A stretch of 64,000 bases of DNA from Arenicola marina (Eukaryota > Annelida > Polychaeta > Arenicolidae): assembly GCA_964019135.1 (NCBI GenBank), contig OZ025258.1, forward strand, positions 10,435,961-10,499,960. Direction: 5' to 3'. The notes beneath the pieces were generated by a model that saw only the letters and a program-made list of their open reading frames with translations, was not told the origin of the DNA and searched no databases. The position numbers were made by a program, and so were the translations under genes. Positions 1 through 64,000 of this stretch are shown here, in pieces. The first letter of the stretch is position 1. Every line of letters begins with the position of its first letter.

Positions 1-2253
1 CATGGTATTTGAGGAGTCATCGATCACGAGATTAGTCTCCGCCCATCGATTCTTAATAACAACGTCTTGCAAATCAAAAAGAGGCGGGTCGGGTCGCTCG
101 CCGCGCATGCGCCATATGTATTGATCGCATCGTCCAACAGGGGACGCAGTCGCCAACCACGGACGCTCCTTCGGCGACCAAATCACGGCAGGAACAGCTC
201 GAAAGAAGCTTTCCTGCGCAGGCAGGAAAAGCACCTTATAACCACAGAATTCACAACAGTTTCGCATGTACGTTTGCATGTACGCAGCAACCAGTCTGTT
301 AGATCAAAATAAAACAAAATAACAATGACACCGCCCCCCCCCCCCCCCACCCTCACCATCTTCTCCGCTAGTATTAATAATTAATGCTAATGATTCCAGT
401 TTAAGCGACCCATAATGGACCCGCAAGACAATACTAATGCCCGGTTTATAGCGTAAGAAATGAATAGCAAAAAAAAAAAAATCAACCTCACATGAAATCT
501 AATTCAAAGGTTCACAACTGCGAACTCCATGATGTTGTCGCGTTGGAGGCACCAAAGCGGACCACGTGACAGGTTTCATCAGAGCCGACGCCAGCGTGAC
601 CCGCCCATAGGCCACGAGGGACTGCACGCACCGATATTAAAATCACCATCAAGCACACTGACACTCTCGAGCTGGGTTTCATGAATGCAGATGTGCATGG
701 AAGATTCAATCTCACATCGAAGAAATCTCGGGACTTTCGCGTTGCGGATGCTATAAATTACACACAGATATAATCACTGGCTTTACATAATGCAGCCAGA
801 GACCAGGGGAGTGTGGCGAAGGGGTCAGGGCAATTGGATGATAACACACGTGGGTCGGCCAGGCGCATAATAATTTATAATCGTTGAAGTGGGGCTGAGT
901 AAATAGGCTCCCGGGGTGACAAGTTTTGCTCCCATCGGTTTATGTTTTCCCGATCATCATGCAGACATCATCACAAAGCTATCGTGATTGATAAGTTACC
1001 CAGCAGATATTAACTCCCAAATTATTCTACAACCGACTGCAGATTGTGCAGTCTTTAGGAGCAAAAATCGCGCGAGGGGCAGGGGGGGGGGGGTGGACGC
1101 GGGTGCGGGTGCGGGTGGACGCACGCGGGGTGACGGTGGCTCACTGGCCCGGCCACGCTCGACCCCGGAATCCCTCCAAATTTTGCCTCCGTTGCCATGG
1201 TATTTGAGGAGTCATCGATCACGAGATTAGTCTCCGCCCATCGATTCTTAATAACAACGTCTTGCAAATCAAAAAGAGGCGGGTTGGGTCGCTCGCCGCG
1301 CATGCGCCATATGTATTGATCGCATCGTCCAACAGGGGACGCAGTCGCCAACCACGGACGCTCCTTCGGCGACCAAATCACGGCAGGAACAGCTCGAGAG
1401 AAGCCTTCCTGCACAGGCAGGAAAAGCACCTTATAACCACAGAATTCACAACAGTTTCGCATAGTTTGCACGTACGCAGCAACCAGTCTGTTCGATCAAA
1501 ATAAAACAAAATAACAATGACACCGCCCCCCCCCACCCTCACCATCTTCTCCGCTAGTATTAATAATTAATGCTAATGATTCCAGTTTAAGCGACCCATA
1601 ATGGACCCGGAAGACAATACTAATGCCCGGTTTATGGCGTAAGAAATGAATAGCAAAAAAAAAAAATCAACCTCACATGAAATCTAATTCAAAGGTTCAC
1701 AACTGCGAACTCCATGATGTTGTCGCGTTGGAGGCACCAAAGCGGACCACGTGACAGGTTTCATCAGAGCCGACGCCAGCGTGACCCGCCCATAGGCCAC
1801 GAGGGACTGCACGCACCGATATTAAAATCACCATCAAGCACACTGACACTCTCGAGCTGGGTTTCATGAATGCAGATGTGCATGGAAGATTCAATCTCAC
1901 ATCGAAGAAATCTCGGGACTTTCGCGTTGCGGATGCTATAAATTACACACAGATATAATCACTGGCTTTACATAATGCAGCCAGAGACCAGGGGAGTGTG
2001 GCGAAGGGGTCAGGGCAATTGGATGATAACACACGTGGGGTCGGCCAGGCGCATAATAATTTATAATCGTTGAAGTGGGGCTGAGTAAATAGGCTCCCGG
2101 GGTGACAAGTTTTGCTCCCATCGGTTTATGTTTTCCCGATCATCATGCAGACATCATCACAAAGCTATCGTGATTGATAAGTTACCCAGCAGATATTAAC
2201 TCCCAAATTATTCTACAACCGACTGCAGATTGTGCAGTCTTTAGGAGCAAAAA
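1..2253. repeat. 1.2-kb tandem duplication
   Basis: Bases 1-1068 recur almost unchanged at 1196-2253, a period of about 1195 bp. Copy 1 carries about 127 bp more (1069-1195, G-rich) that is absent after copy 2, and copy 1 probably starts left of the window. Differences seen by eye are few: a shorter poly-C tract in copy 2, a few substitutions near 270/1463 and 450/1637, and one extra G near 2040. The low divergence implies a recent duplication or homogenisation. It lies in what should be a downstream intron of Nup88. No Nup88 exon was recognised inside it. A 138-codon minus-strand open frame (1471-1055) crosses the copy junction; its product is not recognised. Confidence 0.9.
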
Positions 2254-2375
2254 TGAAGGATGGACGTTATATATCTTACAGATTATAAAAATAGTAACAA
2301 TAGTAGACCTTTTGAGAAGTAGAAGAAGACGAAAATGGTTACTGTGGCGCAGCCATTATAATAGGACACTTACAA

Positions 2376-2487
2376 GTCAATTCTCTTGTACTACTAAGTC
2401 AATTCTCTTGTACTACTAAGTCAATTCTCTTGTACTACTAAGTCAATTCTCTTGTACTACTAAGTCAATTCTCTTGTACTACTAATA
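2376..2487. repeat. 22-bp minisatellite, about 5 copies
   Basis: The unit AAGTCAATTCTCTTGTACTACT-like (22 bp) is repeated about five times with almost no divergence. It sits between the 1.2-kb duplication and the 35-bp array. No gene is visible in it. Confidence 0.9.
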
Positions 2488-2494
2488 CTTATCG

Positions 2495-3840
2495 GTCAAG
2501 GTGAAAGGTTACCTTTGTGGTGCCGGACGGTGCAAGGTTACCTTTGGGGAGCCAGACGGGGAAGGTGAAAGGTTACCTTTGTGGTGCCAGACGGGGAAGG
2601 TGAAAGGTTACCTTTGTGGTGCCAGACGGGGAAGGTGAAAGGTTACCTTTGTGGTGCCAGACGGGGAAGGTGAAAGGTTACCTTTGTGGTGCCAGACGGG
2701 GAAGGTGAAAGGTTACTTTTGTGGTGCCAGACGGGGAAGGTGAAAGGTTACCTTTGTGGTGCCAGACGGGGAAGGTGAAAGGTTACCTTTGTGGTGCCAG
2801 ACGGGGAAGGTGAAAGGTTACCTTTGTGGTGCCAGACGGGGAAGGTGAAAGGTTAGCTTTGTGGTGCCAGACGGGGAAGGTGAAAGGTTACCTTTGTGGT
2901 GCCAGACGGGGAAGGTGAAAGGTTACTTTTGTGGTGCCAGACGGGGAAGGTGAAAGGTTACCTTTGGGGAGCCAGACTGACCAGGTGAAAGGTTACCGTT
3001 GTGGTGCCAGACGGGGCAGGTGAAAGGTTACCTTTGCGGTGCCAGACGGGGCAGGTGAAAGGTTACCTTTGTGGTGCCAGACGGGGCAGGTGAAAGGTTA
3101 CCTTTGTGGTGCCAGACGGGGCAGGTGAAAGGTTACCTTTGTGGTGCCAGACGGGGCAGGTGAAAGGTTACCTTTGTGGTGCCAGACGGGGCAGGTGAAA
3201 GGTTACCTTTGTGGTGCCAGACTGACCAGTTGAAAGGTTACCTTTGTGGAGTCAGACGGGGCACATTAAAGATTACCTTTGTGGAGCCGGACGGGGCAGG
3301 CAAAAGATTACCTTTATGGAGCCAGACGGGGCACATTAAAGGTTACCTTTGTGAAGTCAGACAGGGCAGATGTAAGGTTACTGGGGCAAGGTCATGGGTT
3401 TCCTTTGTGGACCCAGACGGTAAGGTCAACGGTTACCTTTGTGGAGCCAGACGGGGCAGGTGAAAGGTTACCGGAGCAAGGTCAGAAGGTTACCTTTGTG
3501 GAGCCAGACGGGGCACGTTTAAAGGTTACCTTTGTGGAGCCTGACGGGGCAAGGTCAACGGTTACCTCTGTGGAACCAGACGGGGCAAGGTGAAAGGTTA
3601 CCTTTGTGGAGCCAGACGGGGCACGTTTAAAGGTTACCTTTGTGGAGCCAGACGGGGCAAGGTAAACGGTTACCTTTGTGGAACCAGACGGGGCAAGGTC
3701 AAACGTTACCTTTGTGCAACCAGACGGGGCAAGGTCAAAGGTTACCTTTGTGGTGCCAGACGGGGCAAGGTGAACGGTTACCTTTGTGGAACCAGACGGG
3801 GCAAGGTCAAAGGTTACCTTTGTGGAGCCAGACGGGGCAG
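2495..3840. repeat. 35-bp minisatellite made from a Nup88 splice-donor junction
   Basis: About 38 units of 35 bp (some 36-37 bp), each with core GGTTACCTTTGTGG, then GCCAGACGGGG. Read on the minus strand the unit is the last 19-20 bases of Nup88 exon 6 (encoding PVWLHK) followed by the intron start GTAACC, so every intact unit contains a copy of the 5' splice site. Units next to the exon carry its exact CTCCACAAAG form. Distal units (2560-2940) carry CACCACAAAG and are nearly identical to one another, suggesting expansion away from the exon followed by homogenisation. About thirty units keep an intact AAAG/GTAACC-type junction by eye count. Units at 2711, 2851, 2921 and around 3376-3466 are altered at the junction. 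Confidence 0.95.
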
Positions 3841-3998
3841 GTGAAGTCCTCCATCTCGTCAGCCTCGGGTTGGTCGGGGTGGAGGGGTGCGGTGGTGAGG
3901 GCCAGCTCCAGCTCAATGCTCTCATACACGTGGAGACTGCGGGTCGGGGGCCAGTCCGCCGACCACCCGTCCTCCGTGCTGCTGGCATCGAACTGCGA
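3818..3998 (-). CDS. Nup88 exon 6 (donor seeded the 35-bp array)
   Basis: 181 bases, acceptor GTCGACAG/TCGCAG (an alternative acceptor lies 6 bases on) and donor CACAAAG/GTAACC. It encodes [28 protein letters not shown], an acidic loop and [11 protein letters not shown], aligning with vertebrate YVFECVELELAL...DFSCPVKLHR. Read-through past the donor meets an in-frame stop after three codons (GNL). The next expected exon (vertebrate DPKCPSRYHC region) is not seen in the window. Confidence 0.92.
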
Positions 3999-6900
3999 CT
4001 GTCGACACGCCACGAGATGCATTTCAGTGTATGGTAAAATAGCTCTTGATTATCTGCATGGTAAATACGCGAGTCTCCATCAATTAGTCAAAGTATACAT
4101 TTGTAACGAGCAGTTGTGAGCTGATAACACTGAGGATGAGCTTACTATATCGCGACATACCAATCACTGTAATGTAAACTGTTACACTGCATGTAAACTG
4201 TTACACTGCATGTAACTGTTACACTGTATGTAAACTGTTACACTGTATGTAAACTGCTTAAATATTTCTCCAACCATATAACAATATATACAAAACCAGA
4301 AATATGCTGGACTTTACAGATTTGATTTGATTTGATTGGGGCTTAACGGCACTTTCAGCCTGGAAGGCCATATCCTGCCATATTGGTTTAAGGTTATTCT
4401 AAATAAGTCAAGAGTCAATATTAAAACCCTGAAAATCAATACATGTGATATGAATAAAACCATGAATGTAGTCTTTGTGGAATCGATTAATAGATTAATA
4501 AAACCCTGAGGGTATCAAGTAATATGATTGAGCAGATTGTCATAAAACCATGAAAGTGATGGCTTTACAGAAAGGACATCGTTTATGGTTTATGCAAACT
4601 ACCAACAGCTTTCACTTGCTCCCGTGGATATTCAAAATCAGCGCTGACGTCACACGTGTGATAGAGAAATAAAACAGCCTGTACCACCACTTCGCTGGCG
4701 TCCTCGCGGTCGTAGTCCAGGACGACGCAGTGGTAGAGTCTGCCTTCCTCCGTGGACACCACGAGGACGGGGGGCTGAGAGGCCAGACACAGTAAGGAAC
4801 AGGCGTCGGTGCCGTAGTTGTCCTCAGCGGGCGGGTACATGGGCATGGGGCCCGGTACGGGGTAGCTGCAACAGCAAACAACCGTGACGCCTAATGCATA
4901 AACCACATCTTCGTATCAGTTACAGTGGTTTTTAAATTATGAACAATATCTTACCACTCACCCAAGAAGAAACACGTGTGATGGGAGGGTGTTTGATTTG
5001 TATTCCAAGTCACCACGTGGCAACATATCAAATTATAGATAAAATATATTAAAATCACCATGCATTTTCTGAATCGTTGAAAAATCGTTGTATCTGATAC
5101 TAAAGAAGAAACGAACATTTCTTTATTCAACAAGAAATCAGTTCTCCATCGCCAAGGACAACAAGGGGAGTCAGTTCGAATGAACGGGTTTGGAAACCGA
5201 ACAAAAATTACTCATCAGGAGGAATTCATATCATAAACTCCGACACAACATAAAACTGTCCGCTGAGCATGTTAAAGAACCAGCCCATGAAATGTATTGG
5301 TGTTTCAGGCCGCTTTTGTGGGCCAAGGAGCATCACGGCACGATGAATGATGAACGGAGCAAACATGCCCCAGATGAGGTGCCCGGATTTCAACGATGAC
5401 CGGGTTTAGTGCACTGACCACCACACCAGTGAGACCCCACAAACCAGCACAACAACAAACCTTTTCGAGTCGAGAGGGATGATGACCTGGAAGACTTCCC
5501 CGTTGCCCCACAGCACGAAGGCCGGCCATCCGCGCTCTGCCGTCTCATCCCTGTCCAGCGCGCGCCCCTTGCTCTTCCGTTTTGGCGCCAAGTCGATGGG
5601 GGGTCCGAAGTCAAACGACACTGCGGCGTCTCCGAGCACGCGCTGCAGGGAGAGGATGGACAGGGCGCTTGACCGGAAACTGGCTTGGTCAGACGCGCAC
5701 GAGGTCAGGAAGATGTTGTGAAGGGCTTCACGGGGGTCATCCAAGGCATATGTTCTGAAAACAATGTGTACACATAAGCATTTATATGTCAAAAATACAA
5801 AACATGTCTGACATATCTAAATAAAAAAGAAAAATTCATGTTCTAACTTAACTAATTGAGAAGTTAGAAGTTACAATTAGGATCTGCATTTATATATACA
5901 ATAAACCAGTATCTTGTGTCAATGAAGTGAATTGGGCAAACAAGAACAGAGAAACGTCATATATCTCTTAACAGCTATCAGTCCTCATAGCTTTCTTCAC
6001 AGAGCTCTTAGTGATCTATAATCAATTCGACAGTTGCCAGATTACAGTACAAATAATTTTCAGTTCTCACAGCCCACTGCATAAGTCCTTGAACCCAAAT
6101 ATTGATAGTGTGATATCTCGGCCCAGGCCGGGTGAATACAAGACACCAAAAGCCTCGGGCCAAACGGGAAGTTCCCTTTCGTCTAATGCGTTTGGTGTTC
6201 GCTCGGGAAGGTCGCCGGTTCGAATCCCGCCAGTTCGGGTAGTAAACTTTCGGCGTCCATTCGGGCCTGGGACCAGAAGTACTACAATATCATTGATATG
6301 ATATGAAGTTACTGTACCTCATATTGTTGTCCGAAGTGAGTAATGTGATGTGGGTATCTGGACTTCCTGGGTGCCAGGCTGCATGCAACAGCTTACAGCT
6401 TGAGCCAATGAAGAGACGCTCTGCCACTGGGATTGTCCTGGAGGCAAAGCAAATAAATGTACCAATAATAATCAATATTGACTCCCAATTAGGTATTTAT
6501 AACAGCATTCACAAGTACTACTCGTAACATATTTATCTGACAATGAGAAGGTTTATCTTTGCCATATATTTTATTGGATTAATAGTATAATTTTATTATG
6601 ATATTCAGTTTCTTGGTACAAATTAATGAATAATTTCTATAAATGTAATGTATAGTAATTTAGAGCTCAACTTTTTCAAGTGAAACTTCTTCTTACTTGC
6701 AAAGAATTCTTTCCTTTCCTCCTTCATACATGCCATACCGGCCACGTCTTTGTGGAAGCTGTATCACGGAGAGCCCCTTCTTCCCCACCAATGCTAAATA
6801 TGCTCCGGTGACACTGAACAGCAGCGAGTCCACTGCAAACACTGGTGGAGATGTCAGCGTAAGTCTCTAACAAAAATAAAGAAACAAATACACATGTCAG

Positions 6901-9474
6901 TTTTGGTTGCTCAGACCCTTGACTGCATTTATAACAATGAAGAAGGAGTCTCATAATGAAGGGGCTTTAACATGTAAAAGTGTTCTGTGCATGGCGAAAA
7001 GCCTGTATAACAGGTATTTGTATAATGCAGGGACCACTGTAGAACAGATCTGAAATTGCCATTCTCACCATATTAAATATTTTTAGATTTGCTAGGTGGC
7101 TCACATGACATGTCAATACATGTTTTTTTGCCCAAGGGAAAGAGTCGAAAATAGGAAGTACCTAATACCTTATATAGAAAATAATGTGCAATTAAGTAAT
7201 TTCTGCTACTTCCAATTTTGTGTATTCTAATGTCCAGTAAATGGGATTCAATTTGCAACATAGATCTTTTTATCTAATTATGTTCAGCCTTTTCCAAATG
7301 AACTTGAATATATGCAGGCTGTCCAGCACACCGAATGAAAAAGTAGGACAAAAGTAAGAATGGAAATACAGAAAAAGTAGGACCAAAGTAGGAAAATAGA
7401 AGCAAAAAGTATGACTCAAATAGCATATGTAGCAACATTATTCCAGATAAACAAATGACAAAAAGTTATGTTACTGAGAAAATGCTTTTTAGAACATTTC
7501 TTATATGCTGCTCAATTGTACCTGTATTTTCATTATTAGAACTTGACAGACACTAGTGTTGATTTAAAGATATCTCAGGACGCAAAAACAAAATACCTCT
7601 GACTTTTGCAATAATAGAAGCGATATACACACTTTTACAGCAATTCACAACATTTTGAAATTGCGCCTGGTGAAACAAATACCAAAAAGTAATAACATGT
7701 AGGTATTTTGAAGAAAAAGTAGGAAAAATAGGATGAAGACAAAAAAGTAGGAAAAAGTAGGATCACTGGACAGCCTGTAATATGCTTAAAGTTACTATTT
7801 TAACAACCAGTGAATATTGGATGAGCAGGGAAGCACTAACTTTTGTGCTGATGTCAACATACTGATATAACCAGCATAAAGAAAATCTTCCAAAAATAGG
7901 GTGCATTAACTTCTTACTAATGTATAATGTTTACACCTGTTCTAATAGTGTAGGTGCCTATCTAATATCTGATGGAACCCTCCTCTGCCAAATTTGTAAA
8001 TATATAGTAACTGTAATTAAGGTAACAAAACTAAACAACTCTACTCAAGCCCAAAGAGGAAGAAGAGTGTTACAGTTAGGTTAATTGTATATGCAGCATG
8101 CTTTGACCCCTTTTGGTCATGTCGCACCATTGGGAAAAGAAGAGGAGCAATGTCTCTGGGCTAACCCCCTACTCTTTGCAAAGAAAGATAAAAGACCTTT
8201 ATCCTGCGGCCACAGACTTTACTACAGCAGGGCTCCAACCACTAATCCACATGGGTTATTACTGTAACTGGCTACTAATTGTGTGGGGCTTTTTACTGTA
8301 ACCAGCTACTGATTGTGTATGGCTTTTTACTGTAACCTGCTACTGATTATGTGGGGGCATTGTGATGGCTCTTGCCGCTAATTGGCTATTGTGCTGGCTC
8401 TTGCTGCTAATTGGCTATTGTACTGGCTCTTGCAGCTAATTGGCTATTTTTCATGACTTTCATGAGATAGGGAAGAGGAGCAATGTCTCTGGGCTAACCC
8501 CCTACTCTTTGCAAAGAGAGATATAAGATCTTTATCCTGCGACTACATAGACTTTACTACAGCAAGGCTCCAACCACTAATCCACATAGATTATTACTGT
8601 AACCGGCTACTGATTGTGTGGGGCTTTTTACTGTAACCAGCTACTGATTGTGTATCGCTTTTTCCTGTAACCTGCTACTGATTATGTAGGCATATTGTGC
8701 TGGCTCTTGCCGCTAATTGGCTATTTTTCATGACTTCACTATATTACTGGTCATGGATCATTCAGCACTATTTTACAGACAGGTTTCACTGCTGGAACAT
8801 TGCACTAAGACACTGCCAGCAAAATACAGTGTTTCGCTATTTTATTGGTATGTTTTCATGCCAGACATGGCACAGACATATGCCAGGCAAAATATAGGTA
8901 TTATGCCATTTTATCGGCATGTTTCAGTGCTGGAATATGGCACTGAAACAAGTTTATACCCAATTATCACTGTATAATGCTTCATTTTATTGCTCAGTCT
9001 TATCATGAATGACAATAATAGCCTAGGAGTTGTTGAACTTGTATAAAAAAGTGTTTGTGCACAATCTTTCTTTGATTTTCAAATCTGCCCCCCCCCCCCC
9101 TGCAGGAATCTCTTATATTTTGAAAAAATGTAGTGGATTCCCAACCAAGGTAACCCTTATTATACAGCCGGTCTTCATTTCGTGCAATTGTTGGGAAGAC
9201 AATGACAATGTACCTGATACGGAGGTCTGGTAACACCACTGGCACTGCGAGAGCCGGTGGCACGGACCTCCTTTTCACTTTCATTTTCAATGTATTTTAA
9301 ATTTGTGGCTAAAATGCACGAATCATATGGGTTCCAAACATATATTTCACTGTCTTTGACGACAATCCACTTTTTGCTTTCATTGCCAACATTGAGATTG
9401 TCACGGTTTTCTCTTAAATCTTCAAATAGTTTATGTTGTCTCAAAAGTTTCCGCCAATCCATGGAGGCCGCCAT
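3818..9474 (-). CDS. Nucleoporin Nup88, N-terminal exons (partial gene)
   Basis: Nup88 is a linker nucleoporin on the cytoplasmic side of the nuclear pore, where it anchors Nup214 and is needed for protein and mRNA export. Six exons on the minus strand join in phase: 9474-9214, 6866-6697, 6437-6318, 5754-5461, 4865-4685 and 3998-3818, giving about 402 residues. Conserved blocks in family order are [34 protein letters not shown]...[53 protein letters not shown] and [10 protein letters not shown]. This is the N-terminal beta-propeller; vertebrate Nup88 is about 740 residues, so the C-terminal coiled-coil half lies beyond the left edge. The start at 9474 (MAASMDW) has a G at +4; an in-frame ATG 18 bases upstream is possible. 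The gene is head to head with Cux. Confidence 0.95.
4163..4262. repeat. ~21-bp tandem repeat, about 5 copies
   Basis: Repeats of ATGTAAACTGTTACACTGC/T about 20-21 bp long, with small length changes, in the intron between Nup88 exons 5 and 6. Confidence 0.85.
4685..4865 (-). CDS. Nup88 exon 5
   Basis: 181 bases, acceptor TGTTGCAG/C and donor GTGGTG/GTACAG. It encodes (S)[47 protein letters not shown] and a short acidic tail. The PLPMHPAAEDNYGYDAC and LYHCVVL blocks are family hallmarks. The exact donor could also lie one codon earlier. Confidence 0.92.
5286..5440 (-). repeat. tRNA-derived SINE copy, family A
   Basis: This stretch matches 21262-21470: both contain GGTGTTTYAGGCCGCTTTTGTG, GCCAAGG, TGCCCCAGAT and end in a CACTACACCAG-type block. 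On the minus strand that end reads like a tRNA 5' half with an A-box-like TGGTGTAGTGG (here TGGTGTGGTGG). It lies in the Nup88 intron next to exon 4 and is diverged. Confidence 0.7.
5461..5754 (-). CDS. Nup88 exon 4
   Basis: 294 bases, acceptor TTTTCAG/AACATAT and donor AAAAG/GTTTGT; phase 2 on both sides. It encodes (R)[31 protein letters not shown], a basic/acidic loop ([16 protein letters not shown]) and [20 protein letters not shown]. The VAFDFGP-type signature is diagnostic for Nup88. Confidence 0.93.
6143..6285 (+). repeat. tRNA-like SINE fragment
   Basis: Contains a near-perfect pol III B box, GGTTCGAATCC (about 6217-6227), preceded by TCTAATGCGTTTGGTG, which could be a decayed A box, and followed by a non-tRNA body. 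It shows no full cloverleaf, so it is a tRNA-derived repeat rather than a tRNA gene. It lies just downstream of Nup88 exon 3 in the intron. Confidence 0.55.
6318..6437 (-). CDS. Nup88 exon 3
   Basis: 120 bases, acceptor GCCTCCAG/G and donor ATGAG/GTACAG. It encodes (K)[30 protein letters not shown] and NNM(R), closely matching the vertebrate TTPVAERFF...HAAWYPS...VVLLTSDN block. Confidence 0.95.
6697..6866 (-). CDS. Nup88 exon 2
   Basis: 170 bases, acceptor TTTGTTAG/AGA at 6866 and donor TGCAA/GTAAG at 6697; enters phase 0, leaves phase 2. The translation starts [19 protein letters not shown] and contains [15 protein letters not shown], matching the family pattern of 'RLLCINPP' followed by 'VALIGIKGLMVLELP'. 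Confidence 0.93.
7315..7777. mobile_element. MITE-like element with 12-bp terminal inverted repeats
   Basis: The ends CAGGCTGTCCAG (7315-7326) and CTGGACAGCCTG (7766-7777) are perfect inverted repeats 463 bp apart. Inside each end are AAAGTAGGA-type subterminal repeats. No coding capacity is visible. The CAG...CTG ends resemble hAT-type MITEs; the flanks AATATATG and TAATATGC are similar but are not a clean 8-bp duplication. Confidence 0.55.
8085..8240 (-). repeat. SINE-like repeat copy, family B
   Basis: Read on the minus strand this matches 63430-63650: GTTNGAGCC, then GCTGT, GGCCGCAGGATAAAG, an AGGGGGTTA block and GACCAAAAG. It lies in the intron between Nup88 exons 1 and 2. The tRNA-like head, at higher coordinates, is decayed. 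Confidence 0.7.
8139..8736. repeat. 333-bp local tandem duplication
   Basis: 8139-8460 recurs at 8472-8736 with period 333 (for example AGAGGAGCAATGTCTCTGGG at 8141 and 8474). Both contain shorter internal repeats of ACTGTAACCNGCTACTGATT and TGGCTCTTGC. Part of the first copy is SINE family B. Confidence 0.85.
9214..9474 (-). CDS. Nup88 exon 1 (start codon)
   Basis: 87 codons from ATG at 9474 to the donor CAG/GTACAT at 9214, ending in phase 0 at ...RPPYQ. It contains [19 protein letters not shown], then the first propeller strand [21 protein letters not shown] joins R of exon 2, as in vertebrate Nup88 (YQ-RLL). The start ATGGCGGCC overlaps a YY1-like motif. Confidence 0.92.
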
Positions 9475-9537
9475 GATGAAAATGTGCACCACGTCGTGGG
9501 ATCAACTCAATACGACGCATATTTGTTCTACTTGTCA

Positions 9538-9552
9538 CCACCAGAGGGAGCC
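9538..9552 (+). promoter_or_regulatory. CTCF-like motif near Nup88 start
   Basis: CCACCAGAGGGAGCC fits the CTCF core CCASYAGRKGGC with one departure. It is about 65 bases upstream of the Nup88 ATG, in plus orientation. Confidence 0.4.
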
Positions 9553-9964
9553 ACCGCCGAGCGTGCGGATTACGTTTTGTTTTGTCTTATTTCAACTGTT
9601 GTGCCATAGTGGAACAAATACATAGATCGATAAATGATACATAAAACTTGAGAGTCTCGTTAATAATAATATCAAATATCATCAAGCGTTATAATACAAT
9701 TTTCAGCGGGCGTACATCGTCGTTGATATAATTAAGACGGAGTTTGGCGGAATATATACATGCGTAGTAGATTGGGAAATGTGTTCTATGATCTCACAGA
9801 TGGAGGTGGATTAGTTCTAATTTTTCTAGATTTGGTTGCGGATGGACTTTTTAATTGAAAAAATAAATACGAGCAAATGTGGTCTTTTTCTACGTTTTTG
9901 ACCTCATTATAGTGAGATAATATTAAAAGAGAAGAAGCAAACTGGCATTATCAGAGTTTAAAAT

Positions 9965-10261
9965 TAAAGTTGCATGTCGAGTTCTTTCCCGCCAAAACTA
10001 AGCCCAGGCGAAATTTATATCAAAATTTGCAGATTTGCTACTTATACCAAAGCATCGCAAAGCACACAAACTGGTGACGTTTACCACTAAAATGAAAATT
10101 TGTATTAAATTGATATCAGGGGCAAGGCTAAGAGACACTGTTTGGCAGTCTGGCATGGGTGGAGTATAGACAAAAGAAATCTTGCATGATTCAAGGACTG
10201 ATTATTATTTGTATTTTGACCTCTTTAGTTTTGGCGGGAAAGAGCTCGACATGCAACTTTA
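9965..10261. mobile_element. MITE-like element in the divergent promoter
   Basis: Two 37-bp inverted arms (9965-10001 and 10225-10261) differ at one base and contain GTCGAGYTCTTTCCCGCC. The 297-bp span has no open frame. It looks like a small non-autonomous DNA transposon, but it could be a promoter palindrome; target-site duplication is not clear. Each arm carries TTTCCCGCC, an E2F-type site (TTTSSCGC). Confidence 0.55.
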
Positions 10262-10686
10262 AATGACAATATAGGTAGTTTTTATGCCCTCTTAGCCACT
10301 GAATCCTGCCATACCGACTGAGGCTACGCAGTCCACTCCTCCCACCGACTGCACGCTCAATGACACTATCGCTCCCACGACGTGTGCAACACACGCGGCG
10401 AGACTCTCGCGGTATCTCGTTTATTGACTAGGCGCTGTCTTCAAAACAAATCAGCGTGATTTCTGAGCTAATCTTTCACAGTCTTCCGACTGCGTTCCTT
10501 GGCAGACGACCTGAGATCAATCACCTCCAGTGTCTGCGGATAAACTCTGGGCGCTTTTAACGTGCATTCACTGTGGGCGAGAGACGCAATCGGCGAGAGT
10601 TCGAGAACTGATCAAGCCACGGATTCGATCCACAGGCCGCCTGGTCATGTGACCGATTGATTGGGTGTTCAGAGGAGGCAGGGAAG

Positions 10687-10749
10687 ATGGCTGCGAACCT
10701 GCAGTCCATGTATCACTATTGGAAAAACTTCGACCTCCAGGAGCTACAG
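10687..10749 (+). CDS. Cux/CASP exon 1
   Basis: 21 codons, start ATG at 10687 (context GGGAAGATGG), ending CTACAG/GTGGGT in phase 0. The peptide [20 protein letters not shown]+Q is nearly identical to the alternative first exon of vertebrate CUX1 and is shared by the CASP form. The next expected segment (family ELDATATVLANRQDES) is not found downstream in the window. Confidence 0.95.
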
Positions 10750-13700
10750 GTGGGTGACAATGGATTCAATTGTGGTTAGATAGAAGGATGTTACCTGTTG
10801 GAATCATATTGTGACATTTTTTCCGTGGGGTATCGCGATTTTGGGGGAAATTTCATTGTTCGAACTGCGATGGCGCACGGCCGAGTCGGAAAGAGTCCGC
10901 GCGACTATTGATAGAGTATCAGTAAAAATCAATATGGCGCTGTTGGCACTCACCAAATCGGTGTGGTGGGCGTTGTCTTAGCGTATTTTACACTAGTGAA
11001 ACGTGTCACATGCACTTGGTTCGTTCAACGTCAGTTTGTAATTATTTTTGAAGCATCGAAAGCTTGTGTTTTGAAGCTTGTCAATATTGCCTCAATGCCT
11101 GTGTCAGTGTGTGTGTTGTGCCAGTGCCGTGGCAGCCCAGTCAGTGCTGCCTATGTGCGCGCTGCTTCAACGTCGTGCAACGCGGCGCCCTTCTGTCATG
11201 TCCTACTTTTTCGTTGGGGATATTTTAGACCCCTCGTTTTAGCTGTTTACATGTGGAAAATGGGGGAATGGTTCCTTTCTGCAAGGTGTTTACAAAGTGT
11301 TTGTGAATTGAAGGCTTTCTGCCATGATGATAGGACATTACAAAAGGACACCCTTGCAGTTTTAGTTGCATCTGTTGTGGCTGAACTTGCCAGGTTTCAT
11401 TGTTATTAGGCAGATTACATGCCTTTAGGTTCTGAGTGAAAGTTGTTTTGAAATGATCTAAGTCTTGTAATAAAATATATGATTGAGAAATATGAAAAGG
11501 TAACTTTATATTTATTTAAGTAAGTTAGTATGACTAATTAGTAATATTACTAATAAGGATGATTAAATAATGATTAAATAGAAATTACATCTAGGCCATT
11601 AATATTTACTTAAAATAATTATATTTATGATATAGATCATGTTTAATAAGGTAATGACAACTTAATTTAGTATAATAACTTTTATATCAATAATTTATAT
11701 ATAATATAAAGTTTCCTAAAATAAATAAATTGTTATCATTAAATCTGAAGATGAATATAACTATATAGTTTAATACATTTTATACCTTTATAATATCAAG
11801 AAAATCTATAATTACTTAAGTATGCTATAGCATATTTCTTTCTTTTTTTACATATGATTTATAGAAATTCTAAATAAATAGTTTGCTAAAGCTTGATAGC
11901 TAATGGCAGAAATATTCTGACACAGCTATAAGTTAGCTATAAAAAGATGTTACTCAAATGATTTGTGGTCTGCCAACAGCAATCACTTGGTGGGTCCTGC
12001 GGACAGCATCAGTTCAAATTTGCTATGCAACTGTAACAACACAAAGGCTTACTGCCTTCAGGGCATTGCAAGGCCAGAATAGCTAGACTGTATATGAGAT
12101 CTAAATGACAGCAGATGATTTGCTAGCATATATCACTTTTGCATGACCAGCTGACAGGAGACTAGGCTTGGATGTTTTTTTCGGTATGTTCTCCTGCAGT
12201 CCCTGTATTGATCATGTGCCAACTATTTGTGTATACTTTTGTGCATAATGTATATGGTGGCTGCATGCAAATATGTTTCCATGTTATATAGTACTGGGTA
12301 TATACATTTTTATGTAGATACTTGTTACTGTATTAAATTATATCTTGTAAAAAATATATTAATATTGATGTAATATTAACATCTGTTGATTTTTAGGCTA
12401 AAAAAAGAAATAATTATTATTAATAAACAATTACTGCTAGAAATAGTGCACTATTTAAAAAAAATATATATATATGCAATGTTGCAGTTAGGTGTGTAGT
12501 TACTTAGTATTAAGTAGCCTTGTAGCATTTAATCTAGCAAGTGCATTCAATATGTCCAAATGTGGCTCCAACTTGCACCTTTTTCTGGTAATACTATTCC
12601 AATTTTCATGCCACTTTTATAGAATAACATTCAAGCATTATATCATGATTTCAACTTTTGGCTAACCTTTTCATTGTCAAATTTACAACTATTGCATTTG
12701 TATATGTAGTGGTTAAAGTTCATATGAATGCAAATACATGCTAAGGGGTTGATATTAAAACCTGAAACATTATTTATTCTGTGTAAATAGACATTTGTTA
12801 AAACAGTTCTTATTGTTCAGATTGTGTAAATTATAAAGTAAATTTAATAAGTGAATAAATATATTGGTAATACCTTTGTAATATTTATTCTCAATAAATT
12901 TTAATATTTAACTTTTTATATTATATTTCACAATAAAATATATATTGATTTATTGAAAAATATTATGGATAGGGCACTGACAATACAAAAACTTAATTAA
13001 TATAATTATCATGATTGTCTTTTGTAAAATAAAGGTTCATGCCAGCATTATGCAACAGCTATGCAACAACAAGCTGTATACAAACTGTATCTAACTTACT
13101 GTGTGAGGGCTTATGATTTGGAATATTTGTACATACTGCAGTTATTGTAAGCCATGCATATGATGTGATGTGTAAGGTATCCACTCGAAACAAACATAGT
13201 TACTGCAAAATTATGATTACGATGATAAGTATCATTACATTAGAAATATGACCTGTCCTTGCATCATTATATGATCTCTTCTCAAAGGAAGTCATGGATT
13301 TTTACACAGAAGATTACAGTCACATTTCGTAATTATCCTTTGTGCTTCACTTGTCAGGCGCCATTGTTTTCATTGAACGTTCCCAATGTGAATCGCACGA
13401 GAACCAAAGTGACTAGCGAAGTGTTACCAACAAAACGCTGTATATCTTTAGACAAGGAGTGAAAACATCTGAATTTTTTTTTCGTGATCATCCTGCGTAA
13501 GAGCTAAAATTTGTTATAGACAGTTATGGCGATGCCACAAGTGGAGGCTGCCTTGTTATGCAGCCAACAGGGAATGCTTGCTTTACTTGGGAGGGGGGGG
13601 GGTGTAGTAGCACGTCGGGTACATTGGGACTCCTTGGCGTAACTCGGGGGATGGGGGGCGAGGGGTAGGGTGTCGAGTGGCCGTGTTCATATTGATCCAA

Positions 13701-16700
13701 CCTATTGATTCCTGTTCTCGGAGTTCGTGTGTGTCTCACAGAAAGGGGGAAGGGGTGACAAGAATGGTACGGGCGGGGCGTGGGAGGGCTACGGACTAGT
13801 CGATTGGGGGGGGGGACAAACTACCGTGGACGGGCATTGGGGGCACAAGTTTCTGCGGGCGTGGCATGAGGATGAGGGCGTGGGGTGGGGGAACACCAAG
13901 TCCCTGCTGGCGTGGCATGGGGGGACACCAGTCTCTGGGCGTGGCATGAGGATGAGGGCGTGGGGTGGGGGAACACCAAGTCCCTGCTGGCGTGGCATGG
14001 GGGGACACAAGTCTCTGCGAGCGTGGCATGGGGGTCGCAAGTCTCTGGGCGTGGCATGGGTGACACAAGTCCCTGCGGGCGTGGCGTGGGGGGACACAAG
14101 TCCCTGTGAGCGTGGCATGGGGGTCACAAGTCTCTGGGCGTGGCATGGGTGACACAAGTCCCTGCGGGCGTGGCGTGGGGGGACACAAGTCTCTGCGAGC
14201 GTGGCATGGGTGACACAAGTCTCTGGGTGTGGCATGGGTGACACAAGTCTCTGGGCGTGGCATGGGTGACACAAGTCTCTGGGCGTGGCATGGGTGACAC
14301 AAGTCCCTTGCGGGCGTGGCGGGGGGGGGGACACAAGTCTCTGCGAGCGTGGCATGGGTGACACAAGTCCCTTGCGGGCGTGGCGTGGGGGGACACAAGT
14401 CTCTGCGAGCGTGGCATGGGTGACACAAGTCTCTGGGCGTAGCATGGGTGACATAAGTCCCTGCGGGCGTGGCGGGAGGGACACAAATCTCTGCGCGTGA
14501 CGTGGGGGGACACAAGTCTCTGGGCGTGGCATGGGGGTCACCAGTCTCTGGGCGTGGCGTGGGAGGACACAAGTCTCTGGGCGTGGCGTGGGGGACACAA
14601 GGGAGGGACATAAGTCCTTGCGGGCGTGGCATGGGTGACACAAGTCTCTGCGGGCGTGGCGTGGGGGGACACAAGTCTCTGCGGGCGTGGCGTAGGGGGA
14701 CACAAGTCTCTGCGGGCGTGGCGTGGGGGGTCACAAGTCCCCTTCCAACGGTTTACATTGGTTTATGTTACTGGGAGAATTTGATGACATATGGGTTTCT
14801 TACGCATATTGATTGATGGATTTTCCGCCCAACGGCCCGCTATCGATTTTCGTGCACAAATACACATGGTAATCGCAGCAGAAAACCTATCGATTGTGGG
14901 AATCGCTTGGAAGAGGAGAGAACGGGGGTGAACCGAACAAAGAGACCTCGGTCCCCAAGGCTCCCGTGTGATACGGGCGGTCGAGAAGAAAGGGAATTAA
15001 ATAGCGTTCTGTGGGAAACAACAAAAAACGAAAGGAAAAGCAACGGGATATCGCTTGTACGGGTCAAGCATGTTTTGCGTTGAATCACCATTTTCCAGCG
15101 ATATGGCAGCTTCAGCAATTTCTGGCGGGGAATCAATATTTCTCATCTAGGAAATAGCAATTTCGCTCCATCAGAGGAGACAGGGGAGCGAATTGATTTA
15201 TTGATGTGCAAATGTATTGGTTTCCCACCCGCGAGTAGATGAGAGGACGCGAGAAGGGGACCGAGAGGGTGATGTGATGGGGGGGGGGGGGAGGGGGAGG
15301 TGACCGGGTTGGCGGCGACCGCTGTGGCTCGGGGGCAGTAGATCTTCTAGCGGACGTGGGATGGGTTTTATAGGCAGTGACACCACCCTATATAGGAGTG
15401 ACTCGCCCATGGGGGCTGCCCGCTTTCATGCCCCTCACTCCTTCCCTGCCCCCCCCCTCCCCCTTACCCCATACCGTACCGTCCTAGGCGTCCCCCTCCC
15501 CACTCCCTCCCTTCCCGGCTCTGTCCCTGGCCCCGTGGCCGGCCCTCCTTGTCGCCGTCACCCTCCTGTTGCTGGGCAGCACGACTCTCCCGTACCCCTG
15601 AGGCCCATTGCGGCCTGTCCCCTGAATATACACTATGAGACCCGCGGGGATTTCGACCTTTTAAGATAAAAACATTAGTGGCTGTAATGATCTAGGGTTG
15701 ATTTGGAAGGGAGATGATTTTTGATTGGGTATCCATCCCACCTCCCACTTCGCCGAATCCCTCGCTGTATACACCCCCCCCCCCCCACCACCCCTGTTCC
15801 ATTCTCTCCACCTACACGCCACCCCACCCCCACCCCCTACCCTTGCCACCGCCCCCGTGACATTGACAGTTGCTTGACCTGTGTTTGATAGACATTCGGA
15901 CCATGTCGCCGGTCCCAGTACCAATTTGGCGGTGAGTTCCCCGGGCGCCCGGACTGGAATGTACCATCTCTTATTAACTATGGCCATGCATACGGGCGGG
16001 CCAAGAAACAAAAGCCCATTAGTCGGGTCCAGGCCAGCCCCGTGTCCACCTCCCTGTACCCTCCTCCCCTGTCTGCACTCTCTCCCCCTCCCCCTTACGC
16101 CCCCCCCCCCTCCCAGACACACACACTCGCGCCTCCGTGCGTCGCCTGTGTTGCATCAAACTGTCTTGCACATATGTCGTTTCCAGCCTTACCCTATAAT
16201 TGATAGAGGCGACAACGCAGTAGTAGCGGTGTCTTAGTGAAGACTGGAGGGGGTGGGGGGGGGAGCGGTTGAGTGTCGCCAGTAGCGATGAGGTGGGGTG
16301 TTGTCGAGATGGGTAGGGTGTCTGTCGCCAGAAGGGGGGGGAGTCTAGGTAACGGTGGGGTGGGGTGGAGTGTAGGTAACGGTGGGGTGGGGTGGAGTGT
16401 AGGTAACGGTGGGGTGGGTTGGAGTGTAGGTAACGGTGGGGAGGGGTGGGGTGTAGGTAACGGTGGGGAGGGGTGGGGTGGAGTGAAGGTAACGGTGGGG
16501 TGTAGGTAACGGAGGGGAGGGGTGGTGTGGAGTGTAGGTAACGGTGGGGAAGGGTGGGGTGTAGGTAACGGTGGGGAGGGGTGGGGTGTAGGTAACAGTG
16601 GGGAGGTGTGGAGTGTAGGTACTGATGGGAACGGGTGGGGTGAAGGTAACGGAGGGGAGGGGTGGTGTGGAGGGTAGGTAACGGTGGGGAGGGGTGGGCT

Positions 16701-19700
16701 GTGGGTAACGGTCGGGAGGGGGGTGTGGGTAACGGTGGGGGGGAGGTGTAGGTACTGATGGGAAGGGGTGGGGTGAAGGTAACGGTGGGGAGGGGTGGGG
16801 TGTGGGTAACGGTGGGTAGGTGTCACCGTGCTGTCGCCGCTACCTTGAAAACTAGACCACATTGTTGTATGAAGCGGTACTGCTGGACAGGAAGACAATC
16901 TTTCTGCGACCGTTTTTAGGAGATTACTTAACATTCGATGGATATGGGTACCGAGGCGGTGGGAGATTGGCGGTGGTGCTGGGGGAGGTTAGAGGGCGGG
17001 GCGTCATGTGTGTGTGTGGGTGGTGCGGATAGGGGTGGGGGTTTGGGGAGAGGGGTTCGTCCAAGATTGTTGTGCCCCACGTGGAAACCGGCTCAAGACA
17101 GTCGTGTTAAGGAAATGGCGGATTTAGGGCCATTGATCACCAATGCTACGGCCTTCGCATCATTGATTTTCATTAAAGTTGCATTTATAGGATGGCAATT
17201 GACGGGAGATTACTTAGGCTGGTCGTCAAGCCGGGCGCGGTAATGGCCCCGTCCCTCGCATATCACACTACAGACTGTCCCCGCTGAGGGCGGCATTACG
17301 ACCCTGGCAATATTGCGGAACCGGTCGCCGACATTCAACAGATAAAATATTGGCTCCGAACTACAGCCTGGGGAGGCCTACAAAGGGCCGAGAAACAAGC
17401 GCTTACCGAGTCCTCATGGTCCGGGCGCACTGCCGCCCGGGGGGTGGGGGGGGGGGGCTGGGCGAGGTGGGCGACCCAGAGCACCAAATAGGAGGGGGGA
17501 GGAAGAGAGGGAGTAGAGGGAAGAAAGGGGGGTGGGGGGTTGGTAGTGTCGGGGTCATTTATTCCCGTCTCGATCGATGGGTGATTGGAGCGTGTGTGAC
17601 AGCCTTTATAGCTGTTTATATCTGGGGGTCTGCCATGCGGGTAGATCCGTTAGCCCAGGGCCAGTGGCGGCAAGGTCCACGTGCCGCGGTGGGGGTGGGG
17701 AGTGGGGGATGCTGTGGGGGGGGGGGGGTGAAGGGCAGGGGGTGGGGGCATCCCTCACCGCACGTGCCTCCTCTCCTTGTCTGTCCGTCTGTTGCTATAT
17801 TGTGATGACTGTATCCACATAGCGCCCTGGTCATCTCCGAATAGCGCACACACCGCATAAGGCCGTGTGCGCATGATTCGGTATCACTATATGTAGAACT
17901 AGCTCCAATAATGGTGAAAAACGGTGAGTCCACAGCGTGGTCAGCAAGCTGTTGGCAGCTGTTGGGTTGTGCACAGACAGAACAGAGGGCTGGTTGGTAC
18001 GTGGTTCCGATACCCAATAAACGGTGTGAATAGATGTCGATCAATATTGATGGATGGATTGGTTTGTCAGGCCAGGCTTTGTGTACATATATATATAGGC
18101 TTACGTCAAACTAGAGGTGTGGTAGTGTGTAAAGCAACATGTTTGATGTAACAGACTAGGTCTAGGTTACAGGCTACTAACAGTCTAGGTCACAGCTTAT
18201 TAACAGTCTAGGTTACAAGCTACTAACAGTCTAGGTCACAGCTTATTAACAGTCTAGGTTACATCTTGTTAACAGTCTAGGTCAGAGCCTAGATCACATG
18301 CTACTCCACACTCTGTGCCAGGTTATACGTCACATCCTACATCTCAGATTACGTCAATGACTGTCACATATTACGTCAAATGTTACGTCACAGACAACGT
18401 CACATGTTACGTCACAGACTACGTCACAGACTACGTCACAGACTACGTCACAGGTGTCATCAAGGGCTAGTACACTGGCCACGTTAGAGGCGGCGCTATA
18501 GACCACGTTAGAGGCCGCGCTATAGGCCCCGTTAGAGGCCGCGCTATAGGCCCCGTTAGAGGCCGCGCTATAGGCCACGTTAGAGGCCGCGCTATAGACC
18601 ACGTTAGAGGCGGAGCTATAGACCACGTTAGAGGCCGCGCTATAGGCCACGTTAGAGGCGGCGCTATAGACCACGTTAGAGGCGGCGCTATAGACCACGT
18701 TAGAGGCCGCGCTATAGACCACGTTAGAGGCCGCGCTATAGGCCCCGTTAGAGGCCGCGCTATAGGCCACGTTAGAGGCCGCGCTATAGACCACGTTAGA
18801 GGCCGCGCTATAGACCACGTTAGAGGCGGCGCTATATACCACGTTAGAGGCGGCGCTATAGGCCACGTTAGAGGCGGCGCTATAGACCACGTTAGAGGCG
18901 GCGCTATAGACCACGTTAGAGGCCGCGCTATAGACCACGTTAGAGGCCGCGCTATAGGCCACGTTAGAGGCCGCGCTATAGGCCACGTTAGAGGCCGCGC
19001 TATAGGCCCCGTTAGAGGCCGCGCTATAGGCCACGTTAGAGGCCGCGCTATAGGCCCCGTTAGAGGCCGCGCTATAGGCCACGTTAGAGGCCGCGCTATA
19101 GACCACGTTAGAGGCGGAGCTATAGACCACGTTAGAGGCCGCGCTATAGACCACGTTAGAGGCGGCGCTATAGACCACGTTAGAGGCGGCGCTATAGGCC
19201 ACGTTAGAGGCGGCGCTATAGACCACGTTAGAGGCCGCGCTATAGACCACGTTAGAGGCCGCGCTATAGGCCACGTTAGAGGCGGCGCTATAGGCCACGT
19301 TAGAGGCGGCGCTATAGACCACGTTAGAGGCCGCGCTATAGGCCCCGTTAGAGGCCGCGCTATAGGCCACGTTAGAGGCCGCGCTATAGACCACGTTAGA
19401 GGCGGCGCTATAGACCACGTTAGAGGCCGCGCTATAGGCCCCGTTAGAGGCCGCGCTATAGGCCACGTTAGAGGCCGCGCTATAGACCACGTTAGAGGCC
19501 GCGCTATAGACCACGTTAGAGGCCGCGCTATAGACCACGTTAGAGGCCGCGCTATAGACCACGTTAGAGGCCGCGCTATAGACCACGTTAGAGGCCGCGC
19601 TATAGACCACGTTAGAGGCCGCGCTATAGACCACGTTAGAGGCCGCGCTATAGACCACGTTAGAGGCGGCGCTATAGGCCCCGTTAGAGGCCGCGCTATA

Positions 19701-22700
19701 GACCACGTTAGAGGCGGCGCTATAGACCACGTTAGAGGCCGCGCTATAGGCCCCGTTTAGAGGCCGCGCTATAGGCCACGTTAGAGGCCGCGCTATAGAC
19801 CACGTTAGAGGGCGGCGCTAAAGACCACGTTAGAGCCGCGCTATAGACCCCGTTAGAGGCCGCGCTATAGACCACGTTAGAGGCGGCGCTATAGACCACG
19901 TTAGAGGCCGCGCTATAGGCCCCGTTAGAGGCCGCGCTATAGGCCACGTTAGAGGCCGCGCTATAGACCACGTTAGAGGCCGCGCTATAGGCCCCGTTAG
20001 AGGCCGCGCTATAGGCCACGTTAGAGGCCGCGCTATAGACCACGTTAGAGGCCGCGCTATAGGCCCCGTTAGAGGCCGCGCTATAGACCACGTTAGAGGC
20101 CGCGCTATAGGCCACGTTAGAGGCCGCGCTATAGACCACGTTAGAGGCGCGCTATAGACCACGTAGAGGCCCGCGCTATAGACCACGTTAGAGGCGGCGC
20201 TATAGACCACGTTAGAGGCCGCGCTATAGACCACGTTAGAGGCCGCGCTATAGACCACGTTAGAGGCCGCGCTATAGACCACGTTAGAGGCGGAGCTATA
20301 GACCACGTTAGAGGCGCGCTATAGACCACGTTACAGCCGCGCTATAGACCACGTTAGAGGCGGCGCTATAGACCACGTTAGAGGCGCGCTATAGACCACG
20401 TTAGAGGCGGCGCTATAGACCACGTTAGAGGCGGCGCTATAGACCACGTTAGAGGCCGCGCTATAGACCACGTTAGAGGCCGCGCTATAGACCACGTTAG
20501 AGGCCGCGCTATAGACCACGTTAGAGGCGGCGCTATAGACCACGTTAGAGGCCGCGCTATAGACCACGTTAGAGGCGGCGCTATAGACCACGTTAGAGGC
20601 CGCGCTATAGGCCCCGTTAAGGCCGCGCTATAGACCACGTTAGAGGCGGCGCTATAGACCACGTTAGAGGCCGCGCTATAGACCACGTTAGAGGCGGCGC
20701 TATAGACCACGTTAGAGGCCGCGCTATAGGCCCCGTTAGAGGCGGCGCTATAGACCCCGTTAGAGGCCGCGCTATAGGCCCCGTTAGAGGCCGCGCTATA
20801 GGCCACGTTGGCTGCCAGGTCCTGCGGTGGTTACGCTGTGTTATATAGGAGTATAACATAGGCCGCTGCTTGTGGTATCAGGCCAAGTTGTCCCGTGTGT
20901 TTGGTTCATCGATCTCGCTCATCGATCGATCGATTGGAAACCGTTACCGACCGATGACCACCATATATCAACGCGGCTTCAACAGTGGCCGTGGCGATGT
21001 CGCAGTCGTTAGTCGTCCTTGCTATATGAGGAACAGTTGATCGTCTTACCACAATAATCTGTGGCGTGTTTTGCGAGAAGCCAGTATATTTCCAAACGCT
21101 AGGCGTTGTTGCACTGCCCTTTGACATCGTTACGTGGTGATCGAAGCTGGTAGGCGCGGCCGCGGCGGCTTAGGTACACGTGGGTCAAACCCCCATTTCA
21201 CGGGTTGGCAGTGACGTCACGGGTTGGCAGTGACGTCACGGGGATGATCTCTCGTAAGGCGATTTGGAAATGAAACAAATTGGTGTTTTAGGCCGCTTTT
21301 GTGCACACGACGGCGAATACTAGGCCAAGGAACCTTCCGGGACGATCATTGAAGGATGACTGGATGAAACTTGCCCCAGATTAGGTACCCGTGTTCGGAA
21401 TTGAATTCGCGACCTCGATATGCGGTCTAGTGCGCAAACCACTACACCAGAGAGGCCCACTGTTTAGGGCCCGGACCACTACACCGGAGAGGTCCCCGGT
21501 CTAGTGCGCTAACCACTACACCAGAGAGGCCCCCTGTTTAGTGCCCGGACCACTACACCAGAGAGGTCCCCGGTCTAGTGCGCTAACCACTACAGCCCCC
21601 AGACAATGTGGCATCTAGAAATGTCTTGCCGGCTACTGGTTTTATCACGTCTGTCAGTGTATATATAAATATACATACCTATATAGACCGGGCAGCCGCT
21701 GATTCTCCATTATCGCCCACAGCGTCTTAATTTGTACCGACATATTAAGTAGATTAGCGGAGTCCATTGATCTGATATAGACGTAGAGAAAGCAACATTA
21801 GATATTGTGGTTGTTTTCGTGTCTCCTGTTGATGTTCGATACCCATGTAGGCCTTGAGATTCCTTCTTGGATGTTGCTTTTTGGGGAAATCTGACCTGTG
21901 AGTTTATTAATATTTACCGATGATAGCGGGCCGGGTGGGGTCGGGGGGGGGGGCGGGGGTGTCTTTGATGTGGATATTTTTACCTTCCACCTGGGAGTGT
22001 ATGGGGCGTTGTGTGACGGGTAGATGATGCGGGGGTGCGATCAGGTCCCGTCGATGCGGGGTGGTGGTGCTGGTACAACAGGTGGCTGCTGGGAGTGAGT
22101 GCCTCGGGAGTGGCGGAGTGGTTGGTGGAGGGAGGACCCGTGCTTCCCTTCCCCAGGGGGACACGTCACACCCTGCGGCAATCTCCCTCGTTGGAGGCAG
22201 GCAGCCGGCAGGGAGGGAGGGAGTGAGAGCGGGAGAGAGGGTTGACGGGCGGGCGGGCGGGCTGACGGGAAGGGAAAAGGGAGACGCCATTACTGAGTAT
22301 AGACCTCCATTCGATTCCCATCCATATCGCCGGCTTATTAACGGCCGGCCCTCTGTCCTTCACCTGTTTCAGTCAATTATCAGTATGAACGCCGGTCGAC
22401 GGTGGGGGTGCGTGGGGTAGGGTGGGCGTAGGGCGGCGGCATGGAGTGAGGCAGGCAGGGCGGGGAGGGGGGGGGGGGGAGGGCGGAGGGGGGTGTAACC
22501 CGGGGGGGTGACGCTGGCAGTATGGCACGCCGCCACCTCGCCGGCGCTGTGCTGGAGTAAGTAGTACCGGGGGGTGCCAGAGAGAGGGAGAGAGGGAGCG
22601 AGCCAGGAAGTGCCGAACAGTCAGTCAGTCCTCAGCCCGTGCGCCTTTACGACGATGTCTCCTCAATAAGATCCCCCCCCCCCCACCGCCACCCCCCACC

Positions 22701-25700
22701 TCTATCCTCTTAAGCCCGCCACCGGGTCGTACGCTGCTCCTCCGGCTTCAACATCTTTATAGTAGTCTGCGGGTCCTTGCCTCGCCGCTCGAGTGCTGGG
22801 AGAGCGCGGGCTGGAGAGGGGAAGGAGGAGGGAGTGGGGGAAGGGAGGCGTAGGCGGGGCGGGACGGGGGGGGGGGGCAGTGCTCCCGACACTCGCGGGA
22901 GGCTGAGACAGTCTTGTCCGCCACGTCTTGCACGGGGATGGAAGCAACAGTCTACTTTAGGCAGCGAGGCAGCCAGTCTCACAGTGAGTGAGTGAGTGAG
23001 TGAGGCGACTGGTGGGTGGTGAGGCCGGCCATGCGGGAAAGCGCTGGAGGCCGTGGGTGGGGGGGAGGGGGGGGGGGAGGGACGGGAGTGGGAGACAGGG
23101 TTGGGGGGAGAGGGGCATGCTGCATGCTGCCCCCCCCCCCTCCCCACCGTCCTAAAGACCCTTGTTCTTTAATGGGGTCTGCGCGGTACGTCCAGCGCGG
23201 GGCGGACAGGGCACTCCTCCATGTTGTACGTCCAGCGGGGGATGGTTTCTATGGTACCCGCATCATCTACTACCTCGGGCCCTGCCTGCATAACTGTAGC
23301 ATGCAGACTGACTGGGGAAGGAGATATATGAGAAGGGGGGCGGGGGGGGGGGGCAGGTGAGGGAAGGGTGGCGGGAAGAAGACGCAATGGGCTGGCTCTG
23401 GTGATGAGAAGGAATGGAAAGGAGTGCGGGGGGGGGCGCTGAGTTGGCAGGCATGGAGGGGGTGGTGGTGTTGGGAGGGGTGGGGGGTAAAAGGGAGGCA
23501 GGTGGGTATGCGGCTGTCGAGACCACGTGGGAGGGGAACAGGGAAACGTTTTGTTGTGTACTAGACCGCCAGATAAATGTGATCGTTTTTTTTAAAGTAT
23601 TATGACCGTTGCCTGTCGCGCATTGATAGATGTATAGTCGTCACTCTGGTGGCGTTCCCAATCACTGCACCGACAAACCATGCCCGGCCCTGCCCAGTGC
23701 TGTACATCTGTGCCGCGGCCCTGGCCCCTGGGTTATGTGGTGACGGACACATCGGGCTGGCGGGTCCGGGCCCTTCCGGAGCCATAATAAAGGTGGCACG
23801 GATGAGTGATCCATACTCGTCGCCGGATCCGGAATATCTTTGTCTGGGGCGGGATTAAGGCCAAGCGGTCCGTCTGGAGTGAATCACCCAGGACTAATGA
23901 TTGAGTGAATCACCTGGGACTAATGATTAAGTAAGTGGTTCACCCGGGACTAATTATTGAGTGAATCACCCGGGACTAATTATTGAGTGAATCACCCAGG
24001 ACTAATTATTGAGTGAATCATCCTGGACTATTTTTTTAGTAAATCACCCGGAATTAATTCTTGAAGGAATCACCCGAGACCAATGATTGTGTGAATCACC
24101 CTGGACTAACGACTGAGTGAGTGAAGCACTAATGAATAGTGATTGAATATGTGAATCACCCGGGACTAAATATTGAGTGAATCACCCAGGACTAATGATT
24201 GAGTGAATCACCCAGGACTAATGATTGAGTGCATTGCCCAAGACTAACAATGTCAGAGCTTATGAAGTGTGTTACGCCGCAATATGTGTTTGGTACTGTA
24301 GGGAAGTAGTCAATAGCTGTCAACCAGTATCAAACTGTGGTGATGTCTGCGTCCACTTATTGAGGGATAACATTGCATTGTAAATAAGTATGTTTTGATA
24401 TACGGGTGGTTTATGGTGACTGCTGATCGATAAAGGGCCATAATATTTTTTAATTGGTATATAGATCTGGCGCCCTGTCAGAGATATGTTTCCAGGCTGC
24501 TGTACCCCTTTCTCCTAACGTCCGCCACCCCCCCCCCCCCCTCCCGCTCCGAACTTCTTTTTTTGCCTCACGGTGCACGCGATATACCCCCGTCACCACC
24601 CGCCCAACTCAACCCGGCACATAGCTCCCGCCTGTTCTCCCCGCGCCTGTAATCAGGCCGCAGGTGTGAGGATTGCCCCCTACACCCCCCCCCCCCCCCC
24701 CGCCAGCCCCCCACTCCCGCCCCCCCGCCACGTCGGTCGCTCGCATTGTATCGTGACCCTGACTTCCGCCGACTCCGCAACGTAAGGAGCACAATGCGAC
24801 TTCAATGGTCGACCCTGTCGATATGGGCCTATCTGCCCATGCCCACCCCCACCCCCAACCCCCACCTCTACCCTCCAAAGGATCGAACTTGCTGATCGAA
24901 CTCAACTCGAAACTTGGGATGTCACGTGGCTTGTTTGTCCCATTGTGTAAGAGGTTTATCTCTCTGGGTAACGGCTGAGGGGTGGAGTGCGGGGAGAGGG
25001 AAGGGGTGGAGCGCAACGGAGCCTCAGTAACAGCTGAAGGGTGGTGGGAGGCCGGAGAGGGGGAGCGGTGGGGGGGGGGGGGGGGGCTCAGACGACTCGG
25101 TGCAGCATCGATTTCTGATCGATCTCAGCTTTTCGATCTCGATGTTTCCGTCCAGATGTTGTGTGAACAATGCGGCGGTCCTCGATTAATGGGAGACGTG
25201 AGATCAGTGTGAGAGATTGCCCCCCCCCCGCCCCACCGCCCCCCTACCGCCAAGCCCCATCCTCGACGACCCGGGTGGCTGATGACTTACTCCCCCTGTC
25301 CACTGTTGCTTAGCGACAGATGTCTCAGTCTTGGCGTAAAGTTCGTTGGTGCGGCTCAACATAGATCAGTATTGATGGATGCGACTGTTTTACCGCAGTA
25401 TGTGTCAGTATCTATGTACGCCACGCTGCCACCCGGGTCCATTTTTTTGTTGGAGGAATTACTAATGTAATGGACGTCATGCACAGTGCTCTTGTCGTCT
25501 CCACGTACAGCTATTCCAATAGCCCCTGTTGTCACCCAGTATAGCTATTCCAGTAGCCCCTGTTGTCACCACTTACAGCTATTCCAGTAGCCCCTGTTGT
25601 CACCACTTACAGCTATTCCAGTAGCCCCTGTTGTCACCACGTACAGCTATTCCAGTAGCCCCTGTTGTCACCACGTACAGCTATTCCAGTAGCCCCTGTT

Positions 25701-28700
25701 GTCACCACTTACAGCTATTCCAGTTGCCCCTGTTGTCACCACTTACAGCTATTCCAGTAGCCCCTGTTGTCACCACGTACAGCTATTCCAATAGCCCCTG
25801 TTGTCACCACTTACAGCTATTCGAATAGCCCCTGTTGTCACCACTTACAGCTATTCCAATAGCCCCTGTTGTCACCCAGTATAGCTATTCCAATAGCCCC
25901 TGTTGTCACACAGCATAGCTATTCCTGTAGCCCCTGTTGTCACCACTTACAGCTATTCCAATAGCCCCTGTTGTCACCCAGTATAGCTATTCCGGTAGCC
26001 CCTGTTGTCACCACTTACAGCTATTCCAGTCCCCCCTGTTGTCACCACTTACTGCTATTCCAGTAGCCCCTGTTGTCACCACTTACAGCTATTCCAATAG
26101 CCCCTGTTGTCACCACTTACTGCTATTCCAGTAGCCCCTGTTGTCACCACTTACAGCTATTCCAGTAGCCCCTGTTGTCACCACGTACAGCTATTCCAGT
26201 AGCCCCTGTTGTCACCACGTACAGCTATTCCAGTAGCCCCTGTTGTCACCACTTACAGCTATTCCAGTAGCCCCTGTTGTCACCACTTACAGCTATTCCA
26301 GTAGCCCCTGTTGTCACCACTTACAGCTATTCCAGTAGCCCCTGTTGTCACCACTTACAGCTATTCCAGTAGCCCCTGTTGTCACCACTTACAGCTATTC
26401 CAGTAGCCCCTGTTGTCACCACGTACAGCTATTCCAGTAGCCCCTGTTGTCACCACTTACAGCTAATCCAGTAGCCCCTGTTGTCACCACGTACAGCTAT
26501 TCCAGTAGCCCCTGTTGTCATCACTTACAGCTATTCCAATAGCCCCTGTTGTCACCGATTACAGCTATTCCAGTAGTCCCTGTTTTCACCCCTTGCAGCT
26601 ATTCCAGTAGCCCCTGTTGTCACCACTTACAGCTATTCCAGTAGCCCCTGTTGTCACCACTTAGAGCTATTCCAGTAGCCCCTGTTGTCACCACTTACAA
26701 CTATTCCAGTAGCCCCTGTTGTCACCACTTACTGCTATTCCAGTAGCCCCTGTTGTCACCACTTACAGCTATTCCAGTAGCCCCTGTTGTCACCACGTAC
26801 AGCTATTCCAGTAGCCCCTGTTGTCACCACGTACAGCTATTCCAGTAGCCCCTGTTGTCACCACGTACAGCTATTCCAGTAGCCCCTGTTGTCACCACTT
26901 ACAGCTATTCCAGTAGCCCCTGTTGTCACCACTTACAGCTATTCCAGTAGCCCCTGTTGTCACCACTTACAGCTATTCCAGTAGCCCCTGTTGTCACCAC
27001 TTACAGCTATTCCAGTTGCCCCTGTTGTCACCACTTACAGCTATTCCAGTAGCCCCTGTTGTCACCACGTACAGCTATTCCAGTAGCCCCTGTTGTCACC
27101 ACTTACAGCTAATCCAGTAGCCCCTGTTGTCACCACGTACAGCTATTCCAGTAGCCCCTGTTGTCATCACTTACAGCTATTCCAATAGCCCCTGTTGTCA
27201 CCGATTACAGCTATTCCAGTAGTCCCTGTTTTCACCCCTTGCAGCTATTCCAGTAGCCCCTGTTGTCACCACTTACAGCTATTCCAGTAGCCCCTGTTGT
27301 CACCACTTACAGCTATTCCAGTAGCCCCTGTTGTCACCACTTACAACTATTCCAGTAGCCCCTGTTGTCACCACTTACAGCTATTCCAATAGCCCCTGTT
27401 GTCACCGATTACAGCTATTCCAATAGCCCCTGTTGTCACCCAGTATAGCTATTCCAGTAGCCCCTGTTGTCACCACTTACAGCTATTCCAATAGCCCCTG
27501 TTGTCAGCACTTACAGCTATTCCAGTAGCCCCTGTTGTCAGCACTTACAGCTATTCCAATAGCCCCTGTTGTCACCACTTACAGCTATTCTAATAGCCCC
27601 TGTTGTCACCACTTACAGCTATTCCAGTAGCCCCTGTTGTCACCACATACAGATATTCCAGTAGCCCCTGTTGTCACCACGTACAGCTATTCCAGTAGCC
27701 CCTGTTGTCACCACGTACAGCTATTCCAGTAGCCCCTGTTGTCACCACTTACAGCTATTCCAGTAGCCCCTGTTGTCACCACTTACAGCTATTCCAATAG
27801 CCCCTGTTGTCACCCAGTATAGCTATTCCAGTAGCCCCTGTTGTCACCACTTACAGCTATTCCAGTAGCCCCTGTTGTCACCACTTACTGCTATTCCAGT
27901 AGCCCCTGTTGTCACCACTTACAGCTATTCCAATAGCCCCTGTTGTCACCACTTACAGCTATTCTAATAGCCCCTGTTGTCACCACTTACAGCTATTCCA
28001 GTAACCGCTGTTGTCACCACTTACAGCTATTCGAATAGCCCCTGTTGTCACCACTTACAGCTATTCCAATAGCCCCTGTTGTCACCACTTACAGCTATTC
28101 GAATAGCCCCTGTTGTCACCACTTACAGCTATTCCAATAGCCCCTGTTGTCACCCAGTATAGCTATTCCAATAGCCCCTGTTGTCACACAGTATAGCTAT
28201 TCCTGTAGCCCCTGTTGTCACCACTTACAGCTATTCCAATAGCCCCTGTTGTCACCACTTACAGCTATTCCAATCGCCCCTGTTGTCACCCAGTATAGCT
28301 ATTCCGGTAGCCCCTGTTGTCACCACTTACAGCTATTCCAGTCCCCCCTGTTGTCACCACTTACTGCTATTCCAGTAGCCCCTGTTGTCACCACTTACAG
28401 CTATTCCAATAGCCCCTGTTGTCACCACTTACTGCTATTCCAGTAGCCCCTGTTGTCACCACTTACAGCTATTCCAGTAGCCCCTGTTGTCACCACGTAC
28501 AGCTATTCCAGTAGCCCCTGTTGTCACCACGTACAGCTATTCCAGTAGCCCCTGTTGTCACCACTTACAGCTATTCCAGTAGCCCCTGTTGTCACCACTT
28601 ACAGCTATTCCAGTAGCCCCTGTTGTCACCACTTACAGCTATTCCAGTAGCCCCTGTTGTCACCACTTACAGCTGTTCCAGTTGCCCCTGTTGTCACCAC

Positions 28701-31700
28701 TTACAGCTATTCCAGTAGCCCCTGTTGTCACCACGTACAGCTATTCCAGTAGCCCCTGTTGTCACCACTTACAGCTAATCCAGTAGCCCCTGTTGTCACC
28801 ACGTACAGCTATTCCAGTAGCCCCTGTTGTCATCACTTACAGCTATTCCAATAGCCCCTGTTGTCACCGATTACAGCTATTCCAGTAGTCCCTGTTTTCA
28901 CCCCTTGCAGCTATTCCAGTAGCCCCTGTTGTCACCACTTACAGCTATTCCAGTAGCCCCTGTTGTCACCACTTAGAGCTATTCCAGTAGCCCCTGTTGT
29001 CACCACTTACAACTATTCCAGTAGCCCCTGTTGTCACCACTTACTGCTATTCCAGTAGCCCCTGTTGTCACCACTTACAGCTATTCCAGTAGCCCCTGTT
29101 GTCACCACGTACAGCTATTCCAGTAGCCCCTGTTGTCACCACGTACAGCTATTCCAGTAGCCCCTGTTGTCACCACGTACAGCTATTCCAGTAGCCCCTG
29201 TTGTCACCACTTACAGCTATTCCAGTAGCCCCTGTTGTCACCACTTACAGCTATTCCAGTAGCCCCTGTTGTCACCACTTACAGCTATTCCAGTAGCCCC
29301 TGTTGTCACCACTTACAGCTATTCCAGTTGCCCCTGTTGTCACCACTTACAGCTATTCCAGTAGCCCCTGTTGTCACCACGTACAGCTATTCCAGTAGCC
29401 CCTGTTGTCACCACTTACAGCTAATCCAGTAGCCCCTGTTGTCACCACGTACAGCTATTCCAGTAGCCCCTGTTGTCATCACTTACAGCTATTCCAATAG
29501 CCCCTGTTGTCACCGATTACAGCTATTCCAGTAGTCCCTGTTTTCACCCCTTGCAGCTATTCCAGTAGCCCCTGTTGTCACCACTTACAGCTATTCCAGT
29601 AGCCCCTGTTGTCACCACTTACAGCTATTCCAGTAGCCCCTGTTGTCACCACTTACAACTATTCCAGTAGCCCCTGTTGTCACCACTTACAGCTATTCCA
29701 ATAGCCCCTGTTGTCACCGATTACAGCTATTCCAATAGCCCCTGTTGTCACCCAGTATAGCTATTCCAGTAGCCCCTGTTGTCACCACTTACAGCTATTC
29801 CAATAGCCCCTGTTGTCAGCACTTACAGCTATTCCAGTAGCCCCTGTTGTCAGCACTTACAGCTATTCCAATAGCCCCTGTTGTCACCACTTACAGCTAT
29901 TCTAATAGCCCCTGTTGTCACCACTTACAGCTATTCCAGTAGCCCCTGTTGTCACCACATACAGATATTCCAGTAGCCCCTGTTGTCACCACGTACAGCT
30001 ATTCCAGTAGCCCCTGTTGTCACCACGTACAGCTATTCCAGTAGCCCCTGTTGTCACCACTTACAGCTATTCCAGTAGCGCCTGTTGTCACCACTTACAG
30101 CTATTCCAGTAGCCCCTGTTGTCACCACTTACAGCTATTCCAGTAGCCCCTGTTGTCACCACTTACAGCTATTCCAGTTGCCCCTGTTGTCACCACTTAC
30201 AGCTATTCCAGTAGCCCCTGTTGTCACCACGTACAGCTATTCCAGTAGCCCCTGTTGTCACCACTTACAGCTAATCCAGTAGCCCCTGTTGTCACCACGT
30301 ACAGCTATTCCAGTAGCCCCTGTTGTCATCACTTACAGCTATTCCAATAGCCCCTGTTGTCACCGATTACAGCTATTCCAGTAGTCCCTGTTTTCACCCC
30401 TTGCAGCTATTCCAGTAGCCCCTGTTGTCACCACTTACAGCTATTCCAGTAGCCCCTGTTGTCACCACTTACAGCTATTCCAGTGGCCCCTGTTGTCACC
30501 ACTTACAACTATTCCAGTAGCCCCTGTTGTCACCACTTACTGCTATTCCAGTAGCCCCTGTTGTCACCACTTACAGCTATTCCAGTAGCCCCTGTTGTCA
30601 CCACGTACAGCTATTCCAGTAGCCCCTGTTGTCACTACTTACAGCTATTCCAGTTGCCCCTGTTGTCACCACTTACAGCTATTCCAGTAGCCCCTGTTGT
30701 CACCACGTACAGCTATTCCAGTAGCCCCTGTTTTCACCACTTACAGCTAATCCAGTAGCCCCCGTTGTCACCACGTACAGCTATTCCAGTAGCCCCTGTT
30801 GTCATCACTTACAGCTATTCCAATAGCCCCTGTTGTCACCGATTACAGCTATTCCAGTAGTCCCTGTTTTCACCCCTTGCAGCTATTCCAGTAGCCCCTG
30901 TTGTCACCACTTACAGCTATTCCAGTAGCCCCTGTTGTCACCACTTACAGCTATTCCAGTAGCCCCTGTTGTCACCACGTACAGCTATTCCAGTAGCCCC
31001 TGTTGTCACCACGTACAGCTATTCCAATAGCCCCTGTTGTCACCGATTACAGCTATTCCAATAGCCCCTGTTGTCACCCAGTATAGCTATTCCAGTAGCC
31101 CCTGTTGTCACCACTTACAGCTATTCCAATAGCCCCTGTTGTCACCACTTACAGCTATTCCAGTAGCCCCTGTTGTCAGCACTTACAGCTATTCCAATAG
31201 CCCCTGTTGTCACCACTTACAGCTATTCTAATAGCCCCTGTTGTCACCACTAACAGCTATTCCAGTAGCCGCTGTTGTCACCACTTACAGCTATTCCAAT
31301 AGCCCCTGTTGTCACCACTTACAGCTATTCCAATAGCCCCTGTTGTCACCACTTACAGCTATTCCAATAGCCCCTGTTGTCACCACTTACTGCTATTCCA
31401 GTAGCCCCTGTTGTCACCACTTACAGCTATTCCAGTAGCCCCTGTTGTCACCACGTACAGCTATTCCAGTAGCCTCTGTTGTCACCACTTACAGCTATTC
31501 CAGTAGCCCCTGTTGTCACCACTTACAGCTATTCCAATAGCCCCTGTTGTCACCACTTACAGCTATTCCAATAGCCCCTGTTGTCACCACATACAGATAT
31601 TCCAGTAGCCCCTGTTGTCACCACTTACAACTATTCCAGTAGCCCCTGTTGTCACCACTTACAGATATTCCTGTAGCCCCTGTTGTCACCACGTACAGCT

Positions 31701-34700
31701 ATTCCAGTAGCCCCTGTTGTCACCACTTACAGCTATTCCAGTTGCCCCTGTTGTCACCACTTACAGCTATTCCAGTAGCCCCTGTTGTCACCACGTACAG
31801 CTATTCCAGTAGCCCCTGTTGTCACCACTTACAGCTAATCCAGTAGCCCCTGTTGTCACCACGTACAGCTATTCCAGTAGCCCCTGTTGTCATCACTTAC
31901 AGCTATTCCAATAGCCCCTGTTGTCACCGATTACAGCTATTCCAGTAGTCCCTGTTTTCACCCCTTGCAGCTATTCCAGTAGCCCCTGTTGTCACCACTT
32001 ACAGCTATTCCAGTAGCCCCTGTTGTCACCACTTACAGCTATTCCAGTAACCCCTGTTGTCACCATTTACAACTATTCCAGTAGCCCCTGTTGTCACCAC
32101 TTACTGCTATTCCAGTAGCCCCTGTTGTCACCACTTACAGCTATTCCAGTAGCCCCTGTTGTCACCACGTACAGCTATTCCAGTAGCCCCTGTTGTCACC
32201 ACGTACAGCTATTCCAGTAGCCCCTGTTGTCACCACGTACAGCTATTCCAATAGCCCCTGTTGTCACCGATTACAGCTATTCCAATAGCCCCTGTTGTCA
32301 CCCAGTATAGCTATTCCAGTAGCCCCTGTTGTCACCACTTACAGCTATTCCAATAGCCCCTGTTGTCAGCACTTACAGCTATTCCAGTAGCCCCTGTTGT
32401 CAGCACTTACAGCTATTCCAATAGCCCCTGTTGTCACCACTTACAGCTATTCTAATAGCCCCTGTTGTCACCACTAACAGCTATTCCAGTAGCCGCTGTT
32501 GTCACCACTTACAGCTATTCCAATAGCCCCTGTTGTCACCACTTACAGCTATTCCAATAGCCCCTGTTGTCACCACTTACAGCTATTCCAATAGCCCCTG
32601 TTGTCACCACTTACTGCTATTCCAATAGCCCCTGTTGTCACCACTTACAGCTATTCCAGTAGCCCCTGTTGTCACCACTTACAGCTATTCCAGTAGCCCC
32701 TGTTGTCACCACGTACAGCTATTCCAGTAGCCCCTGTTGTCACCACGTACAGCTATTCCGGTAGCCTCTGTTGTCACCACTTACAGCTATTCCAGTAGCC
32801 CCTGTTGTCACCACTTACAGCTATTCCAATAGCCCCTGTTGTCACCACTTACAGCTATTCCAATAGCCCCTGTTGTCACCGCATACAGATATTCCAGTAG
32901 CCCCTGTTGTCACCACTTACAACTATTCCAGTAGCCCCTGTTGTCACCACTGACAGATATTCCTGTAGCCCCTGTTGTCACCACTTACAGCTATTCCAAT
33001 AGCCCCTGTTGTCACCGATTACAACTATTCCAGTAGCCCTGTTGTCACCACTTACAGCTATTCCAGTAGCCCCTGTTGTCACCACTTACAGCTATTCCAG
33101 TAGCCCCTGTTGTCATCACTTACAGCTATTCCAGTAGCCCCTGTTGTCACCACTTACAGCTATTCCAGTAGCCCCTGTTGTCACCACGTACAGCTATTCC
33201 AGTAGCCCCTGTTGTCATCACTTACAGCTATTCCAATAGCCCCTGTTGTCACCGATTACAGCTATTCCAGTAGCCCCTGTTTTCACCCCTTGCAGCTTTT
33301 CCAGTAGCCCCTGTTGTCACCACTTACAGCTATTCCAATAGCCCCTGTTGTCACCACTTACAGCTATTCCAGTAGCCCCTGTTGTCACCACTTACAGATT
33401 TTCCAGTAGCCCCTGTTGTCACCACTTACAGCTATTCCGGTAGCCCCTGTTTTCACCACTTACAGCTATTCCAATAGCCCCTGTTGTCACCACTTACGGC
33501 TATTCCAATAGCCCCTGTTGTCACCGATTACAGCTATTCCAGTAGCCCCTGTTGTCACCACTTACAGCTATTCCAGTAGCCCCTGTTGTCATCACTTACA
33601 GCTATTCCAGTAGCCCCTGTTGTCACCACTTACAGCTATTCCAGTAGCCCCTGTTGTCACCACGTACAGCTATTCCAGTGGCCCCTGTTGTCATCACTTA
33701 CAGCTATTCCAATAGCCCCTGTTGTCACCGATTACAGCTATTCCAGTAGCCCCTGTTTTCACCCCTTGCAGCTATTCCAGTAGCCCCTGTTGTCACCACT
33801 TACAGCTATTCCAGTAGCCCCTGTTGTCACCACTTACAGCTATTCCAGTAGCCCCTGTTGTCACCACTTACAGATTTTCCAGTAGTTCCTGTTGTCACCA
33901 CTTACAGCTATTCCGGTAGCCCCTGTTTTCACCACTTACAGCTATTCCAATAGCCCCTGTTGTCACCACTTACGGCTATTCCAATAGCCCCTGTTGTCAC
34001 CGATTACAGCTATTCCAGCAGCCCCTGTTGTCACCCAGTATAGCTATTCCAGTAGCCCCTGTTGTCACCACATACAGATATTCCAGTAGCCCTGTTGTCA
34101 CCACTTACAGCTATTCCAATAGCCCCTGTTGTCACCACTTACGGCTATTCCAAGCCCCTGTTGTCACCACTTACAGCTATTCCAATAGCCCCTGTTGTCA
34201 CCACTTACAGCTGTTTCCAGTAGCCCCTGTTGTCACCACTTACTGCAATTCCAATAACCGCTGATACCCCCCCCCCCTCGGGATCAGGTCAGCGGCTGGT
34301 CAGCGGCTGGTCAGCGGCTGGTCGACATACCCCAGTGTCGCAAAGTTCGTTCCATTTATCAAGTCTGAATGCAGCCACTTGACACATAGGCTGCCACTCT
34401 GAACTTAACAGATTTAGCTATTGTAGTACCTGTTATGTGTGTACCCTTATGGTAATCAAGACTTCCCGCAGTATCCTGCCCCTGCCCCCCCCCCCCCCCT
34501 CTCACACTAACACATCTAACTGATTACGGACCGGGTAGGTACTATTTTGTAACTATTAAGTGCGGCTGTTTTGTACCGGTGAAAGTCAAGGTAAATAGCT
34601 GTCTTGTTTTGTAATATATTTTACGCAGCAACCCATTGAGCGCGTCTGAAAAAAAAAAAAAAAAAAAAAAATAGACGGACACTTAAATGAAATGTGTTTA

Positions 34701-37700
34701 ATTTTCTTTAATTAAAGTTTAAGTTGTACTGCTGGTTGGGCGCGTTCACTCGTCTCAATGTTTCTAACATCTGGCGACCGCCCCCCCCCGCCCACCACCA
34801 CACTTCGCCCCCAGGCCCTGTTCACCACGACAACCAAGCGGGTGGGCGGGATGAGGGGGGGGGGGGGAGGAGGCGCCCTAGCCACTCTACTGTGTCCTTA
34901 CCCAGATGTTCGATGAATCAAATTTGATTTCAAAGGGGGTTCTTACCCGCCATGCACCGCGGTCAATACTTTTTTTTTATCTTTGTATTTTTGGTGCTAT
35001 TCAAACTCAAAAACGGGGAACCGCGCTTCATCCATCACCCGTGGGTTCCCTGCCTCCTGGCTGCCCCACCCCCTGCCCCCTGGCTGCCCTACCCCCTGCC
35101 CCCTGCCCCCTGGCTGCCCCACCCCCGTCCCTAGCTGGTCGACCCCCACCCCGCCCCCTCCACAAACACCTTCCACCTCTACCTGAGGGGGTATTCCTGA
35201 TTTGTTTCTACCCACTTTCGTCACCCCTACTCCCCCTCCCTATCACATTCCACCTCTCACTCTCTCCCCCGTCGCCTCGCTGTCCATCCCTCCCCCTCCC
35301 CAGCGCCCCCCCCCCCACACCCCCGTCGTCACCTCGCCACCCAACCTCTGGGTGAAGATCTCGATAGAAAAAGGCCGGGCACGGTTCAGTGACGGTCTAA
35401 ATCACCGTGGCGCTTTGTGCTCCACCAGTTTTTGCGGCACTTCTTTGGCGAACTGTTGAAGCTTTGTATCCGTCCCGAAGGCCGTAGTAATTGAACAGGA
35501 GGATGGGGGAGGGGGGACGAGGTGGGAGGGGGGGGGGGGCGCGGGGGGGGGGGAGGCAGGGAGGCAGGGAGGCATGTCTGGTGGTGGAGGGGAAGAGGGG
35601 TCGTGGGGAGGCAAGGTTTTAAGGAGTTCGAAGGCAGTAACAGCGGCTTCAATGAAAGGCATCGCCACTTCAAACTAAATCGGAGCTGTTCTGCAAATAA
35701 TTTATCATATTCACTTCCCTGGGCATGGGGTGAAAGTAAGCCGCCAACGTAAATGCGCCCTCCCCCCCCCCCCGCCCCGCATACACACACAGCCCCCCCC
35801 CCCCCCCCATGCTTGGCCTCGATCTTATATCCCTGCGACCTTTTCTTCTCGGTTGTCAGCCGAGTTCGGTCGTAACCTCTGCTTGACGAGTCGCTGGGCG
35901 GAGAGCTGGCAACGGTAGGAATTGACCCCCACCCCTTCCCACCCCCTTCGCCCCCCCCCCTTCACTCCCTTCCTCCTATCGCCAAGTTGACTCTGGGGAT
36001 CTTCATGCGCAACCTCCTCATCTTCGTCCGCCTCGCTTCTTTCCGCCCACCCCACACCCGACTCCTCCCCACACCCCACCCCACCCCACACCCCCCGGGA
36101 TCTCATAGCACTGTCATGAACGTCATCTGTTTATGTGTGATTGAACCGAGGCGACTTAACAGTCAGTATGATTCACTCCCCGGTTCAATTAAACATGTCT
36201 GCCATCTCCCGGGCAGCTGAGTGACCCTTTTTCTTTCTGGTCATTGAATATTAATGGGGCCATCACGCAGGTTAAAGGTAGCTATACAGAGAGAAAGAGA
36301 GATATAATATATACATGTATGTATGTATATATATATATTGTATATGAGCGCGTGGTAATGCTCTCCACCACCCACCCCGGCATTCTGCCTGACTATATAC
36401 GGCCCGTAGTGGGGTACTACATACAGCTCTATACAACCCCCCCCCCCCCCCCAACCCACCCAGCCACGCTACTCTTCATCCTGCAGAGGAGCTGATTCCA
36501 AATCNNNNNNNNNNNNNNNNNNNNNNNNNNNNNNNNNNNNNNNNNNNNNNNNNNNNNNNNNNNNNNNNNNNNNNNNNNNNNNNNNNNNNNNNNNNNNNNN
36601 NNNNNNNNNNNNNNNNNNNNNNNNNNNNNNNNNNNNNNNNNNNNNNNNNNNNNNNNNNNNNNNNNNNNNNNNNNNNNNNNNNNNNNNNNNNNNNNNNNNN
36701 NNNNAACCAGTGCCTCCATTGTTGGGGATATCATGCACACACTCAATTAGTCGTCACGTCCCTGATTCCATTTCAAATTGAGTCTGCCATCGAAGCCATC
36801 CATCCTATCCATTGCCCCGCTGAGCCGGCGGGTGGGTGCTGTGCCGGGACGTAACGCCGAGTCACTGCATGGTGAGAGAGAGACATCAAAGACTTCCTGC
36901 TGCTGGGGTGGGTGCCCCCCCCCCTTGACATGCCCACCATGTCGGCATGCCTCTGTCTCTCTCTAAAGTCTACACACGAGGAACAATAGACTTGGCCTCA
37001 TAAATTAGGGTGTCTGGGTCCCGGGTTTCCGGCAGATAAGCCGCGGGCCAATCGCTGTCACGGTTAATTAGGAGCCGCCTGGCCTGGGTTCTCCTCCTAA
37101 CGAAGTATTGAGCCCGATGGCTGTTAAGTTACCTGAGGGAGCTGCTAGGGGTGGGAGGTGGTGGGGTGTAGGCTGGGTGTGGCCGATAGGGGTCTATCTA
37201 TATATCTAGCTCTCTATCTATCTCAAAGCCGTCTCCGATATGTAAGCTTGATTAGATGTTAGAGGGCGATGTTTTGTCGCGATACGATCATTCAGACGGA
37301 CGGGGTCGAACCTCCCTCCCCACCCCACCCCCACCCTCGCTACCCCCACCCCACCCCCACCCCCACCCTCGCTACCCCCACCCCCACCCTCACTGTTGGT
37401 CCTGATAACTGCTCTGTCGACACATTGGCTTTGAAAGTGACCCAGGTCTCTAATTGAGGTCGGCTAAAGGAACCCGAGGGGGTGCTAAGTCCTCCGCCTC
37501 ACCCCCCTCACCCCTCCACCACCACTCGCCCCGTCCCACTGTTATGGCTGCCCGCAACTGACTCAAATGTATCCTATCATACGGCTTGCCTTGTTGCCCG
37601 CACCTCTATTCATTAGCTGTGGGTGTGTGTGTGGGAAGGGGGAGAGGAGGGGGGGGGGGCGGGGGTGATTTCGTCATGTGACCAATGACGCGGCTGATTG

Positions 37701-40700
37701 GCGCGGGGCCGGGGTGGGCCGGGGCGGGGCGGGTGGGCGGGCCAGGGGCAGGCCCGGCTCCCGCCCGGTGACAGCCCCTTTGTTTCGGGCCGCCTTGAAG
37801 AGCGCCCTGTCTATTTCCCGCCTGCCGCATCGATTCCACCTCTGGCTTAAGATCTTCCCTGATAAATCTGATCGATCTCGGCATTCATTCTGCCGTCGAC
37901 TTGCTTACCGCCAACACCTACCACCGAGTTCGTCGCAGGCCTCTCGCTCGCTCACAGGTTTCTGCCATCGGGTCGCCGCTAACGGAGGGGCGCAGAGCGA
38001 GGGAGGCGGAAAGATACAAGGCTGACTGACAGCCGGCCAGAGAGCTCAGTGCTCAGTGCCGGCGCATCAAACACCGCGCTACACAGGCACAGGTGGCTGA
38101 AGAACTCTTGAGAAACTTCCCGTTTGGGCGTAGTTTTATGTGCCATCGACCAGCGAGGGTCTTGTCACCCGCCGGTCGATCGGCGGCCAGACTCCAGGGC
38201 TCCCCGCCGGGCCGGGGCCGGGCGGGGCGGGGCGGAGTGGGGGGGGAGGAGAGGAGAGGAGCGGGGGACGCACGTAGCACCCAGCGGCCGCCGCCCAGTG
38301 AGGCCGTGAGAGAGATATCGACGGATAGAACGCCAAGTCATTTATCCTTTAAAAGCCAGAGCCCCCCCCCGTTAGCAGCGGGGAAATTCAACAATTGATC
38401 GCTGTTTTTATACCGTCGCCGCCCAAAATGGGACGGCGTCCCTATCGGAAGTGACTGGAGTAGGGGTGGTGACGGGACTCACGACACGTGACGCCGACGC
38501 TGACGCCGACGCCAGCGTCTCATGTCGACCGACTTGAAGGACAAGCCACTGTGACAGTATCTTGTGTCAGGAGGCCAAGAGGGTGTGGGGGGGCTGAGTA
38601 CAGCCGCGGGGCCGCGTCTCCTATGGTGACTGTCAATGGCGAGCGCCACCTAGCGGATAACACTAACACCGTGTGATGAGAGTGATTCACACCACCCCAT
38701 TCGTTACAACTGGTGTAGTAGCGAGGCCGTGTGTTGTGACTGGGCGACGGCAGTGCCACCTAGCGGATACCACTAACACCGTGTGATGAGAGTGCTCTTC
38801 ACACCAGGGTTACAACCGAGTATGCCATTGAAGACTGACCGCGTGTAGTCACTGGCAAAGAGCGCCACCTAGCGGATATCGATGACAATGTATGATGAGA
38901 GTGATTTGCATCGGTTAAAGCCGCGTGTGGGGACTAGCGTAAGAGCGCCACGCAGCGGAGAACAACGACAACCTATGATGAGGATTTGCACAGGACTTTA
39001 AATAAGTGCGGCATTACGGACGTCTGTTGTGAGAGCTGCCTGCCACCCTGGACGGTGTAGATGGGTCCCTCGGCCCCACAGCCTCTCTCCGCATCTCAAA
39101 GTAAGCCATCACACCCCCCCCCCCCCTGTTATGTTAATCCACTATCATCATTGACGGTTTGCCGCCACCTCATGGAACGTGGTCCACAGCACCGTGTTCT
39201 TGTGTTTATATTTCTTTCAAAATAGATAATATGTATGGATAACAACCTGTGGTAAGACTAGCCTTACTAAGTGACCGGGCATTTACCTAAACATGTTTTG
39301 ACGTTTTACCCATATTTAAAAATAGGTTCCACGCTGTATCTCTCTCGCATGAGTCTACTGACGCCCGCATGGGGGCGCCACTTGACGGTGCCTCGGTCTG
39401 GTCGTCCCGCCCTTACGCCTTGTTATTAGTGTGTCTCACGTGGTACTCACGCCTATCTTGTTACACAGTGATCGATGGGCTGGACATTGAAATCAAACCT
39501 GCATTCTTTGGTTTTTGGTATTTGAACCCCATAACCGACCCGCTTGTTGGCCTCCGTCGTCGCCGCCTCGCCCTCTGTGGTGTCTGAGGATCGATGTGGT
39601 ATAAGTGCCGAAGTCACGAGAATTATTATTGGCAGCCGTCAAGTCTGACACACGCAGTTGGACATGTCTCTGTGCCCCTTTCGGACCCTGCCCCCCCCCC
39701 CACTAACCCCAGGGGTGCCACCCTGTGATCCCTGCGTCCCCACCCAATACCTCGCCCCTCTCCCCCCGCCCTGGATCTCGCCAGGGGAGCATGACCCATC
39801 ACCCCTCCCCCCCACCTTTCCCGCTCGTGTATCTAATCAATGAGCGACCCAGCCTTGGCGAGAGCCCTCCAGAACTCTTCATACCCCTCCCTCCCTCCCT
39901 ACTACCCCCCGCCCCCCCACCTCCCTTACCCCAAACACACTCCCCAAGGATCCGTCTCCCGTTTTTTTCTGATCTGTCGGCGCGTTTCTTTCGCAGTCGA
40001 TAGGTGGCGTTGCGGTTTGCACTTGTGCTTGGTCGGCTTTTACTTTCTAAGTTTGCCGCCAGGGGTTAGAGGAGGAGCAAGATATGTGGCCGTGTCACCG
40101 TCTCCCCTTCCCCCCTTCCTTCCCCCTCCCGTCCCCCTTCCCCCCTCCCCCTCCCTGAATATACCGACCTGTGGACCTGTGTAGTGTTAACGTGATTTCC
40201 TTACAAAGCGATGTTTATTCATATTTATGTTTATATATATCGTCGTATCTGTGAATTTCTCCAGTATTGCTGTAATAAGCCCCAGGATTGCACCCTCTCT
40301 TCTCCCATCGGGTTCAACCCCCTCATCCCCCCCCCCCCCCCCTCCACACACACGCTAACACATTACTCCCTGTGTATTTTCTGAAGAACTTCCAGGAAGA
40401 AAGAAAGGCCAGGGCTGGAATGGCTGGGGTTGGGGGTGGGGCTGGTGGAGGGCGGGGGGGGGGGGGGTACGGAGGTCTTGACGATGCCACTCACGTGCCG
40501 AGATTTCCGTGTCAGATCGATGGCTGCCCGGGTGACACGCGCCGCCCCCCCCCCCTCCCTCTCCACCCTCTCCTATTGATCTCTGCCTGGAACGGTTTTT
40601 GTGGGTGGCCACCCTGGGGTTGTAGAGGGCAGGGGCAGTGGTGGTGGGGGGGGGGGGGGTGGCATCACGGGGCCAGGACCATAGGGATCACGTGACCAAA

Positions 40701-43700
40701 CGTGCGTCTCGTCCTTACGCTACGGAACACCAGTCCCCGGTGTGAACTACCCCGACCGGACCCCTCATCCCAACCCCGGCCTTCCGACTCCCCAGTGTCC
40801 TCCTCTCTCCCTCACCTCCCCCCCCCCCCCACCCTCCGCCACCACGGAGGCTCTCCCGGGACACTCCTTGTGCATTGTCTGTATTATCGAGAGTCGTTCT
40901 ACAATGCCAGTCAGCTGCTCTTCCGCATAAAACGCTTCTTAAGTTCAATGAGCGCGGACGAGGGTTCAGTTTTCCCAGATGCCCTGGCCTGCCGGGCACT
41001 TTGTCCGTGCCATGCCGCCTTTTAATGAGGCTCTTGTTGGCAGTGCCACCTTTAAAAAGAAAAGTCAAGCGTATGTTTGGCCCGGGATGAAGGCCTGCCT
41101 CCCAGCACTGACCCAGGCCTCAGCCTGGTACGACGGTGGCGCCACGTCGCGGGGAAGAATGAAAGTATTGTACATGGAGGGCGCACATCCCAGTGCTTTC
41201 AGTGTGTATTTTTTATTATCTTTCCGCGCAGTATTTGAAGCTGCGATCGGCGCGTTTGAAAGCCGCTTCCACAATTATGATGGACGAGTCTCCGAAGACC
41301 TGGCCGTGATCTGTTTTGCCATCGGCTTTAAGCCTATTGATAGGTTATCAGTCAGGAGCGGCAGACGATCGAAAACATTCCCGCCAATTCCCCCTGCGCA
41401 CCGAACGCGGGGAAAGGGCGTATAGCGCCGTTTGCATTCACGAGAGGGCGCCACCGTTCGACAAGACTTCAAAGTGGGCGCTTGCCGCCCCAGCGTCTAA
41501 TCCCCTGGTTGATATCGACCGCCCTCTGCCACATGTCGTAGCTCGGGGTTACACACTGGTAATCTTTGGTAATCCAATTTGGAGTCTTTCAATCGAACGG
41601 CTGCCCTTGCCCGGCAAACGCGAGGGGGGCGTGAGGGTGGATGGAAATGGAGGGATTTGCTGAACTTATTGTAGCAGCGTGAAGTCGGCTCGGGCAATGG
41701 GGATCGTTCAGTTTCTGATAAGGGGACTTTTTTTTGGACGGGGACATTCCGCTGTTATTAATTCTGCTGGCCGCCGCTATCGGTATGGGGTGACGTGAGC
41801 GTTCGTTACTTGAACCGCGATCTGTGACAGCGTCGACCAAGTATCGTACATTGTACATTGTACATCCACCTCCTCCCCTCCCCCCCCCCCCCCCCCCACA
41901 GATAAACGGTTTTTTATCATGTAACATTGGCCTGACATTAAACTGTCAATATGAATTTAGCCGATTTATCAACAAATTCCTTTACGTACATGTGAACAAA
42001 TGTATACATTTTGTGGTAGTGTTCCGCTAGTTCGATATCTCTGCAATGGCAGCACACTATGGAACGTTCACGGTCGTGATGACGTCACGTGTTGATGACG
42101 TCACCAGATAATCTTCTGTTATGCTGCGCTACCAACGTGCGGGAGACTTGATGTCATTGCCTGTCGATTAAATTGCGTGTTTTGTTTCTGTCCAGGTCTG
42201 ACGAGATGGAGATGATCATGGCGGACCTGGAGCGAGCAAATGAGGTCAGTATCCTAACCAGGTCAAGGTCAAGGCCATCTTGATCACGGACCGAGTAATA
42301 CATATAAACGATAACAATTATCAATATATCACCTCTTTCATCTCATAGTTTTAAAAAGAAAATGCGCAATACTATCTCATATTTATTTGTATACAACCAC
42401 GTTGACTATCCCCCGTCGCGGCGGTTACATCCCTGTATGAATATCTCACGGTATTGATAACATATAACAAACGACCCATTAAATAACGTTATCAGAGCAG
42501 CCAGACGATCTATTCACCGGGGCATGCAAAACCTTCTCGCATAAACAAAGAGGGGTTGGGATACATTGATCTAAAAAAATAGAATAATCACGTGATAAAA
42601 TAAAAAAAAAATTTTTTTACAAAAATTAAATTTGTATATGTTATAATTTTCAATATGTATATGTCACTGACTTATACAAAAATTTAAATGTAGATATATA
42701 TGTTATGGGAGATTGACCAATGACGGAGCGTTGTTTTGGCCACGTGACAGCGCGCGGCGGCTGCGGAGCGGACGGCAGACCAGCTGAAGCAGCACCTGGC
42801 CTCGGCCACGCAGAACCTGGCGCAGGCCGAGCAGATGCAGAAGGCGCCAGACATGGAGCAGGCCATCGACATCCTCAAGCGTTCAAGTCTCGAAGTGGAG
42901 CTCGCGGCCAAAGAAAAAGAAGTCAGTGCTAGTCCCGGGGCGTTGGAATTTATGACCCGCCCGTCCTGAATGTTGATTGAAAATTGAAGAAAAATGGCGT
43001 ATTCAATTACAAAAATGAAAGCCAATTACAAATTTAAAAAAAAGAGTTTAGGTTAAATTTCTAAACTTTACTCAAGAAATTTCAAGTAAAAATTCAGTGA
43101 ATTCCATAAAATTTGCGTATTCAATTGCAGAATTTAAAAGCTTTTAGCCTTAGGCTAGCTTTAGCAATGTAAATGTAAATAAAACGAAATTTGCGTACTC
43201 GATAACAAAATTGTAAACATTTAGTCAAGTTATCTGAGCTTCTGTATTGGGTACATATTTATGCATGTATATAACACCCCACTTCACCTTTCCTTTAGAT
43301 TGCTCAACTGGTAGAAGACGTTCAGAGACTTCAAAGTACAGTTAACAAACTGCGGGACTCAAGCGCATCTCAGGTCAGTGACCTCATTGTCACCTCACGG
43401 TCACTTCACGGTCATATCACTGTCTGCCCACGATCACATCATTGTCACATCACTGTCACATCACTGTCACATCATTGTCACATCACTGTCACATCACTGT
43501 CACATCACTGTCACATCACTGTCACCTCAGCTTCATGGCGATGGAAGAGTGTTAGATTCTTAAGTCCTCATGTTTAGAGATTGAATGTTGCATTTGTTCT
43601 GGCCTACACATATATTGCGATATATATATTTACATATACTGCGATAAAACAGATTATAGAGCGTCACATCATCAGATAATAGTTCATTACTCTGTCCAGT

Positions 43701-46142
43701 AAGGCGGCAATGTTATATTAGTCTATGTTCTAAATACTTTACTCTGAAATTAGTTGATCACAAGATTACTCACGCGTTCGTTTGGATGAGTATGCAGTGT
43801 TAACCGATGCTGATGTTCCGTAATGCATGTTGGCGTTCGTATTATAGGTGGCCAAACTGGAGGAGGAGCTGGAGGAGAAATCCCGCTCCCTGCAGAAGTT
43901 GGAGGACATATTGAAGTCACAGGAGGACTACGACGAAATCAAGAGGGAACTAAAGTAGGTCATGGACAGGTACTCTGGGTAACTGGTAACAACCCGGCAA
44001 ACGAAAATACAAACTCTGCGGCGTAAAACTACTTTTAAGGGAAACAAATGCCGTTTACTTTATTATGAACCGTACGTGGCGTGTGTATAACTCACATTAA
44101 AGTTAAAGGGGTTCATACAGTAATTTAACACTTCAAGTTAATTATTAATTATTACTTTATTATTACAGTTTATTTGACTTTTTGTTAGTAGTAATCCTTG
44201 TGACCTTTGCTAAAAAAAATCACGTGGTCCTTCCAAAAGCCACGGTGGTCTACATTTACGTCACACGGTTCTGGCCAAGATGGCGCCATATATCTCTCCC
44301 ATGTCTTATCACGTGACCCTGACAATTGCCTAACTCTGTCTCGCCTCGCCGTCTCCAGCCTGCTGAAGTCGATCGAGTTCGGCTCCTCGGGGGAGGACTC
44401 GTCCCAGCCGAGCGCGGGGGAAGGAGGCACCAACAAGCCCAAGACCCTGGAGGCGCTGCTGCTGGAGAAAAACAGGGCCCTGCAGTCCGAAAACACCCAG
44501 CTCAAAGTGACCGTCTCCGACACACAAGGTGAGTCAGCCTCTGGCTGTGGCGTGGGGGCTATAGGGGGGGGGGGGGGTATGACCCCGGGGGGTGGGGTGA
44601 TGAGGGTGGGAGTGGAAGGTGGTGAGAGGGGGGTGATAGAACACGGCTCCTGGAGAACACGGCTCCCGGGACTGGGACCGCTCAGGGTGAAATTGTGAAT
44701 TTAAAACGGGGTTTTCAAGCTGAAATTGTAAAACTGGTACTTTGGGTTTTCAAGCTGAAATTGTGAAACAGGGAACTTTAGGTTTTCAAGCTGAATTTGT
44801 GAATATGAAACGTTAGGTTTTCAAGCTGAAATTGTGAAAATGGAACTTTAGGTTTTCAACCTGCTGGGGACGATAAGGCACAACGTGTGGATGGTTCATG
44901 GATGATATGTGTATTAAAGAGAAGCGCTTTATTGGGGTAATCAGTCTTGGTCTATCTGCTCCCATGTTGACTTTGCCTGTTATATGGGACTTTTCTGATG
45001 TTCGTGATGCCTATGTGTGTGTACTTATTACTTAAGTCAGGCGATATTTAAGTGAGACCGACTATGTTTTTTTACCTCTATGGAGCGGTTCCATTTTCGA
45101 ACTGGGTTACACTGAAGGGGTGACTTCAATGCCGTGTGGGGAGTGATGTCTCACCATTGTGAGCGATGTATGACTTGTTGTATATATAGTCCCTAGTGGC
45201 GTCCGCCGCTTCTACCTGGTTGCACACTACGAGTTCAATAACATTTCGGCTTTAAATTGAGTGCCATTGTCGTAAATTGGCATCTAACGTTGTGAAGACG
45301 TTGTGACGACGTTGCCCAGAAATCTCTGAACTCTTACCTTGCAACCACGTTGAAGCGGTGTCCTTGTGTGTTCTGTTCTTCCACTTGTTAAGCGGTGTCT
45401 TCTGTTTGCTTTTGGTGTGAGTGAGTCCTCTTTGGGAGGATACATGGATATGCGTGTGTGTGTGTATTACGTGCGATGTATGAGTTAAGTGAGGGTCAGT
45501 GGTTAACTAATAATCAGGAATAATGAATACGATATTTAGTGGTCGCCAAACCTAACAAACAAGTATTTTTATACATGATATTTCAAAGTAGAAATGAGCT
45601 GCTTGTTATGCCAGCTGTTTTCAATATCTGTAGAATAATGAGATGCGCATTTCAATGAAATCCTCTCCACATTCAATTGTTTAAATATTAAAAAGAAAAA
45701 AAGCGATTTATTTTATATTACTATATTATTAATTTGAATACAATTTTTGTAAGATATATTTTTTTTTTCAAAATTTTATTTCAAATTTTGACGTACTCCA
45801 ATTTCAATTTATCCTATTTAAAGATATGTGGAGCGTGGAAAAACAATGCGCATTGTACATTTTTTTTTAACTAACACGAGTGCAAGTAGTGTGTGAGTGA
45901 TTCAGTGGCGTCACGACCAATGGCTCCCCCTAGTGGTATAGGTACACCTTTCTCTGTGTGTGTTTCCCTTTGAGCTCTCTGTTTTTAAATCTTTAAATCT
46001 CGCTCTGATCATTGTCCACCATTTGACAATTAACTGGCGACCCTTCCTGGCTCTCTTATCCCACGACATCGGCCGCTCTGTAGACGACTCCTATTTTATG
46101 TACATACATTGATTACATGGCGACCGTTGTGTAGATTACCCT

Positions 46143-46174
<32 letters not shown>

Positions 46175-49100
46175 GAATATTTCATAATGAAAATCAAGGT
46201 GGAGTCAATTTTCCACAGAGCGTTAAACGAACGTTCCGCGGCTTAATTAAAGCGCTAGGCGAACGCTCCAAGAGACCGACGGTTATTTGCCCAGAGGAGG
46301 CCTGCGCGGTATTTTTCGGAACAAAATGTTTTTTTGTTTTTTTTTGAGCGGCGGTGCCTTAAAGAAATAAACCAAATCACACAGCCCCCCCCCCCTCCCC
46401 CCCCCCCCCCTCTCCCCTTCACACACGCATCTCAACCAAAATTGAAAAAAAGTGACGATGTGACGTCGTCGCGCGAGCCAACAAGAAAGGTGTACGAATG
46501 CCCAACCCTTGCTCTCCTACATATTACAGAAGTGTTACTTACTCTTTATTGTGGTTTTGTGGAGTACTTGTAGACTTGTAGTTGATAATTCTTTTGCATA
46601 ACTTTTTTTGTTTTGTTTTCTCTCGTATATAGGAAAAGTAAGGACTCAGTCTCTGGTGTTGATTTCTCATCTGGATCGTATATCATGACCTTCTAAGCAT
46701 GCTAAGTTACGGAAATTTTTTGCGATAAGGCTATGTTTTGGTCTTCTTTTTTTTTTTTTTTTTTTTTTTTTTAAGTATATCATTGTGAAGGGGAAATTCG
46801 AGTTGCTTTCGCAAGTTGTAAAGCGGCGTGTGCCGTAAAACAGCAGAGCGCAAGGGTGACTGAAGCATTTCTGCACCTTTCTTGCAGGGACTGGTTCAGT
46901 GTCCAGTAGCCCTCGCTCGGCGGGCAGTATCCCCCCTCCTCAACAACAACACACCCCGCAACCCGCCACCTCGGCCCCGCCGCCCCAGCACCCCCTCAGC
47001 AACACCGAGGTGTTCGCCTCCATGCTGGGACAGGAGATCGTCGCCTCATTTCACTTGCAAAGCCACCTACAGAACCAGCTGCACCAACTCGTCGGGCTGG
47101 AGAACGGACAACTCGCCGCCATGGGGCCCAACGGGTTCATGCCGGGCTTCATGCCGGGGTTCATGCCGCCCCCCATGCCCCACCTGGCCCGCTTGCCGCC
47201 AGGGGCGCTGCCGCCGCCGCCGCTGCCCCCGATGCCGCCGATGTCAATGCCGGGGGCGCCGCCCCACCCGGCGGAAAGTCCCGACAGCCACAGCGTGGGT
47301 CGGCGCACCCCCCTGATGGCCGTGACCCTGCCGAGCCCGGGGCCCGAGAGCCCCTTCAACGCGGCCACGGTCGCGGTGGGCGGGGGTGGGGGTAGTAGCA
47401 GCGGCGGCGGCGGGGGTGGGAGTGGTGGTGGTGGGGGTGGTGGTGGCGGTAGCGGTGGTGGTAGCGGGGGGGTGAATATCGGGGTCGGCGACCCCCTCCT
47501 CCACAACAAGGACTCCCCGGCCTCGTCGCCTCTGGAACGAATTCACAACATCGCCAAGTGTGAAAGTGCCAACGCTCAAACCCTGGACACGGCCGAGGTG
47601 GCGCAGAGGATCCGGGAGATTCTCAGCACCAATAACATCGGCCAGCGCCTGTTTGCCAAGCACGTGCTCGGCCTGTCGCAGGGCACCGTCAGCGAACTGC
47701 TCTCCAAACCCAAACACTGGGACAAACTGACTGAGAAGGGCCGCGAATCGTACCGCAAGATGGCCTTTTGGTCCAAGGACGGGAAGAATGTTCTCGACCT
47801 CAAGGCCATATCGCCCAAGAAAGGTGAGATCTCAACCAAAGGTCACCCAGATTCATCATTTAGATACGTAATGACATTAATAATGATAAAGAATATACCT
47901 TCCAATTGCGATATTTCACAGTGTGTATATCCCTGACATGGCTACCTGTGGTCGAGACCGTAATAAGTTGCTCGCATTGCAAGGGCGGATCCAGGGGGTC
48001 CGTTTTTTTTAAAAATAAATAAGACTCAAAACATGGAAATTAGTGGACCCCCCGGTCGCAATTTTGTTTATAGCCCCACTCCCGTCTCCCGGTCGCAAGT
48101 TTTCAGTGGACCCCCCCCCCTCCTCCATCTTTTTTTTTCCAATTCCTGGATCCGCCACTGCGTTAGATACAACGACCCGTGTCGTCTCTTATGGGTACAC
48201 ATCCGCGGTGGGTAATGGTCCTACATATCATAGGGCTCTCAGTGAGCCCTAGCTTTGGAAGGAGACGTTGTGACGTGCTCGGGGTGTTTGCAGGGAACCA
48301 GCCAGTGATGTCCAACTCCCGCCAGGAGGATGCGGCCACTGAGGAGCGGATAGCTCAGATCCTGTCCAACGCCCAGGTGGCCATGCAGAGCAAGCATAGC
48401 CAGGAAAAGGTATGACACCCAGGCCTACTGCCACCGCCGTCAAACAGTAATTGTCAAATTTGCCCTATGACTGATCATTTTGAAGATCCAACATTTTATT
48501 TTATTTTATTTCACGCCGGGCTAAAAAAGGGCATTTTTACAAAATGTCGCGTGAAACTACCAGCTGTCATTGATGGAACTGATGGAACATTCAAATACTG
48601 TAATAGTAAATGCAAATAATTACATTGGACAACTTATAACTTCATATAACACAACCGAAATCATATTTTATTTGTAACTATTCCCCTGATAGTTGCTAAT
48701 AAAGGAAAAAAGGAATTCTAATAGAACGTATATATGTATAATATAATAAATAAAGAGGAGAACTTTAATAGAACGTCGGTATAACTAGTGTAAGTTATAG
48801 CGGTATAAAGTGTCGTTGAAGTCCCTCGCGATGAATGGTTGTTGCCTGTTATGCTTGCAGACACAGGTGACCAACGCCATGGTGGCCAGTATATACCAGC
48901 AGGAGTTGGCCAAGATGAACGGCGCGTTCCGGGGCCGGGACGACAAGCGGGACGCCCGCTCGAAGTCTCCCGAGGGGCGGCGCCACAAGCCGAGCTCGGC
49001 CAGCACGCGCGCCCCGTCTGTGGAGCCCACGCCGATGTCTATGGACGGCCGCGCGGCGGGGTCGCCCCCGGTGACGGAGGCCGGCGGTGGCGGTGGCGGT

Positions 49101-52100
49101 GGCGGGGGACACGGGCCCCCCGGCGGTCGGGGACGGAAGCCCCAGACGGACAGCGCCAACATGACGCAGGAGATGGTGGCGCGGATCTACCGCGACGAGC
49201 TGGCGAAGCTGGCGCACGCCGCCGAGCAGAGCGGCAACCTGGCCGAGTCGCATATGTACCGCCAGGAGCTGGCGCGACTGGCGCACAACGCCAAGAAGCG
49301 GCAGCACGAGGACAGCGCCAGCAGCTGTAGCGGGAGTGCCGCGGGCGCCGGCGCTGGCGGGCACGGCGGCGGGGGTTCGTCGGACGGGGAGGAGAACAAG
49401 GAAAACAAGCGGCGCGTGAGCCTGGAGGAGAACAAGTGGGGCCGGCGCAGCAGCTCCGTGGGGCGGTGCTGGTGAAGCAGGAGCCCCGGGAGGGCAGCGT
49501 GCCGCCGCAGCCGCCGCCCCCCGCCCCCGCCCCCGCCTCCGCCGTCGCCGGGGTGACCACGCCCCCGCGCACTCGCACAACAAGGAGAACCTGCCCGGGT
49601 CCCGCGCCGGCACGCCGCTGTCGGCCCAGATGGCCCAGGACCTGAGCACGAACTCTGTGCAACAGGACGCCGCGCCACGCCACGTCGGCAGCGCTTTCTG
49701 CCTGGTCCGGCCCCGCTCTAACGGCCAGCCCCCTGCCCCGGGCGGCGGCGGCGGCGGTGGCGGCGGTCAGCAGAACGGCTTCCCGGATGCGCCGCCAGGG
49801 TCGCAGCTATCGCCCATGCTGGCGTCGCCCGTCGACGCGAGCATGTCGCCGCTACAGCGAATGCAGAGCATCGCCAACTCGCTCATGGCCAAGAACAACG
49901 TGCCGCCGCAGCAGCAGCGCCCTCTGAAGGCCGTCCTGCCGCCCGTCACCCAGGAGGAGTTCGACAAGTTCTCTAACATCAACACGGACGACCTCGTCAA
50001 GCTGGTCAAGGAGTGCCTCAGCCAGTACTCCATCAGCCAGCGCCTGTTCGGGGAGAGCGTGCTCGGCCTGTCCCAGGGCTCCGTCAGCGACCTCCTGGCC
50101 CGGCCCAAGCCCTGGCACATGCTGACCCAGAAAGGTCGCGAACCCTTCATCCGGATGCAGCTGTTTCTGGAAGACGCCGAGGCCATCCGCGCCTCGTGTC
50201 TAACCAGTACCGCATCCAGCCGGACAAGTTACTCAGAACCTTTCCCTACGAGAACGAGGACAAGCTGCCAGGTAAGTCCCCCACCTCCTCCGCGCCCACG
50301 ACCCGCCGATCAGCGTGGTTTGACACCCCCCGCTCCCCCCCATTTACCCCCGCCCACCCACACAGTCACCCTCACACACAGACGCGCGCACGCGCTGTAT
50401 CGGGTGAATTGGGGGGGGGGGGGGCGATCCCACCCCCTCCACGTGATTACGGCAGTATTTTCTGTTAGCGTAGAACTAATCATATGTCCTGGTTCAGATA
50501 ATCCGTGCACTAGACGGTGATGTCCGTATTAATTAATCCCCCCCCCCCCGTCGTGGCACCGTACCCCAGTGCTGGCTGCGCTGAAGTACGTCAGTAGTGA
50601 CACTGTCCATGCACCGCCGGTAAGTCACTCCTGCCCCCCCCCCCCCCCTCACACCACCACCCGCCCCGCCCCCCCCCCACCACGGGGGTGGGGGGCGGTA
50701 CGCTAGCTGTTAGACTGTTCACTGGAATGTTCTAGTTAACACATGTCCATAGTATTACTATGTGTGTTCTGTAGCTACTCTGGGGCGGCGAAGTATGGTT
50801 ATGTTCCGTTTTTGGTATTAGGCTGATTCTGATGTCAGACGTATTTTACGTTGAGCCGGAGACTCCCTCTTGTGTGTTCATATAGATACTCAGTAAATGG
50901 AGCTAGATCTATGGTTTGACGGCCGCTTGGTGCATACTGCTCTATGTTGATATGTTCCGTTGCTGTAGAATAAAACTTGCAGTCTTCGTTTATCATATAC
51001 GAATGGTTAGAAGCCCCTCGCCCTCGCCCGCCCACCTCGCCCCGCCTCGCCCCGCCCCGCCCCGCCCCACTTCCTTCAGGGTTTTGAGCTTACCTGTTGC
51101 GAGCTGTTGGGAGGCATTTGTTCTGTTATAAACTGTGTATGTTTTGCTTTCTATTCTGACTACAACATCTTTGGTTGTGGCCGCGTTTGCCTGTTTCACT
51201 TTCAAATATATCGAAATATAAGAGTCAAGGTAATTTTGGATTACGAGGGAAAAGTCAATGTAATAAAAATGTAAGAAAAATAAAAAATAAAATAAGTCAA
51301 TATGGAATATTTGAATGAATTTCATTAAAGACAGGGCAATCCCCATGTGAAACAGAATAACGGGCCATTTAACGAAGTAAAGGTGGAGACGCCGTCGCAC
51401 GCTGTCATATTGCACTGGATGACTTCTGTATGAAACCGACTAGTTGTAGCAGTAATATGAGCCAATAACAGCTCTCTGGCCACCGTGTGGTGTTAACTAG
51501 TTGATTAATCCAGTGTCTATATCAGTCTTCATTAATAGTGGCGAGTCGTCCAGTTATGTGTGCAGCGCGCGGGTCTCACTAGAGTCACTGATGTGTGTGT
51601 CGCGGTACGTTGCACTCCACCACTCTGGCAGTTACACTATTAGAGACCATTCCCTAATTGACTAATCTAACACCGGAACACAAATTACACAAATTGTGGC
51701 GCTTATTTGTTGCGTAAGCGAATAATCGTTCTTTCGGAAAGAGATTTTGAACTGGTTGGTGTTAATAGGGAAGTCAATGGTGTGTAATGCGTTAGTTTTG
51801 GGCGGTGGATGGCGTTATGCCGTGACGTAGGCTGTGGACCGTTTCACTAGATGGCTAGTACTTAGGCGTCCTTTTCTTGGTTTGTTTTGATTTGCAGGTT
51901 CATTAGGTGTAGACCCTGCTGAGCTGAAGCCTGTTGCTTCCACCCTGGTCACGGCCGGGCCACCACTCTCACTGCTTACGCCCACAACGCTGTCGCCGCC
52001 AGCGCCTCCCCGTCCTGCCCACCCCTGTCCCTGCCCATGACCCTGCCCATGTCCCTGGCCCTGCCCATGCCCATGCCCCTGCCCTCCCCCGTGTCCAAGC

Positions 52101-55100
52101 CACACCTCCACGGCCACCACGGCCACCACTCTAAGAAGCACCGCTCGCACCACGCTAGCAGTAGCACCACCACCACCACCACCAGCAGCGGCGGCGGCGG
52201 CGGCGGCGGTCGCAGCCAGAAGCACCACTCCCACCATGGGACCCCCGCCTCGCTTCAGCCCCCCACTCTGTCACCCCTGGGCGGCAAGAAGGAGCGGCGC
52301 CGCCCCTCCCCCCGCCGCCGCCGCTGATCATGCCCAACGGGGGGGTTGCCATGACGCACCCCGGGTTGGGCGCCCCCCTGCCGAACGGCCTCTCCCCCGG
52401 CCTGCCCCCCGGCCTCCCTCCGCTCAGCATGGGTCCCATGACCACCGGCGCTGGGACGGTCACCCCGTCGCCGACGCTGCCCGCGCACTCGGCCCCGTCC
52501 ACCCCAGCCGCGACGGGGGCTGCGGCGGGGGTGCGATCGGGCCCGCGCCCCCACCGCTGGACCTCCCCGGCATGCCACTGCTCCCCATGCAGCCGTCCGT
52601 CTTCGAGATGGCCGCCATGACCACGGAGCTGGACACGGTGGCCATCACGATGCGCGTGAAGGAGGTGCTGCAGTACCACAACCTGGGCCAGAAGCTGTTC
52701 GGCGAGGCGGTCCTCGGCCTGTCCCAGGGCTCCGTCAGCGAGCTCCTCTCCAAACCCAAACCCTGGCACATGCTCAGCCTCAAGGGCAGGGAACCCTTTA
52801 TCAAAATGCACATGTGGCTTAATGATCCCTTCAATGTGGACCGACTCCGTATCTACCAGAGCGAGATCAAAGGTAATGGGCCGCTCCGCGGGATGTTCCT
52901 CTCCCCCACGTCTATCAGTGTCTCTCTCTCGCTCTCTCTCTCTCTGCCTTGCGAGTCTCTCTCCCTCTGCCGCTATCGTCTCTGGCACTCTGTGTACGAC
53001 ACAAACGCGACTGGCCGCTATATTGACCCTAACCCGCGTCCTAGTCGACTCGCATTAATATTCCTTGTATTTGCCATTCTTCTAAAACTTTGTCTATAGG
53101 TATCGTGAGCATGCAAGTCTTTGGTACATTGATATCTATCGCGCTACTCTCACCCCCCCCCACCCTTCGTCTTTCTGTAGTTGGCGGTGTAGTGGAATTT
53201 GAGTGATGTATTTTATTACCAGCCGTCCAGTGACCCAGTTTTATACTCCTCGTTGCCACTGCTTCACTTGCTGTTCGTCTCGTGAACCCCTCCCCCCCCG
53301 TCCCGTCCCGCCCCGCCCCGCCCTCCCTCCCCCACACACGTCCTTGCACCTGTCCCGTGCTGCCCCCACCCTGTCACCCCTGGCGCCTCACACAGTCGTC
53401 GCCAGGCCCTTGGTCAGCCCCCCCCCCCACATTCCACCCCCCAAGCCCCCCCCCCCCCAATCCCGGCCCTACTCATCCCTTACTTTTATGCCTCACTGGA
53501 TGTTCCCTTTACTTTCCTCAGCGTCAGTCTGCATGTCTTTACGCAATGATACCGCATGCACGATGCATCCATCTTTAACATCTCGCTCATATCAAGTCCC
53601 CGGATGTAATGGCGGGAAGTTCCCACCCACCACAGGGTGCCACATTTTGTACAAGGGAAGAAATTTATCGCCAAAATTTCCGAAATCGGAGATCTGTCAA
53701 CGAACGGCCATCGACATTCATCAGTTTATGCTGGTGTATCATACATGGAACGTACGAGTAACTAGTAGTGTGTAGCAAAAAATCAGTGATTGGGGATGGA
53801 CAGTTAGCATTAAGAATCCTAAGGGACCACGTGGGCACGTGGCCGTGGGGCTAGTACCTTTGTGGGGTGGTAGACGTTCCTTGCTCCCGCGTCCAGTCTT
53901 CCGCATGTGCATGACGGTCAACTATCGTGTGACCCTTTAACCTGTTTTCAGACTTTCAGATTTAACCGCAAAACAATATGTGTGAAGACAGAAAACTTAA
54001 GTAACGCGATCCATATTTATAAATATATTTCTATATTTATGAATATTTAGCCCTTTTCGCTGTTTCCATTCTTGTTTTGCCGTCAAGTCGCTGTGAAGGC
54101 AATTTTATGTTCTGTTGATGTCACGTGAACTGTGCCACGTGTTTTCGGAGAAGACACGCGGCACCTGTGCATGCATTAACGATCGCTCGTGACGTCATGG
54201 TGATGGTTGTTAGGGGCTGGGCACAGCCGGGGAAATGTCACCCGGCGCTAACACGGTCACTGTGTGACCCCCTGACCCACTCACCCCCTCTTCCCAAGTC
54301 CCAATTAGGGATAGACTGTGGGGGGGTGAGGGATGAGGCGGTTGGGGCTCTCTGGAACTTTGTTGATCTGTAGCCATGGTGACATGATATCTCGTGAAAA
54401 TGATGAAGGCCAGAGAGTCATGACCATGGTGCGCTGCGGGAAACCGACTTGTGCCCTCTCCTATAACGTGAATTAATTAATAAATTAATTTATTAATTAA
54501 TTAACCTTCATGTTGTTACTCTAGTTACGTGCATGCCCTGTTCACACAATACCACGCTGTATGTTACAATGAAATATATTAACCCAAGAGTCCCTTACTA
54601 TATATATATGACGTAAAAATCCGTAATGTACAAACTCCAAAGTTACACCCTTGGTCAGAAATAACGGTAACATATATAGGTTGTTAATGACCTAGTCATA
54701 TCAATAACATATGTTATTGTGTAGCATCAACTGTAATGATTTTTTTTATCATTTATATATATTAAGAAATATTGGGTATTAAATGTTAATTTTGCATAAG
54801 TCAGTACAAACGATGTCGTGTGGGCCTTCAACCCATGACTCGACAGCTGTTAATTTCCTTTGGTATTTAAGTGTTTGGGTGAGAGTTGTTTATTAGTTGG
54901 TTAGCGGGCGGTGTGTTGATGTTGACTTGGGTGTGTTGTGCTTGCAGCCTCTAAGCGGCGACGCAGCAGTGCCACGGAGGACCGGAACTCGGACGGGGGC
55001 GGCGGGCCTCAGAAGAAGGCCCGAGTCTTTTTCTCGGAGGACCAGAAGGACTCGCTGCGTCTGTCGTACGCCCAGGACCCCTACCCGAACCAGGCGAAGA

Positions 55101-56230
55101 TTGAGGCCCTGGCCGACAGCCTGGGCGTGGGCACCAAGACCATCGTCAACTGGTTCCACAACCACCGGATGCGGAACAAGCACGCGCAGTCGCCAAGCAT
55201 GTCGTCGTCGGGCGGCGGCGGCGGCGTCAAGATGGAGCCCGAAGACCTGTCCAATCACAGCGACGCCAGCATGTCCGTCTCCATGGCACAGTGGATGTTT
55301 CCGGCCTTCGAGCCGGTGCCCATGTCGGCCCGCAACGGCCGCAGCAGCTCCGTCGGTAGTTCCATCTCCCCGCACGGCGGCATGGGAGCGCTGCAGGCGG
55401 CGCCGGCGGCGGGGGCGGCGGCGAGGGCGGGGGCCATGGAGGAGAAGGCGGAGGATTTGTCGTTGTCGGCGCGGTCGTCGGACAGTATGAATAACAACAC
55501 CCTCGTCAAGGGGCCGGGGTCGGGGCTGGGTCTGGGTCTGGGTCTGGGGCTGGGGTCTGGCGGCGACAGCCCCCCGCCGGAGTCCTCCCGGAAACCCGCG
55601 ATCGAACCCCAACCGGTCGCCGCTGCCGAGCAGGCCGGTCGCGGAGGGAGGGCACAGAACAAGCGGAAGAGCTCGAAGCCGCAGTGGGTGTACGAAGGGA
55701 TCCAGCTGGAGAAAGCGATGCACCAGCCGGAAGAGCCGGACGCCACGCCGCGGCAGCGGGAGCGGGAGGCGCGGGAGGAGCGGGACCGGGAGCCAGAGCC
55801 GGTCAACCAGGACGAGGAGGAGGAGGAGGAGGAGGAGGAAGAGGCTGGGTCCCCGCAGCCGCAGGACCTGAGCTGTCGGCCGGGGCCCGCCGCCAAGGAG
55901 GACAGAAGCCGGGAACCAGCGCCCGAGGGCCGTTGTTCACCGGAACCGACGCCGGATGCGTCCGTAGACCCGGATGTGCAGGACCCGGATGAGCACCAGG
56001 AGGAGGAGGAAGCGTCCCGAGGGTCCCCAGGGTCGCCGGGGCCGGGGCAGGAGCAGTCGGACGGCGCGGCCGGCGAGGGGACCGCCCCGCGCAACGACTA
56101 CATCCACAAGATGCACCAGGCGTTGCAGCCCGCGGAGGGCGACTTGGGGGAGGAGACAGACCGGAGACAGAGGATCGAGAAACTGCAGAAGAACCTTGGG
56201 GAGGCGGAAGATGAGGACTGGGAGTTTTGA
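10687..56230 (+). CDS. Cux / cut homeobox transcription factor
   Basis: A sequence-specific nuclear regulator with three CUT domains and a homeodomain. Exons: 10687-10749, 42196-42244, 42751-42921, 43299-43373, 43848-43954, 44359-44528, 46888-47823, 48294-48409, 48861-50271, 51898-52872 and 54948-56230, with compatible phases. The N-terminus [20 protein letters not shown] matches vertebrate CUX1 ([20 protein letters not shown]) and the C-terminus EDEDWEF matches its EPIEWEF end. CUT1-3 each carry LGLSQGxVSxLL, and the homeodomain has WFHNHRMR with the His-50 typical of Cux. About 1785 residues are in the window. Exons for roughly 220 expected coiled-coil residues between exon 1 and 42196 are missing, probably in the gap at 36505. 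Six apparent single-base losses occur in the CUT2 and CUT3 exons. Confidence 0.97.
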
Positions 56231-59200
56231 GTTGGAGCTCGCCCCCTCCTCCCCCCCCCTCCCCTCTATCCCCCTCTCTCCCTCTTCCCCCCACACCCAC
56301 ACCCCCACACCCCCAGAGTGGCTTGTCTTCTACATCCCGCCGCCAAACACACCTGCTGCGCGAACGAAACCCGGAACTCGATGAACAAACCAAGTTACAG
56401 ACGCCGTTCAACACCCTGAATATATACTGAAAGTTGTAGTCTTGTTAGTGTAGTTGATGTAGTGAATCTGCGCGTGTTACCTTCGCTAGACTATCATTGC
56501 ATGTGCCCTCTTGATTAAGCCAGGAAATGAAACAATCCGCAATCAAAACGGATACACCCAGGGTGTATGCCAAGTATCGCTTTAAAAAAAAGAAACACAG
56601 ACATTTCCAATTGGAAGTAGTTTGAAAGGTAAGCGTCGTATCCGGTCAAAGCTGGCTTTTTGTTGGCATGGGGCGTCAGAGTCGTTCAACGAACATCTTA
56701 TAATGCCTTCTCGTACTGCGTAGCGTCACCACGTCAACCCATGTTAATATGTACATTGTCTGCATGGGCATGGTGAGCGTTGCCATGGCGACTGTTTCCG
56801 TGACTACTTACATCAAGCGACGTTCACTCGTATTTTTTTCCCCCCTCCTTCTAATCAAACGTTTTTTGCGGTTACCAGAGTAACGCTGTTATCTTGTGGC
56901 TGTGTCTGTGAGTCCGTTGGTTCTCTCTTTACGGTAACCTATATATATCGATATATATATATACAAATATATTTACTCAACAAAACACTTTGCTCACACC
57001 GAGGCAAGGGACTTTTTATGGTCACTTCTTTTGTGGTCTTGTATCATAGTAGCGAATGTTAGTGCTAAGCGTTCCCGGTCTGCCGGTCACGTGGTCACGG
57101 TAGGAGTAAGCATGTATACTTACACGTTAAAATCTCTCCTGTGGAGATTTTTTTTTTCTTCTTTTCTTTCGCCTGAACAATTGGTCACATTTGAACCAAA
57201 AAAAACTACTCGTCGTTGTAAACTAACCTCAAAAATTGTGTTCCGCTGTATATACGTGGCTTATCTTGTATATTGATGGAGGACATCATTGCCTGTGGCA
57301 CACCGAAAAAACACGGTCGAATCGCGAGTTTAAAACAAATGAGGGACTGACCGTAAGGCCAAGAGGGCGGACACCCTCCCGGAGGATAACACTGCGAGTG
57401 GGGGTCCCCTGGCCTCAGTATTATCAATGTTAGAGCACGTTAGGCTGTTATTGTACTGTACTCACACGACTTTCAACAACTTCATGCAGCATTTATCACG
57501 TGGTCAATTCCATTCCCAAGGAGAGGCAGCCTTTTCCTCACGCTCAAACGTATCACCCGTGTATTTCTCTTTGTGTTCCTTTTTATTCATCACTTTTTTT
57601 GTTTATGTTCTGAACTTTACCTTTGTCAATTAGAACATGACTTAGCATAGTTATATTTAGATTTTAACGTCAAAAGAGCTGAACTACGTCCAGCAATCAA
57701 TTTCAAGATGGTGGCGAGGATGGTGGATCGGGTCCTTTCGGGTAAAACAAAACAAAAAGCTAGGATGAAGTGTCAAATATCAAATATATTGGACGCGTAC
57801 GGCGCTTGCTACCGTTGCTTTTTATTGATAATCAATGGTATTATTCGTGGAACTAAACTGCTTCTCAACCAATTTCATGTATATCAAAAAGGCAAAAAGG
57901 GTGAAGTCTATTTTTGTACGTCCGTCTTTGCATAATTAGTTATAGGCGAGATGGAGCGACGCAACCAAGCCGTTGTGCCGGTGACCTTTCCGTTGTCATG
58001 GATACGCTGGTGAACGCGGAAGGATAACTTTCTCGCGTTTGTACTTCGTCTAATTCCACTCTGCTGTAAGGGCGTTAGATAGAACAGCTGCCGAGCAGAG
58101 AGATACGACCAGTATCCAGCGCCACGCGTGAACAAACATAGCTAGCGTCCCCTCCCCACCCCCCATCTGTCATCTGAAGCGTGTGTTGACCACCGATTTG
58201 GAAACCCGTATCTTTACGGAGGGAACTAGACTATCATGACATAGAACACTCGCATAGACTAGATGAAAGGCACATGAAAGTTCTATTTTTCTTGAGATTT
58301 ATAGCAGTTAGCCGACTCCAGTGCCATGTAAAGGGTTAGGTAGACCCAATGGAAAGTAGATAGACTTTGTAGCGTCAGCGCGATAACCTTTCTGTTTAAA
58401 GGTTTAGTTTTCACGTGTGTATAATTGAACCATTCCCCGATATTGAGATTTTTCTTTGTCACGCGCGTTTAAGGACTCCTGTTGACGCACTAACTGCTGC
58501 TGATCTGTGTGGCGTAGACACCTCTGTTCATATGCACATCGCAGCCCTTCGCTTCCTCCCCTCTCACGCTGCCCTTGTCTAGACTATTTTTCCATGGCTT
58601 ATAAATAAGCCGGACGTGTGTACGTTGCCTGTATGTGGTCGTTACTTGACGGGCAGGACTTGTGTGTCTATGTGCTGGCGATTACAACAATTGCACCACG
58701 TGTCTTCACCGCGTGGCAGTGCTGATGTTATAACATAGGCACTAATGATTTCTTATTCGCAATTTCATTTGATCTGATACTATAACCTAGGCCACTAGTT
58801 CCCTGTTCGTAATTTCCCTCTTACCTGGTGTTATGACATAGGCCACATATTCACATGTTTCTCTGGACCTGTTCCCCCACGCAAAGTGTCGCCATGACAT
58901 AAGGGGGGCGCGCGATGTCTTTTCTTGTAGAAGAGACTACGGTATGTGTTCGCGCTGAAGCCCGGGTCCGTGTGCAAAGTTCATTGGTGGTCCGGCTCTG
59001 TGCCTGGGTCCCATTATTTCTTATTGACGAGTCTTGAACAACTCTAACGTGAGGCCAAGGCGACAAATATTGAGTGTTGTTACTGTGTTATTGTTAGTGA
59101 TTCTCGGCTCTTTAAGGCCGTGTATCTCGTGGCAATCGCGCTCAGCCGAAGCCACTTTGCCAACCTAGATGTCGGCATGTGTTCATTGTCGAGATCTGAC

Positions 59201-62200
59201 CTTGACCTTTTTGGGGTCTTATTATTATTACTATTATTTTATGTCGTTTTTTTCTCCGCAATTTTGTGTTCATTTAACTTCTCTTTTATGTTTATTTTTA
59301 GGCCTCTTGTGTAGCCGTGTCGGCAAACATTCTTACATCGCTGGACTCGCTGGTCAATGTGCTAAGATTTCTGATGGTTTATTCTTTACCCAGACCTGGT
59401 GTTCAATCGTGGCGGGTCTCCTGACGTAACACCAACATGGTGGCCTTGGAGATCCACGTGTTCGTTAGATTAACGTGCAATGCTGCTTGCATTTATCATC
59501 CGCATCCATCTATCACACGCAAAATGTCAGTTCTATTTTGCGATTAGTCTCGATTCTTGTGTTTTTCTTTTACTTTTTTTGATGTGCCATTGTGCCCCCT
59601 CCCTGTCGCCCCTATGGCCCAGGTCGCCCGGCCTGTTTTATAGCAAGGTGTGCGACCTGTTTTATAGCAAGGTGCGTTATATGTCTGTGAGATGGTGGTA
59701 GCCTTGGGCTGCCTTGCTTCACTCGCAGCCTTGCTTCGTAATGCTGCTGACCGTGTCCACTCATCGGGTTTTCCCTTATTATCGCCCAAGCTGCCACCCA
59801 TGACGGGGCTGCTCACTGCCGGAAAGGCAACCAATCACGTGTCGAGCATTTCCCCTTTCAGTGGATTTCCACGTCTCAACTGTTGTTTTCCCTTCCTAGT
59901 TGTGTTCGCCTTGTTTGCCCTTCTAGACCCCTGTTATGTGCCCGTATCGCATTGTTAACGTGCATTTATGTTAATGGCAAAGCGCCTTCTAGTAGTTTGA
60001 ATCTGTGGTATTTGTTCGACAGTCGTAGACTGTGGCGTGTGGAAAACAAGTAATGGCCTTTCTGCATTATTAAGAGAGCCCAGACCTTTATTGTTCGTCA
60101 CCGTGCAATCGATGAAGAAAATCAAAACAAAGAAAACGGTACTTAATTCTAGTGTATGTAGTGTATATAAAACAGGAGTTCCTTAACCTGAGTTTTTGTG
60201 GATCCTTACGTTAGGTGCGAGAGTTGAATGAAACAATAAGCGAGCGATGACCCCCGTGTCGACCAATTCTTGCTTGCAGTCTGACCGGGGCAGACACGGC
60301 CGGAGCTTATTTTTAGAGAATGTGACGTCATCATATTTTACTTTAGACCTGTGCTAGTCACGTGCCATTGTGAAACTGATGACGTCACCGATATTGTGCT
60401 GTCTTTGTTCGGAGAGCTAGACGCCCCGAGCCTGGTTGTAGCGGCCACCTCGGCCCCGACAAGAATTTCAAATGGTCCATTTGGACCCCTGTATGATAAC
60501 TAAGAGCTCTTGCTCCTTTTAGATTATATATATCCTAACAGGAAATGAGATTTATTTTTTCAATGTTTACTCTTATATCGGTTTACATGTATTTTTGAGT
60601 GTGAATGTACTTTGAACGTGGTACCAAGCAGAATTTGAATTAATGATGCTGTCAGGTGACCTGATTCAGGATTATGTAAACAATGCCGGTGTTCGTAATG
60701 TTCGGATCCGTTGAAACAATGCTGACCCTTGTCTTAAGGAATCGATGAAGTTGGTAATTAGCCAAATAGCGGTTTGGTGATGATCAGATCGAGGCTCTAT
60801 AAGTGTATTTCCTGTCGTGGCATCATTGAGGAAAATTATCTGAAGAAAAAATCTTGAAAAAAATAGGTCTTGTGATTGTGAAAAATGTGGTACTTTTTTT
60901 GCAAAATTGTCATTCTGGCCCCTGTGACGACCTTGACATTGGCGCCTGTCGCATGGTCGCGATACCTCGAGGCACGACACCCACACTAGCGAGAAACAAG
61001 GGCTTTGTCAACAAATATATATATATTTATATAGCATATATAGTATATATACATATATAGTATATATATATATAATTGTAGTTCAAAAGTCGTTGAAAGC
61101 CCATTTTGGCGTCCATGTGACGAGGGGTGGTCGCCATGGAGACCATATATCTAAACTAAAAGACGAACACATGAAACAAATCCATGACGCGTACTTCCAT
61201 GACGTCATCTTAAGCTCTTTATTATCGCTCAAGTAGCCACAGGAACCAATCAAAAGTCACTGTTGTCCCGAGCCACTCTGTGGATGGGGGACCTGCGATG
61301 TTGTCATGTTTGTTTTGAATGAGTGAACGGTCTTCAAATTGTTAAGTGGTATCGTGACAATTTCTTCTCGCGTATATTATTATAAAAAAAACTATACTGA
61401 TATTTCTGATGCGAACCTTTAATCATGAGCTTGTTGTTGATGAAGTGAACTGTTGTAAGATTGTGCGATATCATTGGTAAATGCCGCATTCTGTGTATTG
61501 TCAATTTTGTGGAGCGTTGTTGAGCATTGTGAGAGTTTCTTTTTGTGAAGATACGGGAGATGTAATCGTACAGTTTTATATCCATCTCTATTCTGCTTTC
61601 ATCCTGATTCAAACGCTCTTTGTCATTAATATTCGTGATGAGGAATGTGAACTACAGGAAGCTGACAATAAAATTATGTATTTTTCGAATACCAAACATT
61701 TGCGTTTGTGTTGTTGACGTTTATTTGTATATATCTGCAAATTTATATATGTAAATACTTTTGGTTGTGCATCACTTTATACTTTGGGATCTAAAAGCCT
61801 GATGGTATTAATGTATTGAGGATATTCAAGCTTACCTCCCCCATGTGAAATAGTTTTGATTTTATATTTACCAAATGAGATGCTTTCTGTGTCAATGAGC
61901 ATTAAAGTTACTGACAGGTAGGTCCAGTCAAATTTGATATTGGTGTCTACGTGGAAAAAAATTCTCCTGTCTATGTAAAAGTGCTTTTGAAAGAAAACCA
62001 TGTATCCTGAATGGGGGCGCAAAGTTGAAAGTATAACTTTGCATTCACCATTCCTTTCTTTCTCGAACATTAAAACAAACTATTTCCTGTATCCTCATCA
62101 TATAAACATTTATCATTAATTTATCATAATTCATAAACAAGAGCAAATACTGAAAAACAATCTGTATGGAGACTTTCTGATCTGCAAAGAAGTGGGGGTG

Positions 62201-63350
62201 GGGGGTAAACGCAGTATGGGGGGAGGGAGTAAGCACGTAATGCCTGAAAGAAACCGCAACGTGTTGGGAAGGAAGTAGGCGGCATTTGAAGGCGAACCTA
62301 CATTGCCTGCAGATAAGTATATGGTGTCCGAAAATATATCTTGTCTGGAGCACATAAACATTTCGTGTAAACATTTCAAGACGACACAATGTTGAGTGAC
62401 AGATCTGCTGGTATGTACATTATTAATTACTTTCCTGGCATTGATATATAAACCACTTTAAGTTAAATCCACTGAATTAAATGGCTCCTTTTGTTCCAAA
62501 GGGCGGTTTTCGAAGCTCCAGGACCAGTACAACGAGGCGTTCTCCACCATCCAGGAGCAGAAACATCTCGTCATCCAGCTGGAAGAAGATCTGCGCAGCG
62601 TCAATGCGCTGTCGTCCATGTTCCGTGGGGACGCCGAGGTAGTGTGACGTCACTCAGCTGTTCATTTTGTTCTACCTTATTACAAAGAGTCGTCACTTGA
62701 GGGTCAAATTTGTATGGTAACATGTTCACAAAAGTGAAAAAAATTCAACAGAAGGCGGGTATATTTTAATGAGAGATTATAGGTGAATATTAGGTATAAT
62801 CTGATGGTCGATATTACTTACCACACTTACTAATTAAGTACTATCTGCCAATATTTATATCTCAATATGCTATAAACGCTTTAACTTTATTATCACAATT
62901 TATCATTAGCATTTATTTTCAATATGTTACTTCCCTGTTAAATTAATTGCCTGTTTCGGCAGCTATACTGAGATATACCAAAATACAACTATTTCATCAA
63001 CATGTGCCACTGGCCTAAGTTCTGTCCTTGTCTTAATGTTGTTTGTATCTAATGCGTGATGAAAATACCTGAGTATTCAAAAAGAAAAAAGATAATAGTA
63101 ATATAACTTAATAATATTTATAGTGTGCACAAGATTTAGAGACACATATATCTCCTTCTATAGGTATATTGATTTCTTCCTCATATATAAATCGTTATCC
63201 AAGCAATGACGCCTTCATTACAGTATGTGAAATGTTTAAGGAGTTGTGTGGTTGTTTATGGTGGGTTTGGTCTGTTACAGGGTGAGGCAGGCCCCGGATT
63301 TCACCACGCCGAGTTCGTGGCTGATGCTGTGAAGGACATCACGCAGTCAT
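10687..63350 (+). CDS. CASP isoform of the Cux gene (partial)
   Basis: CASP is a Golgi-membrane coiled-coil protein made by alternative splicing of Cux genes in animals; it shares the N-terminal coiled coil but lacks CUT and homeodomain. Here exons 10687-10749, 42196-42244, 42751-42921, 43299-43373, 43848-43954 and 44359-44528 would join 62502-62638 and 63281-63350 across an 18-kb intron (44529-62501) that contains the whole CUT/homeobox part. Phases agree at the joins that can be checked. Its early coiled-coil exons are missing (gap) and its C-terminus is off the edge. Use of this splice form is inferred from phase and family similarity; no transcript evidence is available here. Confidence 0.88.
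10750..13500 (+). other. Start of giant Cux intron 1, AT-rich part
   Basis: Sequence becomes strongly AT-rich from about 11420 to 13250 (many TTTATA/AATATT stretches) and has no recognisable exon. A 148-codon open frame at 10963-11409 has no recognised similarity and no visible splice context. The Cux intron runs from 10750 to 42195 and includes the assembly gap. Confidence 0.75.
13833..14745. repeat. 28-bp minisatellite (GGGCGTGGCATGGGTGACAC...)
   Basis: About 30 units of 28-36 bp with core GGGCGTGGCATGGGTGACAC then AAGTCTCT. A longer higher-order block with TGAGGATGAGGGCGTGGGG occurs twice at 13861-13990. Long open frames on both strands (for example minus 14703-13789) are by-products of the repeat and carry no domain. 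Confidence 0.92.
14746..16330 (+). other. Intron 1 segment, no gene seen
   Basis: Mixed sequence with two ATCGAT motifs (14842, 14889), poly-G at 15280 and poly-C at 15774 and 16098. No exon or similarity was recognised. Confidence 0.6.
16335..16835. repeat. ~27-bp G-rich minisatellite
   Basis: About 18 units of GTAGGTAACGGTGGGGTGGGGTGGAGT-like sequence (26-30 bp). G-runs of four or more on the plus strand make it a candidate G-quadruplex tract. The 246-codon minus-strand frame (P/H/T-rich) is a by-product. Confidence 0.9.
16836..18130 (+). other. Intron 1 segment, no gene seen
   Basis: GC-rich with poly-G tracts at 17438 and 17718 and an ATCGAT at 17573. The stretch 17100-17240 is less biased in base composition and could hold regulatory sequence, but nothing definite can be named. 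Confidence 0.55.
18140..18465. repeat. Short imperfect repeats flanking the 24-bp array
   Basis: AACAGTCTAGGTYACA-type repeats (about 31 bp, 18160-18300) pass into TACGTCACAGAC repeats (12 bp, 18350-18450). They appear as degenerate tandem blocks next to the main satellite. Confidence 0.75.
18478..20814. repeat. 24-bp minisatellite, about 97 copies
   Basis: Unit ACGTTAGAGGCCGCGCTATA then GACC, almost uninterrupted in the 24-bp period. Variation is limited to a few positions (GACC or GGCC, ACG or CCG, GGCCGCGC or GGCGGCGC), giving a barcode-like pattern with repeated blocks. Because 24 is divisible by 3, the minus strand is an unbroken frame from 19730 to 18354 (458 codons) repeating [16 protein letters not shown] and GAYSAASN. 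No splice sites or promoter support translation, so it is called a satellite. Small slips occur near 19756, 19811, 19834, 20150-20165, 20310-20335, 20385 and 20617. Confidence 0.95.
20815..21261 (+). other. Intron 1 segment with clustered ATCGAT sites
   Basis: Contains four ATCGAT motifs in 27 bases (20908, and overlapping at 20921, 20925, 20929) and a direct duplication of CACGGGTTGGCAGTGACGT (about 21198-21240), each copy with a CRE-like TGACGTCA. No exon is visible. Confidence 0.6.
21262..21600 (-). repeat. tRNA-derived SINE family A with amplified A-box head
   Basis: The body (21262-21420) matches 5286-5440. On the minus strand the tRNA-like head reads CTCTGGTGTAGTGGTTTGCG (A-box TGGTGTAGTGG) followed by GGTCGCGAATTCAATTCC (B-box-like). 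The head is tandemly repeated about five times at 21425-21597 in alternating forms (CGGTCTAGTGCGCTAACC and TTTAGTGCCCGGACC). Confidence 0.75.
21601..23877 (+). other. Intron 1 segment, GC-rich, no gene seen
   Basis: Contains a low-complexity G/C-rich interval from 21930 to 23540 with poly-G or poly-C runs of nine or more at 21943, 22467, 22674, 22868, 23066, 23130, 23340 and 23427. Open frames here are P/G/R-rich artefacts of base composition. Confidence 0.6.
23878..24240. repeat. 26-bp minisatellite, about 14 copies
   Basis: Unit GAGTGAATCACCCGGGACTA then ATGATT, with moderate divergence and some length variation. Confidence 0.9.
24241..25500 (+). other. Intron 1 segment, no gene seen
   Basis: Contains ATCGAT at 24426, 25107 and 25118 and poly-C/G tracts at 24530, 24688, 25073 and 25220. 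No exon or known repeat was recognised. Confidence 0.6.
25505..34262. repeat. 34-bp satellite array, about 257 copies
   Basis: Unit AGCTATTCCAGTAGCCCCTG then TTGTCACCACTTAC (34 bp). Variants (CCAGTAT, CGATTAC, CCAATAG, TTACTGC, GTACAGC, CCCCTTGCAGC) recur in fixed order, giving higher-order blocks whose spacing is an exact multiple of 34 (see findings). One 33-bp unit lies near 33035; irregular units cluster at the right end (34080-34260). Each unit contains TTGTCACCACTTACAG on the plus strand, which resembles a 3' splice acceptor, and GTAAGTGGTG on the minus strand, which resembles a strong donor. Short 65-codon frames inside are by-products. Confidence 0.97.
34263..36504 (+). other. Intron 1 segment left of the gap, no gene seen
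   Basis: Contains a triplicated GTCAGCGGCTG (34285-34320), a poly-A run of about 23 at 34650, and C-rich low-complexity sequence (35050-35340, 35500-35960) with poly-C runs of ten or more. A (TA)/(TG) microsatellite lies at 36306-36345. No coiled-coil exon of Cux was recognised. Confidence 0.6.
36505..36704. other. Assembly gap (200 N)
   Basis: Exactly 200 N, the usual placeholder for a gap of unknown or estimated size. It lies inside Cux intron 1, between exon 1 (10687) and the exon at 42196, where exons for roughly 220 residues of the coiled coil are expected but not found. Confidence 0.99.
36705..38640 (+). other. Intron 1 segment right of the gap, no gene seen
   Basis: Includes a C-rich CCCCCACCCTCGCTACC repeat (37305-37400), ATCGAT at 37829 and 37871, and G/C-rich sequence. 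No exon was recognised. Confidence 0.55.
38642..38990 (-). promoter_or_regulatory. ~105-bp tandem repeat with four CTCF-like motifs
   Basis: Four diverged tandem units of about 85-110 bp share GCCACCTAGCGGATA and GTGTGATGAGAGTG. On the minus strand each carries a motif like CCGCTAGGTGGCGCT (38642-38656, 38752-38766, 38861-38875; the fourth at 38944-38958 is altered to CCGCTGCGTGGCGCT). The first three fit the CTCF core, including AGGTGGCGC, the core known for insect CTCF. The motif is the best-conserved part of the units. Confidence 0.55.
38991..42195 (+). other. End of Cux intron 1, no gene seen
   Basis: ATCGAT motifs occur at 39471, 39590 and 40516, and poly-C/G tracts at 39110, 39693, 40328, 40457, 40544, 40650, 40823 and 41880. 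Less biased sequence at 40990-41560 may hold regulatory elements. Two CRE sites TGACGTCA (42080-42087 and 42096-42103) flank a CACGTG, about 100 bases before the next exon. Open frames here look incidental. Confidence 0.55.
42196..42244 (+). CDS. Cux/CASP coiled-coil exon
   Basis: 49 bases, acceptor TCTGTCCAG/G and donor AATGAG/GTCAGT; enters phase 2. It encodes [16 protein letters not shown], aligning with vertebrate CUX1 ADEIEMIMTDLERANQ. It is the first shared exon found after exon 1. Confidence 0.95.
42751..42921 (+). CDS. Cux/CASP coiled-coil exon
   Basis: 171 bases, acceptor CGTGACAG/CGC and donor GAAAAAGAA/GTCAGT; phase 0 on both sides. It encodes [39 protein letters not shown] and ELAAKEKE, matching the vertebrate [20 protein letters not shown] block almost exactly. 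Confidence 0.97.
43299..43373 (+). CDS. Cux/CASP coiled-coil exon
   Basis: 75 bases, acceptor TCCTTTAG/ATT and donor TCTCAG/GTCAGT; phase 0. It encodes [20 protein letters not shown]+SSASQ, near identical to vertebrate [20 protein letters not shown]. Confidence 0.97.
43378..43530. repeat. 11-bp microsatellite next to a splice donor
   Basis: TCACATCACTG repeated with variants (about ten clear copies at 43434-43527, degenerate before that). It starts within a few bases of the donor of the preceding exon. Confidence 0.85.
43848..43954 (+). CDS. Cux/CASP coiled-coil exon
   Basis: 107 bases, acceptor ATTATAG/GTG and donor CTAAA/GTAGGT; leaves phase 2. It encodes [20 protein letters not shown] and [16 protein letters not shown], matching vertebrate [20 protein letters not shown]...ADYEEVKKEL. 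Confidence 0.95.
44359..44528 (+). CDS. Cux/CASP last shared exon (splice branch point)
   Basis: 170 bases, acceptor GTCTCCAG/C and donor ACAAG/GTGAGT; enters phase 2, leaves phase 1. It encodes (N)[13 protein letters not shown] and [20 protein letters not shown]+[10 protein letters not shown], matching vertebrate LNILKSMEF and KPLEVLLLEKNRSLQSENA. The phase-1 end fits both the CUT1 exon (46888) and the CASP exon (62502), so this is where the two products diverge. Confidence 0.97.
44690..44865. repeat. ~38-bp imperfect tandem repeat, 4-5 copies
   Basis: GGTTTTCAAGCTGAAATTGT then GAAA..GGAACTTTA repeats in the intron after the branch-point exon. Confidence 0.85.
44866..46887 (+). other. Cux intron before the CUT1 exon
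   Basis: No exon was seen. A strong CTCF-like motif CCACTAGGGGGAGCC lies on the minus strand at 45922-45936. (TA)n occurs at 46150, poly-C at 46385-46410 and a poly-T run of about 29 at 46744-46773. Confidence 0.65.
45922..45936 (-). promoter_or_regulatory. CTCF-like motif in Cux intron
   Basis: On the minus strand CCACTAGGGGGAGCC, a close match to the CTCF core CCASYAGRKGGC apart from A for the last C. Confidence 0.45.
46888..47823 (+). CDS. Cux exon encoding CUT domain 1
   Basis: 936 bases, acceptor TTCTTGCAG/GG and donor AAGAAAG/GTGAGA; phase 1 in and out. After [13 protein letters not shown] come Q/P-rich and M/P/G-rich stretches ([16 protein letters not shown]), a long G/S homopolymer region (about 47380-47475), and CUT1 at about 47583-47812: [40 protein letters not shown] and [20 protein letters not shown]. 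This is a complete CUT domain; CUT1 binds DNA with CUT2 in vertebrate CUX1. Confidence 0.98.
48294..48409 (+). CDS. Cux linker exon
   Basis: 116 bases, acceptor TTTGCAG/GGAAC and donor GAAAAG/GTATGA; enters phase 1, leaves phase 0. It encodes [20 protein letters not shown] and [18 protein letters not shown]. The [11 protein letters not shown] helix resembles the DEAIKSILEQAKRE-type linker motif after CUT1 in vertebrate CUX1. Confidence 0.93.
48861..50271 (+). CDS. Cux exon encoding CUT domain 2 (three apparent frame breaks)
   Basis: 1411 bases, acceptor GCTTGCAG/ACA and donor CTGCCAG/GTAAGT. Two internal repeats ([15 protein letters not shown] and [14 protein letters not shown], then [11 protein letters not shown]) precede a Ser/Gly-rich region, [30 protein letters not shown] (SUMO-like VKQE), [18 protein letters not shown] and AQDLS. 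CUT2 is at about 49978-50200 ([40 protein letters not shown]), then [19 protein letters not shown], as in insect cut. The frame shifts near 49440-49480, 49505-49570 and 50190-50200, each equivalent to one missing base in G/C-rich sequence; flanking peptides stay conserved. Confidence 0.95.
50272..51897 (+). other. Cux intron between CUT2 and CUT3 exons
   Basis: No confident exon. Poly-C/G runs at 50411, 50541, 50635 and 50674. A 50-base exon-like segment at 50570-50619 is discussed among rejected items. The rest is ordinary AT-richer intron. Confidence 0.7.
51898..52872 (+). CDS. Cux exon encoding CUT domain 3 (three apparent frame breaks)
   Basis: 975 bases, acceptor TTTGCAG/GTTCA and donor ATCAAAG/GTAATG; phase 1 in and out. 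[20 protein letters not shown] leads to an M/P/L stretch, a His-rich basic block ([17 protein letters not shown]), polyT/poly[20 protein letters not shown], and [20 protein letters not shown] leading into CUT3 at about 52624-52857 ([40 protein letters not shown]). CUT3 pairs with the homeodomain for ATCGAT-type sites. Frame changes equivalent to single missing bases fall near 51950-52035, 52290-52310 and 52510-52540; CUT3 itself is intact. Confidence 0.95.
52873..54947 (+). other. Cux intron before the homeobox exon
   Basis: CT-rich microsatellite just after the donor (52920-52950), poly-C at 53150 and 53440, and a 32-bp perfect AT palindrome at 54471-54502. No exon was seen. Confidence 0.7.
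54471..54502. repeat. 32-bp perfect AT palindrome
   Basis: AATTAATTAATAAATT and its inverse meet with no spacer. It contains several TAAT/TTAATTAA homeodomain-type cores and lies 446 bases before the homeobox exon. Confidence 0.8.
54948..56230 (+). CDS. Cux homeodomain exon and C-terminus
   Basis: 1283 bases including the stop; acceptor [23 protein letters not shown] leads to the homeodomain (about 55006-55185): [52 protein letters not shown]48, F49, H50, N51 and R53 are present; His-50 is typical of Cux. The C-terminal region holds VKMEPEDLS (SUMO-like site plus a PxDLS CtBP-type motif), AEDLS, an L/G repeat, a Glu run, PQDLS, a final coiled segment ([17 protein letters not shown]) and the terminal DWEF shared with vertebrate CUX1 (EWEF). 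Confidence 0.98.
56231..61690 (+). other. Presumed long 3' UTR of the Cux transcript
   Basis: About 5.5 kb after the Cux stop with no splice-linked coding sequence. AU-rich stretches, many TTTTT runs, a (TA)n tract at 61015-61075 and a canonical AATAAA at 61667 fit a long 3' UTR, common for cut-class genes, but its true end cannot be fixed by sequence alone. In the CASP form this whole segment is intron. Confidence 0.5.
61667..61672 (+). terminator. Candidate polyadenylation signal
   Basis: AATAAA followed by ATTATGT and, 35-50 bases on, GTTTGTGTTGTTG (GU-rich downstream element). It is a plausible distal poly(A) site for the Cux form; nearer signals cannot be excluded. Confidence 0.4.
62502..62638 (+). 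CDS. CASP-specific exon 1
   Basis: 137 bases, acceptor TTCCAAAG/GG and donor GCCGAG/GTAGTG; enters phase 1, leaves phase 0. It encodes (G)[39 protein letters not shown] and FRGDAE, aligning with the vertebrate CASP segment GRCAELQVRITEAVATATEQ, RELIARLEQDLSIIQSIQRP and DAEG. It fits the phase of the branch-point exon at 44528, skipping all CUT and homeobox exons. Confidence 0.93.
63281..63350 (+). CDS. CASP-specific exon 2
   Basis: 70 bases, acceptor CTGTTACAG/GGT and donor CAGTCAT/GTGAGT; phase 0 in, phase 1 out. It encodes [20 protein letters not shown]+TQS, aligning with vertebrate CASP AEHRLEKIPEPIKEATALF. The remaining CASP exons (further coiled coil and the C-terminal transmembrane anchor in Golgi membranes) lie beyond the right edge. 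Confidence 0.85.
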
Positions 63351-63424
63351 GTGAGTGGTACCATTGAACCCGTCAGAAACCTCAGTGTCCCTCTCAAGTA
63401 AATAATACTCAGGTTTCCGCTTGC

Positions 63425-63655
63425 TTCTATTCGTGCGCCACCTGAGAGCCTAACTGCACCTGGATCGAAGGTTCGAGCCATGCTGTGGCATTGTCTGTGT
63501 GGTCGCAGGATAAAGATCCCATGTCCTTCTTGGCAATAAGTAGAGGGTTACCCCCGGGTACATGGCTGCACTCTCCCTTCCTTCTGCCATTGCCGCGATG
63601 TGACCAAAAGTGGTTAAAGCGTCCTGAATATACACTCCTCTATCTGTCCAATTAA
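63425..63655 (+). repeat. SINE-like repeat copy, family B
   Basis: A tRNA-like head with B box GGTTCGAGCC (63470-63479) is followed by GTGGTCGCAGGATAAAGATC, TAGAGGGTTACCCC, a CTTCTGCCATTG block and GTGACCAAAAGTGG. The inverse of 8085-8240 is clearly homologous, so this is a dispersed pol III-type family. It lies in the CASP intron. Confidence 0.75.
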
Positions 63656-64000
63656 GACTAGTAGTGGCGCTGTCCCTTAAAGTGGAATCCTAACTCCTGG
63701 TAATGTTTGGCAGAATGGATGAGACTACCTTGAACAGCGTGTGGCTTCTTGCCTGGTTCAAAACAGCGATTCCTCTCTTTCTCTCTGATTCTCTGTCTCT
63801 CTTCTCATCTCTCTGTCTGAGGCAGTTTCACCCCCTTCTCTCTTCCCTCTTCCCCACGCCCGCCCTCCCTCCCCCCCTTGCGACCCTCCCTCTCTCGCTG
63901 TGGTGGGAAAGTGACATGCTGCTTTGTTTGTCCGACTTGTTTGTCTGACATAACGCACGTGGAAGTCCTTTTTTCACCACGTGATAGGATAAAAGCAACA
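63656..64000 (+). other. CASP intron, no gene seen
   Basis: Contains CT-rich low-complexity sequence (63770-63900). No exon was recognised up to the edge. Confidence 0.6.

What the first reader, a model, noticed from the sequence alone, without database searches (positions are those of the whole stretch)
2495..3998. A minisatellite that has amplified a real 5' splice site of Nup88
Seen directly: the 35-bp unit is the end of Nup88 exon 6 (PVWLHK codons) plus the first intron bases (GTAACC...), repeated about 38 times immediately downstream of the true donor. About thirty units keep an intact donor. Units nearest the exon are most exon-like and distal ones are homogenised, suggesting directional expansion from the junction. 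Because the first donor is followed in frame by GNL-stop, using any later donor would truncate the protein, so the spliceosome must pick the exon-proximal one of ~30 identical choices or make truncated products. The array could act as a U1 snRNP sponge or tune Nup88 levels; that part is inference.
Basis: partly seen in the sequence, partly recalled or inferred. Interest (0 to 1): 0.88.

Follow-up and report, generated by a model that had tools for sequence, protein, structure and literature searches.

The report
Splice-site-spanning minisatellite in Nup88 gene
A short DNA piece spanning the end of a nuclear-pore gene's exon and its splice site has been copied about 38 times in a row; structures of the same kind are already known in lancelets and in human genes, so this is a clear new example of a known curiosity.

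Summary
On the minus strand, a Nup88 exon (the sixth recognised) ends [11 protein letters not shown] 35-bp unit, the last 28 exon bases plus the first 7 intron bases, is repeated 38 times just inside the 12.7-kb intron (TRF 2498-3845, counting the exon's own copy). Of 39 donor positions 37 keep GT and 28 keep the identical AAG|GTAACC. A whole-genome search found the unit (<=3 mismatches) only here. All 36 later GTAAC/GTAAT donors would bring in an in-frame stop. One reader claim fails (units near the exon are not the most exon-like); the 'U1 sponge' has no support. It is a new member of a known kind: minisatellites spanning exon-intron boundaries ('mirages' in amphioxus; VNTRs of human ABCA7, CBS, IFI6). 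In ABCA7 the one-unit-retained transcript is about 2%, and longer arrays increase skipping of the next exon. About 45% of a 200-kb sample of this genome is tandem arrays, so arrays seeded on boundaries are expected. Most likely it is a largely neutral by-product, spliced mainly at the exon-proximal donor, with leakage removed by nonsense-mediated decay. No RNA, population or related-species data could be had.

The parts
3818..4004 (-). Nup88 exon 6 (sixth exon recognised by homology); 3' end exact, 5' end approximate
   Evidence: match to Nup88 chains; joins exon 7 in frame; 187 nt from the assumed 5' end
3812..3820 (-). exon-proximal 5' splice site AAG|GTAACC; last exonic base 3818, first intronic base 3817
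   Evidence: frame with exon 7; inferred from homology and frame, no RNA
3811..3845 (-). source segment of the unit: 28 exonic plus 7 intronic bases
3494..3817 (-). array units 1-9, each 36 bp (one extra T)
3207..3493 (-). array units 10-18, most diverged; three are shortened (22, 34, 21 bp)
2513..3206 (-). array units 19-38, homogenised, 35 bp (the last 29 bp)
2498..2512 (-). remnant after the last donor position (GTAACCTTTCACCTT)

Best explanation
A 'mirage'-type minisatellite: a 35-bp segment spanning the exon-6/intron-6 boundary of Nup88 was tandemly duplicated and grew, by slippage or unequal exchange, to 38 copies that all lie inside intron 6. It is mainly a by-product of a genome that makes tandem arrays everywhere. 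The splicing machinery most likely uses the donor next to the exon, because exon definition favours an exon of about 190 nt over versions lengthened by 36 to about 1,300 nt. Occasional use of the next donor or two brings in a stop codon, and those transcripts are cleared by nonsense-mediated decay. Shown: junction origin, single location, retained donors, a stop in every later-donor product. Inferred: which donor is used, decay of the by-products, neutrality, mechanism of expansion.
For: Unit = exon -28..+7; exonic part conserved in Nup88; score 49 against at most 16 by chance; 34 of 34 genome hits in this array; 37 of 39 GT kept; 36 of 36 later donors give a stop. Tandem arrays cover 45% of 199,800 sampled bases, 41 arrays, and 40% of the 104-kb locus, so arrays seeded on junctions are expected. 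Precedents: lancelet boundary repeats are reported not to disturb splicing; in ABCA7 the one-unit-retained product is 2 +/- 1% and stop-containing products rise under cycloheximide.
Against: No RNA evidence at all. The donor hexamer is among the least changed stretches of the unit (lowest of 35 windows by counted runs), which could mean selection, though p is only 0.05-0.17 for the hexamer and 0.08-0.28 for the 9-mer. In ABCA7 array length does change splicing of the next exon and goes with lower expression, so 'neutral' may be too simple. Where two or more equal donors compete, sites nearer the 3' splice site can win (recalled).
Confidence: 0.75

Rival explanations
1. Length-dependent splicing modulator: as reported for human ABCA7, array length changes splicing of the flanking exons, for example skipping of exon 7, which is 99 nt and would drop 33 residues in frame, and so tunes Nup88.
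For: ABCA7: exon-19 skipping rises with VNTR length (PMC5954066 section 21). More repeats of the boundary VNTR go with lower CBS activity (passage of a review). Exon 7 here is 99 nt, frame-preserving. Donor hexamer little changed.
Against: No RNA or length-variation data for this locus; hexamer conservation not significant; lancelet boundary repeats reported not to disturb splicing.
Confidence: 0.12
2. [quoted passage not shown]
For: Each full unit carries AG|GT; a product spliced at donor k ends in AAAG, which could in principle be joined to donor 1 (sequence). AGGT tandem duplications can make introns in other genes (PMC4974935).
Against: The array's AAAG sites score on average 1.7 (maximum 4.5) on a recalled 3' splice-site table; 48% of 508 other AGs in the intron score as high, and 6 real Nup88 acceptors score 5.7-12.5.
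Confidence: 0.04
3. U1 snRNP sponge or U1-based protection of the long intron from premature cleavage and polyadenylation.
For: 37 donor-like sites with GT; few sites this good elsewhere in the intron (8 of 1165 GTs score as high on the recalled table).
Against: Modest pairing with U1: -6.5 kcal/mol against -14.0 for the consensus. U1 greatly exceeds Nup88 pre-mRNA in number (recalled). Only 4 AATAAA/ATTAAA in the intron, about 4 to 5.7 kb beyond the array.
Confidence: 0.03

Closest known systems
Amphioxus 'mirage' minisatellites (Adh3, globins BflGb6 and BflGb9, TnC, PGBD5)
   Same: [quoted passage not shown] PMC3902484).
   Different: Here 38 copies of a 35-bp unit, donor side only, in Nup88; globin units are about 150-160 bp with 3-6 copies in BflGb6. 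Taxon of this genome not determined.
Human CBS 31-bp VNTR, c.1444_1467+7(16_21)
   Same: By its notation 24 exonic plus 7 intronic bases, 16-21 copies (passages of PMC2630376); here 28 plus 7.
   Different: Another gene and an independent origin; more copies here; CBS is polymorphic, length variation here unknown.
Human ABCA7 intron-18 VNTR
   Same: 25-bp unit beginning at the GT of the exon-18 donor; about 12-427 copies; a product retaining one unit is made (PMC5954066).
   Different: That unit is described as starting at the GT; here the unit includes 28 exonic bases before it.
Human IFI6 (6-16) minisatellite with multiple splice donors (Turri 1995, not held; title and a citing passage seen)
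   Same: Repeat units serve as splice donors; two downstream units are used (citing passage in PMC4526556).
   Different: There downstream donors give protein isoforms; here every later donor gives a stop.
Intron gain by tandem duplication of AGGT (Rogers model; potato RdRp, ATP2A1, fission-yeast genes)
   Same: Repeated AG|GT created by tandem duplication (passages of PMC4974935).
   Different: Here an existing intron, whose frame and flanking exons match Nup88, was lengthened; no new intron is indicated.

Membership tests
Mirage minisatellite / splice-boundary VNTR | Tandem repeat whose unit spans an exon-intron boundary of the host gene | tested here: met
   28 exonic + 7 intronic bases; control
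Mirage minisatellite / splice-boundary VNTR | Copies carry splice signals | tested here: met
   37 of 39 donor positions keep GT
Mirage minisatellite / splice-boundary VNTR | Regular splicing of the mRNA despite the repeats | not testable with these tools
   no RNA data
Mirage minisatellite / splice-boundary VNTR | Length instability between individuals or somatically | not testable with these tools
   one assembly only; homogenised distal block hints at turnover
Mirage minisatellite (in the narrow sense, cephalochordate) | Host is a lancelet | tested here: inconclusive
   genome unnamed; GFP and molluscan haemocyanin families gave no match, but no control genome rang either
Dual-specificity / AGGT intron-gain array | Repeated AG is a plausible 3' splice site | tested here: not met
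   array AAAG mean 1.7, like arbitrary AGs; 6 real acceptors 5.7-12.5 (recalled table)

The most novel reading that the evidence does not exclude
Array copy number acts as a heritable, fast-changing rheostat on Nup88: longer arrays shift splicing towards in-frame skipping of the 99-nt exon 7 or towards stop-containing products, with selection keeping the donor hexamer intact; and in this array-saturated genome many genes carry such boundary arrays.
Probability: 0.1. Interest if true: 0.6.

Novelty: new member of a known kind. Interest (0 to 1): 0.36.

Why it matters
It is a clean natural experiment on 5' splice-site choice: 37 donors with GT in tandem, 28 of them identical over nine bases, where the outcome (right frame or stop) is unambiguous. 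It adds a conserved nuclear-pore gene to the short list of hosts of boundary-spanning minisatellites, in a genome rich in tandem arrays, where one could ask how often genes tolerate them. The basic phenomenon is already described in lancelets and in human genes.

Tried and rejected
Dual-specificity or recursive splicing: rejected, since the AAAG sites score like arbitrary AGs. Direction of expansion from exon-likeness: rejected. Selection on the donors: the hexamer is the lowest of 35 windows by counted runs and tied among the lowest by the other two counts, but p is 0.05, 0.08 and 0.17 (9-mer: 0.08, 0.08, 0.28), so not claimed. Other Nup88-locus arrays derived from the 18 junctions tested: none above chance; best 15, shuffles up to 16. 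A look-alike between the 34-bp array after exon 7 and that exon's donor fell in the chance range too. Protein search with exons 6-7: 1 candidate, none with E <= 0.001. Organism by marker families: inconclusive. Papers: passages of PMC3087553, PMC3902484, PMC2630376, PMC5188458, PMC4974935, PMC2812944 and PMC4526556; passages and the whole of section 21 of PMC5954066; reference-list lines only of PMC2891723, PMC3618361 and PMC2572611. Looked up and not held: Turri 1995, Hellsten 2011, Canestro 2002. Lievers 2001, Zhuo 2007: seen in reference lists only.

Full report
What is there. On the minus strand of the window lies a Nup88 gene. A six-frame search of the 867-Mb genome with the Pfam Nup88 family gave 8 matches, all at this locus (the tool scores only its best candidates), so the gene looks single-copy. 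The sixth exon recognised ends ...[11 protein letters not shown] plus one base of the next codon; its peptide matches Nup88 chains in the PDB, where the aligned end reads CPVKLHR (best E 0.0012). The next exon lies beyond the window (L002) and reads DVGEVDRYHCSHSAGVHSVVLPWITKIQHFCQA, matching [21 protein letters not shown] (best E 1e-5). Joined at AAAG|GTAACC the two exons read through without a break. The intron is 12,719 nt by the coordinates (one search printed 12,717, its range ending two bases short). So the exon-proximal donor at 3818/3817 is the one that gives Nup88; this rests on homology and frame, not on RNA.

The array. From that junction 38 units run to 2513, followed by a donor remnant at 2512 (TRF: 2498-3845, including the exon's copy). 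The unit equals the last 28 bases of the exon plus the first 7 of the intron, 35 bp. Units 1-9 are 36 bp because of one extra T; units 10-18 are the most diverged and include three shortened ones; units 19-38 are homogenised. Of 39 donor positions, 37 keep GT and 28 have the identical nine bases AAG|GTAACC. A 28-base piece of the unit, at up to 3 mismatches, has 34 hits in the whole genome, all inside this array; the reversed control pattern has none (the tool warns that it skips very common words). The unit therefore came from this junction, and since its exonic part codes for a conserved protein segment the direction is exon to array.

Chance. The 20 non-overlapping arrays (period at least 10, at least 5 copies) of the 104-kb locus were aligned with 18 Nup88 splice junctions. 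This array scores 49 against the exon-6 donor; the best of any other array is 15; the best in 40 whole-set shuffles is 16. The 5' end taken for exon 6, and some other junctions in that set, are my own placements without RNA.

Units near the exon are not more exon-like than distant ones (Spearman 0.12, p 0.50, 34 of 38 units); the one perfect copy is the eleventh unit, at 3471. The stop-codon point holds: 36 of 36 later GTAAC or GTAAT donors give a product with a stop.

How it probably works. The exon-6 donor is of middling strength: 7.1 on a recalled frequency table, against 3.2-12.4 for six other donors of the gene; U1 pairing -6.5 kcal/mol, against -4.5 to -12.5 for those six and -14.0 for the consensus. 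Twenty-eight of the 39 donors are identical over nine bases, so strength alone cannot decide among them. Exon length can: the natural exon is about 190 nt, and each later donor adds about 35 nt, up to about 1.3 kb, which exon definition disfavours (recalled knowledge). Known cases agree. In human ABCA7, whose VNTR begins at the exon-18 donor, the product retaining one unit is 2 +/- 1% of transcripts, stop-containing products rise under cycloheximide, and what changes with array length is skipping of the following exon (PMC5954066). Boundary repeats in lancelet genes are reported not to disturb splicing (PMC3087553; PMC3902484). I therefore expect main use of donor 1, a small leak to donor 2 or 3, and possibly length-dependent skipping of exon 7, which is 99 nt and frame-preserving. 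Against this, equal competing donors can also be chosen nearer the 3' splice site (recalled), and no RNA was seen.

Why it exists. In 20 stretches of 10 kb taken at fixed positions on twelve contigs, 45% of 199,800 bases lie in tandem arrays of at least five copies, 41 arrays in all; the Nup88 locus has 40%. Extrapolated, that is some 178,000 arrays in the genome. If arrays start at random places, several hundred to a thousand or more should have begun on an exon-intron boundary before selection (rough inference with a recalled figure of about 200,000 introns). One such array in a 64-kb window is then no great surprise.

Is the donor kept by selection? The six donor bases are the least changed of 35 windows by counted runs, and tied third and tied first-to-seventh by the other two counts; against random sets of six sites p is 0.05, 0.08 and 0.17, and for the nine donor bases 0.08, 0.08 and 0.28. 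Weak; not claimed.

Relation to the known. Closest in anatomy are the human CBS repeat, written c.1444_1467+7(16_21), so by its notation 24 exonic plus 7 intronic bases (PMC2630376), and the lancelet mirages. IFI6 has a minisatellite giving several donors (Turri 1995: title in reference lists; a citing passage). Human tandem repeats at exon-intron boundaries are also reported to make new introns (PMC2812944). The structural definition of a mirage or splice-boundary VNTR is met; splicing behaviour and length variability could not be tested, and the taxon of this genome was not determined.

Noticed in passing
L022-L041 (twenty 10-kb stretches of the genome): About 45% of 199,800 sampled bases lie in tandem arrays (period >= 10, >= 5 copies), 41 arrays; an unusually array-rich genome.
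   Followed up: partly
L003 1-6019, all of L012, L013 from 7372 (C11:10403332-10421979): An 18.6-kb array of a 44-bp unit, about 433 copies, lies downstream of Nup88 exon 10, starting about 95 bp from the last exon-like codons.
   Followed up: no
L002 1354-5437: A 23-bp array of about 179 copies also lies in Nup88 intron 6, so much of that intron is tandem repeat.
   Followed up: no
L002 9875-10000 plus window 1-1068, and window 1069-2254: A tandem duplication of about 1.2 kb, 98.3% identical over 1196 aligned positions, in intron 6; recent duplication or an assembly effect.
   Followed up: no
window 2374-2485: A perfect 22-bp repeat, 5.1 copies, 100% matches, just beyond the distal end of the array.
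   Followed up: no
window 25493-34253 and 18479-20809: Two large minisatellites, 34 bp x 258 and 24 bp x 97, upstream of Nup88.
   Followed up: no
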